From the NCBI GenBank assembly GCA_024663395.1, contig JANFAH010000010.1:1550001-1614000 (forward strand): DNA of 64,000 bases. The letters are read 5' to 3'. The notes under the pieces were generated by a model. That model saw only the letters and a list, made by a program, of their open reading frames with translations, made no database searches and was not told the origin of the DNA. Position 1 is the first letter of the stretch, and each line of letters begins with the position of its first letter. Shown piece by piece: positions 1 to 64,000 of the stretch. The stretch comes from Pisolithus tinctorius (taxonomy: Eukaryota; Basidiomycota; Agaricomycetes; Boletales; Pisolithaceae). The translations under genes were made by a program, and so were the position numbers.

Positions 1-231
1 GGCATCAGTGACATGCCAGCGGTGTTCCAAATTAGGAATGTCGGCGAAGCGTAGGCCCGGTGAGTGTGGACGAGGCAGTAAAAAAGAATTATTACTGGTG
101 ATGCACTCCATATGTGTGCCATAAATATAATAGGTGTAAGTCGTGCTACATCTCTCGCTTTGTTGCAGGATCGCGAGATCTTCTCGACAGGCCAAACAGT
201 TCCAGAGTTATCTGCATATTTGTGGGAAGGC

Positions 232-960
232 CCACCCTTGAGGTCTCATCATTGTATCTCGTGTGTTGCCATTCCATTTCTCTCGCCTTTTGGGTCCTTT
301 GTTTCCCTCACTCAGTCCTCGCTATGGACGCCTCATTCATCTAATTCCGTGCAGTTGTTATAGAGATATGACCGTTTTTGTGTTAGGAGTGCTGTGCGAT
401 GCTTTTGTGTATACCTCGTGACTGGGTGGTCAGGTTAGTGCGGTTCCCTTTTCTCTGCACTCTTATAGGTTGTCCCTATGATCTCCCAGTGTTTTTTGTT
501 GATCCACCCAGCCGTTGTCGTTCAGGCGACTCTCTCTCCCCACCTTTGAGGACTTGAGATCGTATCTCACGCGTTTCTCCGCCGTTCCTCTCGCTTTTTG
601 GGCAGTTTGTTCCCCTTGCTTAACCATTCCTGGGGATACATCATTCATCCAGTTCCGCGCAGCCATTGTCGAGATATGATATGCCTGTTCTTGTATTCAG
701 AGAGTGGTGAGGCAACTTTGGGTATAGCTCTGGATTGGGTGGTCGAAATGGCATGGTTCCTTTTTCTGGTGTACGTCTGTGGGTTCCCTACCATCTACCA
801 TAATTTGGTGTTGATCCCCCCAGCTGTTGTCACTCGAAGGTCTCCCCTCTCCCAGGTGATACCTCACCGGTGTGTATGCAATAGCTCGCCCGTTTCTCTG
901 TCCCACTTCTCGCTTTTTCAGATTATGGTACTACTCGATGAGGCCTTTCAAATGGTGTAT
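232..960. repeat. degenerate tandem repeat, unit about 305 bp, roughly 2.4 copies
   Basis: Three stretches starting near 238, 545 and 849 share the same order of phrases: a 'gag..t.tatctc' start, then 'ctctcgctttttggg', then 'gttgatccacccagc.gttgtc' before the next unit begins (500 and 812). The third unit is cut off near 960. Reading frames crossing it are short and different in each unit, so I see no protein-coding role. The copies are clearly diverged, so this is an old array. Function unknown. Confidence 0.6.
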
Positions 961-2397
961 ATTTCATGTGTTTTATTTCTGTTGCTTTCCTTTCTGGCTT
1001 ACAACTACTGCGTTTTTGCCTCGTAGTCCGCATTTTTGCATGCTTAGTCAGCACCCAGCAATACATGTGCATACAACTTTTTATTATACAAACACAATAG
1101 ATGAGTTGCAGCGTAGCCAGAGACGACAGACAGTTGGAGCAGGCATCTGTGGGCTCAGGGCCTAAGATAACAAGGGATGTATTGTACAAAACATGTGCAT
1201 GTCGGACTCGGAAGACACCAAACACTGCAAAAACGATGTGGTTGGTATGTCACGTGACATCACGTGACGTGTCGGGTACATCAAATCCATCGCTGTATGA
1301 CTCCGACTTCTGGTAGTTGGAATGTGAACCTGTAAGTGTTGGAGGTTCGGGCGTTCACACAACGGCGAATGGACTTAATGGCGTTCGACGTTCGGGCATC
1401 TGCACAAAGGTGAATGGACTTGTCACATTTGGATGCTGGCCTGATGGTGTTTGGGGTCTCTCCGGAAGATTAGTTTCCTAAAGTAGTAGGTACTTGGGCA
1501 TACGGTCGCAGGTACTCGGGCATTCGGCGCTGAGTTTTAAAATTATGTGGCGCGAGTGTCTGGCTTTCCATATCTCCTTACTATTGCAGACCCGAGGGTT
1601 GCACTGATCATGCGTGTCCCATCATTTTTCTGAGAACAATTGGGCTATGCAGTCGAGTGGAGTGGATAAATTACTAACCGTGGCCACGCGGGGGACTTAC
1701 AGGGGCTTGCTTGCGCCCCAATTACGACAACCAGACCCCAGAACGGACTGCTCCTAATCGGCAAATATACCGACAAGCCAATTTACGGATTCTTCCGTGT
1801 CTCTGCATCAACCATATCATCACGTAACTGACTCACTGAGCCTATCTCATGACCAGTATGAAGATAGAGGAGGTAGCAATGTGGTCTGGCTCACAGTGTT
1901 ATTACGGTCAACACGACCAGCCCATCGGAGTCCTAGATAGTCTTGCTAGAGTGGTCGCCGCACAGGGATGATAGGACAAGTCCATTGGTGTGCAAACGGT
2001 TTAACTTCATCCCACGCCACTTCGGGGAAGGTGCCTTCACAGAGTGCGGGGCCGAATATAACCAGTTAATTTGGGAGGTGACTGCCCATCTCGCACGGCA
2101 CTGGCGTTTGTACTTGGGAAGTGCGGCCCTGGACAACGGTTCTCGCAACTTATGACGACCATCAACTTCATCGCTTCACCGCATCTTTATACCTGATATA
2201 TAAAACAACACCCATGCCCAGCATCCATCCGACTGGGTGATAGTGGAATACGTAACGTTCGAGATTGATAATATTGGTATTGCATGCATGCGGGTACGAA
2301 TGCGACAATGTGCGCGATGAAAGCCTATATATACGAAGTGGAGCAAAATTCCACCAGTCACTGCGACGCGTCATTATCGTCGCGCAAGCAGAGCTGC
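961..2397. other. intergenic, no supported gene
   Basis: No reading frame here has recognisable protein content. A pair of CACGTG hexamers lies close together near 1252-1270. Two short related phrases ending in 'aatggactt' occur near 1345-1376 and 1390-1420. CG dinucleotides are frequent, unlike the transposon block further right. I cannot assign a function. Confidence 0.5.
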
Positions 2398-4383
2398 TCA
2401 CTCTGTCTTCTCTTTCAATGGTATCGTTTCCTTCCCAACCGTGGTAACTGCTCCAGGGACATCGCCCAGCCGGTTCCCGACTTTGACTTTCTGCCCAGGC
2501 TTGACGGCGAACTCGAACGTCTTGGGCGCCTCGAACACCAGGACGATCGTACTGCCGAGACAGAAGCCTCCCATTTCTTGGGCAGCGGTCAGAGGTTGAC
2601 CGTTCAGCAATAGGGATGCGGCCGAATACACAGCTTCGTTGTATGTGCCTGGTGGCGGTGGTCGGCCACGGACATTCGTACGCAATGCCTGCAAGAAGTG
2701 ATGAACAAAGCCAATTTTGACTGAAAACGAAAATCCTCCGCACGGTATCGAAATTAATCTTGATGCTGCCAACATTAGTTGCACCGACGGGTATCATGCT
2801 GAAAAATCCATATCGCCATCTACCGAGTAATGTAACCCTCTCATTGAGTACGAAGAGGTTCTGCAACCGCTTGGCCATGTACGGCGAGACCGAGAACAGT
2901 TCACCTGACAACTGTTGTTCATCGCGGAACTGATATGATGGATGCTATGCACATACCAACAAAGTGCCTGCGCTTTTCTACGACCCAAGCTGTTGGACTG
3001 TGGAAACGATGGTAGTCACCGGGGGCGAGGTAGATCACCGTGAAGTAGAGAGCATTGCCTGGTTTGACGGCAGTGCCGGACGCGCTACGCTTGCGCTCCA
3101 TGAGGAACGGACGCACACCCAATTCACGCGCGACAGAAGCATCGTGCGCAAGGGTCTCCTGCAGAGTGCCTTCTTGCGTAACAGATGCATCAATCTGAGT
3201 ACCATATTTTCGGGGGGTGATTGTCTCGTTGTCGGAATCTGCACTGGAATCGGTTAGAGTTGGAGTCGTCGAGCCGGAGGAGTTTGCAGATGAAGAACCC
3301 AAGAGCTCATCTAGGCTGTAATCTATTCCATTGACGTTGGCGAATTCGCGCTCGTCTACGACGGACATGTCACGGCGGGGGAATTCGACGATCGTCGACG
3401 TTGGAGAAACGGGACTGCCAGGACTGGATTTTTCTACGCCAAGAAGTGCATCAAGGGAATATGTCATTCCCTTCACCTGTTCCACGCGCAGACCATCTAT
3501 TTCGCCGAGATGGAGCACTGTTCCGTCCGCGGGACTAACCTGGAGATGAGGTTGATAACGATATTTCAAGGGTGATACGAGTGTAGGATGGTGGTACACT
3601 TACTAGTACCGAGTTATCTACCGGACGAGCGCCAGGTTTGAGCTTGCGATAGAAAAAGTCCCCTAGACTGGCGTACTGGGTGAGGTCGTCGGGCTCAATT
3701 TCATCCAAGTTACAACCAAACATATAAGCGTATAACCGAAAACCGTAAGGGCGAACCCAAATGGGCAGTTCGAAAGAATTCAGGTAACCCCATACTCGTG
3801 ACATGTTGCGGAGCGGTAGTGCACCCAATACGTGAACCTAAGTAACGTTTGATGAGAACGGGCACAGGCATCTAGAAGAAAGAATTGCGAACCTGCCAAG
3901 GGCCTCTAAGTCTAATAACCTCGTGACCGTCTTCGTCGACGTCGACCTCTCTCTCTGCACGTGCCACTTTCTTGCGATACTGGATCATGACGAGTAGAAG
4001 AGCACCGACCGCCAAGGGTAGGGGGTACCATTTTGTGGGTGTCCGAGTCCATGCTGATACGAATTGTTCTAATGAAAATCGACTATTAGAACAAGACGCG
4101 CGAGCGCCCTCAATGACGTACTGTAGATGGGAGCAGCGGATGTGCCGGGGACCTGTTGTGACGACTCGGGGGGGATCGCATTTCTGGTGGAAGTAACAAG
4201 TGACCTTCGGAATGCGCTGCCCTTGATGGACCGTACTGTGCCAGATAGACTGATCCTGCGTTTTACGAACACCCTGGAGAAGATTGCGGAAGAAGTATTG
4301 GCTGCGGCACTAGTTGTAGACTGGATGACGTGCGAGGCAGCCTGCAAGGGCCTCTTCCCTTTGACAATGGCCTTGTAGAACAT
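2398..4383 (-). CDS. PSD1: phosphatidylserine decarboxylase proenzyme, mitochondrial type
   Basis: Pyruvoyl-dependent enzyme that decarboxylates phosphatidylserine to phosphatidylethanolamine in the mitochondrial inner membrane. Family landmarks appear in order on the minus strand: a basic, Ser/Thr-rich N-terminus with the look of a mitochondrial presequence (4383 downward); a hydrophobic anchor around 3990-4030; [10 protein letters not shown] (about 3828); [12 protein letters not shown] (about 3539); [13 protein letters not shown] (about 2990-3030); and [16 protein letters not shown], where the LGST motif is the self-cleavage site that creates the pyruvoyl group. Introns supported by frame: 3838-3892, 3540-3603, 2905-2956 and 2689-2743. 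A further intron lies near 4040-4080 but its edges are uncertain. Stop at 2398-2400. The gene looks intact. It is divergent from Rtf2 copy 1, 424 bp away, and the segmental duplication begins inside that gap, so PSD itself was not duplicated. Confidence 0.93.
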
Positions 4384-4807
4384 TTAGGAAGACGTTGACA
4401 TGAAAATTCGTAGCAACTGAACCGTACAGCGAGATCCCGCGCAGCTGAAATACAGTTACAGTTCCAGACGGGAGTCCTGCTGAGGTCACTGGCTCGGCCG
4501 ATTAATAGCCAGTCGCCACATCCCAAAAAGGCAAGAGCCTCCAGAAACAACAAGGACAAACAAAGCAGCACGCCATTTCGTGATCACACGACCTGGCCAG
4601 TCGACCGGGCGTTGCTTATCTCCTGTAAACCTAATCAACCATTCCCTTGTCAAGCCGTCCCTAATCCTGTAACTTATATATAGGACCTGCGGACGATGTG
4701 CCGCGTTGAATGCACTGGAAATACCCTTTTTTGGAAATCGCATTAGTCAGCTGCCTCCACAATCTGCGAATCCGCGAGGCGACGTTTCTTTGTCTGGACA
4801 CACCACC
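4384..4807. promoter_or_regulatory. shared divergent promoter region, PSD / Rtf2 copy 1
   Basis: The 424 bp between two divergent start codons must hold both promoters. A TATA-like tatatata lies at 4675-4682, about 130 bp upstream of the Rtf2 ATG. The same motif is kept at the matching place in the right copy (about 44463-44470). Similarity to the right copy starts near 4630, so only the Rtf2-proximal half of this region is duplicated. Confidence 0.45.
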
Positions 4808-5884
4808 ATGGGTAATGATGGAGGCAGCATCCCTGACAGGCGCGACCTTGTAAAGAACAAGCCAAAAGCCGAACAAGCCGACAAGGCGAATCAGATTCGC
4901 GCGCTTTGGTTCTTCTGCGCCCTTTCAAAGGTTCGTTTTCGGTCTTCTATCGCTGCAGTATGCTGACAGAACCCTATACAGCGGGCTCTTCAGGAGCCAG
5001 TCGTCTCTTGTGCTCTTGGGAAACTCTATAACAAAGACGCCCTTATCGAGTACCTACTGGACAAGTCGGCCTATGGAGACGGAGAAGAGATATGCGGACA
5101 TATCCGCTCGCTAAAGGTGCGCAGTCTAGCGTGCTCTACGCGCTCCACAGCTCGTGTGCTAATGAAATGACGACAGGATGTGAAAACGTTGAAACTAACT
5201 CCGAGATCTCCTCCACCCTCCCCAGGTTCTGATGTCGCTAAATTTGTCTGCCCACTTAATCTGAAAGAGATGAATGGTGCCTACCCTTTTGTGTACATCC
5301 ACACCTGTGGGTGCGTGTTCTCCCAATCCGGTCTTAGGACGGTCATTGGATCCACTCCAACCTCGAAATCTCTATCCAACGACGAGGACTCTGGGGTCGT
5401 CAACGAGCAACTCGACGTCTGTCCGCAGTGCGCTACCAAGTTCTCAAGGACCACGGACGTTATCACTGTCAATCCTTCCAAAGAAGAGGAGGAGCGCATG
5501 CAGACCGTGATGGAACTCCGGCGTTCTCGGGAACCTGTAAAGCCGAAATCTAAGAAGCGCAAGGCCAATGCCGATGGTGCTGTCGAAGACAAGTCGGCCG
5601 TCGCCAAGAAAATGAAAGAGTCTACAAATAATAGTCACTCCCCCTCACCAGCACCTGTCATCAACCCTGCCGTTACTGCTGGATCCAAGGCACTTGCTAG
5701 CTCGCTCCTCGCAGAGGAGGCTAAGCGAAAAGCTGGTATGAGCGATGCAGTGAAGTCGCTTTATCGTTCCAAATTCGATAAACCCAAGAAGGAAACATTC
5801 ACTACGATGGGCACGTTTACGAGAGTAAGTCCTTGACTGATTTCCTCAACTTCACCGATCTAATGTTCATCGCAGTACGCATAA
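4808..5884 (+). CDS. rtf2: Rtf2-like replication termination factor, copy 1
   Basis: Member of the Rtf2 (DUF602) family. Known members contain a modified RING domain and act at replication fork barriers and stalled forks in the nucleus. Exons 4808-4930, 4982-5116, 5177-5824 and 5876-5884 join without frame loss to a 304-residue protein. It starts MGNDGGSIPDRRDLVKNK, as expected for the family. The RING-like part follows with conserved Cys/His: SCALGKLYNKDALIEYLL (exon 2), FVCPLNLKEMNG, then HTCGCVFS and a distal CPQC pair (exon 3). The C-terminus is basic (KPKSKKRKA). The last exon adds only Tyr-Ala-stop. A second, nearly identical intact gene lies at 44584-45660; the exon-3 parts differ at only about five residues. 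Confidence 0.92.
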
Positions 5885-8739
5885 TACTACGGCTCCTTGC
5901 CTTTTGTCGGACATGGCTGATTGGGTTCTCTCTCTGTACTTCCACTCCTGTATGTACTATATCTACATAATTTATACTATCCTACTATCCATTCTTCTGA
6001 AGGCTGCGGTCTGTGCTGCGTTTTCTGGCGCAGCGTTGCAAAAAGTTAGAGCCTCACAGATGTCCGAGATTTCCGCGTTCCAGGGTCGATGCATGCACGT
6101 TTTCCTGGGCCTACTCCGAAAAATGGAGCTTGTCAAAACCTTGTGCTGATCTGTCAAAGGGGCACGTTGTTTGGTTGACAGCGAAAGGTGAAATCTGCTC
6201 CCATCTCTTGGTAGGTGAACTTGGTCTTCGGGAGCTTAGGAAAATGGGTACTTCCTCCAGTACCCGGGTGCCTACGAAGTATGGAAGATTGCTTGCCCAC
6301 TGCTTCCGCACAATGTGTGTATCAAGATGATGTCCTGATGTGTGGACGAAGCAAAAGCGAATACGAGCCCGAAGAAAAATTACGCCGAGGATGCGTCAGG
6401 GAACCACATTGCCCGCTGGTCCTGCCGGTCTGGAAGAAGCCTCGAGTTCTATATTTCGAGCCTAGGACCTACAGAGTGCGATTGTCCTCCCCGACGTGTA
6501 CTCATGTGAAAGACCGACGGGCGATATTTTTTTGGCTTCCCAGGCACTCCACCAAAGACGACTTGGGAGACAGGTACCTGTGATGGGCTTCCGCAGTATC
6601 GAAGTTCGTTTATATCGTGGTCCTTGGGTCCCGTATGAGGACGAAGCTGCCCCATGGTCAAGAGGAAATGATTGTCTTCTGTTGAGTCTTTGGTCTGCAG
6701 GAGAGATTAAAGCCCACTCAACATCATCACTTTACTTTTTGCAGTGTTGCAACACGCGATCATAACAATCTCAGTGACTCTCGCATTGCACAACTTGCCG
6801 AAATTTGCAATCAACTGGTACGGCTGGCCTATTGAATACCCGTCTTCAGTCTTCCCGTCAAAGTGTGTCTTAAATGTTTGCACATGCACTCCCTTGGGCT
6901 GGTTGCGCTCAGAGGCATCCGGAGGGCTTTTGGTACTAATACTAGGCAGTGCAGGCAGCCGCCTGCAAACACATTGGACGTTGCAGAGGTATGGGGCCTA
7001 TGCCTAGGTGAGGACTCGATACTGATTCATATGCTAAGTTCGTCACTCCGGAAAAGTCCTGTGCATCATTACCACATTAGAATCACTTGCAAAGCACGAC
7101 GCTGGTCAATCTTCAGCAAATGCATAATAGTCTGTGTGCGAGGCTACTAGTGTCTGGCAGCCAAGATCAAGTCGAGATGACGAACCAAGTGTGACCGGAA
7201 TGATTATAAATAAGTTCCAGACCAGATGACTGGCCCTGGCCAGTATCAACGCAGCGGACAAAACCTCTTTCCGGACCTGGACTAGGACGGGAATACATAC
7301 TTGGCTTTGCTGTCTCGCTGGAGCTGATCTATGTGCGTCGCATTGTCAGTTTGTCACTGTAGGATATGATTAACACTAGTGCCGTGCCGCCGGAAGAGAG
7401 GACAGACAGCAAACTCGTCAATCGTGACGACGGCACATGCAGCTTGCACTCTGGCGCAAATGGACAGGTAGAGTACACTCTGCCCTCAAGCCGTGGCATC
7501 AAGTATCGACCAAGAGACCAGCACAGGATCGGGACCAAATTTACAGGAACTCACACCCACATGCCCCCCTCGTTCTTCCAGTGTCCATACTTCCCTTTGC
7601 AATGGGGTTGACTCTGTTGTTCTTTAACGTAGATGGTCTTGCTAACGTATGGTATCTAATTCGCTCGCTCATGCTGCTTCATGTGAAACCTAACATGTCA
7701 CAGTTAGGCTTGTGGAATGTCGCTTTCGGTTCCTGAGTATGTATATTACCCCAATCACGAGTTGTCCAAGTAATACCCAGCTGACACCGAGTAGCGCTGT
7801 ATAAGTCAGCGGAGCGCCCTCGTTAGTCAATGCATCCACGAGCGAATTGAATTGTGCGTTGGAAACGAGATTCGAGGACTCAATAGTTGGATCTAGCGAA
7901 AGAATCGCGGACGGAGGGCGGAGGTTTGAGAGAAACGTCGTGATTCAATTGCAAAAGACTTTGGGACAGGTAGATGGCATCTTTACAAATTTAGAAGGCT
8001 AATTAGGAGTGGTGGTTACCGGCCAACCTTATCGAACATACCACACCAACGAACAGCGAACAGAAACACTAGTTTCGAGTGATGTGGATGCTTCCCAAAC
8101 GTCTGGGTAGTAGCTTGCCAGGCCTGGCTTTAATTGCAATCCCATAACCCTCAGTTATCCAGCTTATCGGGGCCACCGTGCTCAACGGCGGATCAAAGTA
8201 GATGCTTATTTTGCCAAACAGCCTCTGGAAAACGTGAGGGGCACAACATAAACGGCGACATGCACGCTCTGTTCCTGGGTGAAAAATATACCAGGCAGAC
8301 AAGCTACATCATTCAGTGGTATACAACTTCAGAATTTACATTGGGTTGTCGGTGCGTACCAGCAAAAGCTCAGTTGATTAGTCAAAGACAGCGCAGGCGG
8401 CGCGTGCGATGAGTGGAACAGAAAAGTATTCCATGCAGCACCAGAGCTGGTGTGCCTTGCAATTGCACCCGCTACAGCCACTGAAGATCAGAATTGGCCT
8501 CATTCATCAACCGACTCACCACCCCCCCAAAAAAACCATACGCATCTCATTTTTCAATCAAACGCAGAGGAATCATGATCTCATGCTCTTGTATGGAGAT
8601 GTGGAAAGTTACTTGCCCCCGTCGTGACTGTAAGCTCTTACCATGTTGCTTCTCGCATTCAATTTGCTCTCTTGGGGTTGTTTGCAGTTGTATGTGCAGC
8701 GCGGAGCTGACTCCATGTGGAACATCCACACTATTATAA
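5885..8739. other. non-coding part of the duplicated block
   Basis: About 2.85 kb with only short reading frames that do not match between the two copies, so no gene is supported. The stretch 6310-7560 belongs to a local repeat family (unit A) whose diverged relative (unit B) lies at 11742-11816 plus 13394-14100 on this side and at 48807-50220 on the right. CG dinucleotides are common up to 8739. Confidence 0.6.
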
Positions 8740-8959
8740 GGTGCCATTCACCCTCCGAAGTCGAAGTCAAAAACTTCGACTTCGACTTTGGCAATGTAGT
8801 CACGTGATGATTATATAAGCTGTGCATGCCCACATGAATGTAAAGTCCAAGTTTTGGGCTTCTGCTTCAGTAATGTAGTCATGTGATGATTATATAAGAC
8901 AACAACACAACTTGTAGTTCAATAGATAACATTGTGATAACAGATCAGACAACTCTGCT

Positions 8960-10272
8960 ATGGATCTTGAAGCACAGCAGCTCCAGCACCATTGTCATCA
9001 CCATCTTGCTGCACTTGTAGTAGCAGTGATGATCCAGGTGCTATGCCTCTATGACCTCCTTTTTCATTCTGACTCAGAACCAATCCCCTACCATACCTCA
9101 ATCCTGACTGGTGAGGGGTGGATGCTAGAGCTCCTGAATGGTCATCCAGACAGGATATGGACTTGCCTTGGCATCAGCCATGGGGTTTTTGCTCACCTGA
9201 TGCAGGTGCTCACCCATCATGGTTTTGTGCCTTCTTGCAATGGAATTTCTGTGGAGGAACAACTTGGGATATTCCTCTACACCTGTGTTACTGGGTTGTC
9301 ATCCCAGCATGTTGCTGAGAGGTTCCAACACTCACCAGGGACCATCACTAGGTAGGGAGTTCATTGGACTGTCTGGTATTTTTCTCATGATTTTTTGGAT
9401 ATTTCAAAGCAATGTTGGCTTTCTTTTCTGGGGGACAATTCTATGCATCCCAAGTGCAATTCCCCACCAACAACACTCCCATATCAACTATGATTACTAG
9501 TGACCCATGCTTCTGATTTTTCCAGGATTGTATTGGTGCAGTTGATGGCACTCATATTTGAGCATTCACTGCTGCTGAGGACCAGCCTTACATGAGGAAC
9601 CGGAAGGACTACCTATCTCAAAACTGTCTTTTCATCTGTGATTTTGACTTCTTCTTCACATATGCCCTCACTGGCTTTGATGGGTCAACTGCAGATGCAA
9701 CCATGTGGCATGATGCACACAGGAATGACTTGCACATGCCACCTGGGAAGTACCTTCTTGCAGATGCAGGGTTTGGGACCTGTGATGCACTTCTGGTTCC
9801 CTATTGAGGTGTTTGTTACCATCTGAAAGAATGGCACCAGGCTGGATTAAGGTAAGTTGCTATTCCATCTTGCTCAGTGTACCTGTAACTTCTATTTTAT
9901 AGACCTCAAAACTGAGAGGAGTTATTCAACCTTTGCCATGCTGGACTTGGAAATGCCATTGAATGGATATTTAGTGTTATAAAATGCAGGTGGAGGATTC
10001 TTCAAATTCCCCCTGAATATAGCATCCACACCCAAACTCAAGTACCTGCTGCTCTCTGTGCCCTCTGCAATTTCATATGGCACTATGATCCAGAAGAGTT
10101 CTTTGACCCTGAACTTGCCATGGACATAGGAGAGGATGATGGTATTGGAAGCCTTGGTGATGGACCAGCAGATGCTGCAGAGAGGAGAAGGGCTGATAAT
10201 AGGTGTGACAACATTGCAGAGGAGACATGGATTGACTATCAGCACCAGCTTACAATTAGGGGCCTTCTCTGA
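8960..10272 (+). pseudogene. Harbinger DDE transposase, inactivated
   Basis: The N-terminal exon (8960-9355) ends in a HVAERFQHSPGTITR helix-turn-helix typical of these transposases. The catalytic core follows in the DDE_Tnp_4 order: CIGAVDGTHI (first D, about 9525-9558), TGFDGSTADATMWHDA (second D region, about 9680), KYLLADAGF, then NAIEWIFSVIKCRWRIL with the catalytic E (about 9950-10000). At least one intron lies around 9356-9525 and another near 9850-9905. Two in-frame stops, TGA at 9559-9561 (after DGTHI) and at 9805-9807 (after LVPY), sit where the family has Arg. Both are explained by CGA to TGA. Confidence 0.88.
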
Positions 10273-10389
10273 GCCTGAACATTCAGATTTCATGGTGTAC
10301 AAATATATGTTCTTACAATTGTTTCACATTCAAGTAGAAAAATAACTTCCATTGTCAATAGGAAGCTAGTCATAGTCATGTACATTTTA

Positions 10390-11631
10390 TTATGTACATA
10401 TTTGTATAAAGGGGGGGGGGGGGGTACATTCATCCAGGGTCACACTGAGGAAGTAGTCACTGATGTTGATCCGATCATCTGTCGAGAGCTGTGGCATGTT
10501 GTTGATGTAGTCCATTGCAGCATTGATGAGGGGATTGGTAGTGGGTGGCAGGGGCAATGGGGCAGCAATCATGTGCATGAAATTATCATTATCAAGCCTG
10601 GAGGTGATGGCAGCAATGAATGAACTGTGATCTTCTTCAGCACATGCTTTGGCTGATGGGGGCTGAGAGCACTTTGATCCACCTTTGGACATTGCAATGG
10701 ACTTGGCTTTCCTTTTTCTGCGACTGATGCTGGTGATGGCCAATGATGACAATGACCCAGCTGATGCATGTGACAGAAAACTTGATGGTGTGGAAGGGGG
10801 GATGAAGTTTGGATCCACAGACTGTGTGTCCTCATGATGGTGAGCATTGAGAGCATGCATCATGTCAAGGAGGGAGAGGGAGGGAGGGAGGGTAGGAATA
10901 GTCAAAGTGGTGGGGGGTATGGTAGAGGCAGGAGTATTGAAGGCAGAGGTCATGGTTGTACAAGGTGCAGTAGTGGCATGTGGCTGGTAGATAAACTGAC
11001 CTCAGCCATGTGAGGGGAGAAGGAGCTCTATGCTGGTGAAGTGGGGGAACCCAGAATTGTGAAATGGCTTTGCATCTTTGTGTGCCTGACTAGATGTTAG
11101 TGGATGATCTGACAAGAAAAAAACTACATTACCTTTACATACTGATCCCAAAGATTGGCATTGTCCAGCGAGATCATCGCACTGTGCTTGTTGTTGTAAG
11201 CAAAGCCAGAGGCCACTGATTTAAGATTGGTGACAGTGTAGTAGGATTTTTTAAGCTGGATAATTGTTAGCAAGACAAAAAAAAAGAATGATACAATGAC
11301 TTACTGCCTTGAACTTCTGCTCACACGATTCAGCTGTCTTATTGCTGTTATCTGGACCCAGTGGATAATTATGAGCCATGTGGGCTGCTGCAGAGTTCCA
11401 TGTAGCCTTCTTAAAGTTCCCATCACTGGCCTGTGAAAGATGAGAGGCCAAGAAATCCAGTAATGCACCTTCCTCCTCTGTTGTCCATACTGCAGCTTTC
11501 TTGTGAGTCCTGGGGGGAGGCAGGGGGTTCCACAGGTCTAGAGGATTGATTGTAAGGCCATGTGAGTGCAAAAAGCAGGTTGATCCCACAGATGAGCCAG
11601 ACATTTGATGATTGCAGTAACTGGGTGACAA
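10390..11631 (-). pseudogene. Harbinger-associated Myb/SANT-like DNA-binding protein
   Basis: Second gene of the Harbinger element, presumed to help the transposase bind DNA. The 5' part (11631-11251) holds AVWTTEEEGALLDFLASH and ATWNSAAAHM, the tryptophan-spaced Myb/SANT-like helices. A middle exon around 11240-11120 reads SYYTVTNLKSVASGFAYNN and LWDQYVK. The 3' part (10953-10390) is Ser/Pro-rich with a conserved-looking tail (INAAMDYINNMPQLS). A poly-G/C tract near 10411 falls at the extreme 3' end of the frame. Called pseudogene because the partner transposase is broken and the region is heavily CG-depleted; I did not find a stop inside the exons themselves. Confidence 0.7.
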
Positions 11632-11818
11632 TGGTTCATACCTCAGGTGGATGCATGTGACAGTTCACATCATGTGACCCTCTTAACCAAAGCTGAAGTT
11701 GAAAACTTGGACTTCACATTTGCAGGGTGAATGGCACCTAATATTTACATGTGCACTTCTTTGGGCTTGTTGTGCTCAGAGGGGCCTGGAGGGCTTTTGG
11801 TACTTTTTGAGTCATCTA

Positions 11819-13391
11819 CAGTGAGGGACAAAAGTGTTGCAATGTTGGTGAGGTGTGAGTTGCTGCTGATGTAGCTCAGGCTATTCTGCATGGATAATCA
11901 TGATACCTATACCATTGGAAAGGGGTGACTCTAAGCTTTCCAGAGCACTAAGGTTCAGTCCAAACAAAGAAATACATGCTGAGATACATCCTATTCTTTC
12001 CAAAAAGTGCATTGCAACGCTTTTGTCCCTGACTGGTGAAATAGCAAAAAGTGACCTTTTGATGGAATTGAGGGCATGAAGGATGGGAAAATATGATTAC
12101 ATAACAGACCACATGATCATCCAGATGATTTGTCAGCATGTAAACAATGACAAACATTGGACTTGTACCATTAACCCTCCCTCTTTTACCACAACTCATG
12201 AAATCATCTCTCTGGCTCACATGGTCATTTTCTGAAGGAATTCTTATCAAATACTGGTGCTGACCACAGTGCCATCAGTATAACATTCTCTCAGAACTAT
12301 CAGTCCCTTAAAAAACCTGCTGTCAGTCATTCCCTGGACTGTTTACCCCCCCATGCCTGATGTGTTTTGGGACTAATCAGTACTTGGAAGGCTGAGAATG
12401 TTTTGGAGGTCAATCTGGCACTTCAGAACATGATGGACAAACCAGTCCCCTCCCAACCAATGCATTTCTGGCACATGGACAGTGGTATGGAAGTTAGGGC
12501 AAGACAAAATCCTCTTGACCCCTGGGTGTCATCAGAAGGATATGCTACTGAACTGCCATGAAGCAGAATCCTGTGCTTCCATCTGGCCCTGAATATTGAA
12601 TTTGGTCACATATGACCAAATAACCTTTCCCCAGTCAGCTACAGTTCAGATCAGAGCAAGATCTAGTGAACCCTCTTATGGTGCTCAGAGCACAAGGAGG
12701 TTTTGTCTCACCCCAACTTCCATACCAATGTTCCTGTGCCAGAAATGCATTGGTTGGGAGGGGACTGGTTTGTCCATCATGTTCTGAAGTGCCAGATTGA
12801 CCTCCAAAACATTCTCAGCCTTCCAAGTACTGATTAGTCCCAAAACACATCAGGCATGGGGGGGTAAACAGTCCAGGGAATGACTGACAGCAGGTTTTTT
12901 AAGGGACTGATAGTTCTGAGAGAATGTTATACTGATGGCACTGTGGTCAGCACCAGTATTTGATAAGAATTCCTTCAGAAAATGACCATGTGAGCCAGAG
13001 AGATGATTTCATGAGTTGTGGTAAAAGAGGGAGGGTTAATGGTACAAGTCCAATGTTTGTCATTGTTTACATGCTGACAAATCATCTGGATGATCATGTG
13101 GTCTGTTATGTAATCATATTTTCCCATCCTTCATGCCCTCAATTCCATCAAAAGGTCACTTTTTGCTATTTCACCAGTCAGGGACAAAAGCGTTGCAATG
13201 CACTTTTTGGAAAGAATAGGATGTATCTCAGCATGTATTTCTTTGTTTGGACTGAACCTTAGTGCTCTGGAAAGCTTAGAGTCACCCCTTTCCAATGGTA
13301 TAGGTATCATGATTATCCATGCAGAATAGCCTGAGCTACATCAGCAGCAACTCACACCTCACCAACATTGCAACACTTTTGTCCCTCACTG
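11819..13391. mobile_element. large perfect palindrome element (foldback, TA target site), copy 1
   Basis: The element starts CAGTGAGGGACAAAAGTG and ends with the reverse complement. A TA duplication flanks it (11817-11818 and 13392-13393), and the right duplication copy shows the empty site near 49530. The two arms are reverse complements over roughly 650 bp or more with no net indel: a 100-codon frame at 11948-12250 (-) has exactly the same translation as one at 12960-13262 (+). Arms diverge towards the centre near 12605, where TTTGGTCA and TGACCAAA face each other. The TIR start and TA site suggest a Tc1/mariner-mobilised element, but no transposase is present. Confidence 0.88.
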
Positions 13392-13393
13392 TA

Positions 13394-14125
13394 TAAGGTA
13401 TTACAGGAACTTGCATACTCATGTGGGCAGTGTAGCATGGAACAGTTGTGCAAAGTGCATAGATGCAATGCCATAAATTGTCCAGGGGAGATTAGTAATA
13501 GATTACAGACATTCAAACAGGCAGTACAGGCTGGCACCTACAAACCCATTGAACATTGTGGAGCTACAAAGCCCATGCCTAGGTGAGGACTTCATACTGG
13601 TTCATATGCTAAGTTCATCACTCTGGAAAAGTCCTGTGCATCATCATGACATTAGAGTCGCTTGCAAAGTATGATGCTGTTCAATCTTCAGCAGATGCAT
13701 ACCAGTCCATGTGTGAGGCTAGTAATGTCTGGCAGTCAAGATCGAGTCGAGATAACAAACCAAGTGTGGCTGGAATGGTTGTAAACAACACCATTGCTCC
13801 AGACCAGATGGCAGGCCCTGGCTGGTACCAGCCTGGTGGACAAAACCTCTTTCCAGACCTGGAGTAGGACAAGAATAAATACTTGGCTTTGCCATCTTGC
13901 CAAAGCTGACTTATGTGCACCACATTGTCATGGTCATTTTTCACTAAGATATATTTGACAATGGCACCATGCCATCTGAAGAGAGGACAGTAAACCTCAT
14001 CAATCTTGACAACAGCACATGTGGCTTGCACCCTGGCATAAATGAATAGGTAGAGCACACTCTGCCTTCTTATGTTGCATTAACTATTCAGTTTCTGCCA
14101 ATGATAATTCCCATCTTTCCACCAG
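13394..14125 (+). repeat. left duplication copy, third piece (unit B 3' part)
   Basis: Resumes the duplicated sequence after the palindrome and is collinear with about 49530-50255 on the right. Compared with the right copy, many CG sites are TG or CA here (for example 'acgaacc' on the right is 'acaaacc' here), so this piece took part in the CG decay of the transposon block. No coding potential. Confidence 0.8.
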
Positions 14126-14153
14126 TGTCACACACCAAAGGTGTTGTGGACAT

Positions 14154-14888
14154 TGTCATAACTGTGCATTCATTCTAGGTCCCTACTCACTCCACACCAT
14201 CTTCTGCTGGTCATTTGCTCACTCCACACCAACTCCACCCAACTTCTGTTGGTTGTGAGCCATCTCCACTCCAACTGCTGTTGGACTTGTGTTGCTCTCC
14301 TACTGGACCAAGCAGGCTGTTCTCTGAGGGGACATGTGACTACCTTCAGACTTCTCCCTGACAGCATGCAGTCAGGTACTCTGCAGTGTGCACACTGCAT
14401 GGTCCAGTGTCTGGACTGTTTCCTTTTCTGGATGTTCTATGTTACCCATTCATATGTCCTCCATCTACCCTTCATTCATTGTCTAGGAAGTTTTTACTTG
14501 AAAATTTCTGGGTCTCCATATGTCAGTTCTGATTCTGGTTACTGTACCTCCATAGTAGTATAAAAGCATGTATCATACTCTGCTGTTCCTCAGTATGAAT
14601 ATCAACTTAGTTCCTACTCCTTCTGTCTCTGACTTCTGCCTGTTGGAGTTATCTCTGACTCTCCATCTGTACTCTCCCTCTGAAATACAAGGGCTGAGAT
14701 TGTGCAAGGGGGTAGTGCACAAGCTAAACCCAATGCCCTCACTCTGCCCCGTCTTTGCTTCAGCAGACTTTGTTCCTGCCACCACTCTGCTAGTTGGAGT
14801 TCTGCTTCCCTGTGTTGGACTTGCCTCCAAACCACTCTCTAGACCTTGTTTAGTGTTGGAGTTGGTTGGAGTAGGCCCAGACTTGACA
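14154..14888 (+). repeat. chromovirus 1, 5' LTR
   Basis: 735 bp, TG...CA. It has a TATA-like tataaaa near 14561 and a downstream 'gggctgagattgtgcaagggggtagtgcac'-like segment also found in the right LTR and in the solo LTR at 26272. Differs from the 3' LTR by many substitutions and a small indel, so insertion is not recent or CG decay inflated the difference. Confidence 0.93.
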
Positions 14889-14949
14889 GTATATTTGTAC
14901 TCACACTTGTATGATCTCATTTTCTGTCCTCTGAGAAACTTAGACCATT

Positions 14950-16203
14950 ATGAGAACTCAAGCTCAATCTCAAAGAGAGGTCGCTGAGAACCTCACTGTA
15001 GTGCTAGCTAATCTGTGTCGACTCCCTTCCATCATTGAACAATTCCAATCTTTCTTCGCTCGATGCCACTCTCGCACTGAAGGCGAAAGCACTTCACAAG
15101 CTGGTCGCTCTGACCTCCACCCATCAGCCTTCCATACTCTGCCTCCTTGTAACCGAGATGATGGACCCAACCCTGACCCTGATTATCCTGATGGTGATCC
15201 TGATGGCAGGAGCAGTGGTGATGGGGATATCCCTGAAGACCTGGCTGAGCTGCCAGAGGATCCCCTTGTAGCTCCTGCTAGAGCTGTGCATGCGCTTGTG
15301 CAGTCTAGTTCACACACTGGGGACTCTGCTCCAAAAACCAAAGTCCATGAGCCTGACACTTTCAATGGCTCCGACCCTAAGAAACTCCACAAGTTCCTCG
15401 TACAATGTGAGTTGAACTTCCAAGACTGCCCACATGCATTCTGCTCTGACAGAGCCAAGGTCACCTTCGCTCAGTCTTATCTCAAGGGTATGGCTCTGGC
15501 TTGGTTCAAGCCAGACCTGCTAAACCCCGACAATTATGACTGTCTGCTCTGGATGGATGACTATCATGAGTTCTTACAAGAACTCACAACTAATTTCAGT
15601 CTGCATGATGCCATAGTGGATGCCATCCAACAACTCAAGAACCTCACCATGAAGGATGGTTCTCAAATTATGGAGTTTGATTGCTGGGCTTCACAAGTCA
15701 AGGACTATGGTGTTGGTGCACTCTGCCACCACTTCTATAGCAGACTTCCAGACCACATCAAAGACAAGATCACTCGAGTTGGAAAGCCTTCTACCCTCAC
15801 ACAGCTCTGTGAACTTGCTCAAACCATCAATGTGCATTACTGGGAGCACAAAGCAGAGATCTTGTGCACCACCAAGTCCACCTCTGACAAGTCACAGTCT
15901 TCCAACTCCAACAGTAAAACTAAATCATCCTCCTCCTCTGCTCCAAAGTCTGATGCCAAGGGCAAGGGCAAACAGAAAGATCTGCCCAAGTCCGATATTG
16001 CCCATCTTCTGGGCAAGGATGGCAAACTCACCTCTGCTGAATGCCAGTGCAGGATGAAGAACAACCTCTGCCTCTTCTGTGGCGAGGCTGGCCACTCTGC
16101 CAAGGACTGTCCCAGGTCCACCTCCCATGCAGCCAAAGCCTGTGCAGCTATGGCTGGAACTCCACCTCCTCTGCCTGTGGAGAAGGCAGAGCCAAAAAAT
16201 TAG
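14950..16203 (+). CDS. chromovirus 1 Gag (capsid and zinc knuckle)
   Basis: The longest open frame in the element (417 codons, ATG at 14950, TAG at 16201-16203). The middle part has the retrotransposon-gag signature: PDTFNGSDPKKLHKFL then LKGMALAWFKPDLL and FLQELTTNFSLHD. The C-terminus has a CCHC zinc knuckle, CLFCGEAGHSAKDC (about 16069-16110), preceded by a Ser/Lys-rich linker. Unlike pol this frame has no stop, and its 5' 250 bp keep several CG sites. Structural protein of the virus-like particle. Confidence 0.9.
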   Translation: MRTQAQSQREVAENLTVVLANLCRLPSIIEQFQSFFARCHSRTEGESTSQAGRSDLHPSAFHTLPPCNRDDGPNPDPDYPDGDPDGRSSGDGDIPEDLAELPEDPLVAPARAVHALVQSSSHTGDSAPKTKVHEPDTFNGSDPKKLHKFLVQCELNFQDCPHAFCSDRAKVTFAQSYLKGMALAWFKPDLLNPDNYDCLLWMDDYHEFLQELTTNFSLHDAIVDAIQQLKNLTMKDGSQIMEFDCWASQVKDYGVGALCHHFYSRLPDHIKDKITRVGKPSTLTQLCELAQTINVHYWEHKAEILCTTKSTSDKSQSSNSNSKTKSSSSSAPKSDAKGKGKQKDLPKSDIAHLLGKDGKLTSAECQCRMKNNLCLFCGEAGHSAKDCPRSTSHAAKACAAMAGTPPPLPVEKAEPKN

Positions 16204-16261
16204 TCCATTCCTCCAGGGAGCTCACACAGCCTGGAGGAAGCGTTGATCCCAACTGTGCACA

Positions 16262-19200
16262 ACCAGACATCTGACTCAATGCATCTGCTCTTTCTAGTCC
16301 CAATTCTTTACTTCCATCTGTAACTCTTCTTGACTATTCTGTTAATACTGTTTCTGCATTGGTCAATTCTGGCTCTTCTCATTGTTTCATAGACCCATCT
16401 ATAATCAAAAAATATGCCATTCCTGTTTCCTCCATTTCTCTGCCAATTCTGCTCCACTTGTTTGATGGTAGTACAAATGCTGTCATTTCCCAAGAAGTAG
16501 ATCTTTCCCCCCACTTTCCTTCTGGTGATGTCAATTCCATTTCATTTTATGTTACTCTGTTGGATTCTTCATGTTCACTGGTATTAGGACACAACTGGCT
16601 CACCCACTTCAATCCATTGATTGACTGGGTACTGGGCAGTATATTGTTCAAACCATTGTTACAGGGAATGCTGACACCCCAGGTGCCTTTGTCATCTTCT
16701 GCTGCGACCTCTGCTCCGGATCTGACACCCTCCGCTCTGTCTGCAGCTCCAACAGACTTGCCATGCTCCACTCCACTTGTCTCACTCATCAATGCTGCTG
16801 CATATGTCAGAGCCTGTGCTCTCCCTGGCTCTAGACAGTTCTGCTTACAGCTCTCTGCTGATGATGTGAAGCTTCGTGCATCCTCTGCCTCTTCTCCACC
16901 TCCTGACCTCTCTTTGGTTCCTCCTGAGTATCATGAGTTTGCTGATGTCTTTAGTAAAGACAAGGCCACAGAACTTCCACCCCACCCATTCGATCTCAAG
17001 ATCAATCTCGAGGAAGGAGCTTCTCCACCCATTGGTACAATCTACTCTCTTTCTCTGCCAGAGCTTGAGGCTCTCCACACCTTCATTGATGAGCATCTTG
17101 GCTATGGTTTCATCAAACAGTCCACCTCTGCTCACAGTGCCCCTGTCCTCTTCGTAAAGAAGAAGGATGGTTCACTCCACCTCTGCATAGACTATCAAGG
17201 ACTCAACAAAATCATGAAAAAAGACCACTATCCACTGCTGCTCATCTCTGACCTACTCAACTCTCCAAGCCATGCTAAAGTCTACACCAAGATCGACCTC
17301 TGCCATGCCTATCATCTGGTCTGCATTGCAGACAGAGATGAATGGACAACAGCATTCTGCACTTGTTATGGTTCTTATGAGTGGCAGGTAATGCCATTCA
17401 GTCTGACTAATGTGCCTGTGGCCTTCCAGTGATTTGTTAATAGCATCTTTGCAGACATGCTCAGTGTCTGCATCATGGTATACCTCAATGACATCTTAAT
17501 TTATTTGCAGGATGTGGAGTTGCACCATGAACATGTAAAAGAGGTACTCCACCACCTTTGAAAGCATGGTCTTTATGCCAAGCCAGAGAAGTGCAAGTTT
17601 CACTCTGACTCTGTCAAGTACCTTGGTTATGTTCTTTCTCCCTCCAGTCTCACCATGTCTGCTGAGAAGGTTCAGGCAGTCCATGACTGGCCTGAGCTGC
17701 AGAAGGTGCGAGACATCCAGTCTTTCCTTGGTTTCACAAATTTCTACAGATGATTCATTAATAACTACTCCAACATTGTCGTTCCACTCACTTGCCTCAC
17801 ACAAAAGGGTGCTCCTTGGAACTTTTCTGAGGAGTGCTGCTCCACTTTCCTCTGCCTGAAGGATGCCTTCAGCTCTGCTCCTGTTCTCACTCATTGGGTT
17901 CCTGATGCTCCGCTTACAGTTGAAACTGATGCCTCCAACTATGCCATTTCTGGTATTTTGTCGATCACCTGCACTGATGGTGAACTCTGCCCAGTCACTT
18001 TCTACTCTTGCACCATGACTGCACCAGAACTTAACTATGATACCCATGACAAGGAGCTGTTGGCTATCTTTGAGGCTTTCTGCCATTGGTGGCATTACCT
18101 AGAAGGTTCCACCTTACCTGTTGACATGGTGATGGACCACAAAAACCTTGAGTATTTCTCCACCTCTAAGGTCCTCACTCATTGACAGGCCCACTGGTTG
18201 GAGTACCTTTCACAGTTCAATCTTTCCATCTGCTTCTGACCTGGCTGCTTAGGAGCCAAACCTGATGCACTTACACAATGTTGGGACATCTACCCAAAAG
18301 GGGGGGATAGGGACTACATGCAGGTAAATCCTCACAATCTCCACCCTATGTTTACACAGGAGCAACTCACATCATCCCTCCATACCACCACCCTCATGGC
18401 ACCTGTGCTCCATGCTGCCATGGTCTTTGATGTTGAGTGCTTGCACTCTGACATCATCTCTGCCCTACCCTCTGACCCTGTCTCCACTAGCCATCTTCCA
18501 ACTCCAACTAAGCCTCGGTGGTCCCTGGACCCCAACAGTCTACTCCACCTTGACAGTCATATCTTTGTCCCTGACATTGATGACCTCTGCCTTTGAGTGC
18601 TTTGATTCAAGCATGATCATCCTCTAGCAGGCCATTTTGGGCAAAACTGCACCCTAGAACTTGTCTGCAGGGACTATGTGTGGCCTAACCTCCACTCCGA
18701 CATGAAAGAATATGTCAGGTCTTGCACTGCCTGTGGATGGAGCAAAACTCTGCACCACTGCCCTTATGGTCTGTTGAAGCAACTCCCTGTCCCAGAGAGA
18801 CCTTGGAGCTCCATCTCCATGGACTTCATTGAACACCTCCCCACTCCAATGGCTACTCCACCATCCTTGTGGTAGTGGACTGCCTCTCAAAACAGGTGGT
18901 GTTCATCCCCACCCATGACTCTGTCACCTCTGCTGAACTCGCTAAGCTCTTCCTAACCCATGTCTTCTCCAAGCACAGAGTCCCAGCTAATGTCACCTCT
19001 GACAGAGGTCCTGAGTTTGTCTCACACTTCTTCTGCTCTCTAGGAAAGGCCCTTGATATGCATCTTCACTTCACTTCAGGTTACCACCCAGAAGGTGATG
19101 GCCAGACCAAGCAAATGAACCAGACTCTCGAGCAGTACCTTTGTGTCTACTGTAACTACCAACAAGACAATTGGGCTGAGCTGTTACCTCTAGTGGAGTT

Positions 19201-19903
19201 TGCTTTCAACAATGCACCAAGTGTGACTACTGGAGTCTCTCCCTTCTTCACTAACAAGGGATACCATCCAAACTTGTCTGTGGTCCCTGACCAAGACTTC
19301 ACCTCTCTGAGGGCTCATGACTATGTCGTCGAGCTCTCTGCCCTCCATGACTTCCTCTGCTCCAAAATGTCTGCCACTCAGCAGCGCTACCAGAGTCCAG
19401 CAGATGCTAAACACATACCTCCACCTGAGTTCAAGGTTGGAGAACAGGCCTATGTCAAAGCCAAGTACTTCTGCTCCACTTGTCCTTTGGAAAAACTCTC
19501 TGAAAAGTACTTAGGTCCATTCACAATCTTGGCCAGGCCAGGTACACACTCCATCACCCTTAAGCTCCCTGACTCTATGCACTTGGTACATCCAGTCTTC
19601 CATGTCTCACAACTGGAAGCTGCAGTGGCTAACCCTTTCCCAAACCAACAACAACCTCCACCTCCACCAGTGGATGTTGATGGTGACCTTGAGTATGAAG
19701 TATCAGAGATACTCAACTCTAAGGTGGACTGCCATCGCTGCCATTGCCAACTCTTATATCTAGTCCACTGGGCTGGTTACAAGAACACTGACAAAGAAAC
19801 CTCTTGGTTGCTTGCAACTGAGCTAGATCACACTTCCAACATAGTATCTGCTTTCCATGAATGCTATCCACACAAACCTGGCCTGTACCAACCTCCACCA
19901 TAA
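16262..19903 (+). pseudogene. chromovirus 1 Pol (PR-RT-RNaseH-IN-chromodomain), inactivated
   Basis: Domains in order: protease with VNSGSSHCFID at 16359, where the catalytic DSG reads NSG (16365-16367). Reverse transcriptase (17000-17760) with the active site YLND instead of YLDD (Asn at 17487-17489). RNase H (about 17920-18270) with ETDASNYAISG and MDHKNLEYF. Integrase zinc finger (CTACGWSK), core SMDFIEHLP, TSDRGPEF and HPEGDGQTKQMNQ, where the catalytic Glu reads Lys (19109-19111). Chromodomain YEVSEILNSK...LLYLVHWAGY (about 19690-19860). Stops at 17430, 17559 and 17751 replace Arg codons of the family. A one-base frame loss lies near 18846. The chromodomain places it among the chromoviruses. 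Confidence 0.93.
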
Positions 19904-20116
19904 TACTCCACCTACATAATCCTCCTCTGTGGGCCAACTCTGCCTCTTACCAAACTACCTTAAGTACTTTAGAATTTTCTCTGCTTATCGATTTCACTTC
20001 TCAGAGTCACAAACAAAATCACAGGTCTATCTCATAGTAGTACAAAAAATATAAATATACAAACTGAAGACAAAAAAAAAAAAAGAAAAAGAAAACATAA
20101 CAACTCTACTCTTCCA

Positions 20117-21331
20117 TCACTTGTTCTCCACCACCCTCCTGTTCTTCTCTGCCTTCCTTCTCTCCTCCAACTTCTTCCACTTCCTCATTATCCCCCTCCA
20201 CACCTTCATCCACTTCCTCATTCTTGTCCTCTGCCTCCAACTGAGGCCTCTTCCATCCTCCACCTCTGTGCTCAAGCTCAGCCATCCTGGCCTCTCACAC
20301 ATCCTCCCTCCTCCTCATCTCCACCCACTCTGCCCAGGCACAGTACAGTGCCCACTCATTGGCTGTCTGCTCTGCAGCCACCGCCATCTGCTCTGCTGCC
20401 TCTGCCATCCTCTTGAAGGCCAGTGCAGTGGTCTCGTGTGCTTCGGCCTGCTTCTCCATGGCCTGCAGCTGCTGCTCCCTCTGCCATTCTGCCCACCACA
20501 TGTGTACTCCTGCCCCTGAGGGACCCTCGAGGGGGGTTGCTAGCTCATCTCCTTCACTGCCTGCCTCCTGCTTGTCGTCTGCTTCCTCCATCTCTGTCGC
20601 TTTCTCCTTTCCCTTCCCTCATGTCCTCTTCTTCTTCTCTCCTCAGGAGCCCCCTGTCCTTGCTCTCTTCTGCGAGGGCCCTGCTGCCACCTCTTCCCAT
20701 GTCCAACTGCATGTCTTCTTCTTGTTATGACAGGGCACGCAGGCCCTGGTCTTACCTTGCCCCAGCTTGCACTGCCCCACCATCAGACTTGCTATACAGT
20801 GAGTGCAGGGGGCCCTCCTGGTCATGGTGACCACCACACCAGTTAACCTGAAGTGGAATAAGGTCAAAAATAAAAATAAAAATAATAAGTCAGCTCCACC
20901 TGACTTGCAGTAATCTGCTACTCACCTCTGTGTGGCCTCATCCTGCCTGGCCTGGGCCCTCTCCTGAGTGGCTCTCTGCCTCTGCCTCTCTGCCTCCTCC
21001 TCTGCTGCCCTCTTCTTTCGAGCCTCCTCTTCCTCCATCGCCCTTCTCCTCTGAGCCTCCTCTTCTGCTCTCTTCTTCCACTCTGCCTCCAACTGCTCCT
21101 CCTCTGCCCTCCACCTCTTGGCCTCCTCACACTTGGCCTTGCACTCTGCCTCATGCTCTCTCTCTCTCCACTCAGCCTCCTCTTGTTGGCATGCCTTCTC
21201 TGCGGACTTCTCTTGCTTGGTGTCAGTGGAGTTGTTGGTCAGGATGACCAGCTCTTCATCCACAACTTGGGAGTAGTCACAGACATGGCCAGGGGTTGGT
21301 TGGGGGTTTTGCTCTGGCGTTGGGAAGGCAT
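20117..21331 (-). CDS. antisense coiled-coil protein with Cys cluster carried by chromovirus 1
   Basis: Three minus-strand frames between pol and the 3' LTR look like exons of one gene. The first (about 21331-20922) is a long charged alpha-helix rich in Glu, Arg, Ala and Lys (repeats of AEEEAQRRRAMEEEE type). The second (20867-20643) carries CTHC...C...CVPCHNKKKTC, a cysteine pattern resembling fungal DNA-binding clusters. The third (20591-20117) is helical with WAEWQREQQLQ and AEAAEQMAVAAEQTANEWA. Low-complexity reading frames can be open by chance in GA/CT-rich DNA, but the Cys cluster and the opposite strand argue for a real accessory gene. Function unknown. Confidence 0.5.
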
Positions 21332-21504
21332 GATGATGGGAGGAAAGGACAAAGGTTCAGTACCCTAACACATGTTTTTAAGCAGTACTTCGAACTCTGA
21401 CAGAGCTCCACCATGGCTAAAGCCATTATCCTCAAGGCATCAAAATAATTTCAAATGATCAACTTGTGTTGATCTCATCCCATACATGCGGCCTTCAGGG
21501 GTTC

Positions 21505-21524
21505 AGGCCCTAAGGGGGGGGCAC
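21505..21524 (+). promoter_or_regulatory. polypurine tract of chromovirus 1
   Basis: A run aagggggggg followed by cac lies immediately before the 3' LTR start at 21525, the standard position for the plus-strand primer. Confidence 0.7.
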
Positions 21525-22237
21525 TGTCATAACCATGCATTCACTCTAGGTCCCTACTCACTCTGCACCATCTTCTGCCAGTCATTTGCTCACTCTGCAC
21601 CAACTCCACCCAACTTCTGTTGGTTGCAAGCCATCTCCACTCTGACTGCTGTCAGACTTGTGTTGCTCTCCTACCAGACTGAGCAGGCCATTCTCTGAGG
21701 GGTCATGTGACTACCTTCAGACTTCTCCCTGACAGTGCATGCACTGCATGGTCCAGTGTCTGGACTGTTTCCTTTTCTGGATGTTCTATGTTACCCATTC
21801 GTATGTCCTCTGTCTACCCTTCATTTGTTGTCTAGGAAGTTTTTACTTGAAAATTTCTGGGTCTCCATATGTTAGTTCTGATTCTGGTTACTGTACCTCC
21901 ATAGTAGTATAAAAGCATGTATCATACTCCACTGTTCCTCAGTACAAATATCAACTTAGTTCCTACTCCTTCTGTCTCTGACTTCTGCCTGTCAGAGTTA
22001 TCTCTGACTCTCCATCTGTACTCTCCCTCTGAAATATGAGGGCTGAGATCATGCAAGGGGGTAGCACACGAGCTAAACCCAATGCCCTCACTCTGCCCTG
22101 TCTTTGCTTCAGCAGACTTTGTTCCTGCCACCACTCTGCTAGTTGGAGTTCTGCTTCCCTGTGTTGGACTTGCCTCCAAACCACTCTCTAGACCTTGTTT
22201 AGTGTTGGAGTTGGTTGGAGTAGGCCCAGACTTGACA
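21525..22237 (+). repeat. chromovirus 1, 3' LTR
   Basis: 713 bp, starts TGTCATAACCATGC and ends CTTGACA. Followed by the GACAT target duplication. It is shorter than the 5' LTR mainly because of a gap near 21740, opposite 14365-14390. Confidence 0.93.
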
Positions 22238-22540
22238 GACATGGTTACAGCTGACTTTGCCTAACTTGTCAGTGAGTTGTGCACAATGCCCATGCCATGC
22301 AGATGAAGACTAAAGGCCTCATGCATAGAAAGACTGCTGGATGTGAGCAGTCATCCTTCACACAAGAATGAGTCATCAGTGCTAAAGAGAAAAGAGGAAG
22401 TGAGTTAAGTGCACATTAAAAGTTTTTAGTGCCCATGTATGGCATTCTGGTTTTCATTGTATCTCCACCATTTCCAAAGATATCGACTCCATTCTCACAC
22501 TCACTTGAAGTGCTCAGCCATGTGATTCTGCCTTCCAAAT

Positions 22541-23098
22541 TTGGAGAGGATCCTCACACCCTATGCATTTCTACAGCACTCCATCCATCAGATGCTCATT
22601 TCGCTAAGTCCATCAATCATGGCTGCCTCTTCATCAATCATCTCACTTGTCTCATTTGCCAGAGACAGTGGCTATGTATATCTGCCAGGCATTCCCACCA
22701 GCTTCTGTCCTGAAGCCCCCTGGTTCATCCCATCATTGTCAGCCCCATCTCATCCCATGCAGCTTGGTCAGCATGTTCTCCTTGTCAGTATGACTTCCAG
22801 AAGGATGTTCTTTGGTCACCTCAGGTCTGTTACTCAGTTGGAGAGGTCTTATGTGGTTGTTTCAGTCTCCCCAGTTGATGAAGCATATGGATCCTTCCTC
22901 CCTGCTCCCTGCACCGTCTTTATTCCAATCTCATCCATTGTTCTTCCCACATTGCGACAGCTGCAGCATAGTCTACTGTTCTCCAGCTTCCCTGATCACA
23001 TTCATGATGAGTATGACATGCATCTTGCCTTCTTACTGCAAGATCCAGCAGAAGATGTCCCCCCTTCTCCTCCTCCTCCATCAGAGCCCCATCCATGA
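22541..23098 (+). pseudogene. unrecognised element-borne ORF, copy 1
   Basis: A 186-codon frame inside the unclassified repeat. Its translation shows phrases HLRSVTQLERSYVVVSVSP and EAYGSFLPAPCTVF, and ends in a proline-rich tail (PPSPPPPSEPHP). The relative at 25161-25619 keeps the same phrases in frame (HLRSVTWLERSYVVV, EAYGSFLPAPCNIF) despite base changes, which suggests it was once protein-coding. I do not recognise the family. Both copies are CG-depleted and probably dead. Confidence 0.4.
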
Positions 23099-24079
23099 AG
23101 CTTTTGTTAACTTCACTGAGAGGATGAAAGGGTGGGAGATGCAATTGCTTATGCTCCCATTGCCCCACAGACCCCCAACGCCCTAGCCCCCTTTGACACC
23201 TGACTCATGGCCTTCAATTCTGGAATTAATACTTCCCTATCTGGAAACACCATCCATCTGTCATGCCATCTTTGGATCTAGAGATGTCTCCACCAAGATC
23301 TGACTTGCATTGCCACCCCCTAATGTAATATCAGTGTGCTTACTCAGTTTCTGACTCTGTTTGACTTATTCTGTGATGTTTTGACTGTCCTTGACTTGTT
23401 TGTTGCCAATACTTACCAATCTTCTTTGCTTGCTTACTTTTCATTTCTCACTTACTCATCATGATTACTCAGTCCTTACTCATTACTTACCAAGCATTTG
23501 TGCCTTGTTTGTCACAAGCTGTGCTCCCCCCACAGTATATAAACCCCCATGTACTTAGCTACACCCCCAAGCAATCAAGAAGCAATCCAGAAGTCAGTTC
23601 AGCTCTTTCAGTGCATATCTCATTGTTGACAGTTGAGGCTCATTCAGAAGAGTCTATCTGTCACCATCCATCATCCTTGGTAGTTGAGGCTCCATCAAGG
23701 GTCTATCTACCTCTATTCATCATCAGCAGTATCATCAGTGCTTAGTCAGCAACCTTTTGCTTAGTCATCCTCCCACTCCTGCATAACTCATCATCAACTT
23801 GTGCAAGGAGCATGTTTTATTGAAGTCCATTACTTCCAAGTCCTTTTGGCTGAACACCTTCACTCTATTTAGCATCCCCCATTCAGTCATCACTTGTTCA
23901 TCTGCTCTTGCATAACTTGTCATCGACTTGCACTAGAAGAACCTCCACTTGAAGTCCCTCCCCCCACATCAGGTTTCTCTGCCCTCCAGGTTCTGTGGAG
24001 GTAAACCACCACTTGCTCATATTTGTCTTTGGTGTTGGATTTGTTTGGTTTTCACCACCTTTCCACACTTTGACTCACA

Positions 24080-24165
24080 CCAGTCTGAGAGTACCCCTGG
24101 TGGGGTAGGAGTGCTCACATGTATCACAAGGTCCTCCTTGGCATCTAAGTTTTGTCCTGAAGGTG
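24080..24165 (+). repeat. left duplication copy, last piece
   Basis: 'ctgagagtacccctgg' and the next ~70 bases match 50252-50330 on the right, with CG sites of the right copy changed to TG/CA here. Similarity ends after 'cctg', which marks the distal breakpoint of the duplication. Confidence 0.75.
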
Positions 24166-24465
24166 GTGTGAACCACCCCATTTTTATGGCATTTTGACCC
24201 AGATCCCAGAGATCTACTATGGCATTGGACTTGGATTTTTTGGGTTAGTTGCATCATATCCAGACAAATATTCACAGCTCATCAGTTCAGTGAAACATAG
24301 GAAGACTGAATGGTAATACTCATGATTGTGCTAGAGTGTGACAAAAATCATGTATAGGGGCATCATGCATGTCAGCACATTCAGACTCCACTTAAATAGG
24401 GAATTCAGCAAAGCATGACAATTGGGGTGGAGTATGATTGTTAACACTATGGAGCTTAATTTATG
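24166..24465. other. unassigned CG-poor sequence
   Basis: Left of the solo LTR, with no reading frame of interest and no clear match elsewhere in the window. Confidence 0.4.
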
Positions 24466-24848
24466 TGTTATGATATGTACTCTCTTTTCCTTTTTGTCTT
24501 ATCTAATCTCTTGTCTTGTCTTGTCTCTGTGGACTTGGTCCAGACTCTGGTCTAGACCTTGCCTCTCCCCTACTGTGTGTTCCCCTTCTAGTACATTCTA
24601 CTCCACTGTGATATCATTATGACATCACTATGATGTCATGGACCTTGTGTATGCCTCACCATTACCATGTGTACCTTACTATAAGTACTGTTGCTCAATC
24701 TCCCAACTAGCTCTAAGCTAGTTCATTTGGGTCTATGAGTCCTAAAGTCACCTGCTTCAAAAAGCTGTCTCTGCTTACTTCTTCTTACTTCTCTCTGTTG
24801 GTTCTTGGTACAAGCCTACAATAAACCCTGTTGTTAGGTCTCGTCACA
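24466..24848 (+). mobile_element. solo LTR, 383 bp
   Basis: Starts TGTTATGATATG and ends GTCTCGTCACA, with TTATG on both sides (24461-24465 and 24849-24853). Contains a TATA-like ctataagtac near 24669 and a caataaa polyadenylation-like signal near 24820, in the order expected for an LTR in plus orientation. No internal genes adjoin it. Confidence 0.72.
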
Positions 24849-24954
24849 TTATGTGTGTGGAGATGCCTGTCAGGAGTGACATGGTGTGATGAAATTGTGC
24901 ATTACCTATACTTTTAGACATGTCATTTTCAAGGCTCACTAGTACACACATTTT

Positions 24955-25165
24955 AGCATATTTTAACAAAGGTATGAGTTTCTGCACTATGTCAGTACTA
25001 TGTAAATGAATGGAAGTATAGGTATGCTCACCTCAGTGCATGAAGTAGTGACTGGGGTGAAAAATAATGGTACAGAAAATTTATAGTACTGTAATTACTA
25101 AGCAGGGTGGTATTGGAATTTAATTCCAAGGGTCTGTAATTCTGGGATGCATTTGTAAGATTGTA
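24955..25165. repeat. dispersed repeat, copy 1
   Basis: Shares 'ggtatgagttt', 'aaaataatggtacagaaaatttatagtac', 'ggaatttaattccaa' and 'ctgggatgcat' (each with small changes) with 38036-38200, in the same order. The rest is not similar. Class unknown. Confidence 0.55.
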
Positions 25166-25860
25166 CTTGGGTTGTCTCAAGCTCATGCATGCACAGTGTA
25201 CCTCTGAGTTTGGAAAGGATCCTCACACCCTACACATTTCTACAGCACTCCATCCATCAGACACTCATTTTGCTAAGTCCATCAGAAATGGCAACCTCTT
25301 CATTGATCATCTTGCTTCCTTTGCCAGATACAGTGGCTATTTGTATCTGCCAGGTGTTCCCACAAGCTTCTGGCCTGAAGCCCCCTGCTTCATCCCATTG
25401 TTGTCAGCCCCATCTCATCCCATGCAGCTTGGTCAGCATGTCCTCCTTGTCAGTATGACTTCCAGAAGGACATTCTTTGGTCACCTCAGGTCTGTCACAT
25501 GGTTAGAAAGGTCTTATGTGGTTGTTTTGGTCTCCCCACTTGATGAAGCATATGGATCCTTCCTCCCTGCTCCCTGCAACATCTTTATTCCAATCTCATC
25601 CATCACTCTCCCCACATAGTGACAGCTGCAGTATAATCTACTGTTCTCCAGCCTCCCTGATCACATCTATGATGAGTATGACATGCATCCTGCCTTCTTA
25701 CTGCAATGTCCAGCAGAAGATGTCCCCCCTTCTCCTTCTCCATCAGAGCCCTGTTCATGAAGTTTTTTGTTAACTTCACTGAGAGGATGAATGGGTGGGA
25801 GACACAATTGCCTATGCTCCTATTGCCCCACAGACCCCCAATGCCCTAGCCCTTTGATGC
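25161..25860 (+). pseudogene. unrecognised element-borne ORF, copy 2
   Basis: Relative of 22541-23098, without a start upstream and with TAG at 25617-25619 where copy 1 continues. It lies in the second copy of the unclassified repeat (about 25200-25995, continued at 33597-34310). Confidence 0.4.
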
Positions 25861-26271
25861 CTGACTCATGCCCTTCAATTCTGGAATTAATACTTCCCTG
25901 TCTGGAAACACCATCCATCTGTCATCTCATCTTTTGAACTAGTGATGTCTCTGCCAAGATCTGACATGCATCACCACCCCCTAATGTGATACCAGTGTTG
26001 GAACATAAAGTGCCCCTGTGGTACTTGACCACTGTGCGATGTTTTGGCTGCTTACATAAGCTGAAATAGCGCACATACTTGTAGTATTTTCTACTAGTAT
26101 TCCCTCAGTAGTTTGTTCACTACTGAGGGTAAGTCCTGTTATGCTATGACTGAAGTCAAGGCATAGGGAGAGCTCAGCTGCAGACTATAGGTTTCTACTG
26201 AGAAATGGCTGCAGTAACCTCTGTAAATGACAAAGGATCTGGGCAATGCTGGTAAGAGTGGTCCTGGTGAG

Positions 26272-27126
26272 TGTCATGACCATGATACTGACATAAGCCC
26301 CTAACACCCACTCTGCCCTCTTCTAACATGTTCCTGCACTTCTCCACCCTCTTCTGACACATTCCTGCATTCCTCTGACCCTTCCAACACATCTCTGCAC
26401 CTCTCCAAGGTCCCATGTCCATGTTCCAACCAACTCTGCTCAACTCTGCCCTCAGGCTGGTCATGTGGAGGCCAGACCTTCATCTGTGCCTCCTCTGAGG
26501 CCTTTGTCAGCTCAGTGGGTTGTTGGACTTTCAGCCCTGCATTCCAGATAGGGTTCTGCCCTCATGTTGGTTTTCCTCCATTCTTCTGCTCCTTTGGTAT
26601 TTACCCTCTTTCCCTTGTTGTAGTAGTTTCCTTGTCTCAGTTAAGGTCCCCATCTTCCCTACCCTCTATCTCTTGTGTCAGAGGGACTGCTAACCTGTTA
26701 TATGCTTATTGGTTTGCATTCTACACTGCACTGCCTGTGACCTACATCATATATAAGGCCATGTAGTACTTTGATGTAATCAGTATGAATATTGAATAAA
26801 GTCCCCACTTCTGACTCCCTCTGAGTCCCCTCCAGAGTTTCATCTCCACTCCCTCTGAGTCTGCTCTACCTCTGAAATATGAGGGCTGAGCATGTGCAAG
26901 GGGGCAGTGCACTAGCTGAACCCAACACCCTCTCATCCAACCTCTGACCTCTGACCTCCAACCTCTGCCCTCCAAAACTTTCCTCCATACCCCTCTGCTC
27001 ACTGTCATTGAATATCTCACCACCCAGTGGTCAGATTCACTTTGGACTTTGACCACTGTACTCTGCAGCCCAATCCACTCCTACTCTGCCCTAAGAGGAA
27101 GTCAGGGGTGTTGTGCAACCTTGACA
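26272..27126 (+). mobile_element. solo LTR of a chromovirus-1-like family, inside the chromovirus 2 LTR
   Basis: Starts TGTCATGACC and ends CCTTGACA, with GTGAG on both sides (26267-26271 and 27127-27131). Shares with the chromovirus 1 LTR the ends and a 'gggctgag.atgtgcaaggggg.agtgcac' segment, so it is a cousin, not a copy. TATA-like atatataa near 26751. It is the youngest layer here: solo LTR within LTR of chromovirus 2 within copia-like LTR within the unclassified repeat. Confidence 0.85.
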
Positions 27127-27523
27127 GTGAGGGACACTGAGGGTGGAGTTCTGAGGAATGCTGCATATGATTGAGCAATGATGACACAAGTCCTAAGCAT
27201 GTAATGAGGCAGTAATGCTAGTGGTGGAGGTAGAGAGCTGTTGGATCAGAGAGAAGATGGCTCTAAAAGGAAAAGAAGTCCATTGGAATGAAAACAAGGT
27301 AGACATACAGTGAAACAAGACAAAACAGGGTGAAACATAACATTACCCCCATTCTAGGCATTGAAGTCCCTGACTTCAATTACTCTCCATAGGGTTCTCT
27401 GGTCATGTTGCTGATGGCAGAATTGTCAAAGTCAAAGTCATTATCATATAGATTGTTGTCCTCACTCCCAACAAGGGTACAATCATCTACCAATGCAGGG
27501 GTAGAAATTCTTTCTTGTAGTGG

Positions 27524-28400
27524 TCAACAAGGGTGGATGGACAGACATTGGGCCTGGGTATGTCCAGGGCAGGTGGTGCAGCAGAGAGGGCACTCATAAA
27601 GGCCACAATTGACCCTAACATGTCCTAGGTGGTGACAGATGTAGCATGCTTGACAATAGCATGGGTTGGATGGGGTGAGAGGATGATTAGCCTCAGTAAG
27701 TGCATTCAGCACAGGAGACAGTGGTAACTGGGTGAGGGTTTCAACTTGATTTATGGTATAGGCAAGTTCCACCTCAGATACACCAAAGGCAACCTCAGGG
27801 TTGACTACAGATGGTGACAACAAGCCATGAGACTTGCAAGGTTGGGGGTTAGAGCCTGATAGACAGCAGGCACAAGGTCTGTCTGCTCTTTGGAGGGAGC
27901 CAGATGAGCAGGAGGACAATGGCAATGATGCTGGAGGGGAGGATGACACAGAGGAAACTGGGGGAGATGTTGCAGATGAGGGTCTTCAAGACCCAGGGGG
28001 AGGGGGAGCAATCAACATAGGGTATTGATGAACATTGTAAATGAGGTCAGCACCTCCAAGGATGTCAAAAGGTCTTAGGAGCAGGGGAACCTGCTCATAC
28101 ATGATTTCATTCAGGATGGTTCTTGCAGGGGACAAAAGAGGGTTCTGTCAGTTTACATAATGGGATAATTCTTCAAGCCGAAGGGCTTGAATAGTGGCAT
28201 GGTACACAAGGTCAAGAGGAGAGTTCTCATTGACTTCATGATAGACAGTGCTGATGACAGTGGAGTCAGCAATGAAAAGGCAGTAAGAACTGATCATTTG
28301 GTCGCTAGCAGGTTGTCTCTGGTGACAGGTGAAGGGGGTATGATGATGAGAGGGTTCATGGGGGTAGGTGTAGCAACAAGGGGGCATGCTGATGGTGATA
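27524..28400 (-). CDS. extra 3' ORF of chromovirus 2 with paired zinc knuckles
   Basis: Downstream of the chromodomain and on the same strand as pol. The frame 27949-27524 ends in CYICHHLGHVRVNC (C-x2-C-x4-H-x4-C) followed directly by CPLCCTTCPGHTQAQC, two Cys/His knuckles near the C-terminus. Upstream frames (28387-28148) read LEELSHYVN and could be earlier exons or the same gene after frame loss. Zinc knuckles normally sit in Gag, and this element already has one in gag (about 32080-32110). Function unknown; possibly a nucleic-acid-binding accessory protein. Confidence 0.5.
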
Positions 28401-28423
28401 GTTCTGATGGTGCAAGAGGATTG

Positions 28424-31400
28424 TCAAGTGGGTTGTTTCTGGAGAGGGAAGTCTTTGAGGAAGCATTTCTTATATGCAGAGAGTGTATCATCCACATGTT
28501 CTAAGTGTGTTTCTTTCTGCCACAAGTTCTCAGAAGAGGGGTAACCTTTCCATTTGATTAAAAAGGCATGTCCATGACCAGATCTTTTATGGCTGACTAT
28601 TGCCTCAACTTTGTACTCTTCTTCCTCATTGACAAGGTCAGGTGGGGCCAGGAAGTTTGGTCCATGGACATTGTTTTCATGATAGGGCAATAAGAGGGAG
28701 GCATGGAAGATGTTGTGGATCTTCCATCATGTGGGAATTGCAAGGTGATACGTGATTGGAGATAGGACATCAGAGATAATGAAGGGTCCTTCTCTTTTAG
28801 GAGTGAGTTTTCTATTTTTGTGGGAACACTTTAGGTTCTGTGCCTCTAGCCAAACCTTATCACCTTTTTGGAATGGGGTGAAGGGTCATGATGAGCAGTC
28901 CTTCATTGTTTTTCTTGCTAAGTCATGTGCTGCAAGGGCTTCTTCTCTGGCTTTTCTGAGTTCCTTGAGTCTAGACTTGGCAGTGGGAAGGTGGGTGTCC
29001 ATGATCAGGGACAGAAGTGGTTTTGGTTCATAGCCGTACATGAGGTAGAATGGCAATTGATGGGTGATGGAATGAGGGCAGTGGTTATGCACAAATTCTG
29101 CCATAGGTAGATTGTCTACCCATTGAGTAGGGTCATTCTGGCAGAAGATGCAGAGATATGTTTCAACCTCTTGGTTTATGTGTTCCATTTGTCTGTCAGT
29201 TTGAGGGTGATATGCCATTGACAGGGTGAAGGAGTATCCCAGTAGGGAAGCAAGTTCTTTTGCAAATGCTGAGGCAAACTGAGGGCCTTGGTCAGATATG
29301 ATTCTGTCATACAACCCAAAATGGGAGTAGACTTTCTTGAAAAAGAGGGCTGCAATGTTGGCAGCAGAGGTGGTTTTCTTTGTGATGTTAAAATTACCCC
29401 CTTTGTAAGCCCATGGTCTACCATGACCAAGAGGGAATCATAGCCTTTTGAAAGGGGTAAGTTGGTGACAGATCACAGGAGATCTGTTGGAAGGGGCAGG
29501 TCAAGGTTGAGGGGATGGGTGTAAGGGGTGGTGTCATTGGGTGGGTGTTAACTTTATTTTGTTGGCATACAGCACAGCCTTCAATGTATTTTTGGACAAA
29601 GGACACAAGTCCAGGCCACCAAAACTCAGAAGAGACAATTTGTCAGGTTTTCAAGACACCAGGGTGTCCTGTGGAGGGGTGGTCATGGTGGTTGGATACT
29701 ACAGTCTGTTGGAGGGAGGGGTCATCATGGATGTATACCCAGTCCCTGTAGAGTAGTACTCCATTATTGAATTGCCAATCAGAGAGATGGGATTTGAATG
29801 GGAGTGGCATGTTGATGTTTTCTATGGCTCAAAGAGCTGTTTGGACTATGGGGTCCTTCATGGAGGAAGAGGTGACCTTCTGAGTAAGGTTTGTGTTGAT
29901 GAGGTTGACAAACATGGTCTGGGGAAGGAGGGTTACTCCTTTGTTATCCTCATCATCATCAGGGACATGGTCAGGTCATTGGGAAAGTGCATCAGGGGTG
30001 GACAGGTCTTTGCCTGGGACATGTTCAAGTTGCAGATCAAAATCTGCAAGATCAAGGAGCCAATGAACTTGGCAATGGTTTAGGTTCTGGGGTGCTTTGA
30101 AGTAGGTCAAGTTCTTGTGGTCAGTAAAGACCTTGACTGGAAATGAGGATCCATGGAGGTAATGCCTCCAGGTCTTCAACCCTTGAATAACTCCTAGCAG
30201 TTCTCTGTCATAGATGTCATAGTTTTGTTCTGCTGGGTTAGACAATTGGGAGATGAAGGCACAGGGTTGCCACTGGCCATTTGAGTCTTCTTGGAGAATG
30301 CCTCCAGTCGCATATTTGGATGCATCAGTAGTTATTGCAAATGGCCAAGAGGTATCAGGCATTTGGAGGGTCAGTTGAGCCATGAAAATCCTTTTCAGGA
30401 GTTCAAAGGCACTTTGGCATTTCTTCAACCATTCCCAAGTTATAGTTTTCTTGGTAAGGTCAATCAGAGGGTGGGCAATGTCCAAGTAGTAGGGGACAAA
30501 TCTTTGGTAGAAGTTGGCAAATCCTAGGAAGGATTGTACATCTTTTACCTTCTTTGGGACTGGCCATTCTGCAATACCTTGGACCTTGACAGGATCCATG
30601 GCAATGGTGTTTTCCTTGATGATCATCCCAAGGTATTCCACCTCAGTAAGATCAAAGTGGCACTTTTCTAACTTGAGGGGAAGTGATAACTCCCTCATTC
30701 ATTTGAGAACATGGCAGGTCCTTCACTTGTGTTCTTTGTGGTCAGTAGAGAAAATGAGGAGGTCATCCATGTAGATGACCAACCATCCTTTGGTGATCAT
30801 GTCTCTGAAGGAGTCATTCATGAATTGCTGGAAGGCAGCAGGAGAATTGCATAACCTGAAGAACATGACAATTGGTTCAAAGAGGCCTTTGTGCATGATG
30901 AACACAGCCTTCCACTGGTCCCCTTCTTTGATACAGACATTATTATAGCCCAATCTTACATCCATCTTTGTGAAGATAGATGCTCCTTTGAGTTTGTCAA
31001 TGAGGTCTGAGATAAGGGGAAGGGGATATGCATCCTTCACCATATTCTTGTTCAGATATCAGTAATCCTGACATGGACAAAGGGAGCCATCTTTCTTTCC
31101 AACAAAGAAGAATGGGGCAGCTTGAGGGGACTTCAAGGGACAGATTTTGCCTTCTCAAAGGTTTTCTTCAATAAACTTCTCTGCAGACTCTCTTTCAGAG
31201 GGAGAGAGTGGGTAGGCTTTGGCCACCTTGGGGACAAAGTCTTTTACAAGGTTTATGGCATGATCATATGGTCATGATGGAGGTAATACACCATCTGAGG
31301 GTTTTTTGAAAACTGAAGCAAACTCCTTATAATCTTCAGGGAGAATGGCTTTGGGTTTCTTTTTTGCTTCTTCCTGTGGCAATTCAGTGGCAGTGGTGAT

Positions 31401-31982
31401 TTTTCTAAGAAGGCTGTTCTTGGGATTAACCTTCTTTGCTTCTTCAACAAGTTTTCTGAGCAACATCACAAAGTGGGCACATATAGTCTTGTCTTCTGGT
31501 TCTTTGTAATCAATGAACTTGTTGATCCCTTTCTTCTTGACAGGGGACCCCAGGTTCATGGTTGGTTCTTTGACAGCAACAGGGGAGGTGTTGCAGGAGA
31601 GTTCTTTTGATTGATCAGTTTTTTCATCAATGGAGAGGGTTCCCATTCTCCAATCAACAATGGGGTTGTTCTCTTGTAACCAAGGGAGGCCAAGAATGAC
31701 ATTTTCTGATCCACAGTTAATGACTTGGAAAAAGGACTGATGAATGAGTCCTTTGACCTTGAAGTACAGGATGGCAGAAAAAAAAATCTTTCCCTTAGAA
31801 TTCTGGGATCCATCTGTGTTTTTGGCAAGGATGGGTTCAGCAAGTTGTTGGGTGGGGATTCTATGCTTTTGCACAAAACCCCAATTGTTACAAGATATTT
31901 CTGCACCAGAATCAACCAGTGCCATGGTGTTGACAACTTTTCTTGTTCCTTCTGATGTGTAAAGAGAAATGGGGATTTGCAT
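28424..31982 (-). pseudogene. chromovirus 2 Pol (PR-RT-RNaseH-IN-chromodomain), inactivated
   Basis: Protease ALVDSGAEIS is intact (about 31920). Reverse transcriptase keeps [10 protein letters not shown] (about 30760). Connection and RNase H follow (FLGFANFYQRF, TTDASKYATGGIL, FTDHKNLTYF; 30698-29976). The integrase has a zinc-binding end (GCAVCQQNK, about 29560), a core with SDQGPQF (about 29290) and HPQTDRQMEHINQ, where the Glu remains but neighbouring residues changed. The chromodomain (EEYKVEAIVSHKRSGHG...FLIKWKGYPSSENLW, about 28625-28500) is well kept. Several frames are separated by stops and frame losses (for example near 30715, 29975, 29400 and 28880). Less damaged in catalytic residues than chromovirus 1. 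Confidence 0.92.
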
Positions 31983-32938
31983 AGTACAATCTGGGGTAGA
32001 AGATACTTTTTACTGGGAACTTCCACAAGCTTTTGGATCTTTTTGACTTTCTTTTGGGGAGTCTTTCCTTTGTCTGGACATTCTCAAGAGAGATGCCCTT
32101 TGTTTCTGCAACCAAAACATCTTCCTTCTTTGATGTGTCAGTCTCTTTCTTCTTTGGAGAGTCTTACTCCATCCACATCCATGGCATTTGGATCCTTTTC
32201 TTCTGAGAGGTTGTTTTTGGGGTAGAACATCCTCTTCTCTTTCTTTCCTGAGAGCTTGTTCACTTTTCTCCATTTGGCATCAAACTTTTGTGCATGAGTG
32301 TACCACTTGCTGATCTTGGTAGGAGTGGTTTCCATCATATGGATATGGTTTTCAATGAAGGGTTTGAGTCCTTGTGAGAAGAACTCAATCAAGGTGATGT
32401 CTCCTGTGATGGTGGAGTCAGCAGTGGCAGTTCAAAAGTCAGTGATGTATTGTTCTACCAAGTCTTTCTGCTTCATGGTATGCAACTTAGTGATAGCAGT
32501 ACCAGCAGTGTCAGGGGAGGTGAATGAGTCTTTAAACTCTTTTTTAAAATCAGCAAAGGAGCCAAAACTTGGGGGGTTCTTTTCCAGAGACATTTTCTGG
32601 AAGGTTGCTGCCCAGGAGCAAGCAACCCCTTTCTTCATATATGACGATGCATAGACAACCTTTTTGGTGTCAGTGTCATAGACTTCTTCATTGACCATGA
32701 GGTACATCTGGACAGAATACAGCCAGCTCATGGTGTTCTTTTGGTCTCCATCAAAGTCAGATAGGGCACCAATTTTCAGTTCTTTGGCTTTGACAGCAGT
32801 AGTGCCAGTTGTGGCCTTCAATGATGAACCAGACATCGTAGTTGTGTGTGGGGTTGGGGGTGGAGGAAGTGTGACAGGGGAAGGTACTGGTGGGATGGGA
32901 GTACCGAGCATAGCAAGGGACTGGTTCAAGAGGTTCAA
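31983..32938 (-). pseudogene. chromovirus 2 Gag, inactivated
   Basis: Starts with a Pro-rich N-terminus, then KIGALSDFDGD and FADFKKEFKDSFTSPD, typical of Ty3/gypsy capsid. The CCHC knuckle near 32080-32110 reads CFGCRNKGHLS, stop, ECPDK; the TGA (plus-strand tca at 32094-32096) fits CGA to TGA. Another stop follows ITDF near 32432. Confidence 0.85.
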
Positions 32939-33596
32939 GAGGATACCTGAGGTGAATCCTCTATCTGGTTGTTCTGGTTCATTGGAGGAGGTGTCTGTGA
33001 CAGTGCTCTCCTGTTCTTCATCTGATGATGATTCTTGTGTGGGTCACAACAGTGCCCAATGTCAGTTGTTTTGGGGGTTTGCGGTGGAGCACTAGATAGT
33101 GTCCTTTGGCTGATAGGCTGTAGAGACTTGAGCTTTTGTTATGCTAAGACTGAAGTCAAGGTGTAGGGAGAGCTCAGCTGCAGACTATAGGTTTCTACTG
33201 AGCAATGGCTGCAGTAACCTCTGTAAATGACAGAGGATTTGGGCAATGCCAGTAAGAGTGGTCCTGGTGAGGGACACTGAGGGAAAAGTTCTGAGGAATG
33301 CTGTATATGATTGAGCAATGATGACACAAGTCCTAAGCATGTAACAAGGCAGTAACACTAGTGATGGAGGTAGAGAGCTGTCAGATCAGAGAGATAATGA
33401 CTCTAAAAGGAAAAGAAGTCCATTGGAATGAAAACAAGGTAGACATACAGTGAAACAAGTCAAAACAGGGTGAAATGTAACAAGTCCATTCATATTACAA
33501 GTATTCTACTATACTGACATCCTGTAGTAGCCTACAGGTATATCTAATATATCAGTAGTTTGTTCACTACTGAGGTAGCTTACAGATATTTCTACA

Positions 33597-34310
33597 ACCA
33601 GTGCACTTAGTTTCTGACATTCTTTGACTCATTCTGTGATATTTTGACTGTCCTTGACTCATTTGTTGTCAATACTTACCAATCCTCTTTTGCTTGCTTA
33701 CTTTTTGTTTCTTACTTACTCATCATGATTACTCATTGCTTACCAAGTGTTTGTGCCTTGTTTGTCATAGGCTGTGCTCCCCCTACAGTATATAAACCCC
33801 CATGTACTTAGCTACAACCCCAAGTCAATCATCATCAGAAGTGAATCAGAAGTCACTCAAGCAGTCAGTTCAGTGCATAACTTGTCATTGACAGTTGAGG
33901 CTCATTCAGAAGAGTCTATCTGTCATCATCCATATCCCTGGTAGTTGAGGCTCCATCAAGGGTCTATCTACCTCTATTCATCATCAGCAGTCTCATCCAC
34001 ACTTAGTCAGCAAATTTGCTTAGTCTTCCTCCCACTCCTGCATAACTTGTTGATGGCTTGTGCAAGGAGTACTTTTGGCTAAATACCTTCACTCTATTCA
34101 GCATCCCCCATCCAGTCATCATCTATTCATCTACCCCTGCATAACTCATCAATGACTTGTGCCAGGAGTACCTGCCATTGAAGTTCCCCCCCACTTTAAA
34201 TTTTTCTGCCCTCCAGGTACCACAGAGGCAAACCACCACTTTCTCTTATTCATCTTTGGTATTGGTTTTGGTTGATTTTCACTGCCTTTCCACACTTTGA
34301 TGCACACTGA
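33597..34310 (+). repeat. second copy of the unclassified repeat, 3' part
   Basis: Collinear with 23326-24079, including the TATA-like tatataaa (about 33789), 'ggctgtgctcccc' and the closing 'ctttccacactttga.gcaca'. Resumes after the copia-like LTR insertion at 25996. Confidence 0.75.
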
Positions 34311-34469
34311 GAGGCTGGAGTCAACTGGAGATAGGGGTAAAACACTGGACTTGAGTTATCTAGGCCAGAGTTGGATTATCCAGGGCCAGAGTTGAGTTTT
34401 CTATGTCAGACTAGGTCCAGACTTGACTGGAGATAGGGGCTAGGGGTCTGGACTGGACACAGCTTGAGT

Positions 34470-36170
34470 CCAAGAGTTACATATGTGACAATCTGCAATG
34501 TCATGGGGCATACCTACAAAACTAATGCAACAGCTCTACCAAGCAGTAGTCACCCAGAAGGTAATGTACACAGCACCAGTATGGCTCCACCCTGTCTACT
34601 CTGGGGACCTCACAACCAGGACAAGATGCTCAAAAGTAATAGTGAAATGCCTACTGACAATTCAAAAACAGCAGCCATAGCAGCCACAGGTGCTATGAGG
34701 ATGACTCCCACTAACACCTTACTAGCACACACCCAAATACAGCCAGCACTCCTGCTCATACAACAAATGCTCTATAAAGTGTCCCTTCAATTATCCTCAC
34801 TACCTAGCACCCACCCACTCCATGCACATGTCAAAAGAATTGGGAAAACCAACATCAAACAACACAGATCATCAACCCAGGGCATGTAGAGACAGTCCAT
34901 CCATGCCCAATCCCACCTAATGCTCCTCCCTCACACATGATCACCATAGCCCAAAGCAAGAAAGACACAGTCAAGGAGTTCACAAAGATCAAGGAATGCA
35001 TGATGATCTTCACAGATGGCCCATGCATGGAAGAGGGTGTGGGCACAGCAGCAATACTATATGTGGACTACCAGCACATTGCAACCCTGCACTATCACTT
35101 GGGTAATGTGTCACAACATACAGTATTCGAAGCTGAAGCAATGGCACTACTACTAACCCCACACCTCCTCAGCACTAGGGACAAACTCACCTACCTGGCC
35201 ACCATACTAATAGACAACCAGGCAGCAATCACATTGAGTGAGCAACCATCAGCTAGCCATTATGTACTGATGCATGCCAGGTCAACAATCCTCAAAGCCC
35301 TTAACAAAAAACATCTAACAAGAAAAAAATGTCACTACATGCTGGATAGTGGGGCACATGGAGATAGAAGGTAATGAACTAGCTGACAGGGAAGCCAAGA
35401 TAGCAGCAAAAAGGGTAGACTTAAACGGCCTGCTGGAGAACCTACCACCCCTACTTATGGAACAGCTACCCCACAGCATGTCCACCCTCAAACAGGCCTA
35501 CAACATGAAGCTAAAAGCCATTTGGAACAAAACCTGGAAATATCACCCCAGTATAACAAGATATCCTCAATAGACCCATTCCTGCTGGGAAACTCATTCA
35601 TCAAGCTAACAACCTCCCTCAAGAAGCAAACAAGCCTGTACATACAACTACAAACAGGGCACATCCTGCTAAACAGTCACCTCCACTGCTTCAAATGCAG
35701 TGACTCCCCTATGTGCATGCAATGCAGAGGGATCTACACAGAGGATGTGCAGTACTTTCTCTTTCAATGCACCAGATACAACAGAGAAAGACACATAATG
35801 CAAAATGTGCTGGGAAGAGACACCACCTCCAAGGCATTCCTTCTCTCCAAAATGAAAGCCCACCCCCACATCCTCAAATTTGTGGCAGCCACCAGATGCC
35901 CACAGAACACATTCAGTGAGGTCTACAAACAAAATGCAATGGAGGATAATGCAGTACATAGAGACAATGCCCAAAATGAAACAAAGCCCACAGCCTAACC
36001 CAGCACATGTGTCTCAAAAGTGTCCATCAATCCCACTGCACACACCACTGCTAACCCAGCCTGACACTCACATCCTATTCTCCCCACTTGCCCAACTCAC
36101 ATGTGATGAAGTCAACCCACTCTCAGACTCAAGTCAAATACCCCCCAGCTACAAGCCATGACCTGTTTGA
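34470..36170 (+). pseudogene. 5'-truncated LINE (RT tail, RNase H, 3' Cys domain)
   Basis: Starts inside the reverse transcriptase C-terminal part (LMQQLYQAVVTQKVMYTAPVW). RNase H follows (34955-35410): FTDGPCMEEGVGTAA, HTVFEAEAMALL, ILIDNQAAIT, then after a frame loss near 35350 GHMEIEGNELADREAK. The 3' end (35580-35990) has the domain found after RNase H in fungal LINEs: IQLQTGHILLNSHLHCFKCSD, CMQC, VQYFLFQCTRYNRERH. Several stops. No long poly-A tail is visible at the end. No flanking duplication identified. Confidence 0.85.
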
Positions 36171-36172
36171 TA

Positions 36173-37644
36173 CTGTGACTCCAAAAACCCTTTCAATGTT
36201 TGCTCTAAATGGAGTGTGTGAAGTGTAGCATGAAAAGGGGTGGGAATTTTGCTTTGCATCTCTAGGACCAAATTTAATACTTCCTCTTGGCTACAGAATG
36301 GTACCTTTGTCATGTGATTTGGCTGACAGGCAGTGGAGATATCATTGATTTAAAACTGCAATACCATTGAAAGGGTTTTTTCACTTTTGAATTGAAAAGG
36401 GTATTTGGAGAACCAGAAGCTGAGATCTCAGGAGGGATGGGAAAGTATGATTACATAATAACCCACATGATCTTCCAGATGATTTTTCAGCATGTAAACA
36501 CAAATACTGGTGCCCACTACTGTACCATCAGTATAACATGCTCTCAGGACCATCAGTCCCTTGAAAAACCTGCTGCCAGTCAATCCCTGCACTGTTTCCC
36601 CACCCATGCCTGATGTATTCTGGGACTAATCAATGCTTAGAAGGCTGAAAATGTTATGGAGGTCAATCTGGCACTTCAGAACATGATGTACAAACCAATC
36701 CCCTCTTAACCAATGCATTTCTGGCCCAGGGACACTTGTATGGAGATTAGGGCAAGACAAAACCTCCTTGTGCTCCAAGCACCCTAAGAGGGTTCACTAG
36801 ATCTTGCTCTAATCTGAACTTTGGATGACTGGGGAAGGGTGATTTGGTCACATGTGACCAAAGGCAATAATCAGGGCCAGATGGAAGCACAGGATTCTGC
36901 TCCATGGCTGCTCAGCAGCATATCCTTCTGATGACACTCAAGGGTAAAGAGGATTTTGTCTTGCCCTAACCTCCATATCAGTGTCCCTGTGGCAGAAATG
37001 CATTGGTTAAGATGGGATTGGTTTGTACATCATGTTCTGAAGTGCCAGATTGACCTCCATAACATTTTCAGCCTTCCAAGCATTGATTAGTCCCAGAATA
37101 CATCAGGCATGGGTGGGGAAACAGTGCAGGGATTGACTGGCAGCAGGTTTTTCAAGGGACTGATGGTCCTGAGAGCATGTTATACTGATGGTACAGTAGT
37201 GGGCACAAGTATTTGATAATATTTCCCTGAGAAAATGACCATGTGAGCCAGAGAGATGATTTCATGAGTTGTGGTAAAAGAGGCAGGTTTAATGGTACAA
37301 ATTCAATGTTTGTCATTGTTTACATGCTGAAAAATCATCTGGAAGATCATGTGGGTTATTATGTAATCATATTTTCCCATCCCTCCTAAGATCTCAGCTT
37401 CTGGTTCTCCAAATACCCTTTTCAATTTAAAAGTGAAAAAACCCTTTCAATGGTATTGCAGTTTTAAATCAATGATATCTCCACTGCCTGTCAGCCACAT
37501 CATGTGACAAAGGTACCATTCTGTAACCAAGAGAAAGTACTCAATTTGGTCCTAGAGATGCAAAGCAAAATCCCCACCCCTTTTCATGCTACACTTCACA
37601 CACTCCATTTAGAACCAACATTGAAAGGGTTTTTGGAGTCACTG
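36173..37644. mobile_element. large palindrome element (foldback, TA target site), copy 2
   Basis: Ends CTGTGACTCCAAAAACCC and the near-complement GGGTTTTTGGAGTCACTG, with TA on both sides (36171-36172 and 37645-37646). Arms are reverse complements over most of their length, but the left arm lacks about 100 bp present in the right. The centre is a perfect 20-bp palindrome TTTGGTCACATGTGACCAAA at 36843-36862. Interior arm sequence is related to copy 1 (for example 'ctgatgg.ac.gt.gtgggcac' and 'gagccagagagatgatttcatgagttgtgg') but the terminal ~250 bp differ. Confidence 0.88.
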
Positions 37645-37646
37645 TA

Positions 37647-39321
37647 TGTCCATTGGAAACTCTCTATCATATTGTGCAGCTCAAACACCACAATAGCCTT
37701 ATCAAACCAGATGTGGAAGAACTCATTCCCCTCCCTCCCCATACCAGCTGGCCTCACAGCTGCTGGGATGGTGTAGATAGAGTTTAACAACTAGCAGAAG
37801 CACTAAACCACCCCTGCTCTAAAGTGGAACATATAAAATGGCCAGCAGGAATGGCAGACTGATAGGGGACCTAATAGCCCTGCCATCAAGGCATTCATTT
37901 GCCTGCAGGGACTGGTAGGACACAGTGGGCCTTTGCTAGCTCATTAACTATGTTAGAATAGTGTAACATAGGGTAAACCACCCTCATGCACTTTAATTCA
38001 GATTTAAAATAATAATAATAATAATAATCTAATGAAGGTATGAGTTCTCAGTACATGAATTAGTCACCAAGGTGGAAAATAATGGTGTGGAAAATTTATA
38101 GTACCATAATTAGTAAGCAGAGTGACCTTGGAATTTAATTCCAAAGGTCAGAGAAAACTCCAAGTGCTCTGAATGAAACTCTGGGATGCATACTTGACAG
38201 ATTCTGCCAGCAGTTCAGTGACAGGCTTCAGCTGTATAACTGACAGGTCTTCTAAGCCTATTCTTGGGTTATGGGTTTGAACTAATGGATGTCTAATCAA
38301 GGGCCTTGGCCACTCTGGGTCTTTGCCCTTCCTTGAAGGTACTGGCAGTTTAAATGAAGAGCCTGCTGATGGAGGCCTCTGACTTCCTTCTCCTTACTGC
38401 AAAGCAGGGTGATGGAAGGGAAATTAGTTCACTTGTGCAGTTGCTAGCTCACTGATGTTTAACACTGGTGGTACCTGATTGGTAGCTTGGAGTGCTCATT
38501 TTGGAGGATATTTTTCCTACTGAGACTTGCAGAGCACATTGACAGACCTATGGCCAAAGGGATTCAACATCTTCTGTTATGCCAACAACTCATAATGAGG
38601 CAAAATCAAGACTGAAGGTTAAGCATGTAACTCACAAGAAGGGATGCATAATTTAAATCTTATAGCAATGAAACACTATACTTCTCCAGCTGAAGTCACA
38701 CAGGGAAGTCCTTGTTGGCACAACTGAAAGGCTAGGGCAGGATGCAGAGTAGATTTTGAATGGGGAGTCTGTATGATACATGACAAGTACTTATACTGTA
38801 TTGACAGACTGCACCTCCAAACATATGAACTGACAAACAGTAAGTACATATACCCTACAAGGTAAAGGAAACACCCTCAGCTGTGGCAGAGTCAGACAGA
38901 GTCATCCACAGCAATGTGAACAGGTAACCCTGACAGCTCAGTCAGGTGATGAAGGTGGGGAAACATACATATAAAAAACATGCACAGGGAACTTCCTGGT
39001 AACATGGGTAGGTCACATGACCATACAGATCAGGGCCTACCAGCAGATCACAGGGGAAAGTCAGATGGACATTAAGTCCAGTAGTAGTACAATGCATAAA
39101 CAAAGGCAAATAGAAATGGGAAATGCATGGAATGTGTGTTGAGACACAGGGATATCATAGAAAATACTGACAGTGTTGAATGTCAGTAAGCAAGGCACAA
39201 ATGGTAGCATACAACAGTCTATAAAAGGAACAAATGTGAGCACAGCATCACACTCAAGCTAACCTGTATCTCTCTGCTACATCCACAGTTCCTTAATGTC
39301 CTGACCATATACAGACTTCAG
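37647..39321. other. CG-poor repeat-derived DNA, no supported gene
   Basis: Contains a seven-copy AAT/TAA microsatellite near 38009-38030 and a second copy of the dispersed repeat (38036-38200). A TATA-like ctataaaagg lies near 39220 on plus, close to the end of the GTPase gene. Nothing else recognised. Confidence 0.5.
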
Positions 39322-42300
39322 TCACCTCCTCACTCCATCAACAATTTGTTTGCTGAAAATATCTGAGAATGACAGTGTAAATAATGAAAAAATTCCCTTA
39401 CACATGCGATTCTTCATGATGATTTCTATAATTGCTTTACATAGACCATCCATATCACCATTATGTTCATAAAAAACTGCCTTGACAGCTTTTGAAATAG
39501 CAGCCTGCATATTGGAAGTCTTGTACTCCTCCACAGCCAAAGACAAAGCATCTTTCCAAATATGTTGCCCATCCTGCATTACAAAGTAGGCAAGTTCAGC
39601 AACAAGCAAGCATCCTAGGAAAGTGAGTAAACCATGTATAGATGAATGAGAAATCCATACCAATACCATGTTCAGCAATGGACTGGACTGACGTGAGCTT
39701 CCCCAATAAAGTGACATCTTTGGGCAGTGGTAGCACTGGGATGTAAGAATTGACTTCAAATTGTGACTGTGATGACATGTTTGATTTGTATAATGGAAGA
39801 TAGCAGCTCAACACTCACCAGCTAAAATTTCAATGTCCATGTCAGATATATTAACATAACAGACATAGATGGATCATAAATATATCCAGCTGAGATTGTT
39901 GTAAGGCTGCTCACCTCCTGTCAAAGAAGATGTTACACCAAGGAAACCACCAGATAATCAAAATCAGATTATGTATGCAATCAGCCATGCAATTACTTAC
40001 ATCCTTGCACATGAATTGCCACAGGGAAAGCAAAACAGTCAGCAGATATTCAGGGCAACATTGTTCATGACTTACATACTACCAGTCAAGTGGAACAAGA
40101 AGAGTGGAATTGAAGGTGGTCAGGAAGCTTCCATCATTTTCACAAATTCACCTACATGCTACCATAACACCAGCATCAAGATTGCAAGTGAGGCCATTGA
40201 GCTGAAATCCACCTAGACTTGCCATGAAATCACTCACAAGCTGTCAGGCCATTCAGCAAAGATCCAGCTAGACTTGCAATGAAATCACTCACCCCCTGTC
40301 ATGCCACCAACATCAACAGTGCAAGTAAGGCCATTGAGCAGAGATCCAGCCAGACTTGCCATAACATCACTCACATCCTGCCATGCCACCAACATCAACA
40401 GTGCAAGCCAGGCCATTCAGCAGAGATCCAGCTAGACATGCCATGAAATCACTCACATACTGACATGTTGCCAAGCCATTCAGCAGAGATCCAGCCAGAC
40501 TTGCCATGAAATTGCTCACATCCTGTCATGTCACCAACATCAAGATTGCAAGTAAGGTCATTCAGCAGAGATCCACCTAGACTTGACATGAAATCTCTCA
40601 CATCCTGTCATGCCACCAACATCAACAATGCAAATGAGGCCATCAGCAGAGATCCTGCTAGACTCACCAGCAAAACACTAACATACTGTCATGCCACCAA
40701 CATCAATGCAAGTCAGGCCATTCAGCAGAGATGCAGCTAGACCTGCCATGATGTCACTTACATCCTGTCATGCCACCAACATCAATGGTGCAAGTTAGGT
40801 AATTCAGCAGAGACACAGCTGGACTTGCCATGAAATCACTCACATCCTGTCATGCCACCAACATCAACAACACCCACAAGGCCATTGAGCTGAGATCCAA
40901 CTAGACTTGCCATAAAATCACTCACATACTGTCATGCCACCAACATCAACAGCACAAGTGAGGCCATTAAACAGAGATCCAGCAAGACTTGCAATGAAAT
41001 CACTCACTCCCTATCATGCCAACAACATCAACAGTGGAAGTGAGGCCATTCAGAAGAGCTCCACCTAGACTTGCTATGGTATCACTCACCCGCTGTCATA
41101 CCACCAATATCAACAGTGCAAGTCAGGCTATTCAGCAGAGATCCACCTAGGTTTGCCATGAAATCACTCACATACTGTCATACCATCAAGCCATTCAGCA
41201 GAGATCTGGTTAGACTTGCCATTAAATCACTCACCCGCTGTCATGCCACCAACATCAACAGTGCAAGTCAGGCCATGCAACAGAGATCCACCTAGAATTG
41301 CCATATCACTCACATGCTGTCATGCCACCACATCAAGAATGCAATTCAAGCCATTAGCAGAAACCCAGCTGGACTTGCCATGAAATCACTCACATCCTGT
41401 AATGCCACCAACATCAAACAGTGCAATCCAGGCCATTCAGTCAAGATCCACCTAGGCTTGCCATGAAATCACTCACCCCCTATCATGCCACCAACATCAA
41501 TGGTGCACTCAGCAGAGATCCAGCTAGACTTTCCATGAAATCACTCACTCCCTATCATGCCACCAACATCAACAGTGCAAACCAGCCCATTTAGCAAAGA
41601 TCCAGCTAGACACTGCATGAAATCACCTCCTGTCATGCCCCAAAAATCAACAGCAAAAGTGAAGTCATTTAGCTGAGATCCAGCTAGACCTGCCATGAAA
41701 GTACTCACATACTGTCATGTGACCAACATCAACAGTGCAAGTGGGGTCATTAAACAGAGATCCAGCAAGACCTGCCATGATATCACTCACATACTGTCAT
41801 GTCACCAACATCAACAGTGCAAGGCCATTCAGCAGAGATCCAGCTACACTTGACATGAAATCACTCACATACTGTCATGCCACCAAGCCATTCAACATAG
41901 ATCCAGCTAAACTTGCCATGAAAATTACTCACCTCCTGTCATGCCACCAACACCAACAGTTCAATTGAGGCCATTCAGCAAAGATCCAGCTAGACTTGAT
42001 ATGAAATCACTCACATCCTATCATGCCATCAACATCAACAGTGCAAGTGAGGCCATTCAGTAGAAATCCAGCTAGACTTGCCATGAAATCACTCACATCC
42101 TGTAATGCCACCAACATCAACAGTGCAAGTCAGGCCATTCAGAAGAGATCTGCCTGGACTTTCAATGAAATCACTCACCCCCTGTCATGACACCAACATC
42201 AACAGTGCAAGTGAGGCTTCTCAGCAGAGATCCTGCCAGACTTGCCATGAAATCACTCACAAGCTGTCATGCCACCAACATCCACAGTGCAAATGAGGCC

Positions 42301-44204
42301 ACTTAGTAGAGAGCCAGCCAGACTTGCCATGAAATTACTCACATACTGTCATGCCACCAACATCAACAGTGCAAGTGAGGCCATTCAATAGCAATCCACC
42401 TATATTTGCCAAGAAATCACTCACAAGCTGTCATGCCACCAACATCAACAGTGCAAATCAGGTCATTCCACTGAGATCCATCTAGACTTGCCATGAATCA
42501 CTCACCCCCTATCATGCCAACAACATCAGCAGTGATCTAGCTAAAGATGCTATAGAATCACCCACCATCTATCATGCCACCAACACAAAGTGCAAGTGAG
42601 CCCCATTGGTATATCCAGCATGCCCTGGATCACTTACACTCTATTGATAAATGCAAGTGAGCACAGAATAAATGCATTATTAACCCCATATTTTAGAAAA
42701 AGTAGGCCACTCACATCATAATTTGGAAACCAGCTCAGCAGGGCACCTTCAAGCTTTGTTCTATCATCATGAAACCCATGCCTAATATGTGATTGCATTG
42801 TGTGTCTCAATGCCCTTCAGCACATCAGTATCATGCCACCCCACAGTTGTTTGCTTACTTCTCCACAGCATACTCAACACAGAGTGTAATACTTGACTGC
42901 TGTGTAGATATCAGTAACCTTTGTAAGCTTTCCTCATTCAACACATTTGCTGTGCACTGCATCAAAGCATTACAGTCTGCATTGCTTTGGTCCATCTCTG
43001 CCTCCAGAATTTCTAGCAACACTAACTCTGAGTGGTGAAACACACTCACTCTCAAGTGGCAGGTATCCTCTAGGTGGAAACTTGCACTTATTTAACTCAT
43101 GTTTTATGTGTGCAAGCCACTTTTCCAGCAACTTCCTTTCCTTTTTTGCAATCTTTTCCTCTGCTTCTTCTACTTCCAAGCCTTCTTCTTCTTCAAGCTC
43201 TTGAGTGGCATCAAGATTCAAGGCATCCACCTTTGTCAACAACACTATCACAGGAACTAAACAGATTCTCAGTTACATTTCAACTACATTCGACCAAGAG
43301 TATTTACCATGCCCTGTGTCACACTCATTAAAGAATTTCTGCTCAGCAGCAGTTACTGTCCTGCAGTTCTCAGTCATGGGGATGCAGAACCTAGTTTGAT
43401 CAGTTGCCTCAACCTGCAGCTATTCACAGTGTAGTACATACCAGATAGCATGAATACGCTGCTTCACACTGCTTGCAGTTGCACAGTGAACCACAAAGTT
43501 CCTCATGTGGTCAAACTGCTGTGCACTTCCTCCTTCAAACCCACAGGAGTCATGAAAAACAAAACCTGGGTTGCTGCCAAACACCAGCTCATGCTCAATG
43601 TCATGGTAGCCACGCTGAAAGCACTCTGCTTCAATACGAATTTTCATTAGTTAACATGGCCACCTACCATCAAGGTGCCTTGCACTACTACACTCTCCAT
43701 CTGAAAATCATTAGACAGGTATCCCTAACCCTGAAGGACTATACCTTGTTTCCTTTCCCATCAAAAATCTCTGGCTTGTCTGTAGAGTTGCAGACTCTTT
43801 GGAGGATGGTAGTTTTACCAGCATTTGCTCTGCCCATGATCAGAATCCGAAAACTCTTGATGTTTTTCATGTATTTTTGAGCCATCTCAGAACTGAGGCG
43901 ATAAGCAGGTACAGAAGACGTAGTTTCTGTGACTCGGCATTAGACAACTCACATTCACCCAACGCAAAAATAATACCTTGCAGAGTAACTTTAATCTGAG
44001 CAGGAACTGCCTGAGTCGCCACATCACTAGTTTCTGTGTTGCCATATCAAGGGCGTCATATCTCACAGGCAAGAACAATATCATACCTGCTGCCATAGCT
44101 TCAGTTGTAGCATGGGCTAAATCACTTGCACTGCTTTTGTGGGCACAATGGGAATCACCAATGCCGTGCGACTTGAACCACTTTTTGATATGACCGGGGG
44201 CCAT
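39322..44204 (-). CDS. P-loop GTPase with an array of single-codon micro-exons
   Basis: Agaricomycete-type G-domain protein of the HSR1/MMR-like GTPase group; cellular role unknown. Exons by frame: 44087-44204, 43977-44033, 43745-43926, 43442-43614, 43308-43390, 43050-43256, 42859-43012, 42715-42781 (347 codons, ending in phase 0), then the micro-exon array, then 39667-39766 and 39322-39614 (131 codons with stop, starting in phase 0). G motifs: G1 GRANAGKT (about 43840), G3 DSCGF (about 43550), G4 TKVD (about 43235). The predicted product is 514 residues with all micro-exons or 477 without. It is head to head with Rtf2 copy 2. CG content is normal at the 5' end and falls to near zero downstream. 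One intron is only 37 nt (43013-43049). No stop or frame loss was needed to join the whole gene. Confidence 0.82.
39767..42714 (-). repeat. tandem array: 38 introns separated by 37 three-base exons
   Basis: Read on minus, every unit is GT...AG, three bases, GT...AG. Most introns are 79 nt and near-identical; the range is 52-93 nt, and those at the two ends (42651-42714; 39767-40075) are diverged yet still leave exactly three bases. About 27 donors are gtgagt; the others are gtaagt or one-base variants. Triplets (minus strand, lowest plus coordinate): AGT 42648, ATG 42566, GGG 42506, CTT 42425, TAT 42343, CTT 42261, GGG 42179, GAT 42097, GAT 42015, GAG 41933, TAT 41869, TAT 41791, TAT 41709, GAG 41637, GGA 41549, GGG 41477, GAT 41394, CAT 41314, CGG 41235, TAT 41172, CGG 41090, GGA 41008, TAT 40926, GAT 40844, GAT 40762, TAT 40683, GAT 40602, GAT 40520, TAT 40457, GAT 40375, GGG 40293, CTT 40238, CAT 40156, TAT 40076, GAT 40001, GAG 39915, CTG 39819. 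Confidence 0.85.
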
Positions 44205-44583
44205 GTTAGTGTAAAATACGATTATGTATACTTCACAACACAGATCTTAAGGCCTGCTGAGGATTATCGTGAAGTCCGTTGTCGCGGAATGAGGGTAGAA
44301 CTGCGAGCCACAGCTTGATCGATATCAAGGCGCCTATCTCCTTACATAAGCGCGTGTATATGTAACTAAGGCGTTGCAAGTTGCGTTACGGCCTCGACCG
44401 CAACAGCCAACAGACTAACCCAATCAGCTATTCCCTCGTCAAGTCGTCCATAGTCCTGTAAGTATATATAGCACCCGCGGAAAGTGTGCTGTATTGAATG
44501 TACTGGAAATACCCTATTTCGGAAAGCTGCCCTCACAACCTGGAAGTCCGCGTGGCGACGTTTCTTTGTCTGCGCACATCACC
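44205..44583. promoter_or_regulatory. divergent promoter region, GTPase gene / Rtf2 copy 2
   Basis: 379 bp between two divergent start codons. The Rtf2 side holds the duplicated TATA-like tatatata near 44463-44470. The GTPase side (44205-44420) is not duplicated, so the duplication gave Rtf2 a new neighbour in place of PSD. Confidence 0.45.
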
Positions 44584-45660
44584 ATGGGTAATGATGGAGG
44601 CAGCATCCCTGACAGGCGCGACCTTGTAAAGAACAAGCCAAAAGCCGAACAAGCCGACAAGGCGAATCAGGTTCGCGCGCTTTGGTTCTTCTGCGCTCTT
44701 TCAAAGGTTCGTTTTCGGTCTTCTATCGCTCCAGTATGCTGACAGAACCCTATACAGCGTGCTCTCCAGGAGCCCGTCGTCTCTTGTGCTCTTGGGAAAC
44801 TCTACAACAAAGACGCCCTTATCGAGTACCTACTGGACAAGTCGGCCTATGGAGACGGAGAAGAGATATGCGGACATATCCGCTCGCTAAAGGTGCGCAG
44901 TCTAGCGTGCTCTACGCGCTCCACAGCTCGTGTGCTAATGAAATGACGACAGGATGTGAAAACGTTGAAACTAACTCCGAGATCTCCTCCACCTTCCCCA
45001 GGTTCTGATGTCGCTAAATTTGTCTGCCCACTTAATCTGAAAGAGATGAATGGTGCCTACCCTTTTGTGTACATCCACACCTGTGGGTGCGTGTTCTCCC
45101 AATCCGGTCTTAGGACGGTCATTGGATCCACTCCAACCTCGAAATCTCTATCCAACGACGAGGACTCTGGGGTCGTCAACGAGCAACTCGACGTCTGTCC
45201 GCAGTGCGCTACCAAGTTCTCAAGGACCACGGACGTTATCACTGTCAATCCTTCCAAAGAAGAGGAGGAGCGTATGCAGGCCGTGATGGAACTCCGGCGC
45301 TCTCGGGAACCTGTAAAGCCGAAATCTAAGAAGCGCAAGGCCAATGCCGAAGGTGCTGTCGAAGACAAGTCGGCCGTCGCCAAGAAAATGAAAGAGTCTA
45401 CAAATAATAGTCACTCGTCCTCACCAGCGCCTGTCATCAACCCTGCCGTTGCTGCTGGATCCAAGGCACTTGCTAGCTCGCTCCTCGCAGAGGAGGCCAA
45501 GCGAAAAGCTGGTATGAGCGATGCAGTAAAGTCGCTTTATCGTTGCAAATTCGATAAACCCAAGAAGGAAACATTCACTACGATGGGCACGTTTACGAGA
45601 GTAAGTCCTTGACTGATTTCCTCAACTTCACCGATCTAATGTTCATCGCAGTACGCATAA
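44584..45660 (+). CDS. rtf2: Rtf2-like replication termination factor, copy 2
   Basis: Same four-exon structure as copy 1, at a constant offset of 39776: exons 44584-44706, 44758-44892, 44953-45600 and 45652-45660, giving 304 residues. All splice sites, the RING-like Cys/His residues (HTCGCVFS, CPQC) and the basic tail are preserved. Differences from copy 1 are few (for example Ile to Val at residue 30, Thr to Ala, Asp to Glu and Ser to Cys in exon 3). Both copies look functional; I see no damage in either. The upstream 150 bp are also duplicated, so both may be expressed. Confidence 0.92.
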
Positions 45661-48600
45661 TACTACGGTTCCATGCCTTTTGCCGGACATGGCTGATTGG
45701 GTTTTCTCTCTGTACTTCCACCCCTGTATGTACTATATCTACATAATTTATACTATCCTACTATCCATTCTTCTGAAGGCTGCGGTCTGTGCTGCGTTTT
45801 CTGGCGCACCGTTGCAAAAAGTTAGAGCCTCACAGATGTCCGAGATTCCCGCGTTCCAGGGCCGATGCATGCACGTTTTCCTGGGCCTACTCCAAAAAAT
45901 GGAGCTTGTCAAAGCCTTGTGCTGATCTGTCAAAGGAGCACGTTGCTTGGTTGACAGCGAAAGGTGAAATCCGCTCCCAACTCTTGGTAGGTGAATTTGG
46001 TCTTTGGAAGCTTAGGAAAATGGGTACTTTCTCCGGTACCCGGTACCTACGGAGTATGGAAGGTTGCTTGCCCACTGCTTCCGCACAATGTGTGTATCAA
46101 GATGGTGTCCTGATGTGTGGACAAAGCAAAAGCGAATACGAGCCCGAAAAAAATTACGCCGAGGATACGTCAGGGCACCACATTGCCCGCTGGTCCTGCC
46201 GGTCTGGAAGAAGCCTCGAGTTCTATATTTCGAGCCTAGGACCTACAGAGTGCCATTGTCCTCCCCGACGTGTACTCATGTGAAAGATCGACCGGCGATA
46301 TTTTTTTGGCTTTCCAGGCACTCCACTAAGAACGACGACTTGGGAGACAGGTACCTGTGATGGGCTTCCGCAGTACCAGAGTTCGTCTATATCATTGTCC
46401 TTGGGTCCCGTACGAGGACGAAGCCGGCTCGTGATCAAGAGGAAATGATTGTCTTTTGTTGAGTTTTTGGTCTGCAGGAGAGATTAAAGCCCACTCAACA
46501 TCAACACTTTACTCTTTGCAGTGTTGCAACACGCGATCATAACAATCTGACAACGACTCTCGCATTACACAGCTTGCCGAAATTAATACCCGTCTTCGGT
46601 CTTCCCGTCAAAGCGCGTCTTAAATGTTCGCACATGCACTTCTTCGGGCTGATTGCGCTCAGAGGCACCCGGAGGGCATTTGATACTTATGCGGGCGCCT
46701 GCAAATACATTGAACATTGAGGAGGTACGGGGCCTATGCCTATGTGAGGACTCCATACTGATTCATATGCTAAGTTCGTGACTCCGGAAAGTCCTGTGCG
46801 TCATTACCACGTTAGGATCACTTGCAAAGCGCGACGCTGGTCAATCTTCAGCAAATGCATACTCGTCGGTGTGCGAGGCTAGTAGTGTCTGGCAGCCAAG
46901 ATCAAGTCGAGATGATGAACCAAGTGTGGCTGGAATGGTTATAAACAAGTTCCAGACCAGATGACTGGCCCTGGCCAGTATCAACGCAGCGGACAAAACC
47001 TCTTTCCGGACCTGGACTAGGACGGGAATACATACTTGGCTTTGCCATCTCGCAGGAGCTGATCTATGTGCGTCGCATTGTAAGTTTGTCACTGTAGGAT
47101 ATGATCAATAATAGTGCCGTGCCACTGGAAGAGAGGACGGACAGCAAATCTCGTCAATCGTGACGACGGCACATGCAGCTTGCACCCTGGCGCAAATGGA
47201 CAGGTAGAGTGCACTCTGCCCTCAAGCCGCGGTATCAAGTATCGACCAAGGGACCAGCGGAAGATCGGACTAAATTTACAGGCACTCACACGCACCCCTC
47301 GTTCTTCCAGTGTCCGTACTTCCCTTTGCAATGAGGTTTACTCTGTTGTTCTTTAACGTAGATGGTCTTGCTAACGTATGGTATCTAATTCGCTCGTTCA
47401 TGCTGCTCCACGCGAAACCCAACATGTCACAGCTAGGCTTGTGGAATGTCGCTTTCGGTTCCTGAATATGTATATTACCCCAATCACGAGTTGTCCCAGT
47501 AATACTCAGCTGACACCGAGCAGCGCTGTATAAGTCAGCGGAGCACCCTCGTCAGTCAATGCATCCACGAGCAGATTGAATCGCGGGTTGGAGACGAGAT
47601 TCGAGGACTCAATATCAGTAGGTCTCAATGCGGAGGCGAAAAAAATTGTCCATGGGATCTGGCAAAAGAATCGCGGATGGAGGGCGGAGGTTTGAGAGAA
47701 ACGTCGTGATTCAATTGGGAATGAGGTTGGCTAGGTAGATAGCATCTTTACGAATTTAGAGGGCAAATTAGGGGTAGCGGTTACCTGCCAACCTTATCGA
47801 ACATACCGCGCCAACGAACAACGACCAGAAATACTAGTTTCGAGTGGCGTGGATGCTTCCCAAACGTCTGGGTAGTAACTTGCCAGGCCTGGCTTCAAAG
47901 CCGAGCCGAGCCCTGTTGGGCGGGGCCCTTAGGTCGGATTGTGGGGCTCAACAACTATAAGGTAACGACGTTAATTACAATCCCATAATCCTCAGCTATC
48001 CAGCTCATCGGAACTACCGTGCTCAACGGCGGATCAAAGTATATGCTTATTTTGCCAAACAGTCTCTGGAAAACGTGAGGGGGACAACGTAAACAGCGAC
48101 TTGCATGACCTGTTGCTGGGTGAAAAATATACCAGGCAGACAAGCTACATCATTCAGTGGTAAACAACTTCAGAATTTATACTGGGTTGCCGGTGCGTAC
48201 CAGCAAAAGCTCAGTTGATTAGTCAAAGACAGTGCAGGCGGCGCGTGTGATGAGTGGAACAGAAACGGATTCCATGCAGCACCAGAGCTGGCGTGCCTTG
48301 GAATTGCACCCGCTACAGCCACTGAAGATCAGAAATATTGGCCTCTCTCATCTACCGACTCACCATCCCCCCAAAAAAAACATACGCGTCTCATTTTTCA
48401 ATCAAAAGCAGAGGATTCATGATCTCGTGCTCTTGTATGGAGATGTGGAAAGTTACTTGCCCCCGTCGTGACCGTAAGCTCTCACCATGTTGTTGCTTCT
48501 CGCATTCAATTTGCTCTCTTGGGGTTGTTTGCAGTTGTATGTGCAGCGCGGAGCTGGCTTCATGTGGAACATCCACACTATTATTTTTCATTGTGACGAT

Positions 48601-50335
48601 GGTGCCTTCGGGGAAATCATCGACTTAACTCTGCTCTCAATCATGCCTCTGCATGACTTCAGAACCGGCATATGTAACTCCCAGGCCATTTTGACCGGCA
48701 ACGGGAACACTACGATGTCTGGCCCGGCTGTTGAGTCTTAACTATCATGCATGCACCCATGGCATATGGTAGTCGTGCACTCCACAGCGTAATAACTGGC
48801 ATGTTTCCGCGCAATGTGTGTATAAAGATGGGGTCCCGAAGGATGGACGAAGCAAAGCAAGTACGAGCTAAAGAAAATTCCAACAGAAATACGATGAAGA
48901 TGTGTCAGGACATCACATCGCTTGTCAGCCTGGCTGTCTTAATGAGCAGCCTCGAGATTTATATTTCGAGCCTGGGAGTTTTTCTGTTCATACAGAGTGC
49001 CGTTGTCCTCCCCGACGCGGTTTCACATAACAAACTGGCCACCTTTTTTTTTTGGCTTCTCGGGTGCTCCACTAAAGACGACTTCGAAGGACAGGTGCCT
49101 GCGATAACCTTTTTAGTAGCCGAAGTACCTTCTTATCATGGTCCTTGCATCCGTACGCTGACGAAGCCTGCTCACAGTCGGGAGGGAATGATTGTCTTCT
49201 GTGGAGTCTTTGGTCTGCGGGGGAGATTAAAGTCCACTCAACACCAACGCTGCTTCCTTTTTAATGCTGCAATGACCGCGACTCTCGCATTACACACCTT
49301 GCCGAAATTTGCAATTAACTGGCAACGGCTGACGAACGTTGATATCTCTTGACGAGGCAATGGATGGACCTATCGATGGGAGACTGGTAAGTGCCTATCG
49401 AATATCCATCTTCAGTCTTCCCGTCAGAGTATGTCAATAATGTTAATGTTTACACGTGCACTTCTTCGGGCTTGTTGCGCCCAGAGGGGCCCGGAGAGCT
49501 TTTGGCACTTTTTGAGTCATCTATAGGGTATTACAGGAACTCGCGTACTCGTGTGGGCAGTGTAGCGTGAAACAGTTGTGCAAAGTGCGTAGATGCAACG
49601 CCATAAAATTGTCCAGGGGGGATTTGTAATGGATTACAGACATCCGAACAGGCAGTGCAGGCTGGCACCTACAAACCCATTGAACATTGCGGAGCTACGA
49701 AGCCCGTGCCTAGGTGAGGACTTCATACTGGTGCATATGCTAAGTTCATCGCTCCGGAAAAGTCCTGTGCGTCATCGCCACATTAGAGTCGCTTGTAAAG
49801 CGTGATGCTGTTCAATCTTCAGCAGATGCGTACTAGTCCGCGTGCGAGGATAGTAGTGTCCGGCAGTCAAGATCAAGTCGAGATAACGAACCAGTTGTGG
49901 CTGGAATGGTTATAAACAACACCATTGCTCCAGACCAGATGGCTTGCCCTGGCCGGTACCAGCCTGGCGGACAAAACCTCTTTCCAGACCTGGACTAGGA
50001 CGAGAATAAATACTTGGCTTTGCCATCTCGCCGAAGCTGACTTATGTGTGCCACATTGTCATGGTCAGTTTGTCACTGAGATATATTTGACAATGGCACC
50101 ATGCCGTCGGAAGAGAGGACAGTAAATCTTGTCAATCTCGACGGCACATGCGGCTTGCACCCTGGCATAAATGAATGGGTAGAGTGCACTCCGCCTCCTT
50201 ATGTTGCATTAACTACTCAGTTGCCGCCGATGATAATTCCCATCTTTCCACCGGTCTGAGAGTACCCCTGGCGGGATAGGAGCGCTCACATGTGTCACAA
50301 GGTCCTCCTCGGCGCCCAAGTTTCATCCTGCTTTT
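45661..50335. other. non-coding part of the right duplication copy, with repeat units A and B
   Basis: Unit A (about 46085-47330) and unit B (about 48807-50220) are diverged copies of one sequence: both run through 'cgcacaatgtgtgtat', 'cctcgag.t.tatatttcgagcct', 'cggacaaaacctctttcc' and 'gacggcacatgc.gcttgcaccctgg' in that order. Frames in it (including a 201-codon frame at 48747-49352) are not shared between units, so I do not call a gene. Confidence 0.6.
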
Positions 50336-51296
50336 ATTAATGGACATACAGGGCTGTCAATGGCAGTTCAATGCATAGCCTCACCATGTAAGTGCATACA
50401 TGGGCGGAGAAAACTGATGTGGATCGGGATCCCAAAATAAATATCGGATACTCGCTGACATCGAAACAAGCTGACAGGTTTTCCAGATACAATGGTCCTT
50501 GTAAACAAGGTGATATGGGGGACCAGTGCTACTCTGCGTTAGCGTATTGGCCCTTGAGGACTCACGCGAGGCAAAGATAATTACCGTCTATGGTTCGGCA
50601 AACCTCAATGACCTTATCCCTTTTCTCGTTATGACCAATCCCACTTTAGACCGCATCCTTGATTCCGTGCAGTACCACAAAATCCCATGTGTCAAGCGAG
50701 ATGCGTCGGGTCGGATACCGACAGTTACGAGGACGAAGTCCTCGCAGTTGTTCAAAGATGATGCTGTACTACTCTGTATATCACAACTTGCTAAGACCCA
50801 ACACGGCATTCAGTGTAACCAGACGCAACGATTCCATCGCTTCTCACTGGCACCCCGTTGTCTCATCTGGCGAAGGCTCTCAAAGTAGTGAGCCTTTACC
50901 GGATCCCTGAAGCACCGCATCAAGTACAGTGCATGCAGTCAGCTACATCCTCTTCAATATAATCCCGCCGCAATCCACTCTCACACCCACAGCAGCGGCT
51001 TGAAGCTTGAGCCTGTTCGAACGTATGATGCTGTCAGTAGAGCTCGGTGTCTTTCTACTGCATGATCAGATCTTCAGATCTCACCTTGACTTTGTAGTGT
51101 AAGAGTTCAAGGATGACAACTCGAACAATTTTAATGGTAATTCCCGAGACAATAATCATTTCCCAAGGCGTGTCGGAAAAAAACTGTGGCACTCTACGCG
51201 GTATTGCGAGGGGAGCTACGTTCACATATATATATCTAATTGCGCCAAGAACAAGGTTCCATGCGGCCTCTTCAATTACAAGTCACTTGCATTGCC
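50336..51296. other. intergenic, no supported gene
   Basis: CG-rich non-repetitive DNA. A short perfect hairpin (cgaggac, gaa, gtcctcg) lies near 50729-50745. No recognisable protein. Confidence 0.5.
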
Positions 51297-53354
51297 TCAC
51301 TCGCCAACCTCTGCCTCCATCATCGCTCTCAGTACGTTTACGTCCAATCGAGGGACGAAGTCAACCTTACACGGGTAAGGTCTGGAGATAAGCGTGTCGG
51401 TGTATGCATCGACATCGATTGGAGCATCCGGTCGCTCAACAATGCGGAAGGACCAAAGGAGGGAGGCCATGGTTATGAAAAAGCGAATCGTTCGCGAGAT
51501 ACATACCAGGGCATACCCTTATCAAGACATAAAGCTCAGCATGCTAAGGGAAGATCAGGAAATGAAACGCACCTTCTGCCTTGTCCATAGGCGTAAAACT
51601 TCAAGTCAGTTCGGATTCGACCATTATGATCGAGCCAACGTTGAGGATTAAACTTGTCTGGTTCAGGGAATACATCGGAGTCTCGGGATATAGCCCTATT
51701 AAGCTTTAATAAGCCATCGCCCTCGTGGCAGTTGCGTTTCCTGTATACTAACCAGAGACATCCGTAAATAACAGCGCCGGCAGGTATTAGATACCCGCGC
51801 TGAGTACGCAGCAATTAATGCGGAATCCAATGCAACAATTCCAGAAACGCACCCAGATGATGTCCTTGGAGACCCGATGGCCAAACCCTAATTTCTGGGT
51901 TAGATAATACTGCCCTTCACCACGATGATAAGAACTTGCCATGAGGTATCACCGGCCTCCAGCGTGCCGTTTCTAGAATAAATGCTTGTAGCTGCGGAAG
52001 TGAGTCAGCATCGTTCCAATTGGGCGCTGGAAAGAGAAATAGTGACACGATCAGGTCGGCGTAGTAAGATATGGCTAGAATCACCAACCTTGGTCCTCTG
52101 CCGACCACTGCATCGATTTCATTTTGGACACGGAGTTGTGCATCAGGATGGCAAGCGGCGGCTACAATCATACTCATGAGACCGACCGCACTCTGGACGA
52201 CGGTTGCGGTAAGTGCACGTTCGCGTACAATGAAAGGACCTTTACCGTTTCTGAACCAGCGCCGTACATCGACCCCGCGAGATACGCCATCTCATCTCTG
52301 GGCATGCTGTCAAGTTCGTGCTCCATAGTGTCCGCGCAAATGAAGGTCCACAGTCCGTAGTTTCCTGTTACGTACACTAACTCGATAATTGAAGTCGCGT
52401 TATGTGATGTAGTACTTGCCATTTCCCTCTGTACTCGTGCTAGCTGTTCTCGGAACAATTTAATCTCATAGCGGTGCCACTGTTCTATTTCGCGCCCGTA
52501 CCAAGGCACGTGCTTGAGAATCGGGACACTATCCACAAGGTATGCCCCCGGACGCATGAGTCGCTGGAAGCGTCCAAGAGCTGTATGAACGCCAATGACC
52601 TCTGCATCATCATTCGAAGTCGAGGTTGACTTTCCATACGTGACACGAAGAATGACAGAGGCACCATATCTGTGCAACGGCGGTCAGGAAAGACCGCCTT
52701 CCGGAAGCAAGATTACTTACCGGAGTGTATGTGTTTGGTGATTTCCTGGGTCATTCAGACGTCGAGGACGAACCTCCTGGCAGTCTTGCATTTGCATAGG
52801 CCTGAACTTGGATATAGATTTGGGCTGCAGGTGAGTACTCATGGCTTTCCTCAGCCGACGGTGTCTTTCATTGTTGTGCTCGAGTACCATGCGTAGTCCC
52901 TTGGAAAGCAATTCGCGGGCGGCGATCGAGTGAGGGCGATCAGCAGTCGAAGCACCATTCTTCTCCATGATCTCAGTAACTGCCTAGATGATACAAGATC
53001 CAGATGAGATATCCGCACATGTACTGATAATGACACTTACGTCCATGCGACCAACAATGATAGTTACCTGGCTGCCTCGCCGCAAACTGATTACGGGGCC
53101 ATACTCATTCACCCAATCTGCGAGGGTACGAGCGATACTGCCCGGGAAAAACTTTGTTATAACCCTGTCATATCAATTGTGTCCAGCACGTACTCCGCAG
53201 GTGGCAAAGGATTCTGCCAGAACCAGCGAGCTGGTGGACCAGGAGGAAGAGGGGGAGAATTCCTGGATGAAGCCCATCGCGTCACCTTGAAAAAGCCGAG
53301 TGCTAGAAAGACACCAGCGACAGTCAAATGAACAAGTGAGAATGATTCAAACAT
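51297..53354 (-). CDS. cytochrome P450 monooxygenase, possibly frameshifted near the 3' end
   Basis: Heme-thiolate monooxygenase of the fungal ER type. The N-terminal membrane anchor (SFSLVHLTVAGVFLALGFF) is followed by the proline hinge PPLPPGPP (about 53280). Helix C region AMSTHLQPK (about 52840), I-helix AYLAGSMYGAGSET (about 52270), K-helix ETARWRP (about 51965), then FNPQRWLD (about 51645) and FYAYGQGRR, with VCPGMYLAN after an intron (about 51540-51600) giving the heme Cys. After that Cys loop the conserved frame (ITMASLLWSFRI) is reached only by losing one base in a T run near 51476-51480, so this allele may be a pseudogene or hold a sequence error. Intron 51888-51939 starts GC instead of GT. 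The substrate cannot be told. Confidence 0.82.
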
Positions 53355-55661
53355 CGTGCTTGCGAAAAGAGGGCTCAGGGTTACTCCTACTTATAGATTC
53401 AGCGGACGCTTCCATCGGCCTATCAAGGCGCCGAACCCAATCGAACAGCTGAATCATGCGCGAAGCGAACCAATCACGTCTGAATTCACGAGAGCACAGC
53501 GACCATGAAATTCATAATGGTGAGTTAAAATGGTGAAGTGTGCGGTGGTGCCACGTCGAATCACGGGTGGCACAGGCCAGAATGATCAGCCGGAGTACGC
53601 ACAGCTACCCCGACTAGTAGGAGCTTGTTTGCTCTGACGTAATGCGATCTCCCCGTATCAGGGCGAAAGAACGCAATACATCAGAGTGGCCGTGGTTCGC
53701 CAAGGTGCACGGGTAGCTAATATGTACTTTTCCACTAGGCTATTGATGCACGTCAGAGGTTAGATATGATAACTTTTTTTTGCAACGCCTACGATTTCAT
53801 ACCGGCACAGCAGTCAGCGTGCTAATTTAGCCGGTTAGAAAGCTTGTGGACATATACGACCTTGCCATTTTGGTGAGTTTCGTGCATGCCAAACTGGTAC
53901 GCAATTCAGTTCACCTGTGATGCCCTGTGCATCGCGCCTACGAAGACGTACCATTTTTTGCGCTGAAACTAACCTGAAGTGATCGCGCTCGGTTGTAACA
54001 AGTCGCAATAACTCACCGGCAGTAAAGTGGCCAGAAAGAGCATATTCCCAATACCTTGCAGCTCCCCGTCGATTACTAATCATCCCTTCCACCGGTCCAG
54101 GCATCATGCATCATTCATCACGAGTTCTCCGCACTCCGCACCGTTGCCATCGTCGAAGCCGGGTATATTCTCTGCCAGTGACTAAGAAACCTCGGGTTTC
54201 GGCTCTCCGTGTCGCTGGTCTATACCCTCGGGTCTCCAAGTGTAGCCATGGTGTGTTGGTATGGTCTGGATGGCGGGAAACTCCAGGCAAGTGGTACGCC
54301 TTTCTAGGTTCCTATTACCCCTGCAAACAGAGCATACTGCTCAGGTTAGTGACACAGAGTTGTAAGTGATATCGGGCAGAACAAAAGGCTGACATACGGG
54401 GTTGACAGTCAGCATACCGGCGAAAACGATCACATTCGTGGATTTCAGGAAAGGTGAGGCATTGGGAACGCTGTTGAACTTATATCGGTCATCACATTGT
54501 GGAAACGTATCGGTTGCTGGTGAAACGAAACGCAGAACGGGAGCAGAGCTAGGTTTGAAAGCTTCCGTGTTCGATCGTCAATCTCATAGCTTGCATATTG
54601 TTACACGATACTCTCCAGTCTTCTTGGGTAAAACTGATTCTATTCCTCCTTATACCATATGTTAAGGCCATATGCCTTGAATGGGTGCCCTTAGCCCCAG
54701 GGGAGTTCACAATTTTGTGATCAACAACAACAGGTGATGGTATTTCCGGACGTTCATTGGAGCTGTGCTACCGGAACGGGAAGGCTTGACGGAGCGTATG
54801 AAGACGAATGAAGTGGGTGGAGAGGCACCGCAGCAGATATGCTGGGCGGCTGCATTCATATTACCGACAACGACAACCCCTCCTTGCTATTATCAATAGC
54901 CAGTATTCTGTGTAGTGTGTATCAGAGCGTGCGCGAGGAGGTAAGGTGGATATAGCTTGTCTGTGCGATAATAGCGGTCTCCTGGATACATGGAAGGCAG
55001 GTGAGTTTCCAGAGGCACCGATGGCTATTACCAATACCTCCGTGACGTGGCAAGCGACGACCTTCACGGAGCGACGTATTTACTATGCATTCTTGAACCC
55101 CAGTTTGTTCACGCAGCTACCACCGAACAACGGGCGGTGTGGCCAAGGTGGCCCAAATCGTGGAGATTGGCTGTACATTTGGCAATGGTTGGGTTAAAAT
55201 CAGGTGTGTCTGTAACGAGGACCGTCGTCTGAGACATCTTTAGCTAGTTGGTTCCCCAGCCCGCACGATCTTCTATCAGGATCTTTACCTTCAGTTCGCG
55301 GCAGAAGCCAAAAGATGCGTCTTGATGCCGTTTCTTGGCTTTATTGTCTGGTGACTGCTCTCTTAAAACTACTGGCCTTCAGAATTTAGAATGTTCCACT
55401 CTCACAGTTTTGCATCGCTCAGCTGCACGACTGTAGTCAATGGCGTGCTGTTTGCCAGCTCACCCTCCATCGTCTTGGAGATTCTACGTGCCAATGGATC
55501 TTTCCATGTTGGTAGACCTTGGTGGGAGGTGGCGGCTGTCTGGCCCCTCAACGTTTACGGCTGCAAAGAATTGGGGCTTGAGAAGTTTTGCTAACCGTAT
55601 ATGAAGGCAAGATTTTTCTCTGACCTTCCGTCTCCTCTTGTTCCTTTGCCGACCTTGTTCT
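53355..55661. other. intergenic, no supported gene
   Basis: 2.3 kb between the divergent P450 and GH55 genes. Frames at 53835-54107 (-), 54106-54369 (+) and 54946-55197 (+) have no recognisable content and no splice-linked extensions that I could see. The region presumably holds both promoters. Confidence 0.45.
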
Positions 55662-58600
55662 ATGGTGTTCTCCGCTATGTTGTTCTGCTTGGGCACGGTC
55701 CTGAGCTTGTCCCATCGCGTATTTAGTTTAGGTTCCCTGTGTTCTGCCCCCCTCAACGGTGGAACAGCAGCTCCCGGCGACCCTTACTGGCTTGAAACCA
55801 TCAAACATCAAGGAACCTCTGCGTTCAATCCGAACCCAAGCTCGTACCAAGTTTTCCGCAATGTCAAAGACTTTGGCGCCACGGGTAACGGCGTTACTGA
55901 TGACACTGCCGCAATTAAGTGGGTTACATTCAAACACTTCGTTGTTGGACATATCTCAAGTAAGTTTAGCGCGGCGATGTCTTCAGGAGGACGCTGCGGT
56001 GGAGGCACCTGTTCTTCATCTACGTATGTATGTTCGTCATCTTTTTCACATATGATAGTAAGCTAGCTATCCCCAGCGTTACCCCGGCTATCGTCTACTT
56101 TCCGCAAGGGTGAGTTTCTGATTGGCTTATTTCGCTATTATTTCGACCATTGCGTAGAACATACTTGGTTTCTTCAGCAATCAACACGTATTACTATACT
56201 CAGATGATTGGTGATGCGAGGAACCCACCGACTCTCCTGGCGTCCCCCAATTTCTCCGGGTTTGCTGTCATAGGCAAGTAGGCGGCTCTTGATCTTCTGT
56301 AGCATGCATTGACGAACATTCGTAATTTAGACGCTGATCCTTATATTCCCAACGGCTACGGTGCTCAGTGGTTCGTCAATCAAGATAACTTGTAAGAGCT
56401 GTGCACTGCTGTCTCCGACTTTCCCAAGTACTTAACGTACTTAAGCTATCGTTCGGTGCGGAACTTGATCATCGATTTACGGCAGATTCCCGCTTCGACA
56501 TCTGCTATCGGCCTGCACTGGCAAGTGTCGCAAGCTACGTCCCTAATTAATGTCGTTGTAGAAATGTCGACCGCCTCAGGCAACAACCATCAAGGTTAGC
56601 CCTAATATAGCACTTGATCCCAAAGCAATGAACTGACTTATTAGGCATGTTTATGGAAAATGGGAGGTGAGATTTCTAATGTTCCGCACGATTGTGATAT
56701 ATAACTGGTGTCATCGTCTTTAAAGTGGTGGTTTTATGGGAGGTGTGTTGCTCATCATTTTTGTGATGCCACCACTCTCAAGCACCGGTCGCAGATATTG
56801 TTTTTAATGGAGGTAGCACCTTCCTCTTTTCCACGTAGAAACACCTCATTATGACCCTAATAGGAAAACACGGCATTCAAGTTGGAAACCAGCAGTTTAC
56901 CATCCGGAACTTGACAGTCAATAACGCCAACATAGGTAATGCGGGCGGTAGCTTCGATGGCACGGCACTGATGAATCACTCTACTAGCTGTATCCGGAAT
57001 CTGGAATTGGGGTTAGTCATTATATGCAACGTCAGGTAGAGTTTGCTTAAAGTTCCATTCAGGTTTTACGTTTCAGGGAGTTACCATCAATAACTGTCAG
57101 GTAGGAGTCCCCCACAATGAAGCGGTGCAGCACAGCTGACAATCCATATTAGGTCGGCTTCGACTTGGCTACGGGCGGTACTAACCAATCGACCCAAGTC
57201 CGTAGTTCCTCGAGTGACATGCTGTATGCGCTAAAGAAACACCCAGTCTGTCGGTTCTGAGGCTATTATCGATGCTGTGGTAACAAATACTCCCATTTTC
57301 GTTCGCACATTCACTGCAAGTAATGGGAGATTGGGAGGCTCACTCGTTTTGAATAACATAAAACTGAACAACGTTCCCATTGCAGTAGGGGTCAATAACG
57401 GTCCTACAGTACTTACCGGTGGGACTGTCACGATCGCATCTTGGGGACAAGGGAACGTTTTCATTGGAACCAGTGGCACGCCGACCTTTACGCAGGGGAA
57501 CATCGTGTCGGCTAACAAACCATCATCGCTTTTGGATAACTCCGGTAAAGTATTTGGCAAGTCCCACCCTCAGTATGCAAACTACGCAGCAAGCCAGTTC
57601 ATCAGCGTCAAGAGTCAGGGTGCCGCTGGCGACGGCCATACGGATGACACAGCCGCGATTCAGAATGTTATCAATCAGGCAAGTAATACTGTTCAGGCAG
57701 TTCAGTGGAAAGGGAAGATGTCGCTGATCATGCTGCGTGCAGTATGCTGGATGCATGATTATCTTTTTCGACGCGGGTACCTACTATGTTACGAATACCA
57801 TCGCCATCCCAGCGGGTACACAAATCGTTGGCGAGGCGTGGTCCGTCATCCTTGCAGGTGGAAGTGCATTTCAAAATCAGAACAGTCCGAAGGTCGCCAT
57901 CCAAGCTGGTACTGCCGGCTCCACTGGCTTGATGGAGATCAGTGATATGATCTTATCCACTGCAGGACCCAGTGAGTCAAGTTTGCATAATTCAAATCGC
58001 AGTTTAACCATAGGAAACTTAGCCCCTGGTGCCATTTTGCTCGAATGGAACGTCCACGACCCATCCGGACAGCAAGGAGCAGCGGGACTCTGGGACACTC
58101 ACATTAGGTATGCATCGCTCCCGTTCGACCATGCAGTGGCTAATGTATGGCATAAAGGACTCGGAGGAGGTAGGCATTATGATACAGGACGGGATCTCTA
58201 TTGACGAGCGCCATGCACAGCTGCGGGAACCAATATGCAGGCCAGTCAATGTCCGTCTGGATCAGTGAACGCTAACTGCCAGGCGGCCTTCCTCGGCATA
58301 CACCTCACACCAGGGTCTAGCGCGTACTTTGAGGTGCGAACTTCAGTTGGCATTCTTAGAAATTTACTGCAAATTTGGCTTGTAGGGTACATGGGTGTGG
58401 ACTGCTGACCACGACCTGGATGCTGGAAACTCAGCACAGATCAGTGTATTCACCGGGCGCGGCGTCCTCTCTCAATCTGCTGGTCCTGTTTGGTTAATCG
58501 GAACTGCCTGTAGTATGATTTCTCTGGAACATGTCAGCCAAGCTCTGACAACTCCTTAGCGGAGCACGCTGCGCTTTACCAATTACAACTTGGCTAGTGC

Positions 58601-59147
58601 ACAGAACCACTGGATTGGGTTTGTGCAAACTGAGACAGTGAGCTTGGCGTTCTCTTTGCAATGTCCTTGACGAACTTGCCACCTATAGCCTTACTATCAA
58701 CCTGTTCCTGCTGCTCCAGCACCTTACAGCAGCACGTCCGTTTACAGTGATCCATCGTTTTCCTAGCAACATCAACATGGCATGGGGCATGTGGGTACAA
58801 AACTCATACAACATCATCCTATTTGGTATGCGCCAGTTGGTTCCCACACACCTCTAGCTAACACGGGTTTCAGGCGCTGGCTTTTATAGCTTTTTCCAAG
58901 TATGTCCAGAGTTTACCTTGATTCAACTGGGAAGCTCACCGGATGGTAGAATTACGCGCAAAGTTGCTTGAACACGTGGAGTTGTCAATCCCAGATTTTC
59001 AACGTTGATTCAAGCTCGACTATTACAGTTTACAGTCTCTCAACCGTTGGCACGACATATCAACTCAGCGTGTCGCAAAACGGGATCGTGAATGAGAGTA
59101 GTAATCAGGACGGCTTCCAGGAAACTCTCACAGTTTGGAGTCAATGA
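55662..59147 (+). CDS. GH55 exo-beta-1,3-glucanase, secreted; one or two frame breaks
   Basis: Secreted glucanase that releases glucose from beta-1,3-glucan, built as two tandem beta-helix domains. ATG at 55662 opens a signal peptide (MVFSAMLFCLGTVLSL). The repeat of the family start motif, FRNVKDFGATGNGVTDDTAAI (about 55850) and ISVKSQGAAGDGHTDDTAAIQ (about 57600), marks the two halves. Other landmarks: TPAIVYFPQG, AGCMIIFFDAGTYYVT, ILLEWNVHDPSGQQGAAGLWDTHIR, TWVWTADHDLD, NHWIGFVQTET, and a C-terminus QDGFQETLTVWSQ with TGA at 59145. More than ten short introns; intron 57679-57742 starts GC. The family frame breaks by one base near 58583 (Tyr-Gln, then Tyr-Asn-Leu) and joins poorly near 58108-58210, so it may be a recent pseudogene or contain sequence errors. 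Confidence 0.85.
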
Positions 59148-59349
59148 AATCTCTAACATCCGATAAGTAGTTACACGATACACTGTCAATCTACTATGGC
59201 AATCACGACTGTAGAACCACTAGAAGCACCCATACTCTTGTACTTCGTGTTAATCACTTAAGCCTAATAGTTATAGGTCTATGAGAGGTAGGTTCGACTT
59301 AGAGCATCAGCTATGACTAGGTGAGAATGTAGACCAGGAGACAAATGAT
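59148..59349. other. short intergenic between convergent GH55 and GCN2
   Basis: About 200 bp between two stop codons on opposite strands; it must hold both 3' ends. No clear feature. Confidence 0.5.
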
Positions 59350-62300
59350 CTATGTGAGGCTGAGCAGTTGCATGCGCTCTTCCCTTGCGGCATATAGGAT
59401 GACGAAACGGTGACCATCAGCCTTGCGCTTCGCCACTGCCTCCCGAACTTGATGGGAGTAGGCACTTTGAAGACTGGGCATAGCGGCCACGATGGCTTTC
59501 CATGCTTCATCATCATGAATCCAGTTAGAGCTCCGCACCAAGCCATCGAAAACTGATGGTGGGCACGTCGACGACGATTGTGGAGATGCCGCTTTGGACG
59601 GCGTCGCTCAACTCAGTACTCTTTTCATACGCTGCAGTGCAAGTGAGCGGACTTGCTCAGCTGAACACTTTCATAACTTGGCTTACCTTTGTCAAGTAAT
59701 ATTCTAAGATGCTTGCGCTGCTTCTTTGTGTCAACTGGTAGGACGAGGTGAACATCACTTCCACTGGACGTTGCTCCAGACAATGAAGTGTGCAGGATAT
59801 CAGGATAGCTAGTAGCTCCTGACGTTGAGGAATCAATGCGCTTCTGCTCCGCGATCTGTTGCTGGAGCCAGCCGACCAAATCCTGTCTCGAGACTGAAGC
59901 CGACGCTTGAGCGTGCAACAGGAGTCCAGAGAAAATTGCGTACCCTCGTATTCCGTACCCTTCAAAATACTCTTCACTTTGAAAGCAGTTTGGTCTCGAC
60001 GACCGCTTCGAGATCGAATGTACACCGCGAACCTACGTCGGTTCAGTAAAGATACGAGCGTTAAGACAATAGTAAACTCACAGGATCCCTTCTCGTGAGC
60101 AGAGATCATTGTGACTCTCGTGATCCACATCTGCGAGGTTTGCTTCATACATGATATCAGCGCTTATATTGTTCTGCCACAGAAGCGCGGCAACTTCCAG
60201 TCTGTCTTGCAAGTAACCTGGCTGAAACGAGAGGACATAGACGTCGCATCTGCGTGGACTCCAGAAACCGAAAGATCTTTGCTCCTTCACTAAGGCCTTC
60301 ACCGATGTACTCTGATACGCGGCTAAAGCGACTGTTATCTTCTCAAGTGCGATCTGGACAGCAAAAGCACAGATCTGCTCTGACTTGGATTTCGGAGCGG
60401 CATATTGCTTGATGAGATTAGTCATATCTAAAGATAAGGACTCAGTAAAGCATTGCGTTGGGAAGAGACTCCACGTACCTCCCTGCCGCTGCAAGGACGT
60501 CTAGTCTTCTGGTGCGTCGCACAACTTCCAGCCGGAACCCTTCTTTGAAATGCATGTGGTGTGTACCCCACATCAGCGGATGGAAGTAGATCGGCTCGTT
60601 GAAACCCTGCCGCTGACGCATATCGAATGCATTCCTTAATTTCCTCTGCAGCAGGTTTCATCATAGTCATCAGGGACGGCGCAACTTTCCCGAGCTTTGC
60701 GAGTAGCCCATCGATATCTTCGTCTGCGTTGTATCCGTGAGCACACCGCTGTCACTCCACAGAGTGCGAAATAATTGACCTATTTCAGCAAGAATCTCCA
60801 ATTCGTCGGCAGTGCTTCGCAAGAGACCCTTCTTTAACAGTGAGGCGCGTTTTTGCGAAGCTGAAGATTTCGATTGGTTGATGATATCAATCACTGAAGC
60901 ACGCAATTCTTCTGGGATACGACTCAATGCGAGCTCAACAACTGCTCATCAGTCAGCCATATATCTGTAGGAGACTAAGAAAAAATTCAATACTTCTCGA
61001 GTGTGAGATGTGAATTTCATAGGTCTGTGTAAGGTTCGGGAAGCTATAAAGGCAATCATTGAGCAACATGATTAGCTCTGCACCACCTGCAACAATTCCA
61101 CTTGAAATATCTGGCGTGATGATGTCGAGCACAGCGGCTTTCGTAACTCTGGGATGACCAGGCACGGCGCTACCCGAGAGACACGTCAGAAGTGGATATT
61201 TAGAGGGAGACATAGTACTTACCTAGGACGGTAGATGTTGGTGATATGAAACCGCTTAATCCTCTGAACGTTATTACGAGCAGCCAACCTTGCAAACGGA
61301 ACAAGAGCATTGTTGGGTAGGCAAACGACTTCACCATGCCGGTCAACATAAGCAGCCTGCGATTGGCTATCTTCTGGACCAGTCGACGGCACCAGAAGGA
61401 GAGGTTCCATGTCAACAGCTCCATGCAGGCGGAAGATAGATGACAGCTTGTCTTGCACGATGGTATTCAGGTGGGCATGTTCGGGAATCTCAGCTTCAAG
61501 GTCGTAAAGGTAGCTTCTGACTTGATCTCCTGGCTGGTTGAACAACGTAGATAGAACGCCTTGGTAGTAGGGTGAATCTTTCTTTGCTGAAAGATACCAT
61601 TTAAGTCACAGACAAATTTTAAGCATGGACACATACACATCATCCGCAATGCACCCTTGAAATACTCGTCTTCCATTCTTGGAGGCAGAAGCGAACTCTG
61701 GGTGAGCTCCAGAGCGGTGGGCCGTTCTGCAGGGTCATGGCGCAGAAGCCACGAGATAACTAGATACCATTAGCCAACCGCCGCACCAAAAACGAACAGG
61801 GAAACTTACTCTGCTTTTGGCGCGCTCTATGTTGGTCCCATTCTCGTGGAAAGTACACTTCGGGCTTTCTTAGATCCTCAATGACCGCGATACGCTCAGA
61901 ACCTGTACTGAACATGTAGTTCATCTCGAAGAATACAATCTGCGAACCTGTTAATAAAGCAAACAGAACGGGGACGACGTCTGTAACTCACTCCCAAACT
62001 GTACATATCGGCTTTGTTGTGGTTGCGGGGACCTCTTTTCCGAGACAATACCTCGGGTGCGATATACAACTTGGTTCCCACCTCTACAAATGAGAGTTCA
62101 GTGGGAAGTGCAACGTAAGCGGGTTCAAGCACTACCAAGGGTAAAGTCAGAATCCGAGTGCGCTATCTGAGGCGATAAGTCCGAGGGATCCACAGCTGCA
62201 AGGCTAGAAGTGGCGAGCCCGAAATCGCCAACTAAATGAAGATGTGAGACGCCATGTGTGGCACTAAATGAAGCACCCGACCTTTGCAGTCGCCTTTGCC

Positions 62301-64000
62301 ATCTAAGACAAACGACCTCAATAGCCAGAAAGGAAAATACAACGAACTCCTCTCACCAATGAAGATATTCGTTAGCTTGATATCTCTGTGTAACTGCACG
62401 CCGTAATGTCAGTATATAATGTGGTGAGGAGGGGAGAGTATTACGATGCCCATGCTTCCCATGTGTACCAGGGCCTCCAGAATTTGATAGAAAAGGCGCC
62501 ATGCTTCTTCTTCAGACAAACCTTCTGCAACCCGCTATGGAAAGAACATACTCAGCAATGACCAAATAAGACGCGTGAATCCACATACCTCCTTCAGTGT
62601 CTGACGCTCCACAAATTCCTAACGAATTGGATAAGCTGGAGATAATCGGCGGAAATTATACCAAGGCAAACCATCTGAATGTACAAGGTCCGAGGCACCA
62701 CCGGTGTAGTAGGCATCACAACGTCCACATCATCGGAGTATTCCGAAACGAAGAGATTAGCAAACGCATCATCACTATCTTCGTCTTCTTCGTCCTTCTC
62801 GTCATTCACCTCTGACCGCGTAAAGTGGATACTCGGAAACGACGACCGACTACCCGAACCATAGTCGTCCAAATCGTCCAGATCGATGCTGAACGGGTCT
62901 GAATGTTCACCCCTCCTCTCAAACGAATTCGGGACGGAGGTCCGTCCACCTTCGGTCCCCGAACCAGTGCCCGAATCGTCCTCAGAAGATGGAGCTGTGG
63001 AATCTGGCTGTGCAGTTTCGACCCAAGTCGTGTAATAGCGAACGATAAATCGATGCGAGAGCTTGCTAAGCGCATTGACTTCGCGGAAGATTTTCGTGTC
63101 GCTCTGGTCAGTGCGAAGCCGAATCTTCTTGACTTAGGATGCTCCATCATTGAAAAGTCCGCCTTTCCTAAAAACAACCCGAACTCACCTGCATATATGC
63201 GATTGTCAATCTTATTGCGTGCTTTCACAACCGACCCAAATGCCCCTCGTCCCTGGCAGAAAGCACAATAAGGTTGACAGAAGTTCAAATGGGACAAATT
63301 CTGTTACCAAGAGTTCAAGTTCCTCCCAGTCCTCCTTCCATCTACTGGCTTGTCTCGTCCTTGGGGGTGCACGGAAGTAATCCTTCTCCGGCGACGTCCC
63401 GTAAATGCTACCGTTAGCCAAGGGGGTTCTCGGCCCAACCGGAATCGTCGGTGAATGTATCGTCGTGGGAGAGTTCGTCGACAGAGATGCGAGGTCGGCC
63501 AACAAACTCAAACACGTCACACTGTTCTTCTTGCTGGTGGACATCATATTCAGAGCACACGTTTTCAGAATTGGAGACACCGGATGCTGAAGTGGATCAT
63601 CAGATGAAGTATAAACAAAAAGAGTGAGGATGAGCTTTCCTGCTTGTGCGGCTTCTCTTGGATTACGGAATCGAAACATGACGTCTAAACCATGCAACAT
63701 CTGTAACAATATCACTCCGACGTTATGGATATCGCGACCCTTGGTGTACGACAATGGAGATTCGAGGACATCTTTCGAGAGCCTTGAGTTCGCGGTTATT
63801 AACCATATGCAGATCAGGATAGATGCGTCTCACCAAGCCTCAGGCAAGTCGGGCTCATCATTGGCTAGGACCAAACCAGTGCAGAAAGGATTCGACCGAT
63901 GGAGATCCTTCAAGCGTGCATAATATCCGACTTTGCCCACCTTGACGAGCTTAGCACCCAAGCGATTTTCTCGAGTGGCCAAAAATACGCAGCACGTGTT
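59350..64000 (-). CDS. gcn2: GCN2-like eIF2-alpha kinase, 5' end outside the window
   Basis: Serine/threonine kinase that senses uncharged tRNA and phosphorylates eIF2-alpha in general amino-acid control. Visible domains from right to left: the end of the pseudokinase domain (64000-63300; GRDIHNVGVILLQMLHGLD); the kinase domain with LGRGAFGSVVKARNKID (about 63240), an acidic insert (DEKDEEDEDSDDAF, about 62800) typical of GCN2, the catalytic loop HRDIKLTNIF (about 62380), DFGLA (about 62215) and GTKLYIAPEV (about 62080); a HisRS-like domain (61545-60430; LHGAVDMEPLLLVPS, FARLAARN); and the C-terminal region with RCDVYVLSFQPGYLQDRLEVAALLWQ (about 60250), ending MQLLSLT, TAG at 59350-59352. Short introns throughout. 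The RWD domain and start lie beyond 64000. Looks intact. Confidence 0.93.

Follow-up and report, generated by a model that had tools for sequence, protein, structure and literature searches.

Given that a minus-strand segment of a Pisolithus tinctorius gene repeats AG, three bases and GT dozens of times in succession, we asked whether these triplets are exons of one codon each and, if so, how such a gene is spliced and diversified. The locus lies in the window, the whole 64,000-nucleotide stretch of DNA analysed here. The array (42714-39767 on the minus strand) comprises 38 introns with 37 triplets between them, and chain reading of the triplets gives the product SMGLYLGDDEYYYEGGDHRYRGYDDYDDYDGLHYDEL. 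Our re-count bears out the original prediction of its layout. All 38 introns are GT..AG and 52-93 nt long, and their lengths are not confined to multiples of three (11, 22 and 5 of the 38 leave remainders of 0, 1 and 2). None of the 37 triplets is a stop on re-reading, and the array is flanked in phase 0 on both sides, by an upstream exon that closes at 42715 (..WFPNYD) and a downstream exon that begins at 39766 (SQFEV..). The triplet coordinates place the first single-codon exon, AGT (Ser), at 42638..42640 and the final one, CTG (Leu), at 39819..39821; comparison with paralogues equates this Leu with the last residue of the NLNEL end found in most family members. The four terminal introns, at 39822..40155 with exons TAT, GAT and GAG, lie between the last codons H-Y-D-E-L and are diverged, with 47-75% identity to their counterparts in six paralogues. 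In this comparison the 3-base spacer is also present between the diverged end introns, as had been claimed.

The flanking exons are sequence-based predictions from a hand-made model of the gene, which runs on the minus strand. Translation would start at an ATG at 44204 in a putative first coding exon (44087..44204), giving an N-terminus that reads MAPGHIKKWFKSHG.., and continue through a second putative exon (43977..44033) into the exon that carries the P-loop GRANAGKTT (43745..43926). Exons at 43664..43700, 43442..43625 and 43308..43390 follow, then one at 43050..43256 that contains VPVIVLLTKVDA, in which we take TKVD to be the G4 motif, then exons at 42859..42997 and, directly 5' of the array with the end ..LLSWFPNYD, 42715..42781. 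On the 3' side, the exon adjoining the array (39667..39766) starts with SQFEVNSYIPVLPLPKD and is followed by a C-terminal coding exon (39404..39614) and a putative final exon that contains the stop (39330..39362). The assignment to a GTPase gene holds: the product matches the Pfam Arf profile and has both the P-loop and the G-domain profile of a P-loop GTPase. Fold matches are nearly all confined to the G domain. The proposed tally of 347 + 37 + 130 residues stands for the 37 array codons; for its flanks the hand-made model gives 358 residues before the array and approximately 111 after it.

The fixed spacing exceeds chance, as originally proposed: in 200 dinucleotide shuffles of the region the longest chain is 3 units, compared with 37 in the real sequence. 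A chain search of the whole window on both strands returns the 37-unit chain, which is the array, and no chain of at least six units elsewhere. A separate 9-unit chain listed by the same search is the edge of the 37-unit array. When spacers of 0-8 bases are scanned at the window locus, lengths other than 3 chain only 1-2 units, except for a 13-unit chain at spacer 7 that arises because GTGAGT holds a second GT. The array is largely a diverged 82-nt tandem repeat, which is the source of much of its regularity and was partly recognised in the original prediction, and the 3-nt spacer is also kept by units of other lengths and by the diverged last introns.

Arrays of this kind are present in 29 of 31 further stretches of the P. 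tinctorius genome, with L038 and L039 as the two stretches that have none. Across loci, runs contain 9-57 successive single-codon exons, the upper end being 57 or more. A three-unit pattern searched genome-wide gives 2253 matches (1078 + 1175), compared with 7 (3 + 4) for a reversed control. By extrapolation the assembly would carry approximately 139 arrays with 4,200 single-codon exons between them, copies included. Of seven array places among the pattern matches listed, five lie within approximately 1.2 kb of GTPase exons and two are unassigned; as far as seen, the arrays are tandem and confined to one gene family. Individual units depart from the rule, with a spacer of 2 nt in L020 and of 4 nt in L022, an AT donor instead of GT in L024, units with deletions in L037, and longer gaps in the arrays of L011, L021 and L026. 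The spacer scan over 30 loci (spacers 0-8, 130-nt limit) finds a longer chain at spacer 7 than at spacer 3 in L018 (31 and 25), L019 (30 and 24) and L024 (23 and 13), where a GC- or AT-donor unit breaks the spacer-3 chain. Other chains reach 5 units at spacer 0, 7 at spacer 5 and 4 at spacer 8. Spacers other than 3 were rejected, the long spacer-7 chains in the 30 loci reflecting the second GT within GTGAGT.

An 82-nt tandem repeat raises the possibility that 42714-39767 is removed whole as one large intron and that AG-NNN-GT is a by-product of intron tandem duplication within a minisatellite. Stop codons argue against this. None occurs among 738 triplets from 23 non-redundant loci, where position-specific base frequencies predict 42.1; for distinct locus-codon types only (n = 290), 16.5 would be expected (P = 4e-8). 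Fixed intron triplets near the splice sites, used as a control, also hold few stops (5/738 and 3/738) because those positions are conserved, and all intron 3-mers, with 4.1% stops (1880/45333), provide a fairer background. The 738 triplets exclude the near-duplicates L010, L016, L019, L020, L022, L026, L031, L032, L034, L036 and L037, which contain no stops, and L041, treated as a decayed sister of L040. With 3 TGA among its 56 triplets, L041 indicates that some copies are not intact. In the entropy, pair and stop counts, chained sites preceding an initial gap of more than 200 nt were removed. Many loci thereby lost a TAA stop where the upstream exon closes (AAG TAA GTAAGC); we placed the true donor inside this stretch, between AA and GTAAGC, as in the window model, so that these TAA sites are not array units. 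L021 and L022 were cut at the first gap of more than 200 nt at the far end, and the counts of 565 and 738 take in no unit whose donor is GC or broken or whose spacer is 2 or 4 nt. The ends of the arrays are also conserved at the codon level: 16 of 19 loci end in NLNEL with CTT, CTG and CTA interchanged, and the terminal introns across these codons are 52-81% alike in the four pairs compared. Neither this synonymous change nor the persistence of the 3-base spacer between diverged introns fits a noncoding repeat.

The most direct evidence comes from intron-free sequences. P0026, a protein of 467 aa on a 1695-nt contig, equals the annotated P0006 over 347 identical residues, from KLRNSF.. to WFPNTK, and continues with 44 residues that are absent from the P0006 gene model. 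Triplets chained blind at the paralogous locus G000:C109 (L040) spell 43 of these 44 residues in order; the single mismatch, residue 44, is R in L040 and Q in both P0026 and the sister locus L041. Since the 44 triplets are spread over approximately 3.5 kb of DNA, the 1695-nt contig is not the gene itself, and P0026 is likely spliced RNA, the contig being too short for the introns. The match therefore indicates that single-codon exons are spliced, and in this same-species paralogue the consecutive single-codon exons of the original prediction are read in order. For the C109 paralogue this contradicts removal of the array as one intron, even though deposited models such as P0006, P0002 and P0118 run straight on from WFP.. 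into the C-terminus and contain no array peptide. On the combined weight of 0/738 stops and the 43 of 44 residues we rejected a tandem repeat inside a single large intron, which for the window gene we consider barely tenable.

A further proposal was that a single gene could yield a large protein family through splicing, with transcripts taking different subsets of the symmetric single-codon exons. All 37 window triplets are in frame and none is a stop, so any subset would stay in frame, and in P0115 WFPYAD is followed by about a dozen residues and then by what appears to be a retained array intron (VSRGVMD..), which suggests that partly spliced forms may exist. P0026, however, skips none of the 44 triplets within reach of its contig. 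This favours constitutive inclusion of the array codons in mRNA over combinatorial skipping, which we regard as unlikely, and the proposal of a one-gene protein family is not supported. A protein search with the window array and C-terminus yielded 121 candidates, of which not one reached E <= 1e-3, and thus no RNA-derived match to the window gene.

P0001 (519 aa, 1703-nt contig) is likewise intron-free and reads WFPNCN..ALNEL-PSFDVDV, including the family's LNEL end; a search with its C-terminal part returns three hits only, P0001 itself included. No near-identical loci for P0001, P0018 or P0115 were found in this genome, the best pieces reaching 60-81%, and these three therefore probably come from other species. 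In the predicted structure of P0001, residues 366-394 have a pLDDT below 50 with more confident domains on both sides, although few alignment rows cover this part of the protein and the low values may reflect only that. The low-confidence stretch lies nearly all inside the array product (367-400), where the model draws short helices.

How, then, do the codons come to vary? Triplet positions have entropies of 1.56, 1.47 and 1.14 bits per base, compared with a mean of approximately 0.35 bits (0-0.79) at 50 flanking intron positions. In a typical unit 79 of the 82 nt are intron, and the repeat unit encodes no folded protein repeat. Even where two units of the same locus have identical flanks of 40 + 40 nt, the triplet differs in 219 of 301 pairs, most commonly by two of its three bases (144 pairs). 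Such a pattern could arise by targeted hypermutation, a diversity-generating mechanism that alters triplets and spares introns. Ten sister locus pairs, some sharing a member, nevertheless reveal no large triplet excess: changes occur at 1 of 759 triplet sites and 13 of 20,905 intron sites, with 0.5 triplet changes expected at the intron rate, a comparison that has little power against moderate hypermutation and leaves out alignment columns in which a triplet of one copy faces intron in its sister. L040 and L041 likewise differ at 5 of 165 triplet sites and 75 of 4326 intron sites. Strong site-directed hypermutation, of which sister copies show no sign, was rejected, and we judge targeted mutation in general to be very unlikely.

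Identical introns flanking unrelated codons would also be expected if copies of a mobile intron (introner) had repeatedly inserted between the codons of a pre-existing peptide. Several observations weigh against such an invasion. Within L009, blocks of units that share intron variants recur (units 4-21, by eye), and L018 and L019 align without substitutions and with 82 gap columns, the length of one unit, which holds one codon, so that units are gained or lost whole, as seen in this one pair. C never occupies the third position of the 738 triplets, which is odd for a pre-existing reading frame. In nine locus pairs that are 90-96% identical upstream, the arrays have few residues in common, between 0 of 9 and 6 of 9 inner positions that can be aligned (4 of 12 for L012/L025). 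Pure intron invasion was rejected on the recurring unit blocks, and insertion between existing codons seems to us only remotely probable, although an initial invasion is conceivable. The same data qualify the claim that simple intron duplication is insufficient: it is upheld by the absence of stops and by hypervariable triplets between identical introns, yet whole units are duplicated or lost between L018 and L019.

Taken together, these results make it very probable that the window holds a GTP-binding protein gene with a hypervariable stretch encoded one codon per exon, in which the codons are likely all spliced in order and likely diversified by recombination between near-identical introns. 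The window gene would be spliced as its paralogue is, through intron definition that removes the short introns one after another. Within the 82-nt repeats, codons could be added, removed and swapped by unequal exchange and gene conversion, and because each unit holds exactly one codon these changes would always be in frame. Selection may keep the ends and diversify the middle. The array product is predicted to form a poorly ordered linker from the G domain to a helical C-terminal domain and might present a variable recognition surface, the role that WD repeats have in fungal HET proteins. The variety as seen resides in the DNA, between genes. For a broader claim we consider the case evenly poised: that this is a new diversity system, a mushroom gene superfamily that uses introns as a recombination scaffold and rebuilds a receptor-like loop codon by codon, in frame, into a large non-self recognition repertoire, with a spliceosome that routinely handles dozens of 3-nt exons in a row.

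Arrays this long, with 57 or more 3-nt exons at the upper end, test how the spliceosome defines introns that nearly abut. Standard annotation misses such arrays, and 33 of 47 deposited relatives with the WFP.. motif end at most 60 residues past it, at the array. Introners are also many near-identical introns in one genome; they are scattered over unrelated genes, whereas the Pisolithus copies are tandem and, as far as seen, in one gene family. We know of no system in which the variable codon alone is exonic and the recombining repeat lies in the introns. In agreement with the original prediction, our survey of literature outside subscription journals and bioRxiv, covering the arrays, the organism, its nearest kin and analogues, found no report of single-codon exon arrays among the papers listed.

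Several known systems come near to these arrays. Isolated exons of 1 and 3 nt are spliced, some constitutively, in APC11 (PMC4674806) and among plant microexons (PMC8831610); homothorax has a 3-bp exon (PMC7392893), and two adjacent plant microexons measure 5 and 12 nt (PMC8831610). By these accounts such tiny exons occur singly (PMC4674806, PMC8831610), whereas the Pisolithus arrays hold 9-57 consecutively; exons of 1-3 nt were thus known one at a time. The micro-exon genes (MEGs) of Schistosoma (PMC10526429) resemble the arrays in their many consecutive short exons in multiples of three (mostly so in MEGs), in being hard to annotate automatically and in their link to protein variation. MEG exons, however, are 6-81 bp (3-81 bp in the abstract) and mostly 15 bp, their introns are 0.1-5 kb and their products secreted (PMC10526429), whereas all 37 exons of the window array are 3 nt and the near-identical array introns of Pisolithus are mostly approximately 79 nt, in a GTPase gene.

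Our best reading is that of an intron-scaffolded, recombination-shuffled hypervariable linker that may evolve like fungal HET WD40 or PRDM9 arrays. The WD40 repeats of Podospora HET-D/HET-E evolve in concert with a few hypervariable, selected codons and exchange within and between loci (PMC1805685), and the PRDM9 zinc-finger minisatellite likewise evolves in concert with a few hypervariable, selected codons and a variable number of 84-bp units (PMC3890296), against 82 nt in Pisolithus. The Pisolithus arrays share with both the near-identical tandem units per locus, the hypervariable codons in a conserved unit and copies that differ by whole units, the last seen here in L018 and L019 alone. The conserved backbone is protein in HET WD40 and PRDM9 (PMC1805685, PMC3890296) and intron in Pisolithus, where the variable codon alone is exonic. 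A recombining repeat in the introns with a variable codon in the exon would allow single residues to be inserted, deleted or swapped with no loss of frame.

The minus-strand segment 42714-39767 of the window gene comprises 38 GT..AG introns of 52-93 nt each, separated by 37 three-nucleotide exons (triplets) whose product, in order, is SMGLYLGDDEYYYEGGDHRYRGYDDYDDYDGLHYDEL. The micro-exon array of the original prediction is thereby borne out, and was even understated. As it had also stated, intron length is not tied to multiples of three: the lengths leave 0, 1 and 2 modulo 3 in 11, 22 and 5 introns, respectively, and for 36 of these 38 introns retention would either break the reading frame or introduce a stop. 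Chance had been discounted as well, and rightly: 200 dinucleotide-preserving shuffles of the array stretch chain at most three units (each an intron plus a single-codon exon), against 37 in the window. A chain search found no second chain of at least six units elsewhere in the window. The flanking exons encode a P-loop GTPase (Pfam Arf). The exon before the array closes and the exon after it opens in phase 0, as predicted, and our gene model, joined by hand, departs slightly from the predicted flanks of 347 and 130 residues, with 358 residues 5′ of the array and about 111 residues 3′ of it. P0003, annotated as a GTP-binding protein of the ectomycorrhizal mushroom Pisolithus tinctorius, shows 96% identity over 56% of the query and seems to be the protein deposited for this gene; it is 254 residues long, and its C-terminal end falls 5′ of the array.

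Two near-identical 218-aa ORFs, presumably Rtf2-like, lie about 39.8 kb apart on the plus strand (5180-5836 and 44956-45612) and probably reflect a segmental duplication, the second copy of which begins near the GTPase gene. Further ORFs at 14950-19903 (plus strand) and 29976-31982 (minus strand) resemble, by their motifs, LTR retrotransposon gag/pol.

Homologous sequences that lack introns allow such arrays to be tested at the RNA level. P0026, whose contig is just 1695 nt long, shows no difference from annotated P0006 (P. tinctorius Marx 270) for 347 residues, as far as WFPNTK; there P0006 continues to LSLEVV, whereas P0026 reads DLPPYEQPQYQQQEGETREQWYERRYQEEQEQEQQHEQEYQEQQ to its end. Its closest loci in the present genome are on contigs C109 (L040) and C4 (L041), with the exon pieces listed being 85-96% identical. 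C109 was retrieved after P0026, and a script blind to the P0026 sequence chained the C109 triplets; they spell DLPPYEQPQYQQQEGETREQWYERRYQEEQEQEQQHEQEYQEQR.., matching P0026 in order at 43 of 44 residues; the 44th position of the stretch is CGA in L040 and CAA in L041. Since the matching triplets span about 3.5 kb of genomic DNA, the 1695-nt contig represents spliced RNA or something copied from it. This argument is independent of the source tag ‘lgn’, which we take to denote an assembly of public sequencing runs. Two further intron-free sequences that probably belong to other species, P0001 (519 aa, contig of 1703 nt) and P0018 (555 aa, contig of 1889 nt), carry stretches of at least 34 residues at the array site, that of P0001 closing with ALNEL. 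In a fourth, P0115, WFPYAD is followed by roughly a dozen residues and next by VSRGVMD.., which resembles an unspliced array intron of the type seen in locus L042; P0115 is possibly a splicing intermediate. A protein search with the window array and C-terminus found no intron-free sequence reading the window gene's own array. The single-codon exons of these arrays are likely spliced one after another.

The triplets are coding. No stop occurs among 738 triplets in 23 non-redundant loci, against 42.1 expected from base frequencies at each triplet position (log10 P −18.8), a statistic that overstates the case because units are copies of one another; a count restricted to the 290 distinct locus-codon types still expects 16.5 stops (P 4e-8). 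All 20 amino acids are represented (565 triplets, 19 loci). Arrays end in N-L-N-E-L in 16 of 19 loci, with leucine codons CTT, CTG or CTA, and the introns separating these codons are merely 52-81% identical in the four pairs compared. The third triplet base is T in 383, G in 243, A in 112 and C in none of the 738. NNC|GT would create a CpG and a poor donor; CpG avoidance or donor quality may be the constraint that applies.

Such arrays recur in the 92.5-Mb, 221-contig assembly that contains the window. A DNA search gave 42 matches, and 29 of the 31 stretches fetched around such matches (L009-L037) hold AG-NNN-GT arrays, the other two (L038, L039) having none. Three more arrays with different intron sequences (L042, L043 and L044) contain 36, 32 and 48 triplets, and L040 and L041 contain 57 and 56 inside the fetched part. 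A pattern of three successive units has 1078 + 1175 matches genome-wide, versus 3 + 4 for the reversed control; among the matches listed, five of seven array places have exons of this GTPase family no more than about 1.2 kb away, the other two being unassigned. Extrapolating from 35 arrays, 1058 units and 567 pattern starts puts the number of arrays at about 139 and that of single-codon exons at about 4,200, with duplicates and haplotype copies counted, and these totals are rough because the sample was mostly picked by similarity to the window gene. Near-identical locus copies on separate contigs (C17, C40, C44, C115, C38, C117, C159; e.g. L009/L010 and L030/L031/L032) are either haplotypes or recent duplicates. 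Among P0002-P0120, 33 of the 47 deposited Pisolithus relatives in which the WFP.. motif was seen, a motif near the end of the exon before the array, end no more than 60 residues past it, at the array; annotation thus fails there systematically. Literature searches showed no report of single-codon exon arrays among the papers listed.

Some units are unusual or decayed. L018-L020 and L028 each contain a unit whose donor is GC, with AAGT next to it (GAG|GCAAGT, CTG|GCAAGT), and whose 3-nt spacing is kept, apparently marking GC-AG introns; a few units in other loci have different spacers or broken donors. L041 (C4:2503050-2508050), the sister of L040, contains three TGA triplets; two are CGA in L040, matching a C-to-T change at CpG, and the third is CAA, adjoining a CGA. 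L041 looks like a decayed copy, in a pattern resembling CpG decay.

Splicing, it had been suggested, could build many proteins from one gene; the variety sits in the DNA and, to judge from the sequences compared, not in alternative splicing. Within loci, triplet entropy is 1.56/1.47/1.14 bits per base, while the 50 intron positions around the triplet have a mean near 0.35 (maximum 0.79). Among 301 same-locus unit pairs with identical 40 + 40 flanking bases, drawn from seven loci and dominated by L012 (174) and L009 (87), the triplet differs in 219; 0, 1, 2 and 3 bases differ in 27, 12, 48 and 13% of the 301 pairs, versus 14, 16, 50 and 20% of random pairs drawn from these loci. It also differs in 89 of 135 pairs (121 from L012) in which both full 79-nt introns are identical. 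Yet no strong mutation hot spot at the triplet is seen in ten sister pairs, several of them identical and some with a member in common, which differ at 1/759 triplet sites versus 13/20,905 intron sites. Exactly one unit (82 gap columns) is the sole difference between L018 and L019. Units 4-21 of L009 seem, by eye, to form three successive six-unit blocks with common intron variants and several codons swapped whole. Nine locus pairs with 90-96% identity over about 1.4 kb upstream share from 0/9 to 6/9 alignable inner array residues; L012 and L025, 95.7% identical upstream, have only 4/12 in common. The simplest account of these sequence comparisons is that recombination in the intron repeats would add, remove and exchange units, with selection acting on the codons. 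Such gain, loss and exchange with codon selection has been shown for the Podospora HET WD40 repeats (PMC1805685) and described for PRDM9 (PMC3890296). The Pisolithus array would resemble both in its mode of repeat evolution but, unlike either, has its repeated backbone spliced out.
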